A DNA stretch of 64,000 bases from Planktomarina temperata RCA23 (GTDB lineage Bacteria > Pseudomonadota > Alphaproteobacteria > Rhodobacterales > Rhodobacteraceae): positions 2,728,001-2,792,000 of the forward strand of contig NZ_CP003984.1 in assembly GCF_000738435.1 (NCBI RefSeq). The letters are read 5' to 3'. The first letter of the stretch is position 1. Every line of letters begins with the position of its first letter. Of the stretch, positions 1-64,000 are shown piece after piece. Both the position numbers and the translations under genes were made by a program. Below the pieces are notes generated by a model, which saw only the letters and a program-made list of their open reading frames with translations, was not told the DNA's origin and made no database searches.

Positions 1-673
1 CCAATTCCTCAAGCAAGTCGCCTTTGATCTGTTGCACCACATCGCCGGTTTCGTTTTGCAACTTGATAAAACGGCGCATAATGGATTTGCGCCCGTCAGG
101 ATTGAGCACTTGAAAGGCCAAGTCTTCCAGCTCTTCGCGCAGCCAATGCATCCCCATGCGCCCGGCCAGTGGCGCATAAATATCCATAGTTTCCAGAGCT
201 TTTTGTTGCTGTTTTTCCGGCGTCATCGAGCGGATGGTGCGCATATTATGCAAACGGTCCGCCAATTTAACCAAAGTGACCCGAATATCTTTTGAAGTGG
301 CCATGATCAGCTTGCGAAAATTCTCCGCCTGCTTGTTCACTCTGGAGGAGAGTTGCAGATTGGTGAGCTTTGTCACCCCGTCGACCAGTTCAGCCACCTC
401 GCGGCTGAACATACGTTCGACATCACCAAAACTCGCTTTGGTGTCTTCAATCGTGTCATGCAGCAGCGCGGTGATGATCGTCGCATCGTCAAGATGCTGA
501 TCGGCCAAAATGCGGGCGACTGCTACGGGATGGGTGTAATAGGGCTCGCCAGATCTGCGAAACTGTCCCTCATGCATCTCTTGGCAAAAACCATAGGCTT
601 TCGCAATCTGCTCGGCGTTGGTGGACGGATTATAGGCGCGGATCAGACCGATCAGGTCATCGGCTGTGATCAT
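1..673 (-). CDS. RelA/SpoT-type (p)ppGpp synthetase/hydrolase, N-terminal part (runs off window)
   Basis: This is the N-terminal ~224 residues of a bifunctional (p)ppGpp synthetase/hydrolase of the stringent response; the rest lies outside the window. Reading the minus strand gives a start at MITADDLIGLIRAYNPS with an AAGGA ribosome site about 10 bases upstream. The HD hydrolase domain is clear: YTHPVAVARILAD, then LLHDTIEDT (HD and ED metal ligands), then VKLADRLHNMRTI. An intact HD suggests hydrolase activity, as expected for the single long Rsh enzyme of alphaproteobacteria. The start codon lies 12 bases after the rpoZ stop on the same strand, so the two are probably one transcript (rpoZ-rsh), the usual alphaproteobacterial order. 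Whether the synthetase half is intact cannot be seen. Confidence 0.93.
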   Translation of the reverse strand, partial: MITADDLIGLIRAYNPSTNAEQIAKAYGFCQEMHEGQFRRSGEPYYTHPVAVARILADQHLDDATIITALLHDTIEDTKASFGDVERMFSREVAELVDGVTKLTNLQLSSRVNKQAENFRKLIMATSKDIRVTLVKLADRLHNMRTIRSMTPEKQQQKALETMDIYAPLAGRMGMHWLREELEDLAFQVLNPDGRKSIMRRFIKLQNETGDVVQQIKGDLLEEL

Positions 674-685
674 GCCTATGTTTCC

Positions 686-1039
686 TTAAGGTTGGCCTTG
701 AGCTTCCATCAAAGCACGCAGCAATTTTTCGTCGTTCAAATCATCTTCAGCCGGCTTGTCAGGCTCGCCGCCCATCAACAGGGCCATGGAATCTTCTTCC
801 GGCTCGTCGACTTCGATTTGAGTTTGATTGCTTTCAATCAACCGCTCAAGCAGATCATCGACCATTTGAGTTTCATCGGCAATTTCACGCAGGGAAACGA
901 CAGGGTTTTTGTCGTTGTCGCGATCTACAGTCACCGGAGACCCACTGGCAATCTCGCGCGCCCGATGAGCCGCCAGCATGACCAGATCAAAACGATTTGG
1001 AACCTTGTCTACACAATCTTCAACTGTGACACGCGCCAT
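686..1039 (-). CDS. rpoZ: RNA polymerase omega subunit
   Basis: RpoZ is the small omega subunit that helps assemble beta-prime into RNA polymerase and, in many proteobacteria, forms a ppGpp site. The 117-residue product begins [20 protein letters not shown] and continues [12 protein letters not shown], the conserved omega core. The length and an acidic C-terminal tail ([13 protein letters not shown]) are normal for alphaproteobacteria. The gene is directly upstream of the (p)ppGpp synthetase gene on the same strand, 12 bases apart. The ATG is preceded by GGAGATCAGAC, a reasonable ribosome site. Confidence 0.97.
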
Positions 1040-1134
1040 GTCTGATCTCCTGCACCTGTGATGAAGTTCGCTATTTAGGAGCGAATGCCAAGAAACGCAA
1101 GGGTGAATCGCGCATTCACGCCTCGGGCGCGCAC

Positions 1135-1728
1135 CTATGGCAATGGCTTGAGGGCCGCACGGTCTTCGGATGGCAAACGCTCAAACATCTGGCGCACCGT
1201 CAGACCCGATACCGGGTGACGCCAATTGGGTGCGACATCCATCAGCGGCCCTAAAACAAAGGCTCTATCCTGCATTCTTGGATGCGGTAGGATCAACTCT
1301 TGCGGGGTTTGAGACATTTGTTCAGACAGCGGTTTGTCGCGCCAGGCCTCATAAACCTCAATCGTTGGTGCAACTTCATCCCCAAAGGCCAGTAAATCCA
1401 GATCCAAAACCCGGCCGCCCCATCGCTGGCTGCGCAGTCGGCCAAAATTGGCCTCGATGCGATGCAGAATCGCCAAAAGCTCGTGTGATTCGCCCTGAAA
1501 TTGAAATGAAACCGCCGCATTGACGTAATCGGGCCCATATCCAACGGGAAAACACGGGGTAACGAAATATTTACTTTTTCGCAGGAGGCTATTGGTCATT
1601 GACCGAAGTGACGCTATTGCATAGCCTAAAGTCACATGCGGCGGGCCAATTTCAGACTCTAAATTGCCGCCCATTGCGACCAGTATTGTTTTTTGCTGGG
1701 TTGTCATTTTATTTTGCATGGGTGACAT
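1135..1728 (-). CDS. folK: 2-amino-4-hydroxy-6-hydroxymethyldihydropteridine pyrophosphokinase
   Basis: FolK transfers pyrophosphate from ATP to 6-hydroxymethyl-dihydropterin in folate synthesis. The 197-residue product has the N-terminal strand [11 protein letters not shown], the substrate-binding FFVTP-like stretch YFVTPCFPV, and the HPPK signature [15 protein letters not shown], followed by [18 protein letters not shown]. The N-terminus is uncertain: ATGs at 1728, 1719 and 1707 are all in frame and none has a strong ribosome site, so the protein may start up to seven residues later. It is divergent from the NYN gene and not obviously part of a folate operon here (no folP or folB adjacent). 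Confidence 0.93.
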
Positions 1729-1821
1729 TTACATAAACTATTTTAATAACTATCTTAAAGAAGCCTAGGCTGCAACTTACTCATCTCGCGGCACTCGGTA
1801 CTTAAAAAGGATATATTTGGT

Positions 1822-2388
1822 ATGTTTTACCGCGACGAGCGCTTAGCGCTTTTTATTGATGGCGCAAATCTATATGCAGCCGCGAAAGCCTTGGGCTTTG
1901 ACATCGACTACAAATTGCTTCGCCAAGAATTCACGAGCCGTGGAAAAATGCTGCGGGCGTTCTACTACACCGCGCTTTTGGAGAACGATGAATATTCACC
2001 AATCAGACCTTTGGTTGATTGGCTGAATTACAACGGCTTCACCATGGTCACCAAAGCGGCAAAAGAATTTACCGACAGCCAAGGCCGCCGGAAGATCAAG
2101 GGCAACATGGACATCGAGTTGACCGTAAACGCGATGGAACTGGCCCCGCATGTTGATCATATCGTGCTCTTCTCCGGTGACGGTGACTTCCGGCCAATGG
2201 TCGAAAGTGTACAGCGCCAGGGCGTGCGCGTGTCCGTGGTCTCCACAATTCGCAGCCAACCGCCGATGATTGCCGATGAACTGCGTCGCCAGTGCGACAA
2301 TTTCATCGAATTGGATGCGTTGCGTGACGTGATCGGTCGCCCAGCACGCGAAACCGATGACTTTGTGGCCCCGGCGGAAGCTGATTAA
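1822..2388 (+). CDS. NYN domain protein (LabA/DUF88 family), putative RNase
   Basis: A 188-residue NYN-domain protein, a PIN-like nuclease fold. The acidic residues expected for metal binding are visible: LALFIDGANLYAAAK near the N-terminus, GNMDIELTVNAME in the middle, and VLFSGDGDFRPMVE followed by GVRVSVVSTIRS. Such proteins are widespread in alphaproteobacteria as LabA-like proteins. An RNase role is assumed from the fold and is not shown here. It is followed 64 bases later by ispH on the same strand. An AAGGAT motif precedes the ATG. Confidence 0.85.
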   Translation: MFYRDERLALFIDGANLYAAAKALGFDIDYKLLRQEFTSRGKMLRAFYYTALLENDEYSPIRPLVDWLNYNGFTMVTKAAKEFTDSQGRRKIKGNMDIELTVNAMELAPHVDHIVLFSGDGDFRPMVESVQRQGVRVSVVSTIRSQPPMIADELRRQCDNFIELDALRDVIGRPARETDDFVAPAEAD

Positions 2389-2452
2389 TTCGCCCCAAGC
2401 TCTGGACGATCTTGCTCGGCACATTTAGCGTGCCGAGCAAAGGACCGTTGCC

Positions 2453-3418
2453 ATGACAAAACCTGAGCTCAAACTTTATCTCGCCGCGCCAAGAGGTTTT
2501 TGCGCGGGGGTGGATCGTGCGATAAAAATCGTAGAGATGGCTTTGCAAAAATGGGGTGCACCCGTGTTTGTGCGCCATGAGATCGTGCACAATAAATTTG
2601 TCGTCGACGGCCTGCGCGCCCAGGGTGCTATATTTGTGCAAGAGCTGGACGAATGTCCGGATGATCGCCCGGTGATTTTTTCCGCGCATGGGGTGCCGAA
2701 GTCCGTTCCAAGCGCCGCGCAGGCGCGCAATATGATCTATGTCGATGCCACCTGCCCTTTGGTCAGTAAAGTTCATATCGAAGCCGAACGCCACAGTGAG
2801 AACGGCCTTCAAATGATCATGATTGGCCATGCCGGCCATCCCGAAACCATCGGCACCATGGGACAATTGCCCGATGGCGAGGTGCTTTTGGTCGAGAGCG
2901 AAGCCGATGTTGAAGCCGTCGCCGTGCGTGACCCAGATCGGCTGGCCTATATCACCCAAACCACCCTATCGGTCGATGATACAGCCGGGGTTGTCGCGGC
3001 CCTGCAACGCCGCTTCCCAAATATCGCCGGGCCACATAAAGAAGATATCTGCTACGCCACCACCAATCGCCAAGAAGCGGTCAAAGCCATTGCCCCGCTC
3101 TGCGATGCGCTTTTGGTGGTTGGGGCGCCCAATTCTTCCAATTCCAAGCGTCTGGTTGAAGTCGCCGCGCGCGCCGGATGCAGCTATGCGCAATTGGTGC
3201 AGCGCGCCAAAGATATTGACTGGCGCGCATTGGATGGGATCAAGACCATCGGCATCACCGCCGGCGCTTCGGCGCCAGATGTCTTAATCCAAGAGGTGAT
3301 TGACGCCTTTTCGGAGCATTATGCGGTCACAATCGAAACGGTAGAGACGGCAAAAGAAAACGTCAGTTTCAAAGTGCCGCGCATCCTGCGGGAGGTCGGA
3401 GCGCCCGCCCATGACTGA
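2453..3418 (+). CDS. ispH: 4-hydroxy-3-methylbut-2-enyl diphosphate reductase
   Basis: IspH is the last enzyme of the MEP isoprenoid pathway, reducing HMBPP to IPP and DMAPP with a [4Fe-4S] cluster. The 321-residue sequence keeps the three cluster cysteines in [25 protein letters not shown] and [14 protein letters not shown], and the catalytic TTN motif. The length is typical. The gene overlaps the following methyltransferase by 8 bases, and that gene overlaps rnhA by 8, so ispH-methyltransferase-rnhA is one translationally coupled unit. AAGGACC precedes the ATG. Confidence 0.97.
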
Positions 3419-3998
3419 TGCGCAAACTCTCGCCGTCTATGACGCCAAAATTGAAGATTACCTGCGCTTGACCCAAGCGCCGCCCAGCAAATCACTCTTG
3501 GCCTTCATCAAGGCCATCCCTGAGGGTGGGCGCGTTTTGGATTTGGGCTGTGGTCCCGGTCTGGCCGCTGCAGAAATGGCGCGCCAGGGCTGCAAAGTGG
3601 AGGCCATTGACGGCAGCGCAGAGATGGTGGCCGCCGCCAGAAAACACCCCGGCGTCACAGCCCAGCAAGCCACATTTGACGAATTGCCATCACAGGCCAC
3701 ATACCATGGGATTTATGCCAATTTTTCACTGCTGCACGCCCAGCGCGCAGATTTCAATCGCCATATTCAAGCCTGCCACGCAGCGCTGCATCCTGGTGGG
3801 ATCTTGCACCTCGCCATGAAGCTTGGCACGGGCGAGAAACGCGATGATCTCGGGCGCTTTTATACCTATTACACCGCCGAAGAGCTGAAAGATATTTTGA
3901 CGCAAGCCGGCTTCACTCTCACCTTCGAGCGCGAGGGACAGGAAAAAGGGCTGGCCGGAGATGTGGAACCCTTCATCATGATAGCCGCCCATGCATGA
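3411..3998 (+). CDS. class I SAM-dependent methyltransferase
   Basis: A 195-residue Rossmann-fold methyltransferase of unknown substrate. The SAM-binding motif I is [19 protein letters not shown], motif II is [11 protein letters not shown], and the acidic/aromatic strand [12 protein letters not shown] follows. It overlaps both ispH upstream and rnhA downstream, and this ispH-methyltransferase-rnhA order suggests a conserved operon rather than a functional link to isoprenoids. The C-terminal part ([17 protein letters not shown]) is typical of small-molecule methyltransferases. Confidence 0.88.
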
Positions 3999-4443
3999 TC
4001 TAATCGCCTATACCGACGGGGCCTGCAGTGGCAATCCCGGCCCGGGCGGCTGGGGTGTGGTGATGCAGGCCAAAACGGGCGACACGGTGACCAAGCAGCG
4101 CGAACTCAAAGGCGGGGCGAAAGAGACAACCAACAATCGTATGGAGCTCATGGCGGCGATCTCCGCCCTTGAAGCCCTGTCCCGACGCTCGGCAATCACA
4201 ATCGTCACCGACAGCGTTTACGTCAAAGATGGCGTGACCAAATGGATTTTCGGCTGGAAGAAAAACGGCTGGAAAACCGCCGCAAAAAAGCCGGTCAAGA
4301 ATGAAGACCTGTGGAAACAATTGGATGCCGCCCAAGCTCGGCATCAGGTGACTTGGGAATGGGTCAAGGGCCATGCGGGGCATCCTCAAAACGAATTGGC
4401 TGATGAATTGGCCCGTGCCGGCATGGCACCATTCAAGGACTAA
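3991..4443 (+). CDS. rnhA: ribonuclease HI
   Basis: RNase HI cleaves RNA in RNA:DNA hybrids. The 150-residue product has all four catalytic carboxylates: Asp in [19 protein letters not shown], Glu in [10 protein letters not shown], Asp in [12 protein letters not shown], and the C-terminal [17 protein letters not shown] with the loop His and last Asp. The basic handle region ([19 protein letters not shown]) is present, as in the E. coli enzyme. The start overlaps the methyltransferase stop, indicating translational coupling. Confidence 0.97.
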
Positions 4444-4466
4444 GCCCGCAGGGCGGAAAGCACGAC

Positions 4467-4703
4467 ATGGATAAGAAACGAAAACTCACTTCCGTTTTTG
4501 AAATCTCTGGATCAGTTTTGGCGATGGTCTACGCGTTGCTCATCGCCTCGAATACAGGCAATGAGATTTTGGGGTTCTCTCTGCTGTTCATCTCAGCCAG
4601 CCTTTTTGCCGCCTGGGCTGTGATTGACCGCCGTTGGACCTTTTTGCTGCTTCAGGCCTTCTACGCCGGATCCGCCATCATCGGCCTGATCCGCTGGGCT
4701 TAG
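4467..4703 (+). CDS. small membrane protein, function unknown
   Basis: A 78-residue protein with a short basic N-terminus ([10 protein letters not shown]) and three hydrophobic segments: [34 protein letters not shown], and [20 protein letters not shown]. It starts 23 bases after rnhA and probably shares its transcript. Its stop overlaps the fmt stop on the opposite strand by 4 bases, so the two genes converge. I do not recognise a named family; an integral inner-membrane protein is all the sequence supports. Confidence 0.65.
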
Positions 4704-5599
4704 ATGAGCTCTTCGGGCAGCGCATGGCCTTGTAGAAACTCAGCGGCGGTTTGCGCGGTTTTGCCCGCCAGTTGCAGCCGCGTAATGGTCACTGATCCCT
4801 GACCGCAGGCCACTTCAAACCCGCCAAGCACCTGCCCCGGCGCACCAGAACCTTGGCCCGTTTGGGAGGCCAAAAGTTTCATCCGCTGTCCCGCCAGTTC
4901 ACACCAGGCACCGGGAAAGGGAGACAGGGCGCGAATTTGCCGGTCCACCTCAAGCGCCGGCCGCGTCCAGTCAATGCGTGCCTCAGATTTGTCAATTTTC
5001 TGTGCATAGCAAATGCCCAGATCGGGCTGTGCTTCGGGCGGATGACCCGGCAAATCGGCCAAAACATCCACAATCGCCGCAGCGCCCAGCGCGGCAAGGC
5101 GATCATGCAGCTCGGCGGTGGTCTCTTGCGCCGCAATATCCAGCGCGCGGCGCAGACGCACCGGCCCAGTGTCCAGACCCGCATCCATCTGCATGATACA
5201 CACCCCAGTCTGCGCATCCCCGGCCATAATTGCCCTATGGATTGGCGCCGCGCCGCGCCAACGCGGCAGAAGGCTGGCATGAATATTCAAACATCCAAAG
5301 CGCGGGGCATCCAAAAGCGCTTGTGGCAAGATCAACCCGTAAGCCACCACCACGGCGATATCCGCCTCAAGAGCCGCAAAATTGGCCAGCTCAGCCGGAT
5401 CATGGAAGTTTTTGGGTGTAAAGACCGTCCATCCTTGGCACTCGGCATAGGCTTGCACCGGCGACGTACGACGTTTTTGCCCCCGGCCGGATTTACGCGG
5501 CGGTTGGCTGTAGACGGCTGCGATCTCATGGCCAGCCTCGGCCAAGGCCCGCAAAGCGGCGACCGAAAAATCGGGCGTGCCCATGAAAACTACGCGCAT
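4700..5599 (-). CDS. fmt: methionyl-tRNA formyltransferase
   Basis: Fmt formylates initiator Met-tRNA using 10-formyl-THF. The 299-residue protein starts [19 protein letters not shown] and carries the formyl-transfer motif [20 protein letters not shown] (catalytic Asn and His), then [12 protein letters not shown]. The C-terminal tRNA-binding OB domain is present. It overlaps the upstream deformylase-like gene by 10 bases and closes a three-gene minus-strand operon def / def-like / fmt. That places the enzymes that add and remove the N-formyl group in one transcript. Confidence 0.97.
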
Positions 5600-6084
5600 A
5601 GTTTTCGAGCCTTTTTGATCAGCATGTCGCGCTTGAGCTTGGAGAGATTGTCAAAATACATCCGCCCATTGAGGTGATCGACCTGATGGAGCATCGAGCG
5701 GGCCCAGAGGCCAACCAGATCTTTTTCCTGCCAAGCGCCAGCTTCGTCCATATAGCGCACCGTCACGCCGCGCGGGCGTTTGATCTGCGCGGAGACATAG
5801 GGCAGATTAGGGCTGGCCTCTTCGCCCATCTCAAGCTTGGCCGATACGTGCAGTACCTCGGGATTGGCCATGCGCAGAACCTCACCGCGCGCCGAAGAGG
5901 CATCCACCACCGCCAAGCGCAACCCAATGCCCAATTGCGGCGCTGCCAAACCAACGCCAGGCATCGCTTCCATCACCGCAATCATATCGCGCCAAATCTC
6001 TTCAATTTCCGGGGTGATTTTCTCAATCGGGTCCGCAAGTCGTCGCAAACAAGGGTGCGGCCAAGGCACAATGCTTCGGCTCAT
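5590..6084 (-). CDS. peptide deformylase-like protein lacking catalytic residues
   Basis: A 164-residue deformylase homologue. Motif 1 is intact ([10 protein letters not shown]), but motif 2, normally EGCLS with the metal-ligating Cys, reads EASPNLP, and motif 3, normally HELDH with the catalytic Glu, reads HQVDHLNG. It therefore lacks both the cysteine ligand and the general base, while both motif-3 histidines remain. It overlaps the intact def gene by 4 bases upstream and fmt by 10 downstream, so it is co-expressed with working enzymes of the same cycle. It is probably catalytically dead and may be structural or regulatory. Codon frame and length are intact, so it is not a simple pseudogene. 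Confidence 0.85.
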
Positions 6085-6602
6085 GACCGGGCCTGCTCAC
6101 GTTTGAGTTTCTGCATCTTGCGAGTCATAAGTTGGCGGCGCATCGGTTTGAGGTAATCAATGAACAGCTTGCCGTTTAGGTGATCCAACTCATGCTGCGC
6201 GCAAGTGGCCCAAAGCCCATCGAATCTTTGTGCATGGGTTTTCCCGTCCAGGCCCAGCCATTGCATATCAATCTCTGCAGGCCGTTCCACCTCGCCATAT
6301 TGCTCTGGAATGGACAGGCAGCCCTCTTCATAGGTGCTCAACGCCTCAGAGACCCAGGTGATGACCGGATTCAGCAGAACCATCGGCGCCGGTGCGGCCC
6401 CTTCCTCTTTCACGCAATCCATAACGAACACGCGGCTCATCACGCCGATTTGCGGCGCAGCCAGTCCGATGCCCGGTGCATCATACATGGTTTCAAGCAT
6501 ATCCTCAGCCAAACGCTCAATCGCGGGGGTCACCTCAGCCACGGGCGCCGCCGTCTTTTTCAAGCGCGGATCGGGATGGATTATTATGGGGCGTATTGTC
6601 AT
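6081..6602 (-). CDS. def: peptide deformylase (intact)
   Basis: Def removes the formyl group from nascent N-termini. The frame is open to 6875, but the family start is at MTIRPIIIHPDPRLKKTAAP (ATG at 6602), giving 173 residues. All three motifs are complete: GIGLAAPQIG, EEGCLSIPEQ and QHELDHLNG. It is first in the def / def-like / fmt operon and overlaps the next gene by 4 bases (ATGA). The longer upstream reading would overlap the divergent MalY gene and has no family support. Confidence 0.95.
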   Translation of the reverse strand: MTIRPIIIHPDPRLKKTAAPVAEVTPAIERLAEDMLETMYDAPGIGLAAPQIGVMSRVFVMDCVKEEGAAPAPMVLLNPVITWVSEALSTYEEGCLSIPEQYGEVERPAEIDMQWLGLDGKTHAQRFDGLWATCAQHELDHLNGKLFIDYLKPMRRQLMTRKMQKLKREQARS

Positions 6603-6742
6603 AGCGGTGTGATATTCAATGCCGACCCGCAGCGCAATTGCCGCATCAAAGATTCTTACCGCAATTTGCGTGCCGGGCCCTTCCCAGCGCTTGATCTTTG
6701 GCCTTTTCACAGTAATCTTACGCGAAAATATTGGGATTTTCC

Positions 6743-7909
6743 ATGACCTTTGACACCCAGATTGACCGCCGCAACACCCACTCCTCCAAATGGGATATGA
6801 TGGAGCCGCTCTATGGCGTGTCGCCCGACGATGGTTTGGCAATGTGGGTGGCAGATATGGATTTTCGTCCGCCACAAGCGGTGGCAGACAGTCTGGCTAG
6901 GCTTACAGAGCATGGGATCTACGGCTATTTTGGCGATGACAGCAAATATCTCGACGCGATTGCCTGGTGGATGAAACACCGTCACGGCTGGGAGGTGCCC
7001 CGCGGCGGTATTTTCACCACCCATGGGCTGGTGAATGGCACGGCGCTTTGTTTGGATACATTCACAGAGCCAGGCGACGGCGTGGTTCTATTCACCCCGG
7101 TCTATCATTCCTTCGCCAAAGTGATCCGCGCCAATGACCGCGAGGTGATCGAATTGCCACTGGTGCAAAACAATGGCCGCTATGAGATGGATTTCGACAG
7201 CTATGACGCCGCCCTGCCGCCCCATGCGAAAATGGTCATCCTTTGCTCGCCGCATAATCCTGGCGGGCGGGTATGGAGCCGCGCGGAACTGCAACAGGTG
7301 GCAGAATTTTGCATCAAACATGATCTGCTTTTGGTCAGTGATGAGATTCACCACGATCTGACCTTCGGCGCGAAACACACAGCCATGGCACTGATTGACG
7401 GAATTTCAGATCGCTTGATTATGATGACTGCGGCCAGCAAGACCTTCAATATTGCAGGGGGGCATTCGGGCAATGTGATCATTGAAGATCCAAATTTGCG
7501 CGCGCGTTTTGCCAAACGGATGCAGGCGCTCGGACTGTCCCCAAATTCCTTTGGCCTGCATATGATTACCGCGGCCTATTCGCCAGAAGGGGCGCAATGG
7601 GTGGATGAATTGCTGGTCTATCTCGATGGAAACCGCAAGATTTTCGACGCTGGGATCAACGCCATTCCCGGCCTAGCATCCATGCCTCTTGAGGCCACCT
7701 ATCTGGCTTGGGTGGATGTCTCTGGAACGGGCATGTCTTTACAGGAGGCCATTGACCGGGTGCAAAAACGGGCCAAAATCGCCGTCAACCACGGGCCAAC
7801 CTTCGGCACAGGTGGCGAAAGCTTCCTGCGCTTTAACATCGGCACGCAGCGCGCCAATGTCGAGCGGGCGGTTGCAGCCATGCAGGAGGCTTTTTCGGAT
7901 CTCCAGTAG
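6743..7909 (+). CDS. MalY/PatB-type PLP-dependent C-S lyase/aminotransferase
   Basis: A class I/II aminotransferase-fold enzyme of the MalY/PatB group (cystathionine beta-lyase type). The N-terminus DRRNTHSSKWDMMEPLYG followed by MWVADMDFRPPQAV is characteristic. PLP residues are seen in VSDEIHHDLTFG (Asp/His) and the Schiff-base lysine in AASKTFNIAGGHSGN. The chosen start is the ATG at 6743 (MTFDTQIDRRN); another start four codons upstream is possible. It is divergent from def and stands alone; the likely role is cystathionine or cysteine conjugate beta-elimination. Confidence 0.9.
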   Translation: MTFDTQIDRRNTHSSKWDMMEPLYGVSPDDGLAMWVADMDFRPPQAVADSLARLTEHGIYGYFGDDSKYLDAIAWWMKHRHGWEVPRGGIFTTHGLVNGTALCLDTFTEPGDGVVLFTPVYHSFAKVIRANDREVIELPLVQNNGRYEMDFDSYDAALPPHAKMVILCSPHNPGGRVWSRAELQQVAEFCIKHDLLLVSDEIHHDLTFGAKHTAMALIDGISDRLIMMTAASKTFNIAGGHSGNVIIEDPNLRARFAKRMQALGLSPNSFGLHMITAAYSPEGAQWVDELLVYLDGNRKIFDAGINAIPGLASMPLEATYLAWVDVSGTGMSLQEAIDRVQKRAKIAVNHGPTFGTGGESFLRFNIGTQRANVERAVAAMQEAFSDLQ

Positions 7910-7921
7910 CCGCCGGCCCAG

Positions 7922-8272
7922 TTAACTGCGGCCAATCAAGGCCACAGGCTTATTGGCATCCCGCTCAAAGTCCAGCGGCGCGCTGTCAACGGCACGGGTG
8001 TTGCGCTTGAACTCATAGCGCATCTCCCCGCCCTCTTCCTCAGAGGCGACGATCAAACATTGATACAGATGGCGGCTGCCGTCGTAGAGGTCCACGAGAC
8101 CGCGCAACTGCGGCGCATCTTGCAGATCCACTGAAAATCCGCTGTCCCAATATTTCAGAACCGTAAAAATCTCCGTGCCGGCCTGCACCCGCAATCGGCT
8201 CTTCTTCCGCAGCGCCTGCTTGCGAGCCGCTTCCAAACCCTCCGCCACTTCTTTCGGCAAAAATGTTGTCAT
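7922..8272 (-). CDS. conserved hypothetical protein
   Basis: A 116-residue soluble, charged protein starting MTTFLPKEVAEGLEAARKQA with a basic helix (RKKSRLRVQAGTEIF), then a beta-rich part (VLKYWDSGFSVDL, LVDLYDGSRHLYQCLI) that ends REMRYEFKRNT-like. No signal peptide or membrane segment. I do not recognise a named domain. It ends 13 bases from the MalY stop (convergent) and lies downstream of cobM on the same strand with an 87-base gap, so it may be read through from the cob operon, but no evidence ties it to cobalamin. Confidence 0.7.
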   Translation of the reverse strand: MTTFLPKEVAEGLEAARKQALRKKSRLRVQAGTEIFTVLKYWDSGFSVDLQDAPQLRGLVDLYDGSRHLYQCLIVASEEEGGEMRYEFKRNTRAVDSAPLDFERDANKPVALIGRS

Positions 8273-8359
8273 TTTAACATCTCCTTAACCAATAGCCTGC
8301 GCGGGAAAACCGCGACGGTCAAGGCAGTCACTAAAATGTGAAGCGTTTTTTTAAGGCGC

Positions 8360-9133
8360 TCAAGCCGCCGGAGTTTTGCGATTGCGCAGCACATGTTCCA
8401 TATCTGGATGATAGAGCGCAGAATCCACAAAATCTTGCTGCTCTTTCAGCGCAGGCCCCACCAAGATCAAGGCCGTTCGGGTGATTTTCGCATCCCGCAC
8501 TTTCTTGCGAATATCGCTCAGAGTGCCGCGGATGATGATCTGATCGGGCCAACTGGCCCGGTAAGCGACCACGACCGGGCAATCGGCCCCGTAATGCGGG
8601 ATTAAAACCCGTTCAATCTCACGCATATTGCGAATCGCGAGGTGAATGGCGAGCGTTGCGCCAGAGATGGCAAAATTCTCAAGGGTCTCCCCCGCAGGCA
8701 TGGAGGTCGACTTCATCGACATGCGCGTCAAAACAATCGACTGGGCAATCTCAGGAATCGTCAACTCTTGCCCCAGGGCGGCCGCAACGGCGGTATAGGC
8801 GGGCACGCCGGGAATAATTTCATAGTCAATGCCATCGGCGCGCAGGCGGCGAATTTGCTCCGCAATCGCGCCATAGAGCGACGGATCCCCAGAATGCACC
8901 CGCGCCACATCCTGCCCTTTGGCATGGGCGGCCAGAATTTCCGCATGGGTCTCATCTAATGTCATGGGCGCCGTATCCAGAACGCGCGCATCTTTGGGCG
9001 CGCAGGCCACAACCTCCTCGGGCACCAAAGACCCGGCATAAAGGCATACGGGACATGCACCAATGATCCGCGCAGCTTTCAGGGTCAAAAGTTCAGGATC
9101 CCCGGGCCCCGCTCCGATGAAAAACACTGTCAT
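8360..9133 (-). CDS. cobM: precorrin-4 C11-methyltransferase
   Basis: CobM methylates C-11 of the corrin precursor. The 257-residue protein begins MTVFFIGAGPGDPELLTLKA, the SAM-binding start of the uroporphyrin/precorrin methyltransferase family, and has VHSGDPSLYGAIAEQI, GVPAYTAVAAALGQELT and ELTIPEIAQSIVLTRMS. It is the last gene of the minus-strand corrin operon and overlaps the upstream cbiG-cobJ gene by 4 bases (ATGA). Confidence 0.95.
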   Translation of the reverse strand: MTVFFIGAGPGDPELLTLKAARIIGACPVCLYAGSLVPEEVVACAPKDARVLDTAPMTLDETHAEILAAHAKGQDVARVHSGDPSLYGAIAEQIRRLRADGIDYEIIPGVPAYTAVAAALGQELTIPEIAQSIVLTRMSMKSTSMPAGETLENFAISGATLAIHLAIRNMREIERVLIPHYGADCPVVVAYRASWPDQIIIRGTLSDIRKKVRDAKITRTALILVGPALKEQQDFVDSALYHPDMEHVLRNRKTPAA

Positions 9134-10971
9134 CTGCCGTTTCCTTCTTTCATGGGGGCCAAATCCCCATCAATCTTGCGCGCATAGCCGCGCGGGGTAA
9201 ACATACGAGGCCCTTCGCCCAACTGCGCCAGCCGCGAATTTGACGAGCCAATCAGCACCACTGTCAGCATATCCACCTCATCCACCTGCAAATCCTCTAG
9301 GCGGCGATAGCGAATATGTTCCTCAGGCCGCCCCAATGAGCTGGCCAGCATCACCGGCGTATCAGCCGGGCGATGTTGCAACAAAATATCGCGCGCCTCT
9401 GACAAAAGCGTGCGTCGGGTTTTGGAGACGGGATTATAGAAGGCGATGACAAAATCCCCCTCAGCCGCCGCTTGCAAGCGGCGCAGAATATCGGCGCGCG
9501 GTGTGAGCAGATCTGACAATGATATCGTACAAAAATCATGGCCCAATGGCGCCCCAGCGCGTGCCGCCGCCCCTTGCAGGGCAGAAACCCCCGGCGAGCA
9601 AACAACATCCACGCGGCGGGCCGCATCGCTCACGCCCATTTGATCGGCTGGACGGTCCAGCAATTCAAAAACCAAGGCGCCCATGGCATAAATGCCCGCA
9701 TCCCCAGAACAGACCAAGGCGACGTTCTTGCCAAGCCCCGCCTGTTCCAGCGCATAGCGACAGCGTGCCTCTTCACCGCCCAAGGGGAAATCGGAGCGCT
9801 CTTTGCCTGCGGCCAGCGGGCCCAGCAGATCGATATAAAGCCCATAGCCGACCAGCTCCTGCGCATCGGCGATCAAGCGCGACACCTCCGGCGTGCGCCA
9901 AGCCGCCTGGCCTGGCCCAATCCCAACCACCGACAGACGACCACGGGCAGCGCCGCGTAAATCTGACAGGGGCCTATCCGCCAAACCAAGCGCCACCGTC
10001 GCATGCGCGGTCTTACGCTTTTGCATCCACAGCTTGCCCTCAGAGCCGAGCTGCGCCAAGGCCGCCCCTTCTGACACGCCATGACAGCCGACCTCGGCGA
10101 ATACCACGTCAGAGGGCGTGGCCAAACGGGGGGTTTCCGCCTCCAGCGCCTCTGCGGAAAAAAGCCGCAAAGGCGCGTTCAACTGCCGGGCAAGCTCCAA
10201 GATCGCGGGCTCATCTGCTTTGAGCGAAATCGTGTTGATAGAGTGCACCGCCGCATCACAAACTCCCGCCTCATTGAGGGCCGTATGCACCAAATCGGCC
10301 AATTCCTGTGGCGGGCAATCGCGTGCGCAGCCCACCCCGATGGTCACGCGCTTGGGCGCAAATTGCAGGTGATGGGGGCCCAAATCGCTTTGCGGCGTCA
10401 TATCACAGCTCAGCTTCACCGCATCACCCGCGGGCATATCGGCCAACCACGCCGCTTGAGCCGCCTCTGCACCCAAGAGCGCCGCACCGCCGCCGGATAA
10501 CAGCGCTGCCATTGCGCCCTTGGCATCTTGCGGATTGGCCAAAGCCCAACCCTCGGGGGGCTCATCCAAAGACACACCCAGCGACACATCCCCCGCCGTT
10601 GTCACAGCAGCCGTGCTGTCCAGAGCCTCGGCAATCTTGCGCGCCAGACGGTTGGCCCCGCGATGCCCCCCCAAAAGCGGCACGACAACCGATCCATCAT
10701 CGGCCACGGAAACCACCGGTGGCTCTTGAGTCTTATCGCTCAGCAGCGGGGCCACGGCGCGGATCAAAATCCCACTGGCACAAACTCCGACAATCGGAGT
10801 CCCTGCTGCGAAAAGATCACGCGCATGATCCAAAGCATTGTCAAAAAAAGCATCCGCCTGCCCCACGCGACCTCTACGGCCGTGCAGCGGCGCATCCAGC
10901 GCCTGCGCGATCGACTGAGCCACGGCAAGACCAGAGGCATTCAGCGCCAAAACAACAGGGGTTAGAGCCAT
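9130..10971 (-). CDS. CbiG-CobJ fusion: cobalt-precorrin-5A hydrolase-like / precorrin-3B C17-methyltransferase
   Basis: A 613-residue fusion. Residues 1 to about 345 match CbiG: an N-terminal GTPIVGVCASGILIRAVAP and VVPLLGGHRGANRLAR, then the C-terminal CobE/CbiG core ITIGVGCARDCPPQELADL-like and HSINTISLKADEPAI. Residues ~350 to 613 match CobJ: GRLSVVGIGPGQAAWRTPE, VCSGDAGIYAMGALV, SPGVSALQGAAARAGAPLGHDF and IAFYNPVSKTR. CobJ methylates C-17 and contracts the ring; CbiG opens the resulting lactone in the cobalt-containing route. Fusing the two puts consecutive steps in one chain. It overlaps cobI by 10 bases and cobM by 4. Confidence 0.92.
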   Translation of the reverse strand: MALTPVVLALNASGLAVAQSIAQALDAPLHGRRGRVGQADAFFDNALDHARDLFAAGTPIVGVCASGILIRAVAPLLSDKTQEPPVVSVADDGSVVVPLLGGHRGANRLARKIAEALDSTAAVTTAGDVSLGVSLDEPPEGWALANPQDAKGAMAALLSGGGAALLGAEAAQAAWLADMPAGDAVKLSCDMTPQSDLGPHHLQFAPKRVTIGVGCARDCPPQELADLVHTALNEAGVCDAAVHSINTISLKADEPAILELARQLNAPLRLFSAEALEAETPRLATPSDVVFAEVGCHGVSEGAALAQLGSEGKLWMQKRKTAHATVALGLADRPLSDLRGAARGRLSVVGIGPGQAAWRTPEVSRLIADAQELVGYGLYIDLLGPLAAGKERSDFPLGGEEARCRYALEQAGLGKNVALVCSGDAGIYAMGALVFELLDRPADQMGVSDAARRVDVVCSPGVSALQGAAARAGAPLGHDFCTISLSDLLTPRADILRRLQAAAEGDFVIAFYNPVSKTRRTLLSEARDILLQHRPADTPVMLASSLGRPEEHIRYRRLEDLQVDEVDMLTVVLIGSSNSRLAQLGEGPRMFTPRGYARKIDGDLAPMKEGNGR

Positions 10972-11663
10972 GGATCGGCGCCTTTCGTTAAGATAATCAT
11001 TGAAAAATAGGGGGCTTTTTCGGGAGCCTGAGCCAAAGGGCAGACCAATTCGTCCGGCAGGCTGGCCCGCTCGATATAGGCGGCTTTTTCGGTCAGGTTC
11101 AACTCCGCAATCACCGCGCGAATTTTAGGCAAATGCCGCCCCACCTTCATAATCACGACACTTTCTGCCCCCTCGATACGGGCGCGCAATTCTGCCGCTG
11201 GCAAGGGTCCGGGCAGAACTGTCAAACGCTCGTTGCGCGCCGCCAAAGGCATCCCCGCCCTTGCCGCGCAGGCCGTGATCGAGGTCACGCCGGGCACAAC
11301 CTCCACCTGATAGTCGGCCGCAAGCCGCGCGTAGAGATACATAAAGCTTCCATAAAAGAACGGGTCTCCTTCGCAGAGGCAAATCACATCATCGCCCCGA
11401 TCCAAAGCCGCCGCGATGCTCTTTGCGCCGATGTCATAGGCCGCCTGCGCCGGGGCGCGCTCAACCGTCATCGGCACATCCATCACAATTTCTTCCGCCT
11501 GAGGAGAAATGAGGTCTGCGGCAATGGCCCGCGCAAAACTCTTCCCACCGGCCAAACTCGGATAAGCGATCACCTTTGCGCCGGAGATGAGACGGCTTGA
11601 TTTCACAGTGATCAATCCCGGGTCGCCAGGGCCAAGCCCGACGCCATACAAAATTCCACTCAT
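10962..11663 (-). CDS. cobI: precorrin-2 C20-methyltransferase
   Basis: CobI methylates C-20 of precorrin-2 (or its cobalt form). The 233-residue protein starts MSGILYGVGLGPGDPGLITV, with VICLCEGDPFFYGSFMYLY, GVTSITACAARAGMPLA and a C-terminal ERASLPDELVCPLA. This matches the CobI/CbiL group. It overlaps cobL by 4 bases upstream and the cbiG-cobJ fusion by 10 bases downstream, so translation is coupled along the operon. Confidence 0.95.
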   Translation of the reverse strand: MSGILYGVGLGPGDPGLITVKSSRLISGAKVIAYPSLAGGKSFARAIAADLISPQAEEIVMDVPMTVERAPAQAAYDIGAKSIAAALDRGDDVICLCEGDPFFYGSFMYLYARLAADYQVEVVPGVTSITACAARAGMPLAARNERLTVLPGPLPAAELRARIEGAESVVIMKVGRHLPKIRAVIAELNLTEKAAYIERASLPDELVCPLAQAPEKAPYFSMIILTKGADPWL

Positions 11664-12859
11664 CGCTTAATCAAGCTCCATTGGGTCACAGGCATGAAGG
11701 GGCGCCAACCACGATAGGGCCCGACCGGTTCGGCGCGATTCACCGAAAGGCGCACCAGCTCCCCGCCATGTTTGGCGTGGAGCGCCATCAAGACGGTTTC
11801 GCTCTCTAAGGTCACCGCATTGGCCACAAAACGCCCCAGGGGCTTGAGCGCTTGCCAGGCCGTTTCAAACACCGCGTCGCTCAAACCACCGCCGATGAAA
11901 ATCGCATCCGGTGCTGCCAGCCCCTCAAGCGCATCCGGGGCCGTCCCCTCGATCACTTGCAGCTTGGGCGTGCCAAGAGCCAGCGCATTTTGGCCGGCCA
12001 TCGCGCGGCGGTCCGCCCGCGGCTCAATGCCGATGGCCTGCGCGTAGCGGGCGGCGCGCATCCACTCCACGGCCACCGAACCGCAACCCGTGCCAATATC
12101 CCACAATAACGCACCGCGCATTGGCATCAGCTTGGCAATGGTGACCGCCCGCACCTCTCGTTTGGTCATGGTACCATCATGTTCAAAGAGCTCATCCGGC
12201 AGGCCCGGCACGCGCGGCAAAAGTGCCGCATCGGGCGCCGCCACACAGTCAACCGCAAGGGTGTTAAAAGGCGGCACCTCATGGGACCAACTCTCTGCCA
12301 GACCGTCAAAGCGTTGTTCTCTGTCGCCCCCCATGGCGGCCAGAACCGTCATCTTTGAGCTGCCAAAGCCGCGCTGCGTCAAAAATTGAGCGATTTGACC
12401 GGGGGTTTGTGCGCCCGTGGTCAAGATCAACAAACGTTGATCCGGTTGGATGAACGCAATCATCTGCTCAACCGGCCTGCCATGCACCGTTAGCGTTTCC
12501 ACATCGGCCATTGACCAGCCCATCCGCGCAGAGGCCAGCTGAAAGGCACTGAGCTGCGGATGATAGGTGATTTCGCTCGGATCGATTTCACGGCCAATGC
12601 GCGCCCCAACGGAAAACCAAAGAGGATCACCCGTGGCCAAAACCACCACGCGCTTGCCGCGCAACCCCTGCAATGTTGAGATCAACGCATCAAATGGGCT
12701 GGGCCAGCTCAAGCGCTCCGCAGAGGTGATACCAGCCAACTGATGATGGCGATCCCCTCCGATAATGACCTCAGCCGATTGCACAACAGCGCGGGCCGCG
12801 GGCAGCAAACCCTCCAGCCCATCCTCACCGATACCTACAATGTGCAGCCAAGCGCTCAT
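11660..12859 (-). CDS. cobL: precorrin-6Y C5,15-methyltransferase (decarboxylating), CbiE-CbiT fusion
   Basis: CobL methylates C-5 and C-15 and decarboxylates the C-12 acetate. The 399-residue protein shows both halves: a CbiE-type N-terminus (LHIVGIGEDGLEGLLPAARA, VVLATGDPLWFSVGARI) and a CbiT-type C-terminus (LLWDIGTGCGSVAVEWMRA, IFIGGGLSDAVFETAWQAL), the latter a Rossmann methyltransferase. It overlaps cobH and cobI by 4 bases each. No reductase gene (cobK/cbiJ) is beside it, though one is required between this step and the previous one. Confidence 0.95.
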   Translation of the reverse strand: MSAWLHIVGIGEDGLEGLLPAARAVVQSAEVIIGGDRHHQLAGITSAERLSWPSPFDALISTLQGLRGKRVVVLATGDPLWFSVGARIGREIDPSEITYHPQLSAFQLASARMGWSMADVETLTVHGRPVEQMIAFIQPDQRLLILTTGAQTPGQIAQFLTQRGFGSSKMTVLAAMGGDREQRFDGLAESWSHEVPPFNTLAVDCVAAPDAALLPRVPGLPDELFEHDGTMTKREVRAVTIAKLMPMRGALLWDIGTGCGSVAVEWMRAARYAQAIGIEPRADRRAMAGQNALALGTPKLQVIEGTAPDALEGLAAPDAIFIGGGLSDAVFETAWQALKPLGRFVANAVTLESETVLMALHAKHGGELVRLSVNRAEPVGPYRGWRPFMPVTQWSLIKR

Positions 12860-13494
12860 GCGACCAACTCCGGCAGGCCCGCAGACAATGCGTTGACCGC
12901 CGCAGAGGCAATCGCAGATCCACCCCGCCGGCCACGTAGAGCCACAAAGTCACAGCCGCGCGGGTTTGCCGCCAGTTCTGCTTTGGATTCCGCCGCACCC
13001 ACAAAACCAACAGGAAACCCAAGAATTACAGCTGGTTTTGGCGCGCCGTGATCGAGAAGTTCAAGCAGATGAAACAGGGCTGTAGGCGCATTTCCAATCG
13101 CCACAACAGCGCCTTCGAGATGCGCAGCCCAAAGCTCAACCGCCGCAGCAGAGCGCGTGTTGCCGATCGTTTGGGCCAAAGCGGGCACGGAGGGATCGTT
13201 CAATGTGACAATCACAGGGTTTTCGGCCGGTAAATAGCGCCGGATTATCCCTGCCCCCACCATTTCACAATCACAAAGGATCGGTGCGCCCGCCGCCAAA
13301 GCCGCCGCACCTTTGCGGAAGGCCTGCTCAGAGAAGGCCAAACGATCTGCAACCTCAACCATGCCGCAGGCGTGAATGACCCGGGTCGCCAATTTGTCGA
13401 GTCCGTGAGGGAAGCGCGTCAAATCCGCCTCCCGCGCGACCGTGGCAAAGCTTTCAGCATATATGGCCTTTGGGTCTTTCTCATAAGGGCGCAT
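12856..13494 (-). CDS. cobH: precorrin-8X methylmutase
   Basis: CobH moves a methyl group from C-11 to C-12, giving hydrogenobyrinate. The open frame extends to 13938, but the family start is MRPYEKDPKAIYAESF at 13494, giving 212 residues, the normal size. Conserved features include VIHACGMVEVADRL with the catalytic His, APILCDCEMVGAGI, IGNAPTALFHLLELL and the C-terminal GRRGGSAIASAAVNAL. The upstream in-frame part is a shadow of cbiX. It lies 46 bases downstream of cbiX and overlaps cobL. Confidence 0.95.
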   Translation of the reverse strand: MRPYEKDPKAIYAESFATVAREADLTRFPHGLDKLATRVIHACGMVEVADRLAFSEQAFRKGAAALAAGAPILCDCEMVGAGIIRRYLPAENPVIVTLNDPSVPALAQTIGNTRSAAAVELWAAHLEGAVVAIGNAPTALFHLLELLDHGAPKPAVILGFPVGFVGAAESKAELAANPRGCDFVALRGRRGGSAIASAAVNALSAGLPELVA

Positions 13495-13540
13495 GCGCGG
13501 GGCTTTCGATTGGTTCCAATGGGAGCGCCATTGAGTTCGT

Positions 13541-14653
13541 TTATGTCTTGGGTGACTTGCGCGCGCTTTCCGGCCCATGCGGATGATCCGCATGCGGATA
13601 TTCCGCGTGTACATGGTCGTGGCTATGGGCATGTCCATGCGTGTGACCGTGACTGTGATCATGGCTGTGGTCATGATGATCGTGCCCTTTGGCCTGTTTT
13701 TCCAATCGGCACAGCCCGGTGCAAAAGCTGTCACAGAGGGTGCAATCCTCAACATTCGAGCCCGGCGCTGAGGCGCCCTGACCTTCCACATGGTGATGAT
13801 GCGATTCTTGAACCGCACCCACCTCAGCTTCAAATCCCAAGACCTGCGTGCGATATTTGCACATGGCGCAATTGGGCGGTGGAATTTCTCCGACCTGCTC
13901 GGTGATCCTCTCTGCAAAGGTCGCCAGCACTTGCTCATGATCGTTCAAATACCCAGCTTTCACAAATTGGATATTAGCATTTGCCGCCGCAACCTGATCG
14001 GTAAAGCCATAAATTCGGTCAATCAAAATGCCCGAAAAGAGAAAATAAGGGAACACAACAATCCGCTTATACCCAAGTTTGCTTGCATGCTGCAGGCAGG
14101 GTTCAACAAGGGGGAAGGTCACGCCCGAATAGCCCACTTCACACCAGCCAAAGCCAAGCCCTTCGTGCAACATACGCGCAATTTTCGCCACATTGCCATT
14201 GGCATCGGGATCCGATGCCCCGCGCCCAATCACGACAAGGCAAGTCTCATGCATCGGGACCTCGCCATGGGCCGCATTGGCCGCCGCAATCGCCTCTTGC
14301 ACACGGCCGCCAGCCGCGGCGATCATCTTGGGATCCACGCCCAACTCCCGGCCATAGCTGACCTCAATCCCATGTTTGGCCGCATAGGTGTTCAGCACGG
14401 TCGGGATGTCATTTTTGGAGTGCATGGCAGCAAAGAGCATACCGGGCACGGCCAGAATCTTGTCACATCCCTGCGCGCGCAGCCGATCCAACCCGTCGCG
14501 GATGACAGGGTTGGCAAATTCCAAATAGCCATATTCAACGGCCCATTCAGGCGGCAGATAGGCGGGCAGTTTTTCCGCCAGCACGCTAAATTGATCAACG
14601 GCCGCTTGGCTGCGCGAGCCGTGGCCACAAATCATGACACCGATTTTACTCAT
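13541..14653 (-). CDS. cbiX: sirohydrochlorin cobaltochelatase with Cys-rich and His-rich tail
   Basis: CbiX inserts Co(II) into sirohydrochlorin, the early step of the cobalt-first route. The 370-residue long form (start MSKIGVMICGHGSRSQAAV, ATG 14653) carries two CbiX-type domains: the first with VMICGHGSR and ILAVPGMLFAAMHSKND, the second with CLVVIGRGASDPDANGN and VVFPYFLFSGILIDRI. The tail adds NCAMCKYRTQ, ESHHHH, CTLCDSFCTGLC and a run of alternating His-Asp/His-Ser pairs (roughly residues 325-360). Comparable tails in long CbiX proteins hold an Fe-S cluster and metal-binding histidines. It starts one base after the stop of the small membrane protein gene. Confidence 0.93.
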   Translation of the reverse strand: MSKIGVMICGHGSRSQAAVDQFSVLAEKLPAYLPPEWAVEYGYLEFANPVIRDGLDRLRAQGCDKILAVPGMLFAAMHSKNDIPTVLNTYAAKHGIEVSYGRELGVDPKMIAAAGGRVQEAIAAANAAHGEVPMHETCLVVIGRGASDPDANGNVAKIARMLHEGLGFGWCEVGYSGVTFPLVEPCLQHASKLGYKRIVVFPYFLFSGILIDRIYGFTDQVAAANANIQFVKAGYLNDHEQVLATFAERITEQVGEIPPPNCAMCKYRTQVLGFEAEVGAVQESHHHHVEGQGASAPGSNVEDCTLCDSFCTGLCRLEKQAKGHDHHDHSHDHSHGHTHGHAHSHDHVHAEYPHADHPHGPESARKSPKT

Positions 14654-14654
14654 T

Positions 14655-14864
14655 TCACGCCTCCTGTGGTTCGGGCTCTTCGCCCTCACTGTCCTGCGCT
14701 TCGGACCCTTTCAGGGCGGCAACAGCCCCAGCCGCAAGCGCTGCTGCAAGGGCGGCGGCAATGACCCAATGGTCATGGCCTCCTGCCATGGCCTCCACAT
14801 GCCCGAAATGCGCCCAAGCCGGCGCGGGCAGAAGACAGGCTAAAAATAACAGACACCGGGTCAT
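14655..14864 (-). CDS. small His-containing membrane protein at head of cob operon (DUF6732-like)
   Basis: A 69-residue protein starting MTRCLLFLACLLPAPAWAHF, a signal-peptide-like segment with an AWA cleavage site, then GHVEAMAGGHDHWVIAAAL with several histidines, a transmembrane helix (AAALAAALAAGAVAAL) and an acidic tail (EEPEPQEA). Small histidine-bearing membrane proteins of this shape accompany alphaproteobacterial cobalamin clusters, so a role in cobalt handling or uptake is plausible but inferred. It ends one base before cbiX starts and appears to be the first gene of the operon. The family name is from memory, not from a search. Confidence 0.65.
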   Translation of the reverse strand: MTRCLLFLACLLPAPAWAHFGHVEAMAGGHDHWVIAAALAAALAAGAVAALKGSEAQDSEGEEPEPQEA

Positions 14865-15183
14865 ATTTTGGTCCTTTAATCTTATAGGTCAAAGGCCCCG
14901 CCGCACATCCGTTATGCGGTCTCATCCGACGATCACGGTCTGCATCCCCAGTTTGGGTCAACGCAGCGCCATGCTCCTCTCCGGTCCTTCGACGTCGTCT
15001 GACCCTCTGCTAAGCCATTGCAGCGCCGGGGGCAAATGGATTCCCGACCGCCCGGCACCCGCAAGCGACGTTTTGCGGGTCCATGGCCCCCAAGCCACGT
15101 GCCGATGCAACCGATACTTAGAAACACTCCGACTGATGGCCGCGTCTCAGCCGGCAAGACCCATTCGCAGTGATTTAACTTGA
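14865..15183 (-). promoter_or_regulatory. structured leader of the cob operon; possible cobalamin-type riboswitch
   Basis: About 390 bases separate the cob operon from the divergent FkbM gene without a convincing gene. Strong nested stems are visible: GGGGGC at 15028-15033 with GCCCCC at 15086-15091, ATGGA at 15036-15040 with TCCAT at 15080-15084, and ACCCGCAA at 15057-15064 with TTGCGGGT at 15073-15080. A second pair is GGGTCA 14955-14960 with TGACCC 15000-15005. On the minus strand the order includes GGGAATCC and then GTCAGACGAC, loosely like a B12 box, but the canonical GCCACTG element is absent. I call it a structured leader with confidence and a riboswitch only as a guess from position. 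Confidence 0.4.
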
Positions 15184-15256
15184 CGGATGTTGCCCAAAAA
15201 CGATAGTGAAAAGCGAATTTTTATTTTATTACTAAAAATCAGATAAGTGATTAACT

Positions 15257-16771
15257 ATGAGCAGCACTCTGTCGCGTAAAGAACGCAAGATCAAATTTAA
15301 GAGTTTGGCGTTCGCCGCATTGCAAAAATCAACCGGCAACGAAACCATTTGCGTGCAGGTTGGAGCCCATGACGGGAAACGCTGGGATCCTGTTTTTGGT
15401 CACATTACGCAAAACGGTTGGAATGCGCTGGTGATCGAGCCTCATCCGATTTTTTTCGAAAGATTGAGCGAGAATTACGCAGACCATCCAAATGTAATTC
15501 CGGTCAATCTGGCCGTTTCGGACGTTGAAAACGATTTCATGCTCTTTCACGTCGCACAAGATGCGGCAGGCAAATACCCCAAATGGCTCCAAGGATGTGC
15601 CTCTGTTCATGTGAGCCGCATGAATGACTCTATTGAAACCGCTTGCCGATTGTCGGGGGCACGGCGTGAAGTTGGCGATTTGGTTGCCACAACGATCCAT
15701 GCAAAAAGGCTCGATCGCATTCTGTCAGAGAATAATTACAATCGCATCGATATCCTCGTCATCGATGTTGAGGGACATGAACTCGCTGTATTAAACTCGC
15801 TGTCCGACCCTGAAACTTTTCCCAAATTGGCCATAATTGAATGCAATGGGCGCGACCTTGCGCGGCAGGCTGAATATGTCGACGCAGTATCGTCGATGGG
15901 CCTGCGCATATGGCGGGTGGGAGACGATCTTTGGTGCCTCTCTGACGCGCTCATCAAGGATCAAGACCAACAACTTTCCGACTTGACAAAAGAAATTCAC
16001 CCGGAGCCACGCAATATCCAAAGTCAGACCGCAGACTCTGATTCAAAAAATCAACCGATTAAAGTCGGATTAACCCCCATTCCCAAAAAGCTTGGGCATA
16101 TTTGGATTGGGGATAGGCAGCCGCCACTTGAATGGATGGAAACTTGGAAGCAAAAACATCCAGACTGGGACTATCAGCTGTTTGACAACAGTTATCTCTC
16201 AAGCCGGCGCTGGCGTTGCGAAGCTCAAATTGCCGAATACATGAAACGTAGACAGTATGCAGGTGTATCAGACCTAATGCGTTATGAAATATTGTTGGAG
16301 CAAGGCGGCTTTTTGCCCGAAGCGGATTCAATATGCCTTAGAAACGTGGATGAATTGTTTGTGCTGCCCTCGCTTTACACTGCCTACGAGCATGAAACTA
16401 AAACAAGGCGCTTCGTGAGCCCTTTCTATGCATCCTCCCCGGGGCATAGTTTTTTGGCACAAATCCTCGACGAAATATCTCAATTGCAACCTAAAAGCTT
16501 GTTGACACCGTTCAAGAGTGTGGGGAGCCGGGCTCTCAGGGATTTCATAAAAAAACGGAACCCCGACATCTCTATTTTTCCGTCCTATTTTTTCAATCCT
16601 AGACATCACAGAGGGGAAACATACAATGGCGACGGCCCCGTATACGCAGAGCAACTTTGGGGCACGACCAAGGGCCTTTATAAGAACTTGCCCGATGATC
16701 AAAGAGCCGCAGCTCTAGCGACAACAGAGAACCTAACGGAAATTTGGCAGGGTTTGCCGGTCAATTCCTAA
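15257..16771 (+). CDS. FkbM-type methyltransferase fused to DXD-type glycosyltransferase
   Basis: A 504-residue two-domain protein. Residues ~20-225 are an FkbM methyltransferase: CVQVGAHDGKRWDPVF, ALVIEPHPIFFERLSENY, HAKRLDRILSEN and IDILVIDVEGHELAVLNSL. Residues ~275-500 resemble the Gly_transf_sug/OCH1 (GT32) group: KLGHIWIGDRQPPLEWMET, WKQKHPDWDYQLFDNSYL, RRQYAGVSDLMRYEILLEQG. The usual sugar-nucleotide motif (GGxYxDxD) reads GGFLPEADSI, so one acidic position is changed. The pairing suggests O-methylation and glycosylation of a surface glycan. It is more AT-rich than the cob genes on both sides, suggesting insertion into the cobalamin locus. Confidence 0.82.
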   Translation: MSSTLSRKERKIKFKSLAFAALQKSTGNETICVQVGAHDGKRWDPVFGHITQNGWNALVIEPHPIFFERLSENYADHPNVIPVNLAVSDVENDFMLFHVAQDAAGKYPKWLQGCASVHVSRMNDSIETACRLSGARREVGDLVATTIHAKRLDRILSENNYNRIDILVIDVEGHELAVLNSLSDPETFPKLAIIECNGRDLARQAEYVDAVSSMGLRIWRVGDDLWCLSDALIKDQDQQLSDLTKEIHPEPRNIQSQTADSDSKNQPIKVGLTPIPKKLGHIWIGDRQPPLEWMETWKQKHPDWDYQLFDNSYLSSRRWRCEAQIAEYMKRRQYAGVSDLMRYEILLEQGGFLPEADSICLRNVDELFVLPSLYTAYEHETKTRRFVSPFYASSPGHSFLAQILDEISQLQPKSLLTPFKSVGSRALRDFIKKRNPDISIFPSYFFNPRHHRGETYNGDGPVYAEQLWGTTKGLYKNLPDDQRAAALATTENLTEIWQGLPVNS

Positions 16772-16882
16772 GCATCCGCCATGGAATGCTCCTCTATCAA
16801 ACTGTCAACCGCGGTTTTGCCATTTCCAGCGCCGCGGCTCTGAGGTAGACACGCAGGACGCAGCGCAGGTGGGGAGCGGGTG

Positions 16883-17842
16883 ATGGGACAACTGGTGGAC
16901 GGTGTTTGGCATGATATTTGGTATGACACCACAAAATCGGGAGGCGCCTTTGAGCGCTCAACTGCAAAATTCCGCAACTGGATCACATCCGATGGCAGCA
17001 CCGAATTTCAGGCCGAAAGCGGACGATATCATCTCTATGTGTCCTTGGCCTGCCCCTGGGCGCATCGCACATTAATTTTTAGACAGATTAAAGACTTAAC
17101 CGCACATATCAGCGTTGATGTTGTGCATCCTGATATGTTGTCTGACGGCTGGACCTTTGCGAGCGACTGGCCGGGCGCAACAGGCGACCGACTGTTTGGC
17201 CTGCCATTTGCCCGTGATATTTATCTGCGAGCAGATCCAAAAATCAGTGGTCGCGTCACGGTTCCGATTCTTTGGGACAAGCACCAGCAGACCATTGTCT
17301 CCAATGAGAGCTCCGAGATCATCCGCATGTTCAACTCCGCCTTTGATCGGCTGACAGGCAATACTATGGATTTTTGCCCCCAAGAGCTGCACGAGGCGAT
17401 GGAGCCAATCAACCAACGCATTTATGACACGCTCAACAATGGCGTTTACCGCTGCGGATTTGCCACCACCCAAACGGCCTATGATGCCGCGGTCGGCCCC
17501 TTGTTTGACACATTGGATTGGCTAGAGGACCGCTTGTCGCGCAAGCGCTATATCATGGGCGACAGGCTCACCGAGGTCGATTGGCGCTTGTTTCCAACCC
17601 TCCTGCGTTTTGACAACGTTTATCACCTGCATTTCAAATGCAACCGCAAGCGCATCATAGATTATCCTAATCTTTGGGCCTATACCCGCGAGCTCTACCA
17701 ATATGAGGGCATCGCCGAGACGGTGAATATGGATCATGTCATCCGCCACTACCACTATAGCCATGATACGATTAACCCCAATCGCATCATCCCAATCAAT
17801 CCAGACATCGACTGGAACGCCCCCCATGGGCGCGGCGATTAA
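16883..17842 (+). CDS. glutathionyl-hydroquinone reductase (GST superfamily, Xi class)
   Basis: Glutathionyl-hydroquinone reductases reduce glutathione-quinone conjugates. The 319-residue product has the long N-terminal extension and catalytic motif of the class: RYHLYVSLACPWAHRTLIF with the CPWA cysteine, VTVPILWDKHQQTIVSNESS for glutathione binding, and the C-terminal helical domain with EVDWRLFPTLLRFDNVYHLH. The ATG at 16883 is preferred; the GTG directly before it is in frame. A GGGGAG motif precedes it. It is followed 77 bases later by the DUF1636 gene. Confidence 0.9.
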   Translation: MGQLVDGVWHDIWYDTTKSGGAFERSTAKFRNWITSDGSTEFQAESGRYHLYVSLACPWAHRTLIFRQIKDLTAHISVDVVHPDMLSDGWTFASDWPGATGDRLFGLPFARDIYLRADPKISGRVTVPILWDKHQQTIVSNESSEIIRMFNSAFDRLTGNTMDFCPQELHEAMEPINQRIYDTLNNGVYRCGFATTQTAYDAAVGPLFDTLDWLEDRLSRKRYIMGDRLTEVDWRLFPTLLRFDNVYHLHFKCNRKRIIDYPNLWAYTRELYQYEGIAETVNMDHVIRHYHYSHDTINPNRIIPINPDIDWNAPHGRGD

Positions 17843-17919
17843 CCAGCAACCAGGCCCTTGCGTTTTTGGTGCAGCCAACGCAACTATTCGCCAAGATCTG
17901 TCAATCGCAGGAGAACCCA

Positions 17920-18291
17920 ATGACGTCATGGATTACCATTTGCGACACCTGCAAACGCGAGGGCTGGACACCACAGACCCAGCCCCTCACCGATGGCGAA
18001 ATATTCGCAGGCTTAATCGAAGACAGAGCCGCAAGCGCAGGGGTAAAAACCAGGCGTGTCTCCTGCATGATGGGCTGCGTGCGGGCCTGCAATGTGGCGG
18101 TGCAAGCTCCTGAAAAGCTGTCTTATGTCTTGGGAACATTTGAGCCAAGCCCCGAAAATGCCCAAGCCATTGTAGATTATGCGGCACTGCATCAAGCCTC
18201 AGAAACCGGCCAAGTGCCCTACCGCGATTGGCCACAAGCGGTGAAAGGCCATTTCACCACGCGCATGACCCCTTTGCCGGACACGGACTAA
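17920..18291 (+). CDS. DUF1636 family cysteine-containing protein of cobalamin clusters
   Basis: A 123-residue protein starting MTSWITICDTCKREGWTP with an AGGAG ribosome site 8 bases upstream. Two cysteine groups are conspicuous: CDTC near the N-terminus and CMMGCVRACNVAV in the middle, consistent with binding a metal or Fe-S centre. DUF1636 proteins typically sit beside cobalamin genes, and here the stop overlaps the cobC start (TAATG), so it is translationally coupled to cobC-cobD. A metal-binding role in cobalamin synthesis or cobalt handling is inferred from this association. Confidence 0.82.
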   Translation: MTSWITICDTCKREGWTPQTQPLTDGEIFAGLIEDRAASAGVKTRRVSCMMGCVRACNVAVQAPEKLSYVLGTFEPSPENAQAIVDYAALHQASETGQVPYRDWPQAVKGHFTTRMTPLPDTD

Positions 18292-19238
18292 TGGCAGGCA
18301 ATGGGCGAGATCACGGGGGCGGTCTTGACGCGGCAGCAGCAGAATTTGGCGGCGCGCGCGGTGACTGGCTTGATCTATCCACCGGGATCAATCCGGAAAG
18401 CTACCCAATAACGAGCCTCGATTTGACGCCAAATGATTGGACGGCGCTGCCTGATAGCGGCGCAGATGCGGCGCTATGTGCCGCCGCCCGGCGATTTTGG
18501 CGGGTGCCAGCGCAGGCGGATGTTCTGGCTGTGCCGGGATGCTCTGCTGCCATCGCTCAAATTCCTGCACTTCAAGCTGCAGGCCAAGCCGAGATCGCCC
18601 TGCGCAGCTACAACGAACACGCCGCCGCCTTTCGATTTCATGGCTGGGACGTAGACGAACACCCCTCCTCTCCTGTGGCCCGTGTTGTGGTCCATCCCAA
18701 CAACCCCACAGGCATATTCCAAACTCAGATCACACCCGCGCCGCTGACGGTGATTGACGAGAGCTTTTGCGATATCGATCCGGCGCAAAGCCACATCGCG
18801 CAAGCCAAACAGCCTGGCCATATAATATTGAAAAGTTTTGGAAAATTTTGGGGATTGGCTGGATTGCGTTTGGGGTTTGCAATTGGAGATCCAGAGTTGA
18901 TCGACACTCTGCGACAAAGGCTTGGCCCTTGGCCCGTCTCTGGGATCGCGTTGAAAATTGGTGCCGCGGCCCTGGGTGACACCACTTGGGCCGAGCAAAC
19001 CCGGGCCCGGCTGGCCGCGGATGCAGAACGTCTTGACCGGCTCATGCGGCGCCAAAACGCCCGTCCTATGGGCGCCTGCGCGCTGTTTCGTACCTATGAG
19101 GTCGCGGATGCCAGGCAACTGCAACACCACTTAGCCCAACACAAGATTTGGACGCGGGTTTTCCCCTATAGCCCAACATGGATCCGACTTGGCCTGCCGC
19201 CGCAGGCGCAGTGGGCGCGGTTGGAGGCCGCCCTGTGA
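18291..19238 (+). CDS. cobC: L-threonine-O-3-phosphate decarboxylase
   Basis: This PLP enzyme makes (R)-1-aminopropan-2-ol phosphate for the nucleotide loop of B12 (CobC in the aerobic nomenclature, CobD in Salmonella). The 315-residue product starts MAGNGRDHGGGLDAAAAEFG and has WLDLSTGINPESYP, VVVHPNNPTGIFQTQ, VIDESFCDIDP and the PLP lysine in ILKSFGKFWGLAGLRLGFAI. The ATG shares bases with the DUF1636 stop codon; longer in-frame starts have no support. It overlaps cobD by 4 bases. Confidence 0.93.
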   Translation: MAGNGRDHGGGLDAAAAEFGGARGDWLDLSTGINPESYPITSLDLTPNDWTALPDSGADAALCAAARRFWRVPAQADVLAVPGCSAAIAQIPALQAAGQAEIALRSYNEHAAAFRFHGWDVDEHPSSPVARVVVHPNNPTGIFQTQITPAPLTVIDESFCDIDPAQSHIAQAKQPGHIILKSFGKFWGLAGLRLGFAIGDPELIDTLRQRLGPWPVSGIALKIGAAALGDTTWAEQTRARLAADAERLDRLMRRQNARPMGACALFRTYEVADARQLQHHLAQHKIWTRVFPYSPTWIRLGLPPQAQWARLEAAL

Positions 19239-20140
19239 CCCTGTTTTTGGCCCTTGTTCTGGATGCGCTGCTCGGCGAGCCAAAGTGGCTCTGGTCACGC
19301 ATGCCGCATCCAGCCGTGCTCATGGGCAATCTCATCGCCCGCGCCACCAGCATGTTCAATCATGCACCCCATCAAAAACCCAAAGGTGTGATTTTATGCA
19401 TCGGATTGGCTGGGCTAGGCGGGCTCGCCGGGCTTGTTTTGGCGCAACTTGGGCCTCTGGCTGAAATTTTGGTCACTGCAATCCTCGTGGCACAGAGATC
19501 CTTAATGCAGCATGTGCAAGACGTGGCCCAATCCCTGCGGCTGTCACTTGCCGCCGGGCGCAGGAGCGTGGCCATGATTGTTGGACGTGACACAGCCCAG
19601 ATGGATGCCCCGCAGGTGGCCCGCGGGGCCATTGAAAGCGCGGCAGAAAATTTTTCCGATGGGATTGCAGCACCCGTTTTTTGGTTCGCACTGGCAGGTT
19701 TGCCCGGGGTGATTATCTATAAAATGATCAACACCGCGGACAGTATGATTGGGTATAAGAACGAGACATATCGGGACTTCGGATGGGCCTGCGCCCGGCT
19801 GGATGATCTGCTGAATTGGGCGCCCGCCCGGCTGTCCGCCTTTGGAATTTGGCTGATCACCGGCTGTCGCACCTCCTGGGGCACTATCATCTCTGAGGCG
19901 AAATTGCACCGCTCCCCAAATGCCGGCTGGCCCGAGGCTGCGATGGCCTATGCGCTTGATATCAGCCTCTCAGGCCCCCGCAGCTATGAGGGGAAATTCG
20001 AGAAATTTCCTTGGGTCAACGCCGCTGGCCGCAAAAACATTGGTCCGGTTGCGATTGAAAAATCTATTCAAACTCTCTGGCTGACCTGGGGCGCGATGAC
20101 GCTTTTGGTGGCGGGCATGACCCTTGCATTTTTGTTGTAA
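19235..20140 (+). CDS. cobD: adenosylcobinamide-phosphate synthase
   Basis: CobD (CbiB in Salmonella) joins aminopropanol phosphate to adenosylcobyric acid. It is an integral membrane protein; the 301-residue form starting at GTG 19235 (TLFLALVLDALLGEPKWLW) overlaps the cobC stop in a GTGA arrangement and fits the family N-terminus. Conserved stretches include MPHPAVLMGNLIA, GRDTAQMDAPQVARGAIESA, NFSDGIAAPVFWFALAGLPG and NTADSMIGYKNETYRDFGWA. An upstream ATG at 19178 would add 19 residues with no family match. With cobC it provides consecutive steps. Confidence 0.93.
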   Translation: MTLFLALVLDALLGEPKWLWSRMPHPAVLMGNLIARATSMFNHAPHQKPKGVILCIGLAGLGGLAGLVLAQLGPLAEILVTAILVAQRSLMQHVQDVAQSLRLSLAAGRRSVAMIVGRDTAQMDAPQVARGAIESAAENFSDGIAAPVFWFALAGLPGVIIYKMINTADSMIGYKNETYRDFGWACARLDDLLNWAPARLSAFGIWLITGCRTSWGTIISEAKLHRSPNAGWPEAAMAYALDISLSGPRSYEGKFEKFPWVNAAGRKNIGPVAIEKSIQTLWLTWGAMTLLVAGMTLAFLL

Positions 20141-20179
20141 AAAGGCCTAATTACAAAGGGTTTTTGTTGGAGAATTGAT

Positions 20180-21349
20180 ATGCACCGCCTCTTCTTGTCC
20201 TGTGCCTTAATGTGTTACGCTGGCCTGGCCTCTGCCACTTGCGGCACAGATTGGGCATCGTTTATCAAAGACGTAAAACAAGAGGCTCTGGCACAGGGCT
20301 ACCCGCGCCCATTGGTGACGCGCTTTTTTGATGGCGCGGCGCAAGATCCCAAGGTCATCAAAGCAGACCGCCGACAAGGGGTGTTTCAAAAAGACTTCAT
20401 CAGCTTCTCTCAAGCCTTGATCTCGGAACATCGCTTGGTGCATGCACAGAAAAACGCGGGCAAATACGCCACGACCTTTGACAGGGTGTCCCGTGATTAC
20501 GGGATCCCACCTGGGGTCTTACTGGCCTTTTGGGCATTTGAAACGGATTTTGGGGTCAATCAAGGCAATTTTAACACGCTCAATGCGCTGCTGACCCTGT
20601 CGCATGATTGCCGGCGCCCTGAGCTGTTTCGTCCACAGGTTTTTGCAGCGCTTGAGCTTTACAAACGCGGTGATTTTGATCCGCGAGAGACGCAAGGCGC
20701 TTGGGCCGGCGAGATTGGTATGATCCAAATGCTGCCCGAAGATATTTTGGACAGCGGCACGGACGGGGATGGTGATGGCCGCGTTGATCTGCAAAACTCT
20801 GCCGAAGATGCACTTATGAGCGGCGGCCATATGCTGCGCCGATTGGGCTGGCAGGCCGGTGCCCCGTGGTTGCAGGAAATTGATCTGCCCGAGACTCTTG
20901 ATCTCACCCTCACTGGCCTCGACAAAAGCCAGACCGTCGCGCGCTGGCAGGCGCTTGGGGTGACCGGGCGACATGGCCCCCTCGAGCCCAGCGCGGGCCA
21001 AGCCTCTGTTTTATTGCCCGTTGGCCATAAAGGTCCAGCCTTTCTGACCTATCCCAATTTCAACGTCTATTTTGAATGGAACCAGAGCCTGGTTTATGTC
21101 ACCACAGCCGCCTATTTTGCCACGCTGCTATCGGGCGAACCGCAGTTTTATCCTGGAACGCCGGACACGGGCTTGACCGGGCAAGAAATGCAGGCCCTGC
21201 AACAAAAACTCATGGCCCGAGGCCATGATGTCGGCAAAATCGATGGTATTTTAGGCTCCAAAACCCGCGCGGCTGTGCAAGCAGAACAGGACAGGCTCAA
21301 TCTACCCGCCGATGCTTGGCCAACCCCGCAATTGCTCAATCGGCTTTAA
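20180..21349 (+). CDS. MltB-family lytic murein transglycosylase with peptidoglycan-binding domain
   Basis: A secreted muramidase-fold enzyme. Residues 1-20 form a signal peptide (LSCALMCYAGLASA then TCG). The catalytic domain has PPGVLLAFWAFETDFGVNQG, with the Glu expected for catalysis, GAWAGEIGMIQMLPEDIL, and WNQSLVYVTTAAYFATLLSG. A C-terminal peptidoglycan_binding_1 repeat (EMQALQQKLMARGHDVGKID, GILGSKTRAAVQAEQDRL) completes the 389 residues. It converges on smc, with a 155-base gap holding a striking set of inverted repeats. Confidence 0.92.
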   Translation: MHRLFLSCALMCYAGLASATCGTDWASFIKDVKQEALAQGYPRPLVTRFFDGAAQDPKVIKADRRQGVFQKDFISFSQALISEHRLVHAQKNAGKYATTFDRVSRDYGIPPGVLLAFWAFETDFGVNQGNFNTLNALLTLSHDCRRPELFRPQVFAALELYKRGDFDPRETQGAWAGEIGMIQMLPEDILDSGTDGDGDGRVDLQNSAEDALMSGGHMLRRLGWQAGAPWLQEIDLPETLDLTLTGLDKSQTVARWQALGVTGRHGPLEPSAGQASVLLPVGHKGPAFLTYPNFNVYFEWNQSLVYVTTAAYFATLLSGEPQFYPGTPDTGLTGQEMQALQQKLMARGHDVGKIDGILGSKTRAAVQAEQDRLNLPADAWPTPQLLNRL

Positions 21350-21476
21350 AAGACCTCTGCATCACGCCATTTCAACACGACATGAGGGCAGCGCCGGACT
21401 GGGCAGGCAGGCGCTGCCCGGTGTTGCCACCGGGCACAATTTTTTGGCTTGGCGCTGGGTTATGCAGAGGTCTTTT
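21348..21476. repeat. nested and overlapping inverted repeats between mltB-like gene and smc
   Basis: A 15-base perfect inverted repeat bounds the element: AAAAGACCTCTGCAT at 21348-21362 and ATGCAGAGGTCTTTT at 21462-21476. Inside, GGGCAGCGCC (21386-21395) pairs with GGCGCTGCCC (21410-21419), while GCCCGGTG (21416-21423) pairs with CACCGGGC (21428-21435) across a TTGC tetraloop. The two inner hairpins share GCCC at 21416-21419, so only one can form fully at once. The left arm overlaps the transglycosylase stop codon. It may serve as a bidirectional terminator (A-run and T-run at the ends) or a small structured RNA. Confidence 0.75.
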
Positions 21477-21504
21477 TAACGGCTTCATGCGACACACCGA
21501 GGCG

Positions 21505-24500
21505 CTAGGCCACCAGTTGCTCGGCTTTCTTCAGGTCAACCGAAACCAACTGGCTGACCCCTTGCTCCGCCATCGTCACACCAAACAAACGGTCCATACG
21601 CGCCATGGTCACCGCATGGTGGGTGATGATCAAAAACCGCGTGTCCGTCCTGCGGGTCATCTCATCGAGCAGGTCGCAGAACCTTGTGACATTTGCATCA
21701 TCTAATGGCGCATCCACCTCATCAAGCACACAAATCGGCGCGGGATTGGCCAAGAAGACTGCAAAAATAAGCGCCATCGCCGTCAAAGTCTGCTCACCGC
21801 CCGACAACAGCGAGAGGGTCGAGAGCTTCTTACCCGGTGGTTGACACAAAATTTCCAGCCCAGCATCCAACGGATCATCGCTCTCCACCAAAACCAAATT
21901 CGCCTCGCCGCCGCCAAATAAATGCGAAAACAGAGTGCCGAAGTTGCGATTCACCTCATCAAAAGCGGCCAATAAGCGTTCCCGGCCCTCTTTGTTGAGA
22001 CTGGCAATCCCACCCCGCAGCGTTTTGATTGCCTCTTCCAAATCTGTTTTCTCTTTGGTGAGCATATCAAATTCCTCGCGCACCTCTTGAGAATCCTCTT
22101 CCGCCCGCAGGTTGACCGCGCCCAGCGCCTCTCGTTGCCGGCGCAAACGCGCCACCTCTGCCTCCACCTGTTCAGAGGGCGGCATTTTCAGCGGGTCGAC
22201 CTCCAATTGTTCCAGCAGGTTTTGCGGCTCTGTTTGCAGCTCCTCACGGATGCGCTCCGCCGCCAAACCCACCGCCTCCAAAGCAGCTTCAGAGCGCGCC
22301 TCAGCGCCAGCCCTTTTTTCGCGGCTTTCCGTGGCCACGCGCCCAGCATCACGCTCGGCCTCAGACGCTTGGCGCATGTCCATCTCGGCCCGCGCCAAGG
22401 TATCAGCGGCCAATTTCCGGCGCGTTTCCGCTTCCTCTAACGCGGAGATGAGCTCTGCCCGCTGGCTTCTTATGTTATCGGGCTCTGCAAGTGCTGTTGC
22501 CAAGTCTGCTTCAGCCTTGCTGTGGCGCTGTTCCAGCTCGACGGCGCGCGTTTTGGCATTTCCCAAACGCTCTTGCCAGCTGCTAATATCTTTGTTCACT
22601 GCCGCAATCCGCTTGACCCGTGCTTCGCCATCACTGCGCAGCTCATCATGTGCCGCACGGCGGCTCATCATAGTGACCCTGCTGGCTTCAACGGTCAGCC
22701 GAATGTCCTCCACCCGTGCCCGCGCAGCGCCAAGATCTTCCAAGCCTTCGCGGTGGGTTTGTGCGTCACGCAGCTGCACGCGCGCTTCACTCGCCTCTTC
22801 CCCATAGCGTGTGACAGCGAGCGCCAGGGCCTCAACGCGCCCGCCGGCAAGATTGCGCTCCGCCTCAGCCCGAGACAAAGCACGCCCCGCATCGGCCATC
22901 ATCCGATCTGCGGCCTGGCGCGCCTCGCGGGTCTCTTGATCGGTTTTTGTCAGGGTTTGCAATTGACCAACCAGCGCTTGATGCGCAGTTTCCGCTTGGC
23001 TTGCCACCGCCTGCGCCTCTTTTAACTGTGATTGCAAAGCCTGAAGGCGATTGCGTTGCTCGAGCGCCAAGGCCGCCGCAGAGGGGGCGTCCTTGGCTTG
23101 GGCGCGAAACCCATCCCAACGCCAAAGATCGCCATCTCGGCTGACCAGTCTTTGCCCTGGTAAAAGAGACCCATGCAGCCGCGCACCTTCCTCGGCTGTC
23201 ACAAGACCAACTTGTGCAATCCTGCGGTTCAACACGCCGGGAACAGTGACGTATTGCCCAAAACTTTCAACGCCCTCCGGCAGGCGGGGCGCGGTGTCAT
23301 AGTCCTGCAGCTGAGCCCAGCCTGAGCGCCCGTCCGCGGTCACGGCCGGGGCTTTGAGATCATCGGCCAAGGCAGCGCCCAAAGCCTTTTCATATCCGCT
23401 TTCAACATGCACTTGGTCAAGCAATTGGTCGCCTTGACCGCGGTTGCGTTCCACCAATTTCGCCAGTGCGGAGACTTCTGCCTGCAACGCATTGACGACC
23501 CCATTTGCCTCGGACCTGGCAGTCCGTGCACTGTTTTCTTGGGTCAGGCACTCCGCCCGTCGCGCCTCCGCCTCAGCCAAAGCCGTTTCGGCCTGGGCGA
23601 CGGCCTCAACAGCGGCCGCCTCATCAAGATGGGCTTGCGCGTAGGCCGCTGCGGCGTCACTGGCCTGTGTGCTGGCCTCAGCCACCGCCGACTTGGCATT
23701 GATCTCTTCGGCCTCAGCCTTGGACAGGCGTTTTTGGGCATCCTCAACGAAGCGATCCGCCGATTGATGGCTGGCGGCGAGACGGGCTACATCTTCGGTA
23801 ATCTCCGCCAATTGCGATTCACGATCGTGCAAAACAGCCGCCGCCTGTGAGGCCTCCGCGGCCGCTTTTTGCACTTTTTCGCTCTGCCCGGCCCCGGCCT
23901 CTTCAAGCTCTGCCAGTTCTTCGCGCAGCCGCGCGATTGTATCGCCGGCATCGGCATTCAGGTTTTGCTCCCGCGCCATATCAGCCGCCAGCTGGGCGAT
24001 GCGTTGCTCCAAAGTGTGAATGGTTTGCTCAGCCCGCTTCGCTTGATCGCTGAGCGTGTCTTTTTGCACATTCAGCCGCTGCAACACGGCATTGGCGATG
24101 GCCTCCTCCTCGCGCAGGGGCGGCAAGGCCGCCTCGCAAATCTCGCGGGCCTTCACAGATTTCTGAACTGCGGTTTCAGCCTGTGCCGCTGTGAGCGTAC
24201 CGGCGCGCAGAGCCTCTTCTGCGGCCGCGCGGGCCTCTTCTGCCTCTTGCCAACGGCGATACAGTAAGAGCCCTTCAGCCAAACGCAGACTGGCCCCCAA
24301 CTCTCGATAGCGGGCGGCTTGTTTCGCCTGCCGCGCCAATTGGGATAATTGATTGGCCAATTGTTCGATCACGTCATCCACGCGTGACAGGTTCGTTTCA
24401 GCGCCGCGTAATTTCAGCTCCGCCTCATGCCGCCGCGCATAGAGACCCGAAATTCCGGCCGCCTCTTCCAAAATCCGACGCCGGGCCTTGGGTTTGGCAT

Positions 24501-24960
24501 TGATCAATTCACTGATCTGCCCCTGCCGAACAAGAGCAGGAGAATGCGCACCCGTGCTGGCATCGGCAAAAAGCATCTGAACATCCCGCGCCCGCACGTC
24601 TTTGCTATTGGCCTTATAGGCAGAGCCAATATCGCGAGTGATGCGGCGGACCACATCCAAAAGATCACTTTCATTAAAGCTCGCCGGAGCCAGCCGTTTG
24701 CTGTTGTCGATTTGCAAACTGACTTCTGCAAAATTACGGGCCGGACGTGTGGCGGTTCCTGCGAAGATGACATCCTCCATCCCGCCACCCCGCATGGCCG
24801 TCGGGCGGTTCTCGCCCATGACCCAGCGCAGCGCCTCTAGCAAATTCGATTTGCCGCAGCCATTGGGGCCGACCACTCCGGTCAAGCCATCTGCAATAAT
24901 TAAATCTGTGGGGTCCACAAAGCTTTTGAACCCGTTCAATCGTAATTTCGAAAACCGCAC
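21505..24960 (-). CDS. smc: chromosome segregation SMC ATPase
   Basis: SMC organises and segregates the chromosome with ScpA/ScpB. The 1151-residue protein starts MRFSKLRLNGFKSFVDPTDL, with Walker A VVGPNGCGKSNLLEALRWV, long coiled coils rich in Ala/Glu (about 165-480 and 640-970), a hinge near residues 490-620 (HVESGYEKALGAALADDLKA), the ABC signature LSLLSGGEQTLTAMALI and Walker B APICVLDEVDAPLDDANV. The length matches other Rhodobacterales SMCs. scpA and scpB are not in the window. Confidence 0.97.
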   Translation of the reverse strand: MRFSKLRLNGFKSFVDPTDLIIADGLTGVVGPNGCGKSNLLEALRWVMGENRPTAMRGGGMEDVIFAGTATRPARNFAEVSLQIDNSKRLAPASFNESDLLDVVRRITRDIGSAYKANSKDVRARDVQMLFADASTGAHSPALVRQGQISELINAKPKARRRILEEAAGISGLYARRHEAELKLRGAETNLSRVDDVIEQLANQLSQLARQAKQAARYRELGASLRLAEGLLLYRRWQEAEEARAAAEEALRAGTLTAAQAETAVQKSVKAREICEAALPPLREEEAIANAVLQRLNVQKDTLSDQAKRAEQTIHTLEQRIAQLAADMAREQNLNADAGDTIARLREELAELEEAGAGQSEKVQKAAAEASQAAAVLHDRESQLAEITEDVARLAASHQSADRFVEDAQKRLSKAEAEEINAKSAVAEASTQASDAAAAYAQAHLDEAAAVEAVAQAETALAEAEARRAECLTQENSARTARSEANGVVNALQAEVSALAKLVERNRGQGDQLLDQVHVESGYEKALGAALADDLKAPAVTADGRSGWAQLQDYDTAPRLPEGVESFGQYVTVPGVLNRRIAQVGLVTAEEGARLHGSLLPGQRLVSRDGDLWRWDGFRAQAKDAPSAAALALEQRNRLQALQSQLKEAQAVASQAETAHQALVGQLQTLTKTDQETREARQAADRMMADAGRALSRAEAERNLAGGRVEALALAVTRYGEEASEARVQLRDAQTHREGLEDLGAARARVEDIRLTVEASRVTMMSRRAAHDELRSDGEARVKRIAAVNKDISSWQERLGNAKTRAVELEQRHSKAEADLATALAEPDNIRSQRAELISALEEAETRRKLAADTLARAEMDMRQASEAERDAGRVATESREKRAGAEARSEAALEAVGLAAERIREELQTEPQNLLEQLEVDPLKMPPSEQVEAEVARLRRQREALGAVNLRAEEDSQEVREEFDMLTKEKTDLEEAIKTLRGGIASLNKEGRERLLAAFDEVNRNFGTLFSHLFGGGEANLVLVESDDPLDAGLEILCQPPGKKLSTLSLLSGGEQTLTAMALIFAVFLANPAPICVLDEVDAPLDDANVTRFCDLLDEMTRRTDTRFLIITHHAVTMARMDRLFGVTMAEQGVSQLVSVDLKKAEQLVA

Positions 24961-25144
24961 CGAAACATGCCCTCGTGATTCTTCTGGCTTGAGTGTGCCG
25001 AAGCGATAGGGGCGGAGTCAACGCCGCCGACCCTTATCCTGTGGGTTCGAAGGAGTTATCCACAACATATTGACGCTTCACGGCGCAAATGCAGGTCACA
25101 CGGTCGCTCGGGAGCGATTGTGATTTCACGGGTGTTTGGCGCTT

Positions 25145-25354
25145 TTACTCGCCAGCTTCACTGTCTTTATTGGCAGCGCGATAGCCGTTGAGCCAATCGA
25201 ACATCGCGGAAATGTCAAATTGGTCCACTAACTTTTGAAGATCCACCTTCTCAGGCTCTGCGGCCGGCTCAGGTACAGACGCCGGCTCAGGCTGGGATTG
25301 CAAGCAGCCGGTCAAAGCGGTTGCCAAAACGACAAAAATCATCACTTTTTTCAT
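25145..25354 (-). CDS. small lipoprotein, function unknown
   Basis: A 69-residue protein with a lipoprotein signal: MKKVMIFVVLATALTGCLQS, with the lipobox LTGC at residues 14-17. The mature part is Pro/Glu-rich (PEPASVPEPAAEPEK), then a short amphipathic segment DLQKLVDQFDISAMFDWLNG. It lies upstream of smc on the same strand but 184 bases away, so co-transcription is uncertain. No named family recognised. Confidence 0.72.
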   Translation of the reverse strand: MKKVMIFVVLATALTGCLQSQPEPASVPEPAAEPEKVDLQKLVDQFDISAMFDWLNGYRAANKDSEAGE

Positions 25355-25586
25355 CTCAAACTCTAAAACTATTTACGCACTGCGCCCTGTATCGCCGGCC
25401 TTCCTGCCCCAAGTCAAGCGCCACCGCGCCCGGTACATCCTTTGGCTGCGTGGGTATAGCTTTGCTCCTCACTCATGCTCAACCAAACATTCCACAGCGA
25501 CGCAGCTTGCGTTACCGCAGCAATTGGGTCAGCCTTTTGGTCAAGGCGATAAGACAGATGTCTGCGCGCAAGAACAGGAGAGAGCT

Positions 25587-26378
25587 GTGTTCGATTTGGA
25601 ATTAAGCGGGAAAGTGGCCCTCGTAACCGGCGGCAGTGATGGCTTGGGCCGCGCTGCGGCGCACCGGCTGGCGGCGGAAGGGGCTTTGGTTGTCATTTGC
25701 GGCCGGCGGGCCGCACATGCGCAACAGGCCGCACAGGATATGACAGCCGCGGTGCAAGCCTCGGGCAACAACGGTGGCCGGGTTGTGGGCCTTCGTGCCG
25801 ATGTCACAAATGCAGAGGATTGTGACGCGTTGATCGCCGAAATTGAGCACCGTCACGGCGGCATTGATATTTTAATCAACAACGCCGGCGCATCCGCCGC
25901 TATGGGTTTGGCTTTGGTGGAGGATGACCTGTGGCTGTCAGATTTCAATCTCAAGGTCATGGCGGCCGTGCGCTTATCGCGGCTTGCTATTCCGATAATG
26001 AAAGCGCGCGGTGGCGGGGCCATTGTCAATGCCAGCATAGGCGGCGGCAAAGCGCCAAATGCAGGCGCGCTGCCCACAAGCGTCATGCGCGCGGCTGGGT
26101 TGAATTTAACGAAATCTTTGGCGCAGGAATTTGCTGCCAGCAATATCCGCGTCAATGCCATTTGCATTGGCTACTTGAAATCAATGCAATGGATCCGCCG
26201 AGCTGAAAATGGCGATCCCAGTTCAATTTACGAAAATTTCTCCCAAAAAATACCAATGGGCCGGATGGGTGAGGCTGAAGAATATGCCGACCTCGTGGCC
26301 TTTTTGAGTTCGCAAAGGGCCTCTTACATCACCGGCACGGCCGTTAATCTTGATGGCGGGCTCTGCCCGGTCGTATAG
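25587..26378 (+). CDS. short-chain dehydrogenase/reductase
   Basis: A 263-residue SDR oxidoreductase. The nucleotide-binding motif is VALVTGGSDGLGRAAAHRLA, followed by DILINNAGASAAMG. The usual catalytic YxxxK is replaced: the region reads GALPTSVMRAAGLNLTKSLA, so the Tyr position holds Ser-Val-Met and the Lys is absent, while IVNASIGGGKAPNAGA supplies the usual Ser region. This makes catalysis by the standard mechanism doubtful. The GTG at 25587 (FDLELSGKVALV) is chosen because AGGAGAGAGCT precedes it; the frame is open further upstream. It is followed 55 bases later by the TauE/SafE gene. Confidence 0.85.
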   Translation: MFDLELSGKVALVTGGSDGLGRAAAHRLAAEGALVVICGRRAAHAQQAAQDMTAAVQASGNNGGRVVGLRADVTNAEDCDALIAEIEHRHGGIDILINNAGASAAMGLALVEDDLWLSDFNLKVMAAVRLSRLAIPIMKARGGGAIVNASIGGGKAPNAGALPTSVMRAAGLNLTKSLAQEFAASNIRVNAICIGYLKSMQWIRRAENGDPSSIYENFSQKIPMGRMGEAEEYADLVAFLSSQRASYITGTAVNLDGGLCPVV

Positions 26379-26433
26379 GCGCCAATGCGCAGGGGCTGAG
26401 GCGCCTGCCACTCATGTAAAGTGAAGAACATTT

Positions 26434-27204
26434 ATGGACTACAGCTTTGGTTTTTGGTTTTTCGCAACCCTGGCAGCCATTGCTGTTGGGCTTGGCAAGG
26501 GAGGGCTTCCAGTGGTCGCAGCCTTGGCCGTGCCGAGCCTGTCGCTTTACATGTCTCCCATTGCCGCCGCAGGCTTGCTTTTGCCGGTGTATATTGTCTC
26601 CGATGCCTTTGCGCTTATCGCCTATCGCCGAGACTTTAACCGCCAGGTGTTAAAGATTGCGGCAATAGGAATGACTCTGGGGGTGGCGATTGGCAGTGTT
26701 ACGGCACATTTGATCATAGAATGGCTGATTACAGTGTTGATTGGCCTGATGGGCGGGCTTTTTGCCCTGCGGATGCTCACCCAACGAGGCGATCCCGCAA
26801 AGAAGCCAATCCATACAGGCCGCGGGTTATTCTGGACAACCATCGCCGGCTTCACCAGCTTCATCAGTCACAACGGCGGCCCACCTTGGCAAATTTTCAC
26901 CCTGCCATTGAAGTTGCAAAAGTCAGTTTTCGTTGGCACTTCGGTCATTGCTTTTTCCTATTGTAATGCCATCAAGCTGATCCCCTATATTTGGCTTGGG
27001 CAAGTCAATATGCAAAGCTCCTTTGTCTCGCTCTTTTTGATGCTGCCTGCCGCGCTTGCCGTCTATCTTGGGGTTTTCTGGGTTAAAAAAATTCCCGAAG
27101 CGCTGTTTTTCAAATTCGTCACCTGGGCCTTGATGATCATATCGATCAAACTGATCTGGGACGGCCTCATGGACAGCCCTCTGGCACGGGGGGCCCTCTT
27201 TTAA
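26434..27204 (+). CDS. TauE/SafE family membrane exporter
   Basis: A 256-residue integral membrane protein of the TauE/SafE (sulfite/organic anion exporter) family. It has about eight hydrophobic segments, starting FWFFATLAAIAVGLGKGGLP, a GKGG motif typical of the family, then LLLPVYIVSDAFALIAYRRD, and in the second half TTIAGFTSFISHNGGPPWQI, the repeated family motif. The substrate cannot be told. It is downstream of an SDR gene and upstream of the ribosomal cluster, which starts 225 bases later. Confidence 0.85.
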   Translation: MDYSFGFWFFATLAAIAVGLGKGGLPVVAALAVPSLSLYMSPIAAAGLLLPVYIVSDAFALIAYRRDFNRQVLKIAAIGMTLGVAIGSVTAHLIIEWLITVLIGLMGGLFALRMLTQRGDPAKKPIHTGRGLFWTTIAGFTSFISHNGGPPWQIFTLPLKLQKSVFVGTSVIAFSYCNAIKLIPYIWLGQVNMQSSFVSLFLMLPAALAVYLGVFWVKKIPEALFFKFVTWALMIISIKLIWDGLMDSPLARGALF

Positions 27205-27310
27205 AGACCCGCCATTTTGTCCGACCGGCACGGTACAAAAGTCTCCTAAAACCTTCGCCTGGCCCTCTTGCCTCCCTCCCCGCCCCCTGCTATCAGCGCT
27301 CATCGTCATT

Positions 27311-27332
27311 CACCCCAGATTCGTCTGGGGTG
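27311..27332 (+). terminator. hairpin between TauE/SafE gene and rplB
   Basis: CACCCCAG (27311-27318) and CTGGGGTG (27325-27332) form a perfect 8-base stem with the loop ATTCGT. No strong T-run follows, so it may be a weak terminator for the upstream genes or part of the 5' leader of the ribosomal transcript. The remaining 97 bases to the rplB start contain no gene that I can see. Confidence 0.45.
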
Positions 27333-27429
27333 GTGTCGTTTGGGGGAACCCAAATTCATCGGGCACCTACGGGGGCCTAAACACCAGCGGCCCATAAGGG
27401 CTGCACGAAGCAAACGGAAGACAGAAAGC

Positions 27430-28272
27430 ATGGCACTCAAGTCGTATAAACCGACGACGCCGGGCCAGCGTGGGCTGGTACTGATCGACCGTTCGGAGCT
27501 TTGGAAAGGACGTCCTGTCAAGACTCTCACAGAGGGTTTGACAAAATCGGGCGGCCGGAACAATACCGGGCGGATCACATCACGTCGTCGTGGCGGTGGG
27601 GCAAAACGCCTTTACCGTATTGTGGACTTCAAACGGAACAAGTTTGACGTTTCAGCAACTGTGGAACGGATCGAATATGACCCGAACCGGACAGCATTTA
27701 TCGCTCTCATCAAATATGATGATGGCGAGCAGGCCTATATCCTAGCCCCGCAGCGTATGGCTGTTGGTGACAAGGTGATCGCCGCTGCAAAAGCCGATAT
27801 CAAACCCGGCAACGCAATGCCATTCTCAGGCATGCCAATTGGCACAATCATCCACAACATCGAATTGAAAGCTGGCAAAGGCGGGCAGATCGCACGCGCC
27901 GCTGGCACATATGCTCAATTTGTTGGCCGTGATGGTGGCTACGCTCAGATCCGCCTCTCTTCAGGTGAGCTGCGTTTGGTTCGTCAAGAATGCATGGCCA
28001 CTGTTGGTGCTGTGTCTAACCCAGACAACTCTAACCAAAACTTCGGTAAAGCGGGCCGGATGCGTCACAAAGGTGTGCGCCCCTCCGTTCGTGGTGTGGT
28101 TATGAACCCGATCGATCACCCGCACGGCGGTGGTGAAGGTCGGACATCTGGCGGTCGTCACCCGGTTTCCCCGTGGGGCAAGCCGACCAAAGGTGCACGC
28201 ACGCGCAATAAAAACAAAGCGTCACAAAAGCTCATTATCCGCTCGCGTCACGCCAAGAAGAAGGGGCGTTAA
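27430..28272 (+). CDS. rplB: 50S ribosomal protein L2
   Basis: L2 is a core 50S protein near the peptidyl-transferase centre. The 280-residue product starts [20 protein letters not shown] and has the family C-terminal signature [20 protein letters not shown]. The frame is open upstream to 27268 but homology starts at ATG 27430. It heads a cluster rplB-rpsS-rplV-rpsC-rplP; rplW (L23), which normally precedes it, is absent and a membrane transporter sits there instead. Confidence 0.98.
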
Positions 28273-28275
28273 TCG

Positions 28276-28554
28276 ATGTCTCGTTCCGTATGGAAAGGTC
28301 CCTTTGTGGATGCTTACGTGCTTAAGAAAGCCGAAGCTGCCAGCGAAAGTGATCGCAACAACGTTATCAAGATTTGGTCGCGTCGTTCAACAATTCTGCC
28401 CCAATTCGTGGGCTTGACCTTTGGTGTCTACAATGGCCGGAAGCATATTCCTGTCAATGTGACTGAAGAAATGATTGGCCAAAAGTTTGGTGAGTTTTCG
28501 CCAACCCGTACCTACTACGGACACACGGCTGATAAAAAAGCGAAGCGGAAATAA
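28276..28554 (+). CDS. rpsS: 30S ribosomal protein S19
   Basis: S19 binds the head of the 30S subunit with S13. The 92-residue product starts [20 protein letters not shown] and has the signature [20 protein letters not shown] and [12 protein letters not shown]. It begins 3 bases after rplB, in standard order. Confidence 0.98.
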
Positions 28555-28557
28555 GCT

Positions 28558-28938
28558 ATGAGCAAGGATAAAAATCCCCGCCGCGTGGCTGACAATGAAG
28601 CAATGGCGAAAACGCGCATGCTTCGGACATCCCCGCAAAAGCTGAACTTGGTTGCTGCGATGATCCGCGGTAAAAAAGTCAACAATGCTTTGACAGATCT
28701 GACCTTCTCCAAGAAGCGTATTGCTGATGACGTGAAGAAATGTCTGCAGTCTGCAATTGCAAATGCTGAAAACAACCACAATTTGGATGTTGACGAGCTG
28801 GTTGTGGCAGAAGCCTATGTCGGCAAGAACTTGACCATGAAACGCGGTCGTCCTCGGGCGCGCGGTCGTTTTGGCAAGATCGTTAAGCCATTTTCCGAAC
28901 TGACTATTTTGGTTCGCCAGGTTGAGGAGCAAGCGTAA
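28558..28938 (+). CDS. rplV: 50S ribosomal protein L22
   Basis: L22 lines the polypeptide exit tunnel. The 126-residue product carries [20 protein letters not shown], then the C-terminal hairpin [20 protein letters not shown]. The start follows rpsS by 3 bases and the stop overlaps the rpsC start by one base (TAATG). Confidence 0.98.
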
Positions 28939-29657
28939 TGGGACATAAAGTCAATCCAATCGGTATGCGTCTTCAGATCAACCGTACTTGGGATAGCCGT
29001 TGGTATGCAGATACCAAAGACTATGGCAACCTGCTGTTGGAAGACCTGAAAATTCGGGAATTCATTGGTGAAGAATGTAAGCAAGCTGGTATCAGCCGTG
29101 TGATCATTGAGCGTCCGCACAAAAAGTGTCGCGTCACAATCCACACAGCCCGTCCAGGTGTGATCATCGGCAAAAAAGGTGCGGACATCGAAGGTCTGCG
29201 CTCCAAAGTTGCCGCGATGACAGACAGCGAATTGCACCTCAACATTGTTGAAGTTCGCAAGCCTGAGCTTGACGCAGCCTTGGTTGCCGAGAGCATTGCG
29301 CAGCAATTGGAACGCCGGGTGTCTTTCCGCCGTGCCATGAAACGTGCGGTGCAAAGCGCCATGCGTATGGGCGCCTTGGGCATTCGTGTGAACGTTGCCG
29401 GTCGTTTGGGCGGCGCTGAAATCGCGCGTACTGAATGGTACCGTGAAGGTCGCGTTCCGCTGCACACACTGCGTGCTGACATTGATTACGCACATGCTGA
29501 GGGTCTTACCGCCTATGGTATCATCGGGATCAAAGTTTGGATCTTCAAAGGTGAGATCATGGAACATGATCCAGCCGCGCGTGATCGTAAATCGCAAGAA
29601 TTGCAAGATGGCCCAGCACCCCGCGGTGCAGGTGGCAATCGCCGCAACGACCGCTAA
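28938..29657 (+). CDS. rpsC: 30S ribosomal protein S3
   Basis: S3 helps form the mRNA entry channel. The 239-residue product starts [20 protein letters not shown], has the KH-domain [19 protein letters not shown] and the C-terminal [20 protein letters not shown]. The tail after residue 215 is basic and short. It is in standard order between rplV and rplP. Confidence 0.98.
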
Positions 29658-29668
29658 GGAGAAGAACA

Positions 29669-30082
29669 ATGCTTCAACCAAAGCGCACTAAGTTCCGCAA
29701 GATGCACAAAGGCCGGATCCACGGCGAAGCCAAGGGTGGCAGCACCCTGAACTTCGGCTCGTTCGGCCTAAAAGCGACGCAACCTGAGCGCATTACTGCG
29801 CGTCAGATCGAAGCGGCGCGTCGTGCCATGACACGTCATATGAAACGTCAAGGCCGTGTGTGGATCCGGATTTTCCCAGATCTGCCCGTAACCTCAAAGC
29901 CAACCGAAGTTCGGATGGGTAAAGGTAAAGGCTCCGTTGATTTTTGGTCCGCCAAAGTCAAGCCTGGCCGGGTTATGTTTGAAATCGATGGCGTCTCAGA
30001 TGTCGTCGCGCGTGAGGCTCTGCGCCTTGCTGCGATGAAATTGCCAATCAAAACCCGCGTTGTGCAGCGCGAGGACTGGTAA
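29669..30082 (+). CDS. rplP: 50S ribosomal protein L16
   Basis: L16 organises the A-site region of the 50S. The 137-residue product starts [20 protein letters not shown] and has the signature [32 protein letters not shown] precedes the ATG. It is the last gene of this ribosomal block: a strong terminator follows and rpmC (L29), the normal next gene, is missing. Confidence 0.98.
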
Positions 30083-30113
30083 AACGAAAGCCGGTTACCA
30101 TGCCGCAAAAAAC

Positions 30114-30146
30114 AAGCCCCCATCGACACATCGGTGGGGGCTTTTT
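30114..30146 (+). terminator. Rho-independent terminator after rplP
   Basis: AAGCCCCCA (30114-30122) pairs with TGGGGGCTT (30135-30143), and the T-run extends to 30146. The stem is nine bases with a 12-base loop. It lies 32 bases after the rplP stop and ends the truncated S10-type operon. Confidence 0.9.
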
Positions 30147-30192
30147 CTTGGATCATTGCCCATGATAGGCGCGCGGGTCAGGCCTTGGCCGG

Positions 30193-30384
30193 CTAAACCG
30201 CGCAGCTCATATCCGCACCGCAGCACATCGGCGACTTGATTTTACCTTCACATTTTGGACATTTGGAGATCTGCACAACAGTGCCATCTCCCAGGGTCAA
30301 ATTGTCATTGACCAGCGCTTCCTTACAATCGGTGCAACTGGCATCGACCCCCATATTGCACACACCACAACGATACGTCGCCAT
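30193..30384 (-). CDS. small cysteine-rich protein, probable zinc ribbon
   Basis: A 63-residue protein starting MATYRCGVCNMGVDASCTDC, with a GAGGAG ribosome site. The cysteines fall as CGVC, CTDC, CPKC and a C-terminal CCGADMSC, giving two likely zinc-binding pairs and an extra C-terminal group. It is rubredoxin-like in spacing but no known function is claimed. The frame is open five codons further upstream, without ribosome site. Confidence 0.72.
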   Translation of the reverse strand: MATYRCGVCNMGVDASCTDCKEALVNDNLTLGDGTVVQISKCPKCEGKIKSPMCCGADMSCAV

Positions 30385-30520
30385 TTTAGATCTCCTCATC
30401 CGCGTTTAACTCATTCAACGCTAGTCTGGCGCAGACGTATCTGTCCAGCCTGTTTCGTCCAAATCGCATCCAGAGAAGCAAATGAGCTCACAGGGGCATA
30501 AATGACACGGGTTGACGTGC

Positions 30521-30598
30521 CTAAATTCCCGGAATGAAGGGAACATCGCAGGCGGACAGAACGACCATAGTGGCAATGAACACAGAGACTTTTACCAT
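30521..30598 (-). CDS. 25-residue micro-lipoprotein
   Basis: An ORF of only 25 codons starting MVKVSVFIATMVVLSACDVP, with a perfect AGGAGG ribosome site nine bases before the ATG. It has a basic start, a hydrophobic core and a lipobox LSAC, leaving a mature peptide of eight residues (CDVPFIPGI counted from Cys is nine). A longer open frame continues upstream but the strong ribosome site marks this start. Very short lipoproteins of entericidin-like form are known; the function here is unknown. Confidence 0.6.
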   Translation of the reverse strand: MVKVSVFIATMVVLSACDVPFIPGI

Positions 30599-30802
30599 AC
30601 CGAGTGACCTCCTAGAGTAAGTTCGCTCAGGGTTGAACAGTTTTGCCAATAGATCAAGTGCCAAACCCGCAGCCAACCGAAAAAGACCAAATCGCGCACG
30701 CAACAGGCAAAGCCCCCCGGATGTCACATAGCCAAAAGCAGCTGAGAAAGTGAGGTTTTTCACTAGATAAAACCGGCATGGCGTATTAGGAAGCTTGCAT
30801 GC

Positions 30803-30879
30803 GTCTCCTTAGCTCAGCTGGATAGAGCAGCCGACTTCTAATCGGCAGGTCGAGAGTTCGAATCTTTCAGGGGACGCCA
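30803..30879 (+). tRNA. tRNA-Arg (anticodon UCU), CCA encoded
   Basis: GTCTCCT (30803-30809) pairs with AGGGGAC, with one G-T pair. The D arm is GCTCAGCTGGATAGAGC, the anticodon arm CCGACTTCTAATCGG with anticodon TCT, the T arm GAGAGTTCGAATCTTTC, the discriminator G, and CCA is encoded. Its 3' side opens into AT-rich, poorly conserved DNA, as is common for tRNA genes used as integration sites. Confidence 0.93.
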
Positions 30880-31327
30880 ATTAAATCAATTACTTAGATT
30901 ATAACTCACTGAGCGTGCTACCGTTTCGGGTTCCATATGGGTTCCAAAAAACTTTGGCTTTGTCGTTAATTATGTCCAAATCAGCCTGATATTCCGCACA
31001 ACAAGCTACCACGATTCGGTTGAGCTTAGAAACATTGGACGCTGCAGGCCCGTCAGATCGTTTTGCAAAGGTAAAATTACCGTACCACGCACCAACTGCG
31101 GTTATGTTAATACGCTGCCAGCTCAAAAAAACCTCAGGGGCCCGTCACGCTTTTGGAAGTAACTTATCTGGCTTGTTCGCGCTCGGTCAGCAGATCGCAG
31201 GTGGGCCTTCGTGGGCCGCAAGCCTTGGGCCATGTTTTTGGTAAACGGTTTGCTATCTAGAGATATGAGCCCTTGTGAAGTTTCGTTGATCTTACCACGC
31301 GCTTTAAAAGTTAAGTGTCGCGACTCT
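30880..31327. other. AT-rich stretch after tRNA-Arg with no convincing gene
   Basis: This 448-base stretch begins with TTAAATCAATTACTTAGATT (30881-30900), nearly repeated at 60537-60556. Open frames of 74-81 codons exist on both strands, but they lack ribosome sites and family character. It may be the worn end of an integrated element, since the tRNA 3' end is a usual attachment site; no integrase gene remains. Confidence 0.5.
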
Positions 31328-32644
31328 TCAAAACGTAATATGCGGTACTTCCCAGCAGCTTTTTATTTTTTTTGCATAATCCCATGGAGTTTTACCGTGT
31401 TTGTCCTTGGGCGTCTTGTGAGCTCCAGCATCGATCAGATTAAGTATTGTAACTGAATCACCGCTGATAGCAGCATGATGCAAGGCTGTCTGCCCATCCT
31501 TGTCTCTTGGTTCATTTAGCGATTTAATTTGGGATTCAAAATTTTTCCAGTTCGATTTTTTAACATTCTGTTTTGAATCGATCAAACTGTCAGGAGAGAT
31601 ATCAATTTGTTTAATATATGTTCCATTTGCCTTGGACTTCGCAAATTTTTCTAATCTGATTTTTTCTTGTTTTTGATAATTTTCCAGAAATATATCGGAT
31701 TTAGATTTTTTGTTATACGCTTCTTTGTCTGAAACCGGGCGTTTCGCGGGCTTTGCTAAAGGTGGGTTTGTTTGACGCTTTTCATTTTTATATTCTCTAA
31801 ATATTTGTAAAAAATGCTTTATTGACGGCGTCTCACGCTTAAGGGAAATGACTTTCTGAGTGGGTCTAAACTCATGTGACTTCCCACTGATGGTATCACT
31901 GCGTGAGACAATCAGACTTGGATCATAAGCTTTTATTTTAGCTAGCCGTTCCAGCCTTTCTTTTTCGTTGGCCTGATAATTTTTCAGGAAAGGATCAGTA
32001 TTAGCCTCATTATATGAGTCACTGATATCAGCATTTTCTTTAGTAACATCCAAAGAATTAAAATTCGTATTTGAATTTATAGATTTAGTGTTGAGCGTCC
32101 GCTGACTATTTGAAGCTCTATCATAAAATGCCTCTTTGTCTTTTTGACTGAACTGATCCCTTAATTTATAGATTTTCTCTAATTCCCGTCTCCATTTTTT
32201 AACTTCTTCAGTTTCTTTTGGCTCTAACTTATCAAACCTTTCACCAACTCCGATAAGCGTGCTTGCAATTTTGAAAGGATCGCCCAGCATCATGAGAAAA
32301 AACCCCGGCACCAGAATAAAAAGCCACCAAGTCATAAAAAGTGGTATCACTACCATAGTGCTCAAAAACTCTAGGGGTTTGTTTCTTGCATCTTCAATTC
32401 TTCCCAGTAACACGCTAGTTTTTTGTCCAAAGGCTCGTTCTGCTCTGTCTAAAGCTTGTGCTTCACGTTTTACGCGAGATTCTTCCCATTCTTTATCAAT
32501 TTTTTTCTGTTGGAGTTTTTTTTCATATTCTCGATTGCGACTAGCAGCCTTGGCGAATTCCGCCCTGTCCACTGCGCTAAACCCTTCGGAATCCAACCCA
32601 CCACTCTCTTTGAGAAAACATCGAGGTAATGGCAGTCGATACAC
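31328..32644 (-). CDS. membrane-anchored coiled-coil protein with C-terminal ankyrin repeat
   Basis: A 438-residue, low-GC gene. Residues ~30-85 are charged and helical (RNREYEKKLQQKKIDKEWEE), ~92-120 form one or two membrane helices (MVVIPLFMTWWLFILVPGFF), then a long polar segment with a duplicated motif: DPFLKNYQANEKERLERLAK near residue 215 and DIFLENYQKQEKIRLEKFAK near 330. The C-terminus has an ankyrin repeat (DKDGQTALHHAAISGDSVTI). The start is uncertain: GTG at 32644 lacks a clear ribosome site, so the N-terminus may be incomplete. Base composition unlike the neighbours suggests transfer. Function unknown. Confidence 0.65.
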   Translation of the reverse strand: MYRLPLPRCFLKESGGLDSEGFSAVDRAEFAKAASRNREYEKKLQQKKIDKEWEESRVKREAQALDRAERAFGQKTSVLLGRIEDARNKPLEFLSTMVVIPLFMTWWLFILVPGFFLMMLGDPFKIASTLIGVGERFDKLEPKETEEVKKWRRELEKIYKLRDQFSQKDKEAFYDRASNSQRTLNTKSINSNTNFNSLDVTKENADISDSYNEANTDPFLKNYQANEKERLERLAKIKAYDPSLIVSRSDTISGKSHEFRPTQKVISLKRETPSIKHFLQIFREYKNEKRQTNPPLAKPAKRPVSDKEAYNKKSKSDIFLENYQKQEKIRLEKFAKSKANGTYIKQIDISPDSLIDSKQNVKKSNWKNFESQIKSLNEPRDKDGQTALHHAAISGDSVTILNLIDAGAHKTPKDKHGKTPWDYAKKIKSCWEVPHITF

Positions 32645-32723
32645 GGGAAACCCGCTGCATGATTGCTAAAGCGGCATATTGAAGTGGAAAATCGCGCAGA
32701 TTTTGCGTTGAAACGGAATCGCC

Positions 32724-33026
32724 CTAAACGCCGCCAACGAAATCGAGTTCAACAGTGCCTGAATAGTGAACTTGGCGGTTCGGTAAAGCCTGAGTGAATT
32801 TCGCTATTTCAGCCTCAATCAGCGCTTCAATCTTTTGCTGCACCTCAACGCTTGAGAATTCCCAAATCACCGTTGATACGTTAGGTGTGCTTTCATTGTA
32901 TAACAGCCTAAAGCGCGCTCCCTCTATGGATGCAATCATGTCAGGCCATTTGGTATGTAACACACTGTTGAACATCTGTGCGTCAACCGGTGTCGTAAAT
33001 GTGCGAATATAAATTTTCATTTGCAT
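32724..33026 (-). CDS. hypothetical protein, small alpha/beta
   Basis: About 98-100 residues, starting MKIYIRTFTTPVDAQMFNSV or two codons earlier. Predicted alternating strands and helices (VSTVIWEFSSVEVQQKIEAL, ending YSGTVELDFVGGV) suggest a small ferredoxin-like or dimeric alpha-beta barrel fold, but I recognise no family. It diverges from another small protein gene 277 bases away with a similar layout. It lies in the AT-rich zone after the tRNA. Confidence 0.5.
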   Translation of the reverse strand: MQMKIYIRTFTTPVDAQMFNSVLHTKWPDMIASIEGARFRLLYNESTPNVSTVIWEFSSVEVQQKIEALIEAEIAKFTQALPNRQVHYSGTVELDFVGGV

Positions 33027-33303
33027 CTCAGGCTACCCTCATCTTCAGTCATGATATTCCGTATCTCTTTAGTGGCGATAACACGGTGACTTATGTCAAT
33101 GTTAAATTACTTTTCGAGTGTCAAATTCTAATATTAAATCTTCATAAACAAAACATGACCTAGAAAATTCGCACAAGAAGGGAAAATTATGATCGCTCTA
33201 CTTTGACATTAAGGGTACGGAAAAAGCATATTAAGCAACCTTGCTTGCAATAATGTATGTAGAGATTAAGGTTCCACTACCGTCACGCAATGGGAGAAGA
33301 GAC

Positions 33304-33564
33304 ATGAATGTTTGTATGCGTGCAACTTTTAAATGCACTTGGGAGGAGATGATCGCCAGGCTTGAACATAACATGTCCACTATAAGTGCGGCGCACACTG
33401 GTTGGACTGTCGCTAAAGAAAGCGATCACTCCTTGGTATTCCTGGCCAATATAACAGATTTTTCAGCACTCAGTGAACCGATGATGAATGAAGAGCAGGT
33501 GCAGTGGGATAAAAACAACGGCGTCGAGTACATCGCCTATACGATGCAGCCAATGGGTGGGTGA
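33304..33564 (+). CDS. hypothetical protein, small alpha/beta
   Basis: An 86-residue protein starting MNVCMRATFKCTWEEMIARL with GGGAGAAGAG before the ATG. The pattern VAKESDHSLVFLANITDFSA followed by a C-terminal strand VEYIAYTMQPMGG again suggests a small alpha-beta fold. No family recognised. The ORF could extend 21 codons upstream, but the ribosome site favours this start. Confidence 0.5.
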   Translation: MNVCMRATFKCTWEEMIARLEHNMSTISAAHTGWTVAKESDHSLVFLANITDFSALSEPMMNEEQVQWDKNNGVEYIAYTMQPMGG

Positions 33565-33696
33565 GCCAACGGTCACGCTCCCCGTTACGCCCTTTCCAAA
33601 GACGTGGGGCTTGTCCTAAGGCACCTTGAGAATGTGTATTTTGAGCGAATTTTCGTGAGAATGTTATAGGTGCATGTGATCTAGGTGCTGCTAATC

Positions 33697-34158
33697 CTAT
33701 TTGATGGCGTAAAGCTTCAGCACGACGGTTGACGCTTCTCGCGCGCCAACGCCGACAAACAACAAATTGTTCATCCAGGCATATTGTGCATCCCCGGTCT
33801 CCAAACGGGCATGGGTGCGCATGTAGTATTGGTCCGGTGCAACTTTCTCTCCCCGCCCAATCGCTGCAATCACCTCTGGCGGTCCGTGGCGAAACCCGTA
33901 ATTGACCACTTCAATCGTAGCACCATCGTCCGTTTCAATCGCATAGCGCGTGTCAAGCTCGGCGAGGCCATCGGCAAAAATCGTTTGCCAATCAGCGCCC
34001 AAGTTCAGAACCTTACCACTGAAATGAGGGCCAGAAGCTCGGCCACCAATGATCGGAATTATGCGCCGCTGCCCAGCACGACCCGCTCCCAGCTCACGAA
34101 TAGGATCAAGTTCAACTTGCAGATCACAGAAAAACTCTAACTTCGGCTCTGGCAACAT
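33697..34158 (-). CDS. DUF3237 (UPF0311) family protein
   Basis: A ~153-residue protein (start MLPEPKLEFFCDLQVELDPI; 11 more codons are open upstream). The family features are IIPIIGGRASGPHFSGKVLN, GADWQTIFADGLAELDTRYA and DQYYMRTHARLETGDAQYAW. DUF3237 proteins have a lipocalin-like barrel and are found in aromatic-acid catabolic clusters, but their reaction is unproven. It diverges from the marR gene across a 26-bp operator shared with the crotonase/amidohydrolase promoter, tying it to the same regulon. Confidence 0.85.
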   Translation of the reverse strand: MLPEPKLEFFCDLQVELDPIRELGAGRAGQRRIIPIIGGRASGPHFSGKVLNLGADWQTIFADGLAELDTRYAIETDDGATIEVVNYGFRHGPPEVIAAIGRGEKVAPDQYYMRTHARLETGDAQYAWMNNLLFVGVGAREASTVVLKLYAIK

Positions 34159-34175
34159 CCTATGAACTTTCTCTT

Positions 34176-34201
34176 GAAAACTGTTTACCAATATAACAAT
34201 T
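34176..34201. promoter_or_regulatory. putative MarR operator, copy 1
   Basis: Read on the minus strand this 26-base site has arms AATTGTT and AAACAGTTTTC. It matches the site at 40325-40350 at 20 of 26 positions without gaps, and the differences fall in the centre, as expected for a dimer-bound palindrome. It lies between the DUF3237 and marR genes, suggesting that the regulator controls both and itself. Confidence 0.6.
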
Positions 34202-34237
34202 TATTATATATGTTTGGCAATAATTTTTTGGCCAGGC

Positions 34238-34687
34238 ATGACGAAGATACCAGAACACCATCCGAGCCCGGATCTTGAAGGTCTAATCGGTTACAATCTC
34301 AAACGAGCCTATGTCACGGTGAGCGATGATTTTCGCCGCGCCCTTAAACACGACAATCTCTCCCCGCGCCTGTTCTCGGCTTTGGCCTTGGTAAAAGCAC
34401 ATCCCGGCCTGTCCCAAAGCGCTTTAGCGCGTCAATTGGGTATTGAAAGATCCGGCATCGTCGCCATGATTGATGAATTGGAAGGTCGAGGCTATGTCAT
34501 CCGTAAACCTGTGCCGCAAGACCGGCGCAGACAGGCGCTTCAACTGACGCCGGCTGGCGAAGAGGCATATAAGATTGCCCTTGGCAAAGTCCAAGCCCAT
34601 GAGGCCCGCCTGTTGGGCGGCCTTGATGCGGGTCAACGAGACGCATTGATATCGATTTTGCAAAAAATCCGATATCAAAAGACATAA
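34238..34687 (+). CDS. MarR family regulator of the hydroxycinnamate cluster
   Basis: A 149-residue winged-helix regulator starting MTKIPEHHPSPDLEGLIGYN. The DNA-binding part is LSQSALARQLGIERSGIVAM followed by LEGRGYVIRKPVPQDRRRQA. MarR proteins such as CouR and FerR sense hydroxycinnamoyl-CoA thioesters and repress their catabolic genes; its position directly before a feruloyl-CoA synthetase-like gene supports this, by inference. Probable targets are the 26-base operators at 34176 and 40325. Confidence 0.88.
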   Translation: MTKIPEHHPSPDLEGLIGYNLKRAYVTVSDDFRRALKHDNLSPRLFSALALVKAHPGLSQSALARQLGIERSGIVAMIDELEGRGYVIRKPVPQDRRRQALQLTPAGEEAYKIALGKVQAHEARLLGGLDAGQRDALISILQKIRYQKT

Positions 34688-34695
34688 AGTGCACC

Positions 34696-34730
34696 TTTTG
34701 GGCGAGGGACCCAGCCGCCCCCTCCCAAAA
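34696..34730. repeat. inverted repeat before the CoA ligase gene
   Basis: TTTTGGG (34696-34702) and CCCAAAA (34724-34730) are perfect 7-base arms, with GAGGG and CCCCT partly pairing inside. It sits between marR and the ligase gene and is not followed by a T-run, so an attenuator or protein site is as likely as a terminator. Confidence 0.4.
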
Positions 34731-34755
34731 CTAGCGCGATTGGCAAGAGGTGTAT

Positions 34756-36528
34756 ATGGTGAGTGATTTTTGGACGCCAGAGTTTAACATTACGCATCGC
34801 CCCGATGGCACAATTCTAATGGCCAATGCTGATCCCTTGATGGGCTATTTGCCGACCCTTGCGGATTACCTCGACAAATGGGCGGCGGACACGCCGGATA
34901 CGATTTTTCTGGGATGCCGCGATGAGCAGGGGCAATGGGAAACCATCACCTATGCTGAGGCACTTCATCAAACCCGTTGTGTGGCATCCGCTTTGCTTGC
35001 ACTGGGGCTTTGCGCAGACAGACCACTCGTGATTTTGTCAAAAAATAGCTTGGCCCATGCGGTGATGGGATTGGCCTGCCTCTATGTTGGCATTCCCTAT
35101 GCGCCGGTGTCTCCAGCCTATTCCCTGCTGTCGCAAGACCATAAAAAGTTGAAGGATATTGCACAGCTCCTCCTGCCAGGCGCCGTGTTTGCCGATGATG
35201 GCGCAGCTTTCGCACCCGCCATTTTGGCCGCATTTCCCTCAGAGTGTCAGGTTATAAACGTCACGCCTGGTCAGCCCAACGCGTTGCAATACAAAGACCT
35301 GTTAAACTATGATCCGAAGGGGGCGGATGCCGCGCGCGCTGCCATCTGCGCAGATGATGTCGTGAAATACCTCTTTACTTCTGGCTCCACCGGCGCGCCC
35401 AAAGCGGTGATAAACACCAATGGCATGATCTGCGCCATGCAGGCGATGGTACGCGATTGCTACAGGTATTTGGAAAAAGAGCCTCCGGTGGTGCTCGATT
35501 GGGCGCCATGGAACCATACAGCCGCGGGCAATAAGGTCTTTTATCTCGCGCTCACAAACGGCGGATCCTATTACATTGACCATGGCCGTCCCGTTCCTGG
35601 GCAAATCGATCAAACCCTGCGCAATCTGAATGAAATTGCCTGCACTTGGTATTTCAACGTACCGATTGGCTGGGACCTTTTGGTGCCAGAACTGGAACGT
35701 GATGCAGATTTGGCAGCGACGTTCTTTTCCAAATTGGGAATGATGTTTTACGCCGGCGCCGGCTTGTCACAACAAACATGGGACCGGCTGCAAGCCATTG
35801 CGCGCAAAACCACTGGGCGCGACGTGCTGCTCGCCACCTCTTTGGGTGCCACTGAAACCGCGCCCTTTGCCCTTGCCTGCACGCAAATTCAGGATAAATC
35901 TGGCAATGTTGGGGTGCCTGCAAGGGGCCTGTCGATGAAACTTGTGCCCCATGGTGGGACACTCGAACTGCGCCTCAAAGGCCCGAGCATCACCCCCGGA
36001 TATTACAAAAATCTTGAAAAAACTGCAGAAGCTTTTGACGAGGAGGGTTATTACTGCATGGGCGATGCCTTGCGTCCAGCCGATCCAGAAGACTTAACCC
36101 AAGGGTTTTTCTTTGACGGACGATTGGCGGAAAACTTCAAACTCAGCACGGGGACCTGGGTGTCTGTCGGTGCGCTGCGTACCAGCCTGGTGAATACCAT
36201 GCAGGGGCTCGTGCGCGATGTGGTGATTGTCGGCGAAAACAGGCCAGAATTGGGCGCGTTGTTGCTTCTCTCACAGACGGGGAAATCTCTCAGTCCGACG
36301 GAACGGGACCAGCGTATTGCCGCTCTATTGAGCGATGCGGCACAGCGCGCAACTGGATCGGCCAGCCGGGTGACACGCGCCACGGTTTTGCCGCAAGAGC
36401 CGAGCTTTGACCGAGGCGAGGTGACCGAAAAAGGTTCGCTGAACCAGCGCGCGATGCGCCGCGCTCATGAGCAGATCATAGAGGCTCTTTACCGAGGCGC
36501 CGGCGAAGTTTACCTGGCAAAACTCTAA
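34756..36528 (+). CDS. feruloyl-CoA synthetase-like AMP-forming acyl-CoA ligase
   Basis: A ~590-residue ANL-family enzyme that would activate an aromatic acid to its CoA thioester. The AMP-binding loop is YLFTSGSTGAPKAVINTNGM, then LGATETAPFALACT and the hinge MGDALRPADPEDLTQGFFFD with GRLAENFKLSTGTWVSVG. The sequence organisation (PTLADYLDKWAADTPDTIFL, APVSPAYSLLSQDHKKL) is that of bacterial feruloyl-CoA synthetases rather than 4CL or acetyl-CoA synthetase. The ATG at 34756 follows AAGAGG. It ends overlapping the dctM stop by 4 bases (convergent). Confidence 0.87.
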   Translation: MVSDFWTPEFNITHRPDGTILMANADPLMGYLPTLADYLDKWAADTPDTIFLGCRDEQGQWETITYAEALHQTRCVASALLALGLCADRPLVILSKNSLAHAVMGLACLYVGIPYAPVSPAYSLLSQDHKKLKDIAQLLLPGAVFADDGAAFAPAILAAFPSECQVINVTPGQPNALQYKDLLNYDPKGADAARAAICADDVVKYLFTSGSTGAPKAVINTNGMICAMQAMVRDCYRYLEKEPPVVLDWAPWNHTAAGNKVFYLALTNGGSYYIDHGRPVPGQIDQTLRNLNEIACTWYFNVPIGWDLLVPELERDADLAATFFSKLGMMFYAGAGLSQQTWDRLQAIARKTTGRDVLLATSLGATETAPFALACTQIQDKSGNVGVPARGLSMKLVPHGGTLELRLKGPSITPGYYKNLEKTAEAFDEEGYYCMGDALRPADPEDLTQGFFFDGRLAENFKLSTGTWVSVGALRTSLVNTMQGLVRDVVIVGENRPELGALLLLSQTGKSLSPTERDQRIAALLSDAAQRATGSASRVTRATVLPQEPSFDRGEVTEKGSLNQRAMRRAHEQIIEALYRGAGEVYLAKL

Positions 36529-37853
36529 CCGCCCATCACCCAAACGAGCCAGAGGGTGATCGACGGGAAACAGGTCAAAAACACAACCCGAATAAGGTCC
36601 GTAACAACAAAAGGCAAAGCGCCCCGATAGGTCTCCGAAATAGGTGTCGTTTTGGCCATATTGTTGATGATAAAGAGATTCAGCCCAACCGGTGGTGTGA
36701 TCAATCCGACCTCAACCACAATAAGCACCAAGATGCCAAACCACAGGCCGAAATCATTGTAACTCATGCCAAAATCGAGAACGGAGACAATGGGAAAAAC
36801 GATAGGCACCGTGAGCAAGACCATCGACAGGCTATCCATGATGCAGCCGAAAAGCAGGTACATCAGCAAGACAAGGGTCAAAACCAACCAAGGCGAGAAT
36901 CCTTGCTCCCCCACCCAGGCCGCGGTCGATTGCGGCAATTGGGTCAAGGACAGGAAGTTGTTGTAAATTCCCGCTGCCAGAATAATGAAAAAAATCATTG
37001 CGGTTGATGAGGCCGTAGACAGGATCGCCTCTTGCAAACGTCCCCAGCTCATCTGACCGCTCGACCATGCGATGAGCCCTGTTCCCGCGGCCCCAACCGC
37101 GGCGGCCTCTGTCGGGGTGAAAATACCGCCGTAGATTCCGCCAACAACGCCGGCGAAAATCGCCACGACCGGCCAAACAGTGCCCAGCATTTTCAAACGA
37201 TCCGGCCAGGCCACCCGCGGGCTGACCGCAGCCGCATTCGGCCAAACGCGCATCCAGATTGAGATCGCCAATATATAACCAAGCGCAGCCAAAATACCGG
37301 GAATAAGGGCAGCAACAAAAAGTTTCGCAATATTTTGTTCCGCGAGGATCGCATAGATCACCAAAATGACAGAAGGCGGGATCAAAATGCCCAACGTACC
37401 CCCTGCCGCCAATGCGCCGGTGGACAGGGAATCGGGATAGCCGAAGCGGCGCAATTCAGGCAAGGCCACCTGCCCCATTGTTGCGGCTGTCGCGAGCGAG
37501 GAGCCACAAATCGCGCCAAACCCAGCACAGGCCCCGACCGCTGACATCGCCACACCGCCTTTGCGATGGCCAAGAAAGCTCTCAGCGGTCTTGAACAAAG
37601 AGGCAGACATCCCCGACAGGGTTGCAAACTGTCCCATCAGCAAAAACAACGGGATAATTGAAAACGAATAGTTTGAAAACGTGCCATAGGTGAGCGTTTT
37701 TAGTTGGTTCAACGTCATCGCCGTTGAGCCGATGACCATATAGGTACCCGCAACGCCCACCCCGATCATGGCCAAGCCAATTGGCGCGCGTAGGAAAATG
37801 AGAACCAAAAGAACGGGAAACGACCAGAGTGCGAGGTCAAAGTTCGTCATCAT
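36525..37853 (-). CDS. TRAP transporter large permease (DctM)
   Basis: The 442-residue large membrane subunit of a TRAP transporter, with about 12 hydrophobic segments. Family stretches include LRAPIGLAMIGVGVAGTYMV, ICGSSLATAATMGQVALPEL, AAGGTLGILIPPSVILVIYA and GLITPPVGLNLFIINNMAKT. It is adjacent to the small permease gene with no gap. The SBP-small-large order, and the crotonase gene upstream, suggest uptake of an aromatic or aliphatic acid for this cluster. Confidence 0.94.
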   Translation of the reverse strand: MMTNFDLALWSFPVLLVLIFLRAPIGLAMIGVGVAGTYMVIGSTAMTLNQLKTLTYGTFSNYSFSIIPLFLLMGQFATLSGMSASLFKTAESFLGHRKGGVAMSAVGACAGFGAICGSSLATAATMGQVALPELRRFGYPDSLSTGALAAGGTLGILIPPSVILVIYAILAEQNIAKLFVAALIPGILAALGYILAISIWMRVWPNAAAVSPRVAWPDRLKMLGTVWPVVAIFAGVVGGIYGGIFTPTEAAAVGAAGTGLIAWSSGQMSWGRLQEAILSTASSTAMIFFIILAAGIYNNFLSLTQLPQSTAAWVGEQGFSPWLVLTLVLLMYLLFGCIMDSLSMVLLTVPIVFPIVSVLDFGMSYNDFGLWFGILVLIVVEVGLITPPVGLNLFIINNMAKTTPISETYRGALPFVVTDLIRVVFLTCFPSITLWLVWVMGG

Positions 37854-38366
37854 CTACTCCTCAAACCCGGCCAAACGTCGGGCGGCGCGTATCACGCAAA
37901 ATATGGCGACCAGAACAAAACCCAAGGCGCCAATCAAGGCCAATGCATAGCCCTGCCAAACGGGAATCTGCGCAATAAGCGTCGTCTCACCATAGGTGAT
38001 TTTGTCCTGCATACCCAAGTAAAGCCGCTGGGACCCGACTGTGGCGACAAATGCCATGGCCAGGTTGAACAGCAAATCCAACCCCTGGTTGATGCGGCGC
38101 GGAATGGCCCATTGGAAAAGATCCACCCGGGCGTGAGTCTCGCGCAATTGCGCCAAGGGCAGAAAGGCAAAGACAGCCGCCGAAATTCCAATTTCGGTAA
38201 TATCATAAATCCCACGAATGGGGCCGATGCCGATATCCAAAGGCACAAAGACGCGACCAATAATTGACAGGCATGTAAGTACGATCAAAACTATGAGCGC
38301 ACCGCCGCCGGCGAGAGCCAGAGTGCGGGCAATGACTTGAGCTATGTGTTGCGATTGCGCGTACAT
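37854..38366 (-). CDS. TRAP transporter small permease (DctQ)
   Basis: The 170-residue small permease subunit with four membrane helices. It has the DctQ core GAIRGIYDITEIGISAAVFA-like (here IGPIRGIYDITEIGISAAVF) and LPLAQLRETHARVDLFQWAI. It lies between the SBP gene, from which it is separated by a hairpin, and dctM, which follows immediately. Confidence 0.93.
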   Translation of the reverse strand: MYAQSQHIAQVIARTLALAGGGALIVLIVLTCLSIIGRVFVPLDIGIGPIRGIYDITEIGISAAVFAFLPLAQLRETHARVDLFQWAIPRRINQGLDLLFNLAMAFVATVGSQRLYLGMQDKITYGETTLIAQIPVWQGYALALIGALGFVLVAIFCVIRAARRLAGFEE

Positions 38367-38386
38367 TTCAATTCCTCATAAACAAA

Positions 38387-38404
38387 GGGGGCCAGACGGC
38401 CCCC
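38387..38404 (-). terminator. intercistronic hairpin between dctP and dctQ
   Basis: On the minus strand GGGGGCC, loop GTCT, GGCCCCC, followed by TTTGTTT. This seven-base GC stem sits 22 bases after the binding-protein stop codon. Such partial terminators commonly raise the amount of binding-protein mRNA relative to the permeases. Confidence 0.75.
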
Positions 38405-38426
38405 TCTTATATTTCAAGTTGTGACA

Positions 38427-39464
38427 TCAGCCACCATATTTTTTGATGAGCTGTTTGGCCTCATCAATCAGACCCGCGCCATCGATGCCCTGTGCATCCA
38501 TGTCGGTGACCCATTGATCAACCACCGGCTCCGCAGCCGCTTTCCAGCGCGCCACTTCCGCATCATCCAACACGGTGATCGTATTGCCCGCATCTTGTGC
38601 AATTTTGCGCGCACCAGCGTCCATATCCCACATAACTTGCGCCGCGAATTTTGACAATTTCTCCCCAGATTCTGCATCCAAAATTGCGCGCAGATCGTCA
38701 GGAAGTGCGTTGTATTTATCCTTGTTCATCACCAGGATGATTGCTGAGGTGTAGAAGGCCTCATCGCCCGAAAATTCAGTGTGATTGCCCACCAATTCCG
38801 ACAGCCGTATCGCAGTTGTCACCTCCCATGGAATCACAGTGCCTTTGACCACGCCTTTGGACAGCGCCTCTGGAATGGCCGGTAGCGGCATGCCCACAGG
38901 CTCGGCGCCCAATTCGCCCAACAAATTGTTGATGATCCGAGTTGGGCCGCGCAGGGTCAAACCTTTCATATCTTCGAGACTGTTAACCCCATCTTTGGAA
39001 TGAATTTGACCCGGTCCATGCACCCATGCGCCAAGCACTTGCACATCCTTATATTCGTTGGATGACCAATCTGTGTCCACTTTTTGCCAATAAGCCGCAG
39101 AGGTCGCCACCGGGTTTGTCATCATAAAGGGCAGCTCGAAGACTTCCGTGCGTGGAAACAATCCGGGCGTATAGCCTGCGACGGTCATGGCGAGATCCAC
39201 CACCCCATCGCGGGCCTGCCCCAGAAGCTCAGGAGGACGCCCGCCCAGAGACATGGCATCAAAATGTTCGATTTTAATCCGGCCGCCCGAGGCTTCCTCC
39301 ACATTCGCCGCCCAAGGCTTCAATATGAGCTTCGGCACAGGCGCCGGCGGCGGTAAGAATTGGTGCAACCTAAGCGTTACGTCCTGCGCAAGCGCAGCGC
39401 CACCCACGAAGGCCAGAGCAGCCGCTCCAAGCAGTGCTGTTTTTAGTGTGTGTATACGTTTCAT
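38427..39464 (-). CDS. TRAP transporter substrate-binding protein (DctP family)
   Basis: A 345-residue periplasmic binding protein. The start MKRIHTLKTALLGAAALAFV (ATG 39464, after GGGAGG) gives a normal signal peptide ending GGAALAQ; the longer frame is spurious. Mature features include VTLRLHQFLPPPAPVPKLIL, the DctP signature LKGLTLRGPTRIINNLLGEL-like (MKGLTLRGPTRI) with the conserved Arg that pairs with a substrate carboxylate, and VKGTVIPWEVTTAIRLSEL. It precedes dctQ and dctM in one operon. Confidence 0.93.
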   Translation of the reverse strand: MKRIHTLKTALLGAAALAFVGGAALAQDVTLRLHQFLPPPAPVPKLILKPWAANVEEASGGRIKIEHFDAMSLGGRPPELLGQARDGVVDLAMTVAGYTPGLFPRTEVFELPFMMTNPVATSAAYWQKVDTDWSSNEYKDVQVLGAWVHGPGQIHSKDGVNSLEDMKGLTLRGPTRIINNLLGELGAEPVGMPLPAIPEALSKGVVKGTVIPWEVTTAIRLSELVGNHTEFSGDEAFYTSAIILVMNKDKYNALPDDLRAILDAESGEKLSKFAAQVMWDMDAGARKIAQDAGNTITVLDDAEVARWKAAAEPVVDQWVTDMDAQGIDGAGLIDEAKQLIKKYGG

Positions 39465-39510
39465 GTATTCCTCCCAGTTGAAACAACGGACTTTATGTCC
39501 TTTAGTTATG

Positions 39511-40296
39511 TCAATCCCGAAACCGTGGCGGTCTTTTCTCCAAAAACGCCCGCAACCCCTCTTTTGCACCTTCTGTTGTTTGCGACATGGCAGCCGCGAG
39601 GCTTTCTGCAAAAAGTCCATCATCGGCGGACATATTGGCCACCCGTGGTATGGTTTGTATCATGAGATAATTCGAAAATTCAGCATTTTGAGCAATGCGC
39701 CGTGCCAAATCCTGCGCGCGGCTTAAGGCTTGACCCTCCCCAACGCTATAGTGGGACAATCCAAGGTTCAGCCCTTCCTCTTGCCCATAGCTGCGGCCCG
39801 TCAGCATCATCTCGCGCAACCGATCTGGGCCTAAAATGCGCCCTACGCGCACGGTTGCCCCGCCACCTACGAAAATACCGCGCAGACCCTCGGGCAGTTG
39901 AAATCGCACCGAAGGTTCTGCGACGCGCACATGGCTGGCCGCTGCAATCTCAAGCCCACCGCCAATCACCGCACCGGTCAAAGCCGACACCACGGGAAGG
40001 CCACCGAATTCGATTTGATCCATCACGCGATGCCAGTTGCGCGAATGGTACACATTATCAATGGACTTGCGTTGTTCATGTTCAGCCAAGTCGAGCCCAG
40101 CACAAAAATGCCCGCCCGCACCGGCTAGAACCACCGCATCCACATTTTTAGGGGGCGATGAGAAAAACCGATCCAATTCTTCTATAAAGCTGTCGTTGAC
40201 CGCATTGCGTTTGTCAGCCCTGTTAAAGGTGACTGTTGCAATCCTATCGGACAGATCAACCTTTAAAACTCTTGGGGTTTGTCCACCATCGGGCAT
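39511..40296 (-). CDS. crotonase-family enoyl-CoA hydratase/isomerase
   Basis: A 261-residue crotonase-fold enzyme. Oxyanion-hole regions are VVLAGAGGHFCAGLDLAEHE and ALTGAVIGGGLEIAAASHVR. In hydroxycinnamoyl-CoA catabolism such an enzyme hydrates the side chain (and may cleave it). The exact member cannot be told from motifs; it does not look like the typical short Fcs/Ech pair. It is first in an operon with the TRAP transporter (46-base gap) and its promoter shares the operator at 40325. Confidence 0.88.
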   Translation of the reverse strand: MPDGGQTPRVLKVDLSDRIATVTFNRADKRNAVNDSFIEELDRFFSSPPKNVDAVVLAGAGGHFCAGLDLAEHEQRKSIDNVYHSRNWHRVMDQIEFGGLPVVSALTGAVIGGGLEIAAASHVRVAEPSVRFQLPEGLRGIFVGGGATVRVGRILGPDRLREMMLTGRSYGQEEGLNLGLSHYSVGEGQALSRAQDLARRIAQNAEFSNYLMIQTIPRVANMSADDGLFAESLAAAMSQTTEGAKEGLRAFLEKRPPRFRD

Positions 40297-40324
40297 CAGA
40301 TCACCATCTTTTCTTGAACTCTAA

Positions 40325-40350
40325 AATTGTTTTACGATGAAACAGTTTTC
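40325..40350. promoter_or_regulatory. putative MarR operator, copy 2
   Basis: This 26-base site has arms AATTGTTTTA and AAACAGTTTTC and matches the site at 34176-34201 at 20 of 26 positions. It lies 29 bases upstream of the crotonase start and 43 bases upstream of the amidohydrolase start, so one bound dimer could repress both divergent operons. Confidence 0.6.
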
Positions 40351-40392
40351 CTGTATAGCAATTTCTACATTGTGTTTGATGTTGGAGGTCCC

Positions 40393-41280
40393 ATGGTCGA
40401 TTTTTCAAAAGTTACCGCGATTGATTTTCACACCCATGCCGAGGAACCCTGCAACACCTGTAGAGACGATGGCTATAATGAATTTCAATCTTCAATGGCG
40501 GCCTATTTTAAAAATCCAGCCGGAGCGGAGGGCATGTTGCCAACAGTTCAGGACACAGCCGATTACTATCGCGCACGCAATATTGCCGCGGTGATCTTTC
40601 CGGTTGATGCAGAACGAGAAACCGGCTTCAAGCGTTATTCCAACGAAGAGGTTGCGCAGATCTGCGCTCAAAATGATGATATATTGATCCCTTTCGCCAG
40701 TGTGGACCCCCACAAAGGAAAGGCCGGCGCACGAGAAATACGGCGCTTGGTCCGCGATTTTGGCGTCAGGGGCTTTAAATTTCACCCGACCATGCAGGGA
40801 TTTTATCCCAATGACCGAGAGGCCTGTTACGCGGTTCTAGAAGCCTGTGCAGAAGAAGGGGCTATTACACTCTTTCACACCGGACAAACGGGCGTGGGCT
40901 CTGGCATGCGCGGCGGCATGGGGATGCGATTGAAATATTCAAATCCGATGCACCTTGATGATGTGGCCGTAGATTTCCCTGATATGCCAATTATTTTGGC
41001 ACATCCGTCATTTCCTTGGACCGAAGAGGGTCTCGCAGTCTGCCAGCACAAACCCAATGTCTATTATGATATGTCCGGCTGGTCGCCGAAATATTTTCCT
41101 GAAACTTTCATACGCTACGCAAATTCCATTCTGAAACACAAAATGTTATTTGGGTCAGACTGGCCTGCCATTACCCCGGACCGCTGGCTCAAAGACTTCG
41201 CGGAGGCGCCCTTCAAAGAGGAAGTGCGCCCTCTCATACTCAAGGAAAATGCCATGCGATTGCTTGGAGAAACGGAATGA
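40393..41280 (+). CDS. amidohydrolase-family protein (possible 4-hydroxyphenyl-beta-ketoacyl-CoA hydrolase)
   Basis: A 295-residue amidohydrolase_2 enzyme. Metal ligands: AIDFHTHAEEP (HxH), GFKFHPTMQGFYPND, ILAHPSFPWTEE and the C-terminal MLFGSDWPAITPDRWL (Asp). Related proteins in p-coumarate clusters are annotated as 4-hydroxyphenyl-beta-ketoacyl-CoA hydrolases; decarboxylases of the same fold are the main alternative. Start at ATG 40393 after GGAGG; the longer frame covers the operator. Its promoter is shared with the crotonase gene. Confidence 0.8.
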   Translation: MVDFSKVTAIDFHTHAEEPCNTCRDDGYNEFQSSMAAYFKNPAGAEGMLPTVQDTADYYRARNIAAVIFPVDAERETGFKRYSNEEVAQICAQNDDILIPFASVDPHKGKAGAREIRRLVRDFGVRGFKFHPTMQGFYPNDREACYAVLEACAEEGAITLFHTGQTGVGSGMRGGMGMRLKYSNPMHLDDVAVDFPDMPIILAHPSFPWTEEGLAVCQHKPNVYYDMSGWSPKYFPETFIRYANSILKHKMLFGSDWPAITPDRWLKDFAEAPFKEEVRPLILKENAMRLLGETE

Positions 41281-41437
41281 AACGCAGGATGACCCAAGCG
41301 CAGCTAAATGGCGCGGTTTTGGCTTTCGCAAGCCGCTCAACCTGCCGGTGCTGTTAAATTAAGATGAAACGGACCACTCATACCAACGCGATGCCAGGTA
41401 ATTTTCCGCATCCAAAATACCCACGGGGAAGCGCCTC

Positions 41438-42715
41438 ATGAAAGATGTTGATGTTGTCATTGCCGGCGGCGGGATCGGTGGCTTAACCCTAGCGCTCACG
41501 CTGCATCAAATAGGGGTGTCTTCCGTGGTGCTGGAAACGGCCAGAGCCATGCGGCCCCTGGGGGTCGGAATCAATATTCAACCCAATGCCGTCCGCGAAC
41601 TCTTCGCTTTAGGGATTGGGGCAGATTTGCTGGATCAAGTCGGCCTTCCCGTACAAGAATGGGCCTTACTTGGGCTGAACGGCAAAGAGGTTTACGCCGA
41701 GCCGCGCGGCACATTTGCAGGCTACAACTGGCCACAATATGCCGTGCATCGCGGCAATCTGCATATGCTGCTCTATCACCAAGTCATTGAACGAATGGGC
41801 CCCGATGCAGTCAAACTCGGTGCAAGAGCCCTCGGATATGACAGATCAAACCCAAAGCAGCCAGTCTGCCATGTTCAAACAGGTGACGGGCAGGAACAGA
41901 GCTACAAATGCACACTATTGATTGGAGCCGATGGCATCCATTCGGCAATCCGCGCCCAAATGCACCCCGATCAAGCGCCCATTCATTGGGGCGGTGCCAT
42001 TATGTGGCGCGGCACCCTGCGCGCTAAACCAATGCGCAGCCCCTCATCTTTCATAGGGCTCGGCACGCATCAACGGCGCATGGTAATTTATCCAATCTCC
42101 AAACCCGACGATCAGGGGCTATCGCTCATCAACTGGATTGCTGAGGTGACAGTAGACAGCAGCGGCGGCTGGCAACAAGACAGCTGGTTTCGCGAAACCA
42201 AGTTGCATGAATTCGCGCATCACTTCGAGGATTTCAATTATGATTGGCTCGATGTTCCAGCGATGCTGAGGGCGGCAGATTGCGCCTATGAAAATCCAAT
42301 GATCGATAGGGATCCTATCTCATCATGGGTTGATGGCCCGGTCGCGTTGATGGGCGATGCAGCCCATCCTATGTATCCAACTGGCTCCAATGGTGCCAGC
42401 CAAGCCATCATGGACGCGCGCATCATTGGGGCAAAGTTAATCGCGCATGGAATTGGCCCCCGGGCCCTGTCAGAATATAATGCGGAACTTTGCGAGCCTA
42501 TCTCGCAACTTGTGTTGCGCAATCGAAGCGCGGGTCCATTTGGCCTCTTAAACCTGCTTCATGATCGTTGCGGCGGGGTATTTGACGACATTGAAACCGT
42601 CATTCCTGCTCAGGAACGTGACACGTTTATGGGCAAATATAAGCAGGCGGCAGGATTTGCCAAAGACATGCTAAATGCAGCTCCAGCAACAATAGCGGTG
42701 GGCGCCACTGTTTAA
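41438..42715 (+). CDS. FAD-dependent aromatic monooxygenase (salicylate hydroxylase-like)
   Basis: A 425-residue group A flavoprotein monooxygenase. It has the Rossmann start VDVVIAGGGIGGLTLALTLH, the DG motif CTLLIGADGIHSAIRAQM, and the GD motif GPVALMGDAAHPMYPTGSNG. The substrate is probably a phenolic or aromatic acid formed by the upstream genes. It follows the amidohydrolase by 157 bases on the same strand; GGGGAAG precedes the ATG. Confidence 0.9.
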   Translation: MKDVDVVIAGGGIGGLTLALTLHQIGVSSVVLETARAMRPLGVGINIQPNAVRELFALGIGADLLDQVGLPVQEWALLGLNGKEVYAEPRGTFAGYNWPQYAVHRGNLHMLLYHQVIERMGPDAVKLGARALGYDRSNPKQPVCHVQTGDGQEQSYKCTLLIGADGIHSAIRAQMHPDQAPIHWGGAIMWRGTLRAKPMRSPSSFIGLGTHQRRMVIYPISKPDDQGLSLINWIAEVTVDSSGGWQQDSWFRETKLHEFAHHFEDFNYDWLDVPAMLRAADCAYENPMIDRDPISSWVDGPVALMGDAAHPMYPTGSNGASQAIMDARIIGAKLIAHGIGPRALSEYNAELCEPISQLVLRNRSAGPFGLLNLLHDRCGGVFDDIETVIPAQERDTFMGKYKQAAGFAKDMLNAAPATIAVGATV

Positions 42716-42790
42716 GCGCCTGGGTGGCCAGTGACCCTACTTATGCAGCCCCAAAAATAGCGTAACTCTGCGCGCGCAGCGGCGATGTGC

Positions 42791-44437
42791 TCAAGGTCGC
42801 CCTTGGGGCGTGAGGGAGGAGAAGGGTTTGCCAACAGCATCTTGGTATTCCGCCTCATCCCAAAACCCAATCAGAATGCCTGACTCCGCCGCGATCTTCT
42901 GGCGCGCCAGCACCTCGGGGGTCGCCGTTATTCGCGTGTGATGGCGTGTCGCCCATTTCAAGAGGGCAGATTCCATGCGCGCGCGGGTTTTGACGCATAA
43001 TGGGTCTTCAGACGCGCCAAGATCGACCAATTCATCGGGATCGTTTTGCAAATCCCACAAGACGGGCCTGAAGCCCTCACATCGGATATACTTCCAACGC
43101 CCGTCGAAAATCATCGTCGTATGGGCGTCTTCTTGCGGCTGCCCAAGGGCGACGGCCATTTCAGACCAGTGGTAATCATGTTCACTGATCACATAGCGGC
43201 GTGAGAAGCCATCTTTGCCGTGCAGGATCGAAGTCAGATCGCGACCTTCGATCACATGGGGCTTGGGTGCACAGCCCAGTGCTTCCATAAAGGTTGCAGG
43301 CAGGTCGATCATTTCAACCAACGCATCGCTGACCAAGCCACGCGTTCCGTCGGCCTCAGGGCGCGGGTCGGCGATGATCAACGGCACTTTGACAGCGGCT
43401 TCATGGTAGAAATCCTTGTCGCCCATCCAATGATCACCCAAGTAATCACCATGATCCGAGGTAAACGCGATGATGGTGTTCTCGCTGAACCCTTCGGCAT
43501 CCATCCACGCGAACAGCCGCCCTAGATTGTCGTCCAATTGTTTGATCAGGCCCATGTAGGCCGGAATGACGTGTTCACGCAGGTGATCTCGCGAAAAGCT
43601 TTTACAGACTCGCGCGTTATGGTAGGCGCGCACTAAGGGGTGATCGGTCTCACGCTCCATGTCAGAACGCACCGGCGGAAGAATGTGCCGCTCGTCATAC
43701 ATTTCGTGATAGGGTGCCGGGACGATATAGGGCCAATGCGGCTTGATATAGGACAGATGGCACATCCACGGTCGCCCGTCGGTCCGCGCCTCGCGCATAA
43801 AGTCCATGGCCCGATTTGTCATATAGGCGGTTTCAGAATGTTCTTCGGGCACATTTGCCGCCAAGCGCGAATTCTTCAACAGCCATGCCGAGAGCAATTC
43901 GCCGTCCGAATCCAACCCGGAATTGGCGAAGTCTTCCCATGGGTTATCCGAGGCAAAACCATGCGCCACCAGATAGTCGTCATAGGCGGACCAGTTCTGG
44001 CGCGGGCTATCAGGATGCAAGCCATCGTCTCGTTCGAAAGGCTCGAACCCGCATTGGGATCGGGCCACGCCAATCTCACTTTGGGGATCAATCCCAAGCC
44101 ATGCCATGCCTTCCAGGTCGGCCGTCATATGCGTCTTGCCCACCAGCACCGCCCGGGCACCAACCTGCCTCAGGTGATCCCCGAGCGTGGGTTCGCCAAC
44201 ACGCAGAGGCATGCCGTTCCATGTTGCCCCATGGCTGCGCACATAGCGACCCGTATAGGCGGACATCCGGGAGGGACCACAGACAGGCGATTGCACATAG
44301 GCATTTGTAAATCGTACCCCACGAGCCGCCAACGCATCGATATTTGGCGTGTCCAGATGCGGGTGACCGTAACAGCTGAGATAATCAAACCGCAGTTGAT
44401 CCGCCATGATCCACAAGATGTTCGGCTTATCGGTCAT
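42791..44437 (-). CDS. sulfatase-family hydrolase (arylsulfatase / phosphonate monoester hydrolase type)
   Basis: A 548-residue alkaline-phosphatase-superfamily enzyme. The formylglycine motif is intact: SPVCGPSRMSAYTGR with the modified Cys at residue 53, and metal ligands ILWIMADQLRFDYL (Asp-Gln type), AFTSDHGDYLGDHWMG. No signal peptide, so it acts in the cytoplasm. The DQ rather than DD motif suggests the phosphonate monoester hydrolase/choline-sulfatase branch. It overlaps the marR gene by 4 bases and is divergent from a TAXI-TRAP transporter, suggesting uptake and desulfation of an organosulfate. Confidence 0.88.
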   Translation of the reverse strand: MTDKPNILWIMADQLRFDYLSCYGHPHLDTPNIDALAARGVRFTNAYVQSPVCGPSRMSAYTGRYVRSHGATWNGMPLRVGEPTLGDHLRQVGARAVLVGKTHMTADLEGMAWLGIDPQSEIGVARSQCGFEPFERDDGLHPDSPRQNWSAYDDYLVAHGFASDNPWEDFANSGLDSDGELLSAWLLKNSRLAANVPEEHSETAYMTNRAMDFMREARTDGRPWMCHLSYIKPHWPYIVPAPYHEMYDERHILPPVRSDMERETDHPLVRAYHNARVCKSFSRDHLREHVIPAYMGLIKQLDDNLGRLFAWMDAEGFSENTIIAFTSDHGDYLGDHWMGDKDFYHEAAVKVPLIIADPRPEADGTRGLVSDALVEMIDLPATFMEALGCAPKPHVIEGRDLTSILHGKDGFSRRYVISEHDYHWSEMAVALGQPQEDAHTTMIFDGRWKYIRCEGFRPVLWDLQNDPDELVDLGASEDPLCVKTRARMESALLKWATRHHTRITATPEVLARQKIAAESGILIGFWDEAEYQDAVGKPFSSLTPQGRP

Positions 44438-44940
44438 ATTTGTTCCTTCGCAACAATGTCTTCAATCGGTGCCCGTAAAAACATGTCGAGGCGATCAAGA
44501 TAATTGACAAACTCCACCAGTTCCTCCTCTGAGTAGACCTCCTTCAAGGCGGCGCGCCGACGGGCCATAACAGGTGCGGCTCGATCATAAGCCGCGCGCC
44601 CAGCCTGCGAAACTTCGACGATGGTTTGGCGGCTGTCTGTCTCGCTTCGCCGCATGGTGACAAACCCTTTACGGCGCATCTCGGGCAAGGCACGACTTAG
44701 CAAGGAAGGATCCGCGCGCTGCATTGATGCAAGGTCTTTGATCGTCATCTGCCCGGCCTCGCAGAGATCCCATAGCACGCGCCATTCGACAATCGATAGC
44801 CCACCTCCTATTTGCAGCAAATGCTGCCCTTGCTTGCGAGAGGCCGCATAAATCGCAGGCAGGCGCGCAAATAAATTGAAGTGTTCTCGAACACGCCGCG
44901 CCGCGATTCGTTCTTTATCGCGTTCATTTAGATTGGCCAT
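44434..44940 (-). CDS. MarR family regulator of the sulfatase/TAXI module
   Basis: A 168-residue winged-helix regulator. The DNA-binding part is MTIKDLASMQRADPSLLSRA, then MRRKGFVTMRRSETDSRQTI. It overlaps the sulfatase start in an ATGA arrangement, so the two are translated together, and it is divergent from the TAXI-TRAP genes. A TGACAAGTCA site in the shared promoter is a candidate operator. Confidence 0.88.
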   Translation of the reverse strand: MANLNERDKERIAARRVREHFNLFARLPAIYAASRKQGQHLLQIGGGLSIVEWRVLWDLCEAGQMTIKDLASMQRADPSLLSRALPEMRRKGFVTMRRSETDSRQTIVEVSQAGRAAYDRAAPVMARRRAALKEVYSEEELVEFVNYLDRLDMFLRAPIEDIVAKEQI

Positions 44941-44984
44941 CGCGCCCTCCTCTAACCTGTGGACTAGCCCGAAGACTTAATGCG

Positions 44985-44994
44985 TGACAAGTCA
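44985..44994. promoter_or_regulatory. candidate operator in marR/TAXI divergent promoter
   Basis: TGAC-AA-GTCA is a short palindrome followed by AT-rich TATATTTTAT. It lies 45 bases upstream of the marR start and 73 upstream of the TAXI binding-protein start. Only one copy was seen, so support is weak. Confidence 0.3.
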
Positions 44995-45066
44995 TATATT
45001 TTATGCCAGCTTTTTCAGAATGCGCCTCGTTGTCGGGGTAATTTGCGCTTTGGAGGTAGAAAAACA

Positions 45067-46122
45067 ATGTTGAAGAAAACACTTTTGGGCTGCGCACTGT
45101 CGCTCGCGCCGCTGATCACAAATGCTCAGACAACCCTGACGGCTGAGACCACCACACCCGGCTCAACACCGCATTACATCGACTCGACTTTGGCTGCGGT
45201 CCTTGCCAGCGCCGGTGTGGCAACGATGCAGATCACCGAGGGCGCGACCCTTACCAACTCGGTTCAAGCAGTCGCCGAGGGGCGTTTGGATATGGCCCCT
45301 GCGCCGCTGATCTTGCCTTTCCTGATGTCGCGGGGGATCGGCCCTTATAGCGGCATTGGTCCTGACAAGGGTGCCGAGCTTGCCGCCAATATTCGGGTGA
45401 TATTCTTCAATGCCGGATCTGCACAGATACTTGGCTACTATAATAGCAATCCAATCGAAGACATCCGCGACCTGTCAGGCAAGCGCATCTGGAACGGTCC
45501 GCCCCGCGGCGCGGCGCTGACCTCTGGTCGTGCCATGATCCAACTATTGTCTGGCATCAAGGATGGAGAGGGCTATGAAGGTATTCAGAGCCCATGGCCG
45601 GATACGGTTCCAACAATCACCGGTGGCGGTGTCGACGCTTGGACCATTCCCGAGGGCTTGCCCTCTGGTCGCGAGATTGCAATCGCGGCCTCGGGCGGCA
45701 TCACAATCCATGATGTCCCGTCTGATCTTCTGGCGAGCGAGCTTGGACAACAGATCATGAAGGCACCGGGCCACGCCCCCTATTCGGTTCCGATAGAAGC
45801 GTTCCGCAAAGCCTATGACGGCAACGACATCACCGTTGTGGTCGACGACGATAGCTTTGACAGCTTCGCGACCGCTTTTGGTCAGATCGTCCCAGCGGGC
45901 ATGGGCGAACAGCTGGTCTACGACATCGTGACGGCCTTTCTTGCAGGCGAAGAGCGCTTCCTCACAGGATCACCGCGGGGGCCGTTTGTGCGGATGAGCT
46001 TTGGTGATATCGATGGGGTGAGCCAAGGCGCCTGCGGTGCGGTTCAGATCAAAATGCATCCTGGCGCCATTCGCGCATATGAAGACGCCGGGCATACGAT
46101 TGCCGACTGTCTGCGCCCCTAA
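45067..46122 (+). CDS. TAXI family TRAP transporter substrate-binding protein
   Basis: A 351-residue periplasmic binding protein of the TAXI type. Signal peptide MLKKTLLGCALSLAPLITNA, then QTTLTAETTTPGSTPHYIDS. Conserved parts include LTNSVQAVAEGRLDMAPAPL, LSGKRIWNGPPRGAALTSGR and VFFNAGSAQILGYYNSN-like strands. GGAGG precedes the ATG. It is followed by a fused permease, as is normal for TAXI systems. An organosulfate or related acid substrate is inferred from the sulfatase neighbour. Confidence 0.87.
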   Translation: MLKKTLLGCALSLAPLITNAQTTLTAETTTPGSTPHYIDSTLAAVLASAGVATMQITEGATLTNSVQAVAEGRLDMAPAPLILPFLMSRGIGPYSGIGPDKGAELAANIRVIFFNAGSAQILGYYNSNPIEDIRDLSGKRIWNGPPRGAALTSGRAMIQLLSGIKDGEGYEGIQSPWPDTVPTITGGGVDAWTIPEGLPSGREIAIAASGGITIHDVPSDLLASELGQQIMKAPGHAPYSVPIEAFRKAYDGNDITVVVDDDSFDSFATAFGQIVPAGMGEQLVYDIVTAFLAGEERFLTGSPRGPFVRMSFGDIDGVSQGACGAVQIKMHPGAIRAYEDAGHTIADCLRP

Positions 46123-46185
46123 ACGCGCATTCCCGCACGGACGGGGCCCGCCCTGCCCGGCCCCCATCCTAACGAATGGCCCCCA

Positions 46186-48480
46186 ATGTCAGATCAATCG
46201 CCCTCGAGAGACAAAGGCCACTATCTGGCCCTCGTGTTAGCCTTCATCCTCGTCATGGTTGGGCTGATCAACACCATGCCGGAAATACCAGGACTGCAAG
46301 ACCTCGCGAGAGATCTGACAGGGCGTCCCTTTTTTCGAGTATCTGGCTTCCCTCCGGAATTCTTCTACCCGCCTATTTTTCTTGTGATGATGGTCATTGT
46401 CGCGCTTGATGCTAGTGTCTATCGTGCCTTGAAGAAAGACCGGCCCCATTTGGCATGGCTTGGTCTGTTACTAGACGCTGGGCTGATTCTTGCCGCGTTC
46501 CTAGCCGCCTTAGGGTTTCTGGTTGAAATCGATTCATTTTGTCTCATCGATCAGATCACGGGAGAGCGGGCGCGCCTGATCCAAGAGGCATCGGAAAGAT
46601 CAGCGGGGCTTATACCAGGCATCTCATTCGAGGCGGAAGTCCCATCCTGTCAGGCGCGGTTCGGCATATGGATCATTCCGCTACTCTTTACGATCATTTC
46701 ACTATTTTTTCTTTACAACGTGCGGGTTTGGGGTTTGCCGCTCGTCATGGTCGCCACTGTGGTGGTGGTCTACACCGTTGGCACCGCGCTGCTATGGATG
46801 TTCGATCTCAGCGACAACAATTTCTTACTGACCAAGTTGGGGGCCGATGGTGGCGACGCGCGCGCCGCAGCAATCCAAAAGGCAACCAATGTGTTCATCA
46901 CCCCCGATGGCTTTATGGGCCGGTTCATGGATATCGTGGTCAATCAGGTGTTCCCCTATGTGATCCTCGGCGCCCTCTTCGGAACCTCAGCTGGCGGAAC
47001 CTCGTTGATCAAGCTGGCGGTCCGTGCCACACGCCGCCTGCGCGGAGGCCCAGCCCATGCGGCCATCGTGTCGTCGGCGATGTTTGGCACCATCACAGGC
47101 GGGCCGGTCACCAATGTGTTATCAACAGGTCGGCTCACAATCCCGATGATGCGACGCAACGGATTTAGCCCGCAATTTGCTGGCGGCGTCGAGGCCGCGG
47201 CTTCATCTGGTGGGCAGATAATGCCGCCGGTCATGGGGGTGGCGGCCTTTGTCCTGGTTGCCTTGACAGCAGTCCCTTACACAAAAGTCATCACAGCCGC
47301 GTTTCTGCCCGCGATGTTCTTTTTCTTCTCGATCTTTCTTGCCGTCGTGTTCCAGGCTCGGCGTGAGAACGTCAAGGCAATGCGCGAAATCCCGGGCGAC
47401 CTGATCATGTCGCGACAGGACTGGCTGAACCTTATCATCATCTTCGCTCCGATCTTTACGATCCTGTCACTTTTGCTCGGGAATAAAGACGTCATTAGCT
47501 CTGGTTTTGTCGCCTCTGTTTTACCCGCCTTCGTAACACAGACGCTTGTCAACGCGACAGGTGATGCTGTATCTGCTGGATGGTGGGCTGTGGCCGTCCT
47601 TGTTCCGCTGCTCTTTCTTGATCCCGAAACCCGTGCGAAGCCCAGCAAGATACTGCTGTCCTTGGCGGATGGTGGAATCCTAGTCTCGCGGTTGTTTCTT
47701 TTACTCTTCGCAGTTTCCATCATTTCGGCGTTCCTGAACGAAAGTGGCCTGACCGGAGAGCTAACCCGTGCCATAACCACATGGTTAGAACAGGCCCAGG
47801 TACTCAGCCTCTTTGGGTTTGATATCAAAATAGTAGGTGGCGTTTATCTGATGCTGGCACTGACCTGCGCCATGGGCTGTGCGATTCTTTTGGGAATGGG
47901 CATGCCGACTGTGCCTGCTTATGTGAATGTCGCTCTGCTTCTCGGCCCACTTCTCGCCAACCTTGGTGTAAGTTTTTTTACAGCCCACATGTTTGTCTTT
48001 TACTTTGCCGTAGCCTCTGCGATCACCCCACCCGTGGCAATTGCTGCGTTCGCGGCGGCCTCGATCACACGAACTGAACCGATGCGCACCGGTTTGGCAG
48101 CAGTGCGTATCGGCATTGTCATGTTTACGATCCCGTTCGTCTTCGCATGGTACCCGGAACTTTTACTGATCGAGGAAGCGGTGACCATTACGAATGATCA
48201 AGGCCAACGCGCCCTGATAGATGGGTATTCCGGTTCTGTGGACTGGCCCAGCCTTTCCGCACTTGGGTTGCGCATTGCCGTTGCGCTGTACCTAATGGCA
48301 TCGGCTCTGGCCAAGTTTGACAAGGTTGCGATGAACATCTTGGAAGTTGCGCTTCGATTGTTGGCGGCTGTTTTGATTTTGTGGAAATCGGCAATGATCA
48401 TGTGGATTGGCCTGGCCCTTGCTCTAATGCTGATCCTAGGCCACTACTTACTCCCTTTACGGGGTGACCGCGCCGCTTGA
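46186..48480 (+). CDS. TRAP transporter fused permease (DctQM type)
   Basis: A 764-residue polytopic membrane protein combining small and large TRAP permease domains, the form that pairs with TAXI binding proteins. Recognisable stretches are YVILGALFGTSAGGTSLIKL, SAMFGTITGGPVTNVLSTGR, AAASSGGQIMPPVMGVAAFV and CAILLGMGMPTVPAYVNVAL, ending with AITPPVAIAAFAAASITRTE. It starts 63 bases after the TAXI gene. An IS6 remnant begins 13 bases after its stop. Confidence 0.93.
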   Translation: MSDQSPSRDKGHYLALVLAFILVMVGLINTMPEIPGLQDLARDLTGRPFFRVSGFPPEFFYPPIFLVMMVIVALDASVYRALKKDRPHLAWLGLLLDAGLILAAFLAALGFLVEIDSFCLIDQITGERARLIQEASERSAGLIPGISFEAEVPSCQARFGIWIIPLLFTIISLFFLYNVRVWGLPLVMVATVVVVYTVGTALLWMFDLSDNNFLLTKLGADGGDARAAAIQKATNVFITPDGFMGRFMDIVVNQVFPYVILGALFGTSAGGTSLIKLAVRATRRLRGGPAHAAIVSSAMFGTITGGPVTNVLSTGRLTIPMMRRNGFSPQFAGGVEAAASSGGQIMPPVMGVAAFVLVALTAVPYTKVITAAFLPAMFFFFSIFLAVVFQARRENVKAMREIPGDLIMSRQDWLNLIIIFAPIFTILSLLLGNKDVISSGFVASVLPAFVTQTLVNATGDAVSAGWWAVAVLVPLLFLDPETRAKPSKILLSLADGGILVSRLFLLLFAVSIISAFLNESGLTGELTRAITTWLEQAQVLSLFGFDIKIVGGVYLMLALTCAMGCAILLGMGMPTVPAYVNVALLLGPLLANLGVSFFTAHMFVFYFAVASAITPPVAIAAFAAASITRTEPMRTGLAAVRIGIVMFTIPFVFAWYPELLLIEEAVTITNDQGQRALIDGYSGSVDWPSLSALGLRIAVALYLMASALAKFDKVAMNILEVALRLLAAVLILWKSAMIMWIGLALALMLILGHYLLPLRGDRAA

Positions 48481-48493
48481 TTGCAAGAAAAAT

Positions 48494-48837
48494 GGGTGCT
48501 GTCAGACGAATGAGAACTCACATCTGATTGCTGGCGCGGCCTGACTCTATGCGCTCAATAATTGGCGCCGCGCAGCGAGAGCAGCGGCTCGGTTTCGCTT
48601 TAAATTGGTGCGTAAGTAGACGTGGCTTTAGGGCAGCCCTACGCAGCCAATCGGTCCCCTACACCCGACCCGTGTAGCGCCTTAAGCGGTTCGGAGTGGC
48701 CTCAGTGGGAAACAGCATACCGTAAGGCGGATGATTTCTGGGCTCGATTTAAAGTATCTGAATGGAGAGTGTTTTGTCATATGGCGAGGCTTTGAAACCG
48801 CCCGCCCCGTCTCAAGTTTGTTTTGTTTGACGGTGCC
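48494..48837 (-). mobile_element. internally deleted IS6-family element (left flank of amine cassette)
   Basis: The ends are GGGTGCTGTCAGACGAATGAG (left, with the same core GCTGTCAGACGAATGAG found at 58331) and, on the opposite strand at the right, GGCACCGTCAAACAAAAC. On the minus strand the transposase N-terminus MTKHSPFRYFKSSPEIIRL is readable near the right end and then breaks off, so most of the transposase is deleted, leaving ~345 bases. The right end lies 15 bases from the stop of the Tm-1-like gene. The pattern of a conserved F-K-S-P-E-I-I start is that of IS6-family transposases. Confidence 0.75.
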
Positions 48838-48851
48838 TTCTCAAGTGTTAA

Positions 48852-50081
48852 TCACGCGATCACGCCTTTTGCGCGCCAGTCATCAAAAATTTCCAGCGCT
48901 TTATCGGCAAATTCCGCGTCATTGATGTGGCATTCTATCCGGTGAGCAATCACATTGCCTGGCAGTGTCTGTTCCAGTTCCAGCAAAAACGCGTTGAGTC
49001 CAGCCTGATTGTGTAAATCAGCACCCGCTCGGTCCCATTCTCCCAGACCCTTCTCAGGCAATAGCATGGCCACTGGCCCGGTTGCTTTGGCCAATTGCGC
49101 GCCATGCGCATGCGCCACCAACCGGCGTTCATCATCATTTAAGACAATCGAAGTCAGCAAGCGATTGTGTTCGTGTTTCAAGTGATCTGACCATTTGTCT
49201 GGCAAAGGTTGCCAACCAACGATATCCACAAGATCATAACATCCCGGCGCCACGATTTGCGGAGTGCCATTTAAGCCGGCATTGGTCAAACGATCCGCTC
49301 CAGCAGATATATTGGATCCGTGCACATGGTTGCCCAATTCCTGTGTGCAAAGATCGAAAACACAAGCAAACGCCCCCTGTCCTGCGAGGCTTTCAAATGC
49401 GCGCCCCCCCATACCGGTTGCGTGGAACACGGCGACCTCAAAACCACGGGCCTCAAGCGCAGGCTTCAGCGGAATGACGTATTTTAACGCAGAGGTTCCC
49501 AGCGACGTCATCCCAATCAAGGGTTTATCTGGATCTGGCATTTGCACCGCGCGTGCTGCGCCTAGAACGGCGCCTGCTGCTTGACTTAAGGAGGCCTTGC
49601 ACACGGAATTCAGGCCATAAAGCCCCCCGGCCCATAAAATCATTTGCGTATCCGCTGCCAACCGTTCCGCTGGAATGAGCGGCGAAAACGATACCGTGGA
49701 CACAATGTATTTCGGCACCCCAAGCGGCACTGCGGAACATACATCTAACGCAAGGTCTGTCCCCATTGTGCCGCCAAGAACAATCAACCCATGAAATCGA
49801 CCTTCGGTGAACAATCGCGCCGCCAACAACGCCGCTCCTGTGGCCATGATCTGCATTGCCTGGTTTTCATTGCCCGAGGCGACGGCCGCTTGGATCGAAC
49901 TTCCACCTTCTTGCGCAACATCGTGTTTGGAATAATCAGTAGGCTTGGATGGGTCACCCAACACAGACACGTCCATGGTGACCACTTGACCACCTTGCGC
50001 CTGGATCACTTCGGCCAGAAACCCTAACTCGTCATCTTTGGTGTCATAGGTGCCAATTACCAAAATGGTCTTGTTCATCAT
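48852..50081 (-). CDS. Tm-1-like ATP-binding domain protein (UPF0261)
   Basis: A 409-residue protein of the UPF0261/Tm-1 family. It starts NKTILVIGTYDTKDDELGFL and has LIVLGGTMGTDLALDVCSAV, GMTSLGTSALKYVIPLKPAL and the C-terminal HINDAEFADKALEIFDDW. These proteins bind ATP and are usually encoded next to a TIM-barrel partner, which is absent here. It is the last gene of the amine cassette, 154 bases after the GS-like gene; its biochemical role is unknown. Confidence 0.88.
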   Translation of the reverse strand: MMNKTILVIGTYDTKDDELGFLAEVIQAQGGQVVTMDVSVLGDPSKPTDYSKHDVAQEGGSSIQAAVASGNENQAMQIMATGAALLAARLFTEGRFHGLIVLGGTMGTDLALDVCSAVPLGVPKYIVSTVSFSPLIPAERLAADTQMILWAGGLYGLNSVCKASLSQAAGAVLGAARAVQMPDPDKPLIGMTSLGTSALKYVIPLKPALEARGFEVAVFHATGMGGRAFESLAGQGAFACVFDLCTQELGNHVHGSNISAGADRLTNAGLNGTPQIVAPGCYDLVDIVGWQPLPDKWSDHLKHEHNRLLTSIVLNDDERRLVAHAHGAQLAKATGPVAMLLPEKGLGEWDRAGADLHNQAGLNAFLLELEQTLPGNVIAHRIECHINDAEFADKALEIFDDWRAKGVIA

Positions 50082-50235
50082 TGCAAAGCCCCGACAGTTT
50101 GATCCGCTTGGCTCTCAGAAGGAAATATTTATCCATCTTATGCAAGGATTTTTCGGAGCCAATGTCACGGGGTCCGGGGGGTGCCATGTACAATCCCCAA
50201 ACCTTCACTCAAAAAATGGCCTGAGACGGGACATT

Positions 50236-51513
50236 CTAAACAAATGGCAAATAAAAGTCGCGGATCTCGTCGACACTTTTGTTGAGGAGACGCTTGAACT
50301 CATCTCGCTTGAGGTAGAGCAGCCCATCGCAATAGGCCTCGCCTACCGCTTGGCGCAACATCACATCTTTGTCCAAGGCCTCCAAGGATTTGTCCAAACC
50401 CGATGGAATGTGGCGCCGCTCCCGCACATTTTCCAACCCATCTAAATCCTCAGCTGGTTGCAGTGGCATATTTCCCGCCACGCCTAAGCGCGCAGCTTGC
50501 AATACAGCGGCCACAGCCTGATAGGGGCTTGTCGCACAATCGGCCATTCTATGTTCAAGACGCGCCGATTTGGGCGAACTTGTTGAACAACGTGTGGTCA
50601 CCAAGCGATGATCTTCCGCCCAATTTGCCCAATACCCAGCCAAGCTTCCAGCGGCCAATCTGTCATAGCTGTTCACAGTCACTGCAAGCAGGCCCGCGAG
50701 CGCCTCATGGTGATGGATCAGCCCTGCGATGCAGTGTTGTCCAAGGTCTGACAAAGCGCCGTTTGGAGCAATCTGGTTTTGGTTGTCTTTGCCCACAAAA
50801 CTGAAATTAACATGGAGCCCCGATCCACCACGATCCGGCACTGGCCTTGGCATAAATGTCAGCAAAAGCCCTTTTTTCAGTGCGATTTCTCTTGCCAATG
50901 TCTTCATCAGAAAGGCGTCATCACAGGCTTTAAGCGCATGATCGAACCGCAATGTCAGTTCGAACTGTCCATTGTCATATTCTCCGTTCATGCTTTCGAT
51001 GGGGATTTCTGCGTGATGAGCGGCCTCCCAGATATCGTCCATGACACCCCGTGGATCATTTTCAGGGCCTGTTCCGTAAACGAAAGCTCCAGGCGTTTCA
51101 TAGGGACGCCAAATACCATCTTGGTCACGTTGAAAGATATAAGCCTCGGTCTCGAGACCCACCATTGGGCTCAACCCTAGGGCTTCCCAATCTTTAATCG
51201 CACGTTTGAGCGTTGAGCGGGGGCACAGCCCAAAAGGTTCACCATCTACATGTAAATCGCCCAGCGCTATCTCCGTGCCGGCCTGCCAGCCCTTGCGTCG
51301 CTCGGCGTCCAAAATGAGATCCATGTCAGGCAGCCCGTCATAAACACCGCAGCCAGGAACGGGTAGTAAATCCCGGTCATAAGAGACAGCAAAAGCCCCG
51401 CGGGCAAAACCAATTTTGCCGCCGGCCGCCACATCGACCGGAACATATTTTCCCCGCGGAAGATTCAACATGTCATTGAACATAACGCGGGTGCGGGACA
51501 TCTCCTCAGCCAT
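50236..51513 (-). CDS. glutamine synthetase-family ligase, putative gamma-glutamylamine synthetase
   Basis: A 425-residue GS-fold ligase that would join an amine to the gamma-carboxyl of glutamate with ATP. Active-site parts: GLETEAYIFQRD, ESMNGEYDNGQFELTL, then RGGSGLHVNFSF, where the usual GSGxHxH has Asn for the second His, and SARLEHRMADCATSPYQAVA. It lacks the adenylylation-site region of GlnA-I and is closer in layout to PuuA/IpuC/AtdA1-type ligases. It starts one base after the P450 stop, so the two are co-translated. The substrate amine is unknown. Confidence 0.85.
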   Translation of the reverse strand: MAEEMSRTRVMFNDMLNLPRGKYVPVDVAAGGKIGFARGAFAVSYDRDLLPVPGCGVYDGLPDMDLILDAERRKGWQAGTEIALGDLHVDGEPFGLCPRSTLKRAIKDWEALGLSPMVGLETEAYIFQRDQDGIWRPYETPGAFVYGTGPENDPRGVMDDIWEAAHHAEIPIESMNGEYDNGQFELTLRFDHALKACDDAFLMKTLAREIALKKGLLLTFMPRPVPDRGGSGLHVNFSFVGKDNQNQIAPNGALSDLGQHCIAGLIHHHEALAGLLAVTVNSYDRLAAGSLAGYWANWAEDHRLVTTRCSTSSPKSARLEHRMADCATSPYQAVAAVLQAARLGVAGNMPLQPAEDLDGLENVRERRHIPSGLDKSLEALDKDVMLRQAVGEAYCDGLLYLKRDEFKRLLNKSVDEIRDFYLPFV

Positions 51514-51514
51514 T

Positions 51515-52750
51515 TTAAGCTACCTTTGTGACACGGACGTGCTGTTGTTTGACGCCGCAAATAAAATTGGATCGTGTCCAGGTTGGGTCAGCGGTTGCCT
51601 CAAATGATGCGACGCGCTTAACCAGCTCTTCGATTGCAATGCGTACTTCAAGTTTGGCCAAATGCATTCCCAAACACACATGAATTCCACCCTGTCCAAA
51701 GGCCAGGTGCCGATTTGGCGATCGCCCCAATATGCACTCATTCGGATCTTCAAAGAGGGCTTCGTCACGACTGCCGGAAACAAACCATAACAGGACTTTG
51801 TCCCCTGCGCGAATTTTCTTGCCGTGCATCTCAAAATCCTGAGTTGCGGTGCGCCTGAAATGCATGGTTGGGGAGGCCAATCGGATGAATTCATCTGCGC
51901 AACTGTCCCAGTATTTACCGGTCTTCAGTTGTGCAATGAGATCTGGATTATGGGCCAATAGGCTGAGGGCCTGCGCGATTGAATAACGGGTTGTGTCGTT
52001 GCCCGCGGCCACCAAAAGGCAGAAAAAATTCTTAAATTCTAATTCATTCAAGCCGTTCTCATCACCTGTGATTTTTGCCAAAATCCCCTCCTGTGCAAGG
52101 GGGCGGCGATTGGACAATAAATCACTGGCATAGTCGTAAAGCTCAAGCCCGGCCGGGCTGCGAAACGGCATCATTCGGTAGGCACTGGTGTCCACTTGGT
52201 CAATCACATGTTCGGTGAAGTCAGGATCAGAGTTGCCGATCAGCGCATCACCCTTTTCAACCAACCAATCCAAGTCTTCATCAGGGACGCCCAAAATACG
52301 GCCCAGCATTAGCATAGGCAACTGCTTGGCAATCACCTCCACCGCATCAAATTCTGTGTTTCTAAGGGCCTTATCAACAATATTTGACGACAATTCGCGG
52401 ATCACCGGTTCAAATTCACCTACAATTGGCTTGGCAAAATTGGGATTCACAAGGCGCCGAACCTTGGTGTGCTCGGGTGGGTCCGTTTCTTGAAACGTCC
52501 GGCGCGCCAGATATTCCTCGGCGCTTTGGTCTTCAAGGCGGATTCCCTGGGCGGAACTGAAGATCTGGTTTTCCTTATTCGCAAAAGCGATATCGGCATG
52601 TCGTGTAAGATTCCAAAAGCCTTTGGTGTCGGCATCCCCTTCATTCCAATGCAGAGGGTCGTCTTTGCGCAGACGCGCGAATGTCTTGTGGGGCACGCCG
52701 CCAGCAAAGCTGTCGTGGCTTAGGAGGTTCAGATATCCATCATCGTGCAT
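51515..52750 (-). CDS. cytochrome P450
   Basis: A 411-residue soluble bacterial P450. The I-helix motif is LVAAGNDTTRYSIAQAL, the K-helix ExxR is in DEFIRLASPTMHFRRT, and the haem loop is HLAFGQGGIHVCLGMHLAKL with the axial Cys. The start MHDDGYLNLLSHDSF (52750) overlaps the amidotransferase stop by 11 bases; the ATG-less extension to 52804 would overlap by 65. Being sandwiched between the amidotransferase and the GS-like ligase suggests it oxidises a gamma-glutamylated intermediate, which is inference. Ferredoxin and reductase partners are not in the window. Confidence 0.92.
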   Translation of the reverse strand: MHDDGYLNLLSHDSFAGGVPHKTFARLRKDDPLHWNEGDADTKGFWNLTRHADIAFANKENQIFSSAQGIRLEDQSAEEYLARRTFQETDPPEHTKVRRLVNPNFAKPIVGEFEPVIRELSSNIVDKALRNTEFDAVEVIAKQLPMLMLGRILGVPDEDLDWLVEKGDALIGNSDPDFTEHVIDQVDTSAYRMMPFRSPAGLELYDYASDLLSNRRPLAQEGILAKITGDENGLNELEFKNFFCLLVAAGNDTTRYSIAQALSLLAHNPDLIAQLKTGKYWDSCADEFIRLASPTMHFRRTATQDFEMHGKKIRAGDKVLLWFVSGSRDEALFEDPNECILGRSPNRHLAFGQGGIHVCLGMHLAKLEVRIAIEELVKRVASFEATADPTWTRSNFICGVKQQHVRVTKVA

Positions 52751-53471
52751 CGCCCAAAGCCTTCCTGAAAAAATTTGTCGCCCAAGAGCCAAAGACAGAT
52801 CCATCTTGATCGAGCGCCAAACTGTCCCATGCCATCTTTGTGGTGGCGGTGGGCATTTTACCCTCTGTAAAGCGCAGCAAACAAGCCATGAAGTCGTAGG
52901 TAAATTCAGGATGTGCTTGAGTGGTTATGATATGATCGCCCTTTGCAAAGCTGGCAATGTTACAATTTTCACTTGATCCTAGAAGCGTGCAGCCTTCTGG
53001 CAAGCGGGTCACTTGATCTTCATGAAATACATAAAGCTGCAAGCTGTCCCGTGGTGGCTCCATCCAATCTTTCGTTTCATGAAACCGTGTTTCTTCGACA
53101 CCAACATTGTACCCCTGATTTGATCTCTCAACCGTCCCGCCCAGAGCCAGTGCAATGGCTTGATGTCCAAAACACGCGCCCAACAAAGGTTTTTGCGTCG
53201 CGTCACAGCGGCGAATGAAATCCAATAAGGCATCGGTGAAAACATGCTGATCTAAAACACTGAGCGGGCTACCTGTGATCATATAGGCGTCTTGCTCATC
53301 CAAATCCTGAGGCACTTCTCCGCCAATGGTCATGTATATTCGATAAGTGAAGCGCTCATCTTGTAGATCGAAAAGGTCGCGGAAGCGGTGCGCGTCATCT
53401 GGAAAAGCATCGCCCACCTCGACGGATTTGTCATGGTTGGTTTGCAAAATGCCAAGTTTAATGCGCCGCAT
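52740..53471 (-). CDS. class I glutamine amidotransferase (putative gamma-glutamyl hydrolase)
   Basis: A 243-residue GATase1 protein, of the free-standing GMP-synthase-like type. Catalytic Cys in PLLGACFGHQAIALALGG, His and Glu in IITTQAHPEFTYDFMACL. In aniline and putrescine catabolism similar enzymes (AtdA2, PuuD) cleave gamma-glutamyl amides. The gene overlaps the P450 start by 11 bases, so they are translationally coupled, and it follows the tctC gene by a 64-base gap. Confidence 0.88.
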   Translation of the reverse strand: MRRIKLGILQTNHDKSVEVGDAFPDDAHRFRDLFDLQDERFTYRIYMTIGGEVPQDLDEQDAYMITGSPLSVLDQHVFTDALLDFIRRCDATQKPLLGACFGHQAIALALGGTVERSNQGYNVGVEETRFHETKDWMEPPRDSLQLYVFHEDQVTRLPEGCTLLGSSENCNIASFAKGDHIITTQAHPEFTYDFMACLLRFTEGKMPTATTKMAWDSLALDQDGSVFGSWATNFFRKALGDAR

Positions 53472-53535
53472 GCAGGCTCTCCAATTGATGCGCTCTCATA
53501 GGAAGGATGGGCGCCGAACGCCCATCCTCAATGTT

Positions 53536-54477
53536 TTAATTGTCCAGAATGGCGCCCAATTCAGCGTTCTTTCCACGATCCGTTTCTATACGTTGTTTGG
53601 AGGCTGCCATATCTTGCCAGTAAACCCTTGCACCGGTTTCCGCCATCAACGCTTGTGCCTCGGCGCTTGCCATGGTCGCAGCGGCCACTTCATCGAGCTT
53701 ATCAATAACCTCTTGTGGCGTGCCTTTTTTCACAAATAGACCGTTCCAAAGCTCCAGATCATTGATCCCCGATTGCGCCGCCAAGGTTTGAACGCCTGAC
53801 AATTTAGCAATCGGCTCTGATCCAATATTGGCCAAAACATTAATCTCACCCAAACATGGCTCAATCAAGGCTAAGGTCGTATTGATAACATCAGCATCAC
53901 CCGAGGACAGAGTATTGCAATCCAGCATGTCAAAGGCGCTGTCATCTGCAAATTCAAATCCCATCTTCTTTGCAGCCGCGAAAGAGGCTTTGGTTGGCGT
54001 CAGACCCGCTCCGAAATGCCCGAGAACCACATCGTTGTCTTGGGCATGGGCGGCCAATTCAGCCATGTTGCTGTAAGGGGCATCCCCGGAGGCCGCCAAT
54101 ACAAAGGGGTATGTGAGAAAGATTCCAACGGGCGTGAAGCTATCTTCCTCAATTCCAATATCGATCATCGGCCCAACGATTGGAACACCAATCACAAAAG
54201 ACCCAACCATTGAGCCATCTGCCGGACCATTCAAGACCTCTAAGGCACCAGGAAAAGGCCCATCGCCGCCGCCGGGTTTGTTCACAACCGAAGCCGAGAC
54301 GCCCGTCATTTCCTCCATTTTGGCGGCAATCATCCGTGTGAGAATGTCTTCAAAATCACCCGGCGGCCACGGCACAACAAATTGAACGGGTGTTGTTGGA
54401 TATTCGGCCAGGGCAGGCATCGCCCCAGACAAGACCGTCGATGCGGAGAAGGCCGCAATTGCTGCTAATTTTTTCAT
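53536..54477 (-). CDS. tripartite tricarboxylate transporter substrate-binding protein (TctC/Bug type)
   Basis: A 313-residue periplasmic binding protein. Signal peptide MKKLAAIAAFSASTVLSGAM ending ALA, then PTTPVQFVVPWPPGDFEDIL, a TctC-type start. ATG 54477 follows GGGAG; the longer frame (54504) reaches into tctA's stop region. It is downstream of tctA in the same operon. The family binds carboxylates, and here the likely substrate carries an amine and carboxylate or is bound differently; this is not decidable from sequence. Confidence 0.9.
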   Translation of the reverse strand: MKKLAAIAAFSASTVLSGAMPALAEYPTTPVQFVVPWPPGDFEDILTRMIAAKMEEMTGVSASVVNKPGGGDGPFPGALEVLNGPADGSMVGSFVIGVPIVGPMIDIGIEEDSFTPVGIFLTYPFVLAASGDAPYSNMAELAAHAQDNDVVLGHFGAGLTPTKASFAAAKKMGFEFADDSAFDMLDCNTLSSGDADVINTTLALIEPCLGEINVLANIGSEPIAKLSGVQTLAAQSGINDLELWNGLFVKKGTPQEVIDKLDEVAAATMASAEAQALMAETGARVYWQDMAASKQRIETDRGKNAELGAILDN

Positions 54478-54503
54478 TTTCAAACTCCCTATTATCTTGG
54501 CCA

Positions 54504-55997
54504 TTATTGAAAGTGTTTTCGTCGGTTCCTAATCGACGTCCAAATGATGAACCCCATGACCATTAGGATCACCACGAATAACGTTCCGGAGACTGGGCGA
54601 TTGATTAAGTCTAACGCCGTTTTTATTTGTCCAGCTCCGGCCGTGAGGCGCTCCAATATAATAGAGCCTAAGACCAATCCCAAGACAATAGGCACAAGCG
54701 GCCAATCCAGGCGCCGCAGAATAAACCCAATATAGCCAAAAATGACCGCAAAAATACAATCTGCAAAGCTGTTACGGATCGAGTAAACACCAACAAAGGA
54801 CAGGATCATGATCATCGCTCCCAAAAAGCGATTGGGAATATATATCATTTTCGCAATAAACCTTGTCGAAAAAAGCAAAGTTATCAGGACAAACACATTG
54901 ATCAAAAACAAAGCGGAAAACAGGCTGAATAAAAAATCTGGGTTGTTTTCAAAAATATCTGGTCCTGGCTTAATTCCAGCGTCAAAAAACACAACCATCA
55001 TCATCGCCGTTAGCGCTTCGCCCGGCACGCCGAGTGCCAAGAGCGGTATCATTGCGGCCGCAGGCACCGCATTGTTTGACGTCTCCGAGGCCAGCAATCC
55101 CTCTGGAGACCCATGCCCAAATCGTGCAGGATCTTTCGAAATGGCGCGCGCTGTGGAGTAGCTGAAAAACTGAGCCACAAATTCACCAACGCCCGGGATG
55201 ATCCCCATGACGGTTCCATAGCAGGCAGATATAATTGCAATGAGCTTATGAGAGATTAGATCTTTGAATCCGGTAAATAACCCCCCAGAAATCCGAGCCT
55301 CCGGCGGGTCATCATCCTTGCCGACCATCAAGTTCAGAGCTTGGCTCAGCGCAAAGATACCAACGATCACGACAATAAGATTAAACCCGGAATAGAGGTA
55401 CTCAATATCAAAGGTAAATCGATCGATTTTCCGTGTCGTCTGGCGCCCGATCATTGCAATCAAAAACCCAAAACCGAACAGCATTGCAGCGATCACCATG
55501 GTTTTTCGATGTGCGGCAATCAATAAGACGGCCCCCAGTATCGCGGCCATTAGAATATCGCGTTGGCCAAACAAAGCCCCTAAATCACGCAAATAGGGCC
55601 CGAAGGCAAACAGGGCGATCAAAGCCGCTGCAATAGAAAAACACCCGCCAAAAAACGATGCTGAATAGGCCAATGACAGCGCGCGCGATGGAGCCCCGCG
55701 CCGCGTCATAGCATAGCCGTCATAGGTCGTGAGCGCATTCACGGGTGTGCCGGGCGTATTGATCAAAATCGCAGGTATCGCACCGCCATACATGGACGAG
55801 CCATAAATCCCCAGAAGCAGCACAAGGCTCACCAAATCATCCAGGAAAACCGTTGCGGGCAACAAAATAGCGATCGCTATGGCTGGACCAATCCCGGGTA
55901 CAGCGCCGATCACAACGCCCCCGACCGAGCCAATCACAATAGCCAGCAGCACTGCCGGTTGCAGCAAGCTTTCAAGTCCGAGAAGAAATGCATCCAA
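54504..55997 (-). CDS. tripartite tricarboxylate transporter large permease (TctA)
   Basis: The 497-residue TctA membrane subunit, with about 11 helices. The family start SVGGVVIGAVPGIGPAIAIA and IYGSSMYGGAIPAILINTPG, then GTVMGIIPGVGEFVAQFFSY and ALGVPGEALTAMMMVVFFDA are unmistakable. It is between tctB and tctC; the gene order B-A-C is one of the usual ones. Confidence 0.93.
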   Translation of the reverse strand: MDAFLLGLESLLQPAVLLAIVIGSVGGVVIGAVPGIGPAIAIAILLPATVFLDDLVSLVLLLGIYGSSMYGGAIPAILINTPGTPVNALTTYDGYAMTRRGAPSRALSLAYSASFFGGCFSIAAALIALFAFGPYLRDLGALFGQRDILMAAILGAVLLIAAHRKTMVIAAMLFGFGFLIAMIGRQTTRKIDRFTFDIEYLYSGFNLIVVIVGIFALSQALNLMVGKDDDPPEARISGGLFTGFKDLISHKLIAIISACYGTVMGIIPGVGEFVAQFFSYSTARAISKDPARFGHGSPEGLLASETSNNAVPAAAMIPLLALGVPGEALTAMMMVVFFDAGIKPGPDIFENNPDFLFSLFSALFLINVFVLITLLFSTRFIAKMIYIPNRFLGAMIMILSFVGVYSIRNSFADCIFAVIFGYIGFILRRLDWPLVPIVLGLVLGSIILERLTAGAGQIKTALDLINRPVSGTLFVVILMVMGFIIWTSIRNRRKHFQ

Positions 55998-56007
55998 GCG
56001 CTTGGTC

Positions 56008-56742
56008 CTAAAAATACGTTAACAAGAAGCCGCGCAGGGGTGTCGGCATCAGGTCATAAAGCCAAATTGATACGGGCGTTTTAATCTGGAGCAATGTGCG
56101 GAACACGATCACCACTGCAACGCTGCAAGAAAAGCTGCGCAGCACCCACACCCGGCCACGGTAGCCAAGGCGCCATGGCAAAAACACGCCTAGGAACACC
56201 GTTGCCAGTAAATACCCAAAGATTGGAACGAGCATTGTGTACGCAATGAAATAGATGACAAACTCAAACGCCTCGATGTATTTTGCAACCTCAAAACTGG
56301 CCTTGGTTGGAAGCAAAAACCTTTTGCGCCAAAGATGTTCTTTCAAAGAGGCACGCAAGTTCCAAAGCGCCGTTGGCACTAGGACCGTCAGACAGAACAT
56401 GGGCGCAACCCAAGATTGTTTGAGAATACGGCCGAACCTTGTGATTTTGCCGTCCAAATCTATCAACCCAAATTGATGCGCAAGGTAGCTGGCAACGCCA
56501 TCGGGTAGCTTTCGATTATCCCAGCCGGTTTGGGTGAAAAACATTGCGAAAAAGAACAGGGCAAGACAGGCTGCAATGATGGAGATATGCAAATCTCCAC
56601 GTCCCCGCGAGAATTGGAACAGGTCTTCTACCTTGGTTTTTTTGTCTGGTGGGCACTCACTGCGAAATTGTTCAGCTTGCGTGCATGGCAGCCCCTCTGG
56701 AAACAAAAACAGGTCGTTATTTTTATCTACTGGCGCCCTCAT
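56008..56742 (-). CDS. tripartite tricarboxylate transporter small permease (TctB family)
   Basis: A 244-residue membrane protein with an unusually long polar N-terminus (~50 residues) before the first helix (HISIIAACLALFFFAMFF) and three further helices (VAPMFCLTVLVPTALWNLR, VIYFIAYTMLVPIFGYLLAT, VLRSFSCSVAVVIVF). Position and topology identify it as TctB; sequence similarity is weak, as usual for this subunit. It overlaps the aldehyde dehydrogenase gene by 4 bases. Confidence 0.8.
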   Translation of the reverse strand: MRAPVDKNNDLFLFPEGLPCTQAEQFRSECPPDKKTKVEDLFQFSRGRGDLHISIIAACLALFFFAMFFTQTGWDNRKLPDGVASYLAHQFGLIDLDGKITRFGRILKQSWVAPMFCLTVLVPTALWNLRASLKEHLWRKRFLLPTKASFEVAKYIEAFEFVIYFIAYTMLVPIFGYLLATVFLGVFLPWRLGYRGRVWVLRSFSCSVAVVIVFRTLLQIKTPVSIWLYDLMPTPLRGFLLTYF

Positions 56743-58211
56743 AGCTTAATCCAAGCCGTTTTTGTGTTCACGTATTTATCCAAGGCATGCAGAGATTTGT
56801 CCTGACCATTTCCCGATTGTTTATATCCCCCCAAAGGCACTGTGTTGTCGGCTCCGCCATATGTATTCACATGAACCACTCCGGCGCGCAGCGCTGACAC
56901 CATCCGATGTGCGCGGCTCAACTGAGATGTCCAGACACCGGCTGACAGGCCAAGCTCTGTCGCATTGGCTAAATCGATGGCATTCTTTTCTGATGTAAAG
57001 CGCGTGACGGTCAAGACCGGTCCAAACACCTCATCTTGCACCAACCGATCTTCGGGGCCCATGTTGGTGACAATTGCCGGGCGCATGTAATAGCCTCCGG
57101 TTTCTGTCAAAATTCTGTCACCACCCGCGACAATGGACTTTACAGACTCGAGCGACTGCAAAACCCGATTTAAATGTGCCTCCGAACTCATAGCGCCGAT
57201 CTGTGTTGCGAGACTGAGTGGATCTCCGACCCGCATTGTCTGAGTTACCGCAACGATTTTCTCCACGAAGGCATCATGAATACTGTTTTGGACCAGCAAC
57301 CGCGAGCCTGCGATGCACACTTGTCCAGAATTTCGAAAAATTCCTGCAACGACGGCCTGTGCCGCCGCCTCTAAGTCATCGGTGTCCTCAAAAACCACAT
57401 GCGGCGATTTACCCCCAAGCTCCAAATAGACACGCTTGAGATTGGTCTGTGCGGCATGTTCCAACAGCAGTCGCCCAACGCGGCCGGATCCCGTAAAAAC
57501 CAAAGAATCGACATCCATGGACCTTGCCAACGCCTGTCCTGCGACAGCGCCTTGCCCGGTCACCACATTCAAAACACCATCGGGCAGGCCAGCCTCATGC
57601 GCCAATTCCACCAATCGCAGAGCAGAGAGTGAGGCAATCTCAGAAGGCTTTAAGACAACACTATTTCCCATCGCCAACGCCGGCGCGATCTTCCAGGCGG
57701 ATATCATCAGCGGGAAATTCCATGGCACAATGGCACCCACGACACCAATGGGTTCTTTTAGGATCATGGCCAATGTAGAAGCATCGGTTGGCGCGACTTC
57801 ACCATAAATCTTATCGATGGCTTCAGCATAATAGCGGATTGTATTTGCGGCGGACATTGGCTCCGCCTTAATCGCCATGGAAATTTCAGTGCCATTATCG
57901 CGCACGCCTAACACGGCCAATTCAAGCGCGTGATCATCAATCAACTGTGCCCAATCCAGCAGGATTTTCTTTCGGGCAGCCGGAGCCATTTTCGCCCAAG
58001 AACCCGTTTCAAACGCCCTGCGCGCAGCCGCGACCGCATCCGCCACATCCGCCTCCGAGGCATCTGGTAACTTTGCCAAAAGCGAGCCATCAATTGGTGA
58101 AACCACATCCAAAACGGCTTCGGAAACAGCATTAACACTGGCGCCACCAATTATCATTTTAGGAGGTGAAACGAGCCGAACCCGTAAATCATCGATCTCG
58201 TTCTGGCGCAT
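56739..58211 (-). CDS. NAD-dependent aldehyde dehydrogenase
   Basis: A 490-residue ALDH. Catalytic Glu in VYLELGGKSPHVVFED, Cys in FRNSGQVCIAGSRLLVQN, and GAIVPWNFPLMISAWKIAPA for NAD binding. ATG 58211 (MRQNEIDDLRVRL) follows GGTGG; the frame runs open to 58274. Its resemblance to gamma-glutamyl-aminobutyraldehyde dehydrogenase-type ALDHs, and its leading position in the operon with GS-like and GATase genes, suggest that it oxidises a gamma-glutamylated aldehyde. An IS6 left end lies about 120 bases upstream and may supply promoter sequence. Confidence 0.92.
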   Translation of the reverse strand: MRQNEIDDLRVRLVSPPKMIIGGASVNAVSEAVLDVVSPIDGSLLAKLPDASEADVADAVAAARRAFETGSWAKMAPAARKKILLDWAQLIDDHALELAVLGVRDNGTEISMAIKAEPMSAANTIRYYAEAIDKIYGEVAPTDASTLAMILKEPIGVVGAIVPWNFPLMISAWKIAPALAMGNSVVLKPSEIASLSALRLVELAHEAGLPDGVLNVVTGQGAVAGQALARSMDVDSLVFTGSGRVGRLLLEHAAQTNLKRVYLELGGKSPHVVFEDTDDLEAAAQAVVAGIFRNSGQVCIAGSRLLVQNSIHDAFVEKIVAVTQTMRVGDPLSLATQIGAMSSEAHLNRVLQSLESVKSIVAGGDRILTETGGYYMRPAIVTNMGPEDRLVQDEVFGPVLTVTRFTSEKNAIDLANATELGLSAGVWTSQLSRAHRMVSALRAGVVHVNTYGGADNTVPLGGYKQSGNGQDKSLHALDKYVNTKTAWIKL

Positions 58212-58330
58212 TCCACCGTCCATCACATGAATAAACCTGTGCCCCAATGGGCTATGGATTCCACAATGACGCATGTGCTTTAACAGTCAAGTATTTCGGA
58301 ATTGACAGCGCAAGCAATTGACCGCTCAGA

Positions 58331-58440
58331 GCTGTCAGACGAATGAGAACTCGCATCAGATTGCTAGCGCAGCCTGAACTCCGGCAGCCCCACACGCCCA
58401 ACCTAGCCCAACACCCAGCCCTTGTGGCGCCTTCAGTGGA
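58331..58440 (-). mobile_element. IS6-family left-end fragment
   Basis: GCTGTCAGACGAATGAG (58331-58347) and the following ~100 bases match the left part of the element at 48494, including CGCATCAGATTGCTAGCGC against CACATCTGATTGCTGGCGC. Orientation is the same as the left copy. Sequence similarity is lost after ~58440, where unrelated DNA begins. Confidence 0.7.
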
Positions 58441-58561
58441 CAACTACGGCCACAACACGCAAACAGCCGCGCAACCCCGTGCCAAAGCAAACCTGTTTGC
58501 AGCGATGCGCAGGCGGGCGGGCGCGTGGCGAAAATGGACTCACAAATCAAGTATCAAATGA

Positions 58562-58768
58562 GGAAATTCTACGTGGTTCTACAGCGTCAAACAGGCCCAG
58601 GTTGCTATCAACATCTGGCTTAAAGAATACAATCACATCAGGCCATACCACGCGCTTGGTATGCGACCGCCTGTTCCTGAAACCTTATTAAAGAAACGCG
58701 AATTTATGGTACAGAAATTGGGGCTAGACAAGAATTCCAACCGTTACAAAGTTGGATTGCGGAAATGA
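58562..58768 (+). pseudogene. transposase C-terminal fragment (rve_3 type)
   Basis: In frame with a stop at 58766-58768 the sequence reads WFYSVKQAQVAINIWLKEYN then HIRPYHALGMRPPVPET, the C-terminal integrase-core end of IS3/IS481-type transposases. A stop lies just upstream of 58562, so only about 68 codons survive. It lies between the two IS6 fragments. Confidence 0.75.
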
Positions 58769-58991
58769 AGCCTGAATGCCTTCTCATGTAACCTCACAGG
58801 GACGGCTACATTGCTGTTCTGAAATTTCATTTTGGAATACGGACTATATAATCAAACTCAATTAGAAACTCTCGAAAACTCGGATACCCATCAGTGTTAG
58901 AGTGCTCTAGGTATCAGCGCAGTACATTTGACTCATTACATCCTATGCGCGAGTATACGTGAATATTCGAGATTTAATTATAAGGTTATCA
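58769..58991. other. AT-rich intergenic DNA
   Basis: No gene or clear repeat visible. It carries the probable promoter of the decayed gene that starts at 58992; AATATTCGAGATTTAATTATAAGG just upstream is AT-rich. Confidence 0.4.
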
Positions 58992-59901
58992 ATGTCATTC
59001 AGAACAAAAACGCTTTCCCTGCAACGAGCATATTTCAATGAAGGCTTCAACGATACGCTCGAAAATACATTAAGGAATGCATTTTTAAAATTACCTAAAG
59101 CGCAAGATAGAATCGTCACGGTAGATCTAGTTTCCAACCAACTATTTGCAGGCTTTGAAGAGGCAAACAGCGGTGAGGGTATTTTGTTCGAATTCTTGAA
59201 TTTGAACAAGGTGCTATCGGTGTCATCAACTTGGATACGACAGATAATAGCGCGGCGGTTGAAGAATTTTTTCATCCAAACAAGACTTCTTAAAGGAAGA
59301 GATCGTATTTTATGTTGTTAGAGATCATATAGTCGCTTGCAACGTTAAGAACAAAAAGGGAACATTGGCTAGCAATGTGCTACAGTTGGCACAAAAGGGA
59401 GATGTTTTGGGTCAGGATGTAAAAATGAAAATTGCGGATGTACCAGACAAAACAACGTTAGAGCAGATTGCGACCGTTGGTGTGAAGTAAGTAGATTTTT
59501 CTATTACCTCGTTTATGGAAAATCTAAACATATCCACTAGGGATCAAGCTGGCTCTCGCATTATGCGAATGATTCTTGCTATGCCAGCACAAGATGCTGA
59601 GCTTAGAAAGCGTGCAAATGCGATTGGCCGAATGACACTTAAGCGCGGAAGATTCGAACGCGATGAAATCCCAAAGGATGCATGGCTCACGGCAATTGGA
59701 AAAGAATTGATGATTGCAGGTTCATCCGATCATTTCACAATCGTCCTCGAAGATAAAACTAAGATTTCCAACTCAAATTTGCGTAAATCAAAATCAGTGC
59801 AACTTCGACGGCACGCCAATAGCTATTCATTCGAAAATGCTAAAATGGAACTAGAGGAATACTACAAGGCTTTGGCAAGTGATGGATCGCTTGGAGCCTG
59901 A
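58992..59901 (+). pseudogene. degraded ~300-residue protein gene (two frameshifts, one nonsense codon)
   Basis: Joining three frames gives one continuous protein: MSFRTKTLSLQRAYFNEGFN to GEGILFEF; after a frame change near 59195, LEFEQGAIGVINLDTTDNSA to FFHPNKTS; after a second near 59291, FLKEEIVFYVVRDHIVACNV to LEQIATVGVK, a TAA at 59488-59490, then in the same frame VDFSITSFMENLNISTRDQA and on to 59901. Each frameshift is explained by one missing base. The 59515-59901 ORF alone is thus only the tail. I recognise no family. It overlaps the region before an intact membrane protein gene, so the pair was probably an operon. Confidence 0.65.
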
Positions 59902-59902
59902 C

Positions 59903-60388
59903 ATGGCAGCACGTAGTTCCATATTCTGGCTAATTGTTAGTCTCTCAATTGCGGCTTCAGCGGGGTATTTTGCCTTTTGTGATGCAGAGAAATTTGCAGG
60001 TGTAATCGATTTGCTAGCTACGATAGTTTCGATACTAATCGGCGTATCTCTTGCGGTAATTGCTGTGCTGAGTTCGCCTTTCTCGGTTACGCAAGACAAC
60101 GCAAAAGACAGCGATGAGGCTTCACGAATGACGAAACTCGTAAAGCAAGATGATGAAGATATGGCACTCGGACAATTAATGTTGTTTCGAATTTACTATT
60201 TGGCACTTTTCTTAGCTCTTGCCTTCAAGTGGCTTACTGCTGGTGAGACAACTGATTTTGACGAACTTCACATTCGTATTCTTGCCAGTGCCACCGCAGC
60301 TATAGGTATTTTGACTTTTTGCTGGTCAGCGCGGCTTCCACTCATGTTGCAACGCATTTCCAATCAACGCCGCTCTTTGGGTTCTTAG
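59903..60388 (+). CDS. four-helix membrane protein, function unknown
   Basis: A 161-residue protein (start MAARSSIFWLIVSLSIAASA) with four hydrophobic segments: IFWLIVSLSIAASAGYFAF, LLATIVSILIGVSLAVIAVL, IYYLALFLALAFKWL and ILASATAAIGILTFCW. An acidic loop lies between helices 2 and 3. It starts two bases after the stop of the decayed gene, as a coupled second gene would. A cytoplasmic sensor plus small membrane effector is a common arrangement for anti-phage modules, but no sequence signature proves it. Confidence 0.6.
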   Translation: MAARSSIFWLIVSLSIAASAGYFAFCDAEKFAGVIDLLATIVSILIGVSLAVIAVLSSPFSVTQDNAKDSDEASRMTKLVKQDDEDMALGQLMLFRIYYLALFLALAFKWLTAGETTDFDELHIRILASATAAIGILTFCWSARLPLMLQRISNQRRSLGS

Positions 60389-60614
60389 TAGTGGAAACAA
60401 GCGATCACTAAACACTCTTGTGTTTGAAAAACGTTTGGAAATGACTCCGACATCGAGAGGTTCTTTTTCTTTTATCGTTTATTTTCAATTTCTTGAATGG
60501 CGCCTCACACGGCAAAATGACTTCAGCAATATAGTATTTAATCAGTTACTTAGATTGGTTTCGGTTTCAAAAAGCGGTCCCGAAAGCGGTCCTCGGACAG
60601 ACAAAGGCTCTCAA
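60389..60614. other. noncoding remnant DNA with tRNA-flank-like repeat
   Basis: TTTAATCAGTTACTTAGATT at 60537-60556 matches TTAAATCAATTACTTAGATT at 30881-30900 at 18 of 20 positions; the latter lies directly after the tRNA-Arg gene. GGTTTCGGTTTCAAAAAGCGGTCCCGAAAGCGGTCC-type repeats follow (key parts GGTTTCGG and GCGGTCC twice), resembling the flank seen downstream of tRNA genes hit by integrative elements. No gene is convincing here. Confidence 0.4.
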
Positions 60615-60783
60615 TTAATCCTCCACATTACGGCGCAAAAGCGGAAACCGAACATAAAGCATCACAGCCAGGTGGATGATCCCTGGGCTTGTTTTGACGT
60701 ACCTGAATGGGGCGTGTTTTGTCATGCGGAGAGGATATAAAGCCTCCCGCCCCGTCTCAAGCTCGTTTTGTCTGACAGTGCCC
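60615..60783 (-). mobile_element. IS6-family right-end fragment with transposase N-terminus
   Basis: On the minus strand, after the end GGGCACTGTCAGACAAAACG, the transposase start reads MTKHAPFRYVKTSPGIIHLA then VMLYVRFPLLRRNVED, after which a stop occurs and homology ends. This is the N-terminal part of an IS6-family transposase, matching the 48494-48837 element but going further into the gene. With the left-end fragment at 58331 it could be one element split by later insertion. Confidence 0.75.
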
Positions 60784-61042
60784 TGGATGTGGTAGGAGAC
60801 TGCCAAATACAATTTCATTGAACAAGCTGTTCAAATGCGCAAAAAGATAACTAAGCCCCTAGCTTTAAATAACAAAAGAACATGGTTTTATACATTTTAT
60901 TGGGAAAACTGGACAAAACGATCAGTGAGCAAAATTCAATCAGGTGTGATCTCTAAAATTTAGCTCGATACCTGTTGTAATTGCATGAGCCGGTGTGAAC
61001 TCGATGAAAAGATTCTAACTGGTAAGAAGGAGAGCAATCGAC
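60784..61042. other. AT-rich intergenic region upstream of the GT10 gene
   Basis: No gene seen. AAGAAGGAGAG before 61043 is the ribosome site of the GT10 gene. The base composition matches the glycosyltransferase gene that follows, suggesting the two arrived together. Confidence 0.4.
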
Positions 61043-62062
61043 ATGTGCACTATCAACATTTCCACTCCACACCGAGTTCCTTGGCTCAGGCAATTCCCCA
61101 ATCAATCGCCTGAATGGGGAGGTTATAAATTCATTTTTAATGCTGATGATCAACCCTATGATTATCTCGTAGCCTTTTACGATTTGCATGAAATTATGTC
61201 ACCCAAATGCCCTGTTGAAAACACTATTCACATCACGACAGAGCCACAGAGTGTATTTGCATATCATAGAAAATTTACGGATCAATTCGGCTGGTTGCTA
61301 ACACATGTAAAACATGCTTATCGCAATGGCGTGATACAAAGCCCTCCTCTTCTAAACTGGTATATTGGCTGGCAACCTGACGCAGAAGATGATCGTGGCT
61401 TGCTATCCTATGAGCAGATGGAACAGATATTTTTCGAAGAGAAAACCAAAAATATTTCAATCGTAACATCCAATAAAGCTTTCACAGAGGCGCACAGAAA
61501 ACGCATAGAATTCGCAAAGCGATTAAAAGCTGATTTTGGTAACAAATTAGATTTTTTTGGTTGTGGCTTTGTGTCCATGGACGACAAGTTAGAGTCGCTA
61601 AGAGATTATCGCTTCCACATAGCAATTGAGAACTCAAGTTACGATGGATATTTTACAGAAAAAATTACAGATTGTTTTCTAGCTGGCACCTATCCAATAT
61701 ATTATGGCTGTAAAAATTTAGATCAATACTTCCCAAAAAACTCGTTTTTACAAATAGATTTGGAAGATTACGATGCTTCGATTTCACTGATAAAAACGGC
61801 AATCTCGGAAAGATATGATCTGAAATACAAAGCCGAATTAAAAGAGGCGCGCGATTTGTGCCTTACCTATCACAATAGATTTCCTGCACTGGTCAGAATT
61901 ATTGAGCAGATCAAATCTGGAGAGCATGGTCAGCCAGCAAGCCCGCAATTGCATGGCAAAGTAATGCTGCCTTTCGGGTCTAAAAAATTCAGACGCTTGC
62001 GTATTAAAAGAAGACCCCATACACGCCTTCTATTTTTTATAGAAACCATGTTATCAAAATAG
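61043..62062 (+). CDS. GT10-family fucosyltransferase
   Basis: A 339-residue alpha-1,3/4-fucosyltransferase-type glycosyltransferase. The GDP-fucose-binding signature is RFHIAIENSSYDGYFTEKIT followed by DCFLAGTYPIYYGCKNLDQY. Upstream, TIHITTEPQSVFAYHRKFTD matches the family's acceptor region. The C-terminal end is basic (KKFRRLRIKRRPHTRLLFFI), typical of membrane association. Low GC, and a GT11 fragment downstream, indicate a transferred surface-polysaccharide cluster of which this is the surviving gene. Confidence 0.88.
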   Translation: MCTINISTPHRVPWLRQFPNQSPEWGGYKFIFNADDQPYDYLVAFYDLHEIMSPKCPVENTIHITTEPQSVFAYHRKFTDQFGWLLTHVKHAYRNGVIQSPPLLNWYIGWQPDAEDDRGLLSYEQMEQIFFEEKTKNISIVTSNKAFTEAHRKRIEFAKRLKADFGNKLDFFGCGFVSMDDKLESLRDYRFHIAIENSSYDGYFTEKITDCFLAGTYPIYYGCKNLDQYFPKNSFLQIDLEDYDASISLIKTAISERYDLKYKAELKEARDLCLTYHNRFPALVRIIEQIKSGEHGQPASPQLHGKVMLPFGSKKFRRLRIKRRPHTRLLFFIETMLSK

Positions 62063-62121
62063 AAAGTCACCATTGATTTCGAAGCGCTAGGGCTTTTGGC
62101 ATCAACTAGAAAAGACGCGAT

Positions 62122-62165
62122 ATGATTATAACAAAACTCATTGGCGGCTTGGGCAACAAATGTTC
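62122..62165 (+). pseudogene. first codons of a GT11 (alpha-1,2-fucosyltransferase-type) gene, cut by an IS3 end
   Basis: ATG at 62122 reads MIITKLIGGLGN, the typical GT11 start (GGLGNQMFQYA). Allowing one missing base, ATG-TTC (Met-Phe) follows at 62160-62165, then a TGACCTGCCCCC end begins. So a GT11 gene has lost all but ~14 codons through insertion of an IS3-type element. It follows the GT10 gene by 59 bases and was probably the next gene of the same glycan operon. Confidence 0.6.
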
Positions 62166-62490
62166 TGACCTGCCCCCCGAGGCTCCCTCATTGATAACGA
62201 GAGTTTGCGGATTTGGGTTTTATAGTCTTCGTCGTTGGTTTGGGCAAGCGCGTCGGGCGCGGAGCCCTCAAATTGCTCAAGCGTCCGACGCGCTTCTGCG
62301 GGTGTTTGGTTGGCGAGCGATGAGTGCGGCCTGACGTTATTGTAGTCATATCGCCAGAGCGCCAGCTCTCGCCGGGCATCTTCCAGGCTGTCGAACATCT
62401 CCTCGTTCAGCAACTCGTCCCGGAGGCTGCCATTGAATGACTCGATGAAGGCATTCTACTGCGGCTTTCCCGGATCAATGTAGTGCCCTA
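62166..62490 (-). mobile_element. truncated IS3-family element (transposase C-terminal part, internal stop)
   Basis: The end TGACCTGCCCCC begins at 62166. Minus-strand translation gives HYIDPGKPQ, a TAG stop, NAFIESFNGSLRDELLNEEM, DARRELALWRYDYNNVRPHS and SSLANQTPAEARRTLEQF: the catalytic-core end of an IS3-family OrfB (the E of DDE is in the ES of NAFIESFNG). The 5' part of the element is missing and the DNA ends next to the binding-protein gene at 62497, so the element is inactive. Confidence 0.8.
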
Positions 62491-62496
62491 AGATTT

Positions 62497-63528
62497 CTAT
62501 TCTTGGCGTATCGAATTTTCCCAATTGCGTAAGAAGGCTTGTCTTTTCAAACGATCCAAAAACACCAACAATCCCGGGCCCAGACGAATGGGGCGCAGCG
62601 CCTTTTGTTTGTCGGATGCACCATCAAAAACTGGTGGCAAGCCAGTTGTTTCAGCCAAGCTTTCCTGAGTTGGTTTAGACAATAGAAAATCTATCATACG
62701 CCCAGCAACATCCGGATATTGCGCGTATTGCGGAATAAATGCGGTGCGCATCATCACCGTGACATAATCTTGCATCGGCACAATCGTGATGCCCGGTTCA
62801 TGCGCCAGCCGATTTTCCGCATAAGAGCCCAGCACATTATAAGCCAGCGCCAAACGACCTTGGTAAACGTCGTCGATCATTGCCCCGGAACAACAATAAA
62901 GCTGGGTGTTAAGACGGCCCATCACCTCGGTCAAACGCCAAAAACTGTCGGTATTGCGGCTATCTTGCGTAGCAAACAAATACCCAAGGCCCGAGGTGCG
63001 CACGTCATAAGTGCCGATGCGTTGATCAAAAATCTCTGGGTGCACGCGCAACAAATCGATCAGCTGTTCACGGTTTTTTGGTATTTCCAATCCTGCAAAA
63101 AGCGCGTCTGAAATAACCAAAGCCGCAGGTTCTTGGGTAAAAGAAAACAGCTGGTCCTGCCATTTAGCCCACCCCGGAAGTTGCGCGGTTTGGGACGAAA
63201 CATACTGTTGTGCAAACCCGTCATTGACCAGTTTGGTTTGCAAATCCATGGCCGATGAAATCACCAGATCAAAAGGCGCACCCTCCTCATAAATTGCCGC
63301 CATTACCTCGGTGCTACTGGCCACAGTATAATCAACTGTGATCCCTTGATTGATTGATTGAAACGTGCGGATCAATGGATCAAAGGCGGCAATGTCGGCG
63401 GTTGAGATCACCCTTATGGTTTGCGTGGGCATGGGTGCCGTGTACAGGCGGCGATCCTCGACCTCAAAAGCGAAACTTGGGTGAAAAGAGCTTAAAATCA
63501 TACCAATGGAAAATAAAGTGACACGCAT
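62497..63528 (-). CDS. periplasmic substrate-binding protein linked to a sensor kinase
   Basis: A 343-residue extracellular solute-binding protein (iron/organic-ion type). Signal peptide-like start MRVTLFSIGMILSSFHPSFA, then TIRVISTADIAAFDPLIRTF, YTVASSTEVMAAIYEEGAPF and DLVISSAMDLQTKLVNDGFA. The start overlaps the end of the histidine kinase gene by 31 bases, so it is translated with the kinase, and no permease is visible. It probably serves as a ligand sensor for the two-component system rather than as a transporter part, by inference. An IS3 fragment adjoins its stop. Confidence 0.82.
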   Translation of the reverse strand: MRVTLFSIGMILSSFHPSFAFEVEDRRLYTAPMPTQTIRVISTADIAAFDPLIRTFQSINQGITVDYTVASSTEVMAAIYEEGAPFDLVISSAMDLQTKLVNDGFAQQYVSSQTAQLPGWAKWQDQLFSFTQEPAALVISDALFAGLEIPKNREQLIDLLRVHPEIFDQRIGTYDVRTSGLGYLFATQDSRNTDSFWRLTEVMGRLNTQLYCCSGAMIDDVYQGRLALAYNVLGSYAENRLAHEPGITIVPMQDYVTVMMRTAFIPQYAQYPDVAGRMIDFLLSKPTQESLAETTGLPPVFDGASDKQKALRPIRLGPGLLVFLDRLKRQAFLRNWENSIRQE

Positions 63529-64000
63529 GCGCCGCCTCCTTTGGTGTCTGTATTATTGTTAATTTTGACACGTCCGCCATGGGCACGGGCAACCTCATCA
63601 ACAATGGTTAAACCAAGACCAGAACCAACGATGTCCTTGACGTTTGTGCCACGTTTAAATCGCTGTAAATGGTCGCTCAAATTAGCCCCGGCAAAACCTC
63701 GGCCTTGATCGGCAAAACTGATAATGTAGTTATGAGCATCACGACCAAGAGCAACTGTGATGTCACTTTCGGAGAACGAATATTTTATTGCATTGTCCAA
63801 GATATTTCGCAATGCGTTTTGCAACATGATCGGGTCACCATCAAAGCCGAAATCGCCGCCCTGATCCTGCATTATTATTGAAATATCCTTTAGTTCCGCC
63901 GTGGGCGACAGGCGCTCAACGGTTTCTGCCGTCAATTTGCGCAAATCTAAGGCCTCGGTTTGAAGCTGATCGGCTCGGAAATTCACCATCGCGTGATCCA
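63498..64000 (-). CDS. sensor histidine kinase, C-terminal part (runs off window)
   Basis: The C-terminal ~167 residues of a histidine kinase, open at the window edge. The HATPase domain is visible: N box MLQNALRNILDNAIKYSFSE, G1 box SFADQGRGFAGANLSDHLQR, F box QRFKRGTNVKDI, and G2 box VGSGLGLTIVDEVARAHGGR. The reading frame continues upstream (DHAMVNFRADQL). The phosphorylated His and the sensor domain lie outside. It overlaps the binding-protein gene by 31 bases; a response regulator is probably just upstream of the window. Confidence 0.9.
   Translation of the reverse strand, partial: DHAMVNFRADQLQTEALDLRKLTAETVERLSPTAELKDISIIMQDQGGDFGFDGDPIMLQNALRNILDNAIKYSFSESDITVALGRDAHNYIISFADQGRGFAGANLSDHLQRFKRGTNVKDIVGSGLGLTIVDEVARAHGGRVKINNNTDTKGGGACVSLYFPLV

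Follow-up and report, generated by a model that had tools for sequence, protein, structure and literature searches.

The closest described relative of the system reported here is the isopropylamine (Ipu) pathway, which converts isopropylamine to L-alaninol and is known from Pseudomonas KIE171 and from plasmids of Paenarthrobacter aurescens TC1. According to PMC6776027, which refers to de Azevedo Wasch et al. 2002, IpuC forms gamma-glutamyl-isopropylamide, a multicomponent cytochrome P450 oxidises this amide to gamma-glutamyl-L-alaninol, and an amidotransferase-type hydrolase frees L-alaninol. The Arthrobacter pTC1 cluster carries amidotransferase, P450, ferredoxin, reductase and ipuC genes in a row, and no aromatic decarboxylase is annotated in the 30 kb examined around them. 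Two further routes follow related logic. The Puu pathway (PuuA, PuuB, PuuC and PuuD) links a ligase, an aldehyde dehydrogenase (ALDH) and a gamma-glutamyl hydrolase with the flavin oxidase PuuB, whereas the aniline and 1-naphthylamine route (AtdA, NpaA) pairs a glutamine synthetase (GS)-like ligase with an amidotransferase and then oxygenates the gamma-glutamyl amide with a Rieske dioxygenase, acting on aryl amines. The piperidine/morpholine P450 (PipA/MorA, CYP151) clusters, compared here by description only, include in Gulosibacter a glutamine synthetase gene numbered adjacent to the P450 gene; that description does not propose gamma-glutamylation.

The locus studied here lies in a 64,000-nucleotide stretch (the window) of the Planktomarina temperata RCA23 genome, a single contig of 3.29 Mb. 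As in Ipu, a ligase, a P450 and a class I amidotransferase (GATase1) are clustered, and the GS-like ligase plus amidotransferase also recall the aniline route, although a P450 and proposed aryl-ethylamine substrates take the place of the Rieske dioxygenase and aryl amines. Unlike pTC1, the operon has no redox partners of its own; TctABC, ALDH and UPF0261 genes are further differences from Ipu. The original prediction had taken Puu and the aniline route as the known gamma-glutamylation routes, and P450-based gamma-glutamylation as new. Because Ipu, described in 2002, already unites ligase, P450 and amidotransferase, the exchange of a P450 for PuuB cannot count as a novelty. The operon carries no gene for a PuuB-type flavin oxidase. 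A Puu-like order with the P450 simply replacing PuuB is not supported either, and the neighbouring genes point to an aromatic amine rather than a diamine. Our literature search found no biochemistry for any member of this P450–ligase family and, among its matches, no paper naming gamma-glutamyl-tyramine or gamma-glutamyl-dopamine in bacterial catabolism.

Layout of the operon and its enzymes

Eight co-directional genes make up the operon (Table 1), with open reading frames, domains and order all as originally described. The predicted coupling of the P450 gene is exact on both sides, with an 11-base overlap with the amidotransferase gene and a 1-base gap to the ligase gene. The ALDH and TctB-like genes overlap by 4 bases and the TctA and TctC genes by 1 base. 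Tight coupling does not extend to the last gene: 154 bases separate UPF0261 from the ligase gene, so UPF0261 is co-directional rather than tightly coupled. The chosen ALDH start is the third in-frame ATG and is supported by a relative (locus L013) whose ALDH begins with an identical MRQ. No remnants of IclR or aminotransferase genes were found upstream of the ALDH gene, and scans of the operon for promoters and intrinsic terminators gave no signal beyond that of shuffled sequences. A 10-pair, G+C-rich hairpin lies in the interval between the TctC and amidotransferase genes (window positions 53504-53528) and may serve in mRNA processing or stability downstream of the binding-protein gene. Among named relatives, an uncultured Planktomarina comes closest at this locus, with 93–96% protein identity.

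Table 1. Genes of the minus-strand operon, in order of transcription (window positions).
Product	Position	Strand	Remarks
Aldehyde dehydrogenase	56739..58211	-	First gene; alternative start 58274; Pfam Aldedh, E 2e-160
TctB-like small membrane subunit, tripartite tricarboxylate transporter	56008..56742	-	Named from position and relatives; no Pfam match
TctA, large permease subunit	54504..55997	-	Pfam TctA, E 2e-117
TctC, periplasmic solute-binding protein	53536..54504	-	Pfam TctC, E 5e-14
Class I amidotransferase (GATase1), proposed gamma-glutamyl-amide hydrolase	52740..53471	-	Pfam GATase; stop at 52740
Cytochrome P450	51515..52750	-	Pfam p450; ATG at 52750, stop ends at 51515
GS-like gamma-glutamyl-amine ligase (predicted)	50236..51513	-	Pfam Gln-synt_C; ATG at 51513
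UPF0261 / Tm-1-like protein, no assigned function	48852..50081	-	Pfam UPF0261 N and C

Catalytic residues are intact in the ligase, the P450 and the amidotransferase. In the ligase, the residues for glutamate, ATP and metal (E120, E122, E177, E184, H233, R284, R302, R307, E319 and R321) are invariant in all 83 homologues. The flap glutamate of the ammonia site of true glutamine synthetase, however, is a leucine in the window ligase, and leucine or methionine in 81 of the 83 homologues. The protein also falls below every NCBIfam GS and PuuA cut-off, scoring 165 bits against 429 for GlnA and 187 against 650 for PuuA. With catalytic residues kept, the flap glutamate lost and scores so far under these cut-offs, the sequence fits a gamma-glutamyl-amine ligase rather than an ammonia ligase.

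The ExxR motif, the I-helix acid–threonine pair and the haem cysteine (Cys358) of the P450 are conserved in 81 of 81 homologues; its nearest relatives of solved structure belong to the CYP124/125/268 group and act on lipids and sterols. The Cys99-His186-Glu188 triad of the amidotransferase is likewise invariant (63 of 63). The nearest solved structure of this protein is a plant gamma-glutamyl peptidase 1, and it matches Pfam Peptidase_C26 (PuuD type) just marginally. PuuC is the best NCBIfam model for the ALDH (549 bits, far under the cut-off of 850), which shares 61% identity with its counterpart in the TM1040 cluster; the UPF0261 protein is 63% identical to its TM1040 copy. The TctB assignment holds by position and by 53–68% identity to the same gene in loci L013 and L015–L017, although the protein matches no Pfam family. 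With neither ferredoxin nor ferredoxin reductase among the genes of the operon, redox partners for the P450 must come from elsewhere in the genome. A dedicated ferredoxin was sought there and rejected, the only homologue found being a distant one (45%) among housekeeping genes.

Recurrence of the P450–ligase pair

To look for this gene set in other genomes, we used the P450 as sole query against GTDB genomes and obtained 80 best loci. A GS-like ligase gene follows the P450 gene in 79 of them, and the 80th is interrupted by a contig end. A P450 never accompanied by the ligase elsewhere, the outcome named beforehand as contrary to the original prediction, is thus not what was found. All 74 resolved pairs have both genes on one strand, mostly overlapping or no more than 60 bases apart, and their tree distances correlate at 0.86 (72 loci); P450 and ligase are co-inherited. 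Of 76 resolved loci, 58 have an amidotransferase gene close by, 39 an aminotransferase gene accompanying the P450, and 27 a UPF0261 gene. The earlier view that ligase, P450, amidotransferase and ALDH act together is supported. The gene order recurs across many genera and is therefore not a product of chance.

The window ligase and P450 share 46–58% identity with their relatives in TM1040 and Novosphingobium but only about 30% each with the Ipu enzymes, and no reference in the tree lies farther away than the Ipu P450. We therefore rejected the window enzymes as Ipu orthologues. The system probably works like Ipu, but its enzymes form a separate, widespread family. Among 200 sampled Rhodobacteraceae genomes (about one per genus), 41, about a fifth, carry the cassette.

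Several variants and neighbours were also seen. A second P450–ligase lineage (L006, L007, L035, L055, L074, L079, L085 and L086) lies in clusters that include diverged genes of HpaD-, HpaE-, HpaG- and MppR/acetoacetate-decarboxylase-like type and for the most part lack amidotransferase and aminotransferase genes; possibly it cleaves the ring of an amine-bearing catechol. A third arrangement, ligase-amidotransferase-P450, occurs on a Sagittula stellata plasmid (L009:7890-11197), with a ligase just 24% identical to that of the window. In L078 (2971-5222), L062, L014 and L073, genes for a small-molecule (APH) kinase and a class III aminotransferase adjoin UPF0261 and ALDH; the pair resembles a split PRK06148 protein and would fit a phosphate lyase route for amino alcohols. 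An unlinked aminotransferase gene of the source genome, 60–64% identical to most cluster copies, lies divergent to a gene for a large protein whose sequence resembles 5-oxoprolinase (region L100:5317-10375; G000:C1:140316-145374); the aminotransferase was rejected as a member of the system, being no closer to the cluster copies than these are to one another.

Within the window, a sulfatase gene (42791-44437, minus strand) has 46–52% homologues near the P450–GS pair in L055, L058, L067, L076 and L079, and it is possible that the enzyme releases phenolic or amine sulfate esters into the same pathway. A gene for a FAD monooxygenase of the PRK07538 type (41438-42715, plus strand) has 62–64% homologues near the pair in L034 and L088.

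Association with aromatic L-amino acid decarboxylase

In the Rhodobacteraceae sample, aromatic L-amino acid decarboxylase (AADC) is encoded in 38 of the 41 genomes with the P450 and in 59 of the 159 without it, an odds ratio of 21 (p 5e-11, a value that, like the other co-occurrence p-values, ignores shared ancestry and comes from one bacterial family). Association of the P450 with HpaD (p 4e-5) and PaaA (p 2e-4) is weaker, and a control with photosynthesis genes showed none (p 0.15). Eight P450–AADC pairs in these genomes lie within 15 kb of each other (chance about 4e-10), and this physical linkage, which takes several different arrangements, is independent of the problem of shared ancestry.

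AADC, for which a DOPA decarboxylase is the nearest relative of known structure, was found in 17 P450–GS loci. In L018, aminotransferase (AAT), AADC, amidotransferase, P450 and ligase genes follow one another in one direction; in L025, L026, L028, L033, L034, L046 and L059 the AADC gene is about 2.5–4 kb upstream of the P450 gene. In L078, L060 and L064 it stands between HpaD and an HpaG-like gene, adjoining the cassette. Both HpaD and HpaE of L078 score above the curated cut-offs, as does HpaD of L060, and L060 and L064 have HpaE proteins 78–79% identical to that of L078. A distant lineage (L035, L067 and L071) has a 36–41% AADC homologue immediately before the P450, in clusters that also carry HpaE-, HpaD-, HpaG- and MppR-like genes together with a ferredoxin and a reductase. 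The phenylacetate gene paaA is adjacent in TM1040 and in six further loci. Many P450–GS loci have no aromatic gene within 10 kb, and 8 of the 41 P450-bearing genomes have neither PaaA nor HpaD. A tie of the P450–ligase family to aromatic amine metabolism is well supported, and the tie to AADC is new here.

In the source genome, AADC is outside the operon. The gene adjoins the paa operon, 9 kb from PaaA (C1:2190067), and some 580 kb separate it from the P450 operon; its product is about 70% identical to the linked copies of other loci. A search of the whole genome for HpaD, any LigB dioxygenase and homogentisate dioxygenase found none, although HpaD is present in some relatives; a homoprotocatechuate or homogentisate outlet was accordingly rejected for this organism. 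PaaA and its neighbours are present, and of the outlets tested phenylacetate alone is evident.

Proposed pathway and its alternatives

We give a probability of about 0.75 to the reading that the operon encodes a P450-dependent gamma-glutamylation system. That its substrate is an aryl-ethylamine we consider an even bet. The fuller proposal, a catabolic operon of Ipu-like logic that turns an AADC-derived aromatic amine of the phenylethylamine, tyramine or dopamine type into an aryl acetate, stands at evens too. AADC would decarboxylate an aromatic L-amino acid to the amine, to which the GS-like ligase would join glutamate at the expense of ATP. The P450 would then oxidise the gamma-glutamyl amide, the amidotransferase would cut glutamate off again, and the ALDH would oxidise an aldehyde that arises later to an aryl acetate, which would enter the phenylacetate or the homoprotocatechuate pathway. 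TctABC may import either this substrate or an acid related to it. The position of AADC outside the source operon, the loci without aromatic genes nearby, the genomes with neither PaaA nor HpaD and the lipid- and sterol-acting nearest solved P450s count against this proposal.

A ring-hydroxylated product would have no evident outlet in the source genome, given the dioxygenases that it lacks. With paa the sole evident outlet, ring hydroxylation is less natural here, and oxidative N-dealkylation becomes a serious, if somewhat unlikely, alternative. The P450 would hydroxylate the carbon beside the amide nitrogen, the amide would split into an aldehyde and glutamine, and the ALDH would oxidise the aldehyde while the amidotransferase recycled glutamine, with no need for ring cleavage. 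For such a scheme the four window enzymes, ligase, P450, GATase and ALDH, form a complete set, and an operon that includes the latter two in the absence of an aminotransferase or amine oxidase is consistent with it; the aminotransferase found in about half of the resolved loci, however, would be redundant.

It is unlikely that the substrate is instead aliphatic, as in Ipu itself, with the P450 hydroxylating the alkyl chain of a gamma-glutamyl alkylamide, the amidotransferase freeing an amino alcohol and the ALDH oxidising it further. The three kinds of enzyme, ligase, P450 and GATase, are shared with pTC1 ipu, the CYP124/125/268 likeness of the P450 favours such a substrate, and the kinase and class III aminotransferase/phospholyase-like pair of four loci would suit amino alcohols. 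Against this stand the low identity to the Ipu ligase and P450, the failure of the Ipu-linked GATase to match in pairwise search, and the strong tie to AADC. P450s and AADCs are common in biosynthesis, and one group of relatives adjoins a gene related to enduracididine MppR, but a role for the P450–ligase pair in making or altering a secondary metabolite, instead of in amine breakdown, is very unlikely in view of the importer, ALDH, IclR/GntR regulators, HpaD/E/G and paa neighbours, all typical of catabolism.

The aromatic-amine reading can be extended, tentatively, to a widespread and undescribed route by which marine and soil bacteria would process aromatic amino acids. Their decarboxylation to an aryl-ethylamine would be followed by gamma-glutamyl protection, ring hydroxylation by the P450 (for example, of gamma-glutamyl-tyramine to gamma-glutamyl-dopamine), release and conversion to homoprotocatechuate. 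In the lineage of Novosphingobium, Streptomyces and gammaproteobacteria, a diverged HpaD-like enzyme may cleave the ring with the side chain still modified.

Planktomarina is abundant in coastal seas. Should the substrate indeed be an aromatic amine, these bacteria would have a substitute for both amine oxidases and the HpaBC hydroxylase, and the combination of gamma-glutamyl protection with a P450 would reach beyond isopropylamine. It would also give a testable job to this P450 family and to the orphan genes that accompany it, namely UPF0261, the TctABC set and the class III aminotransferase.
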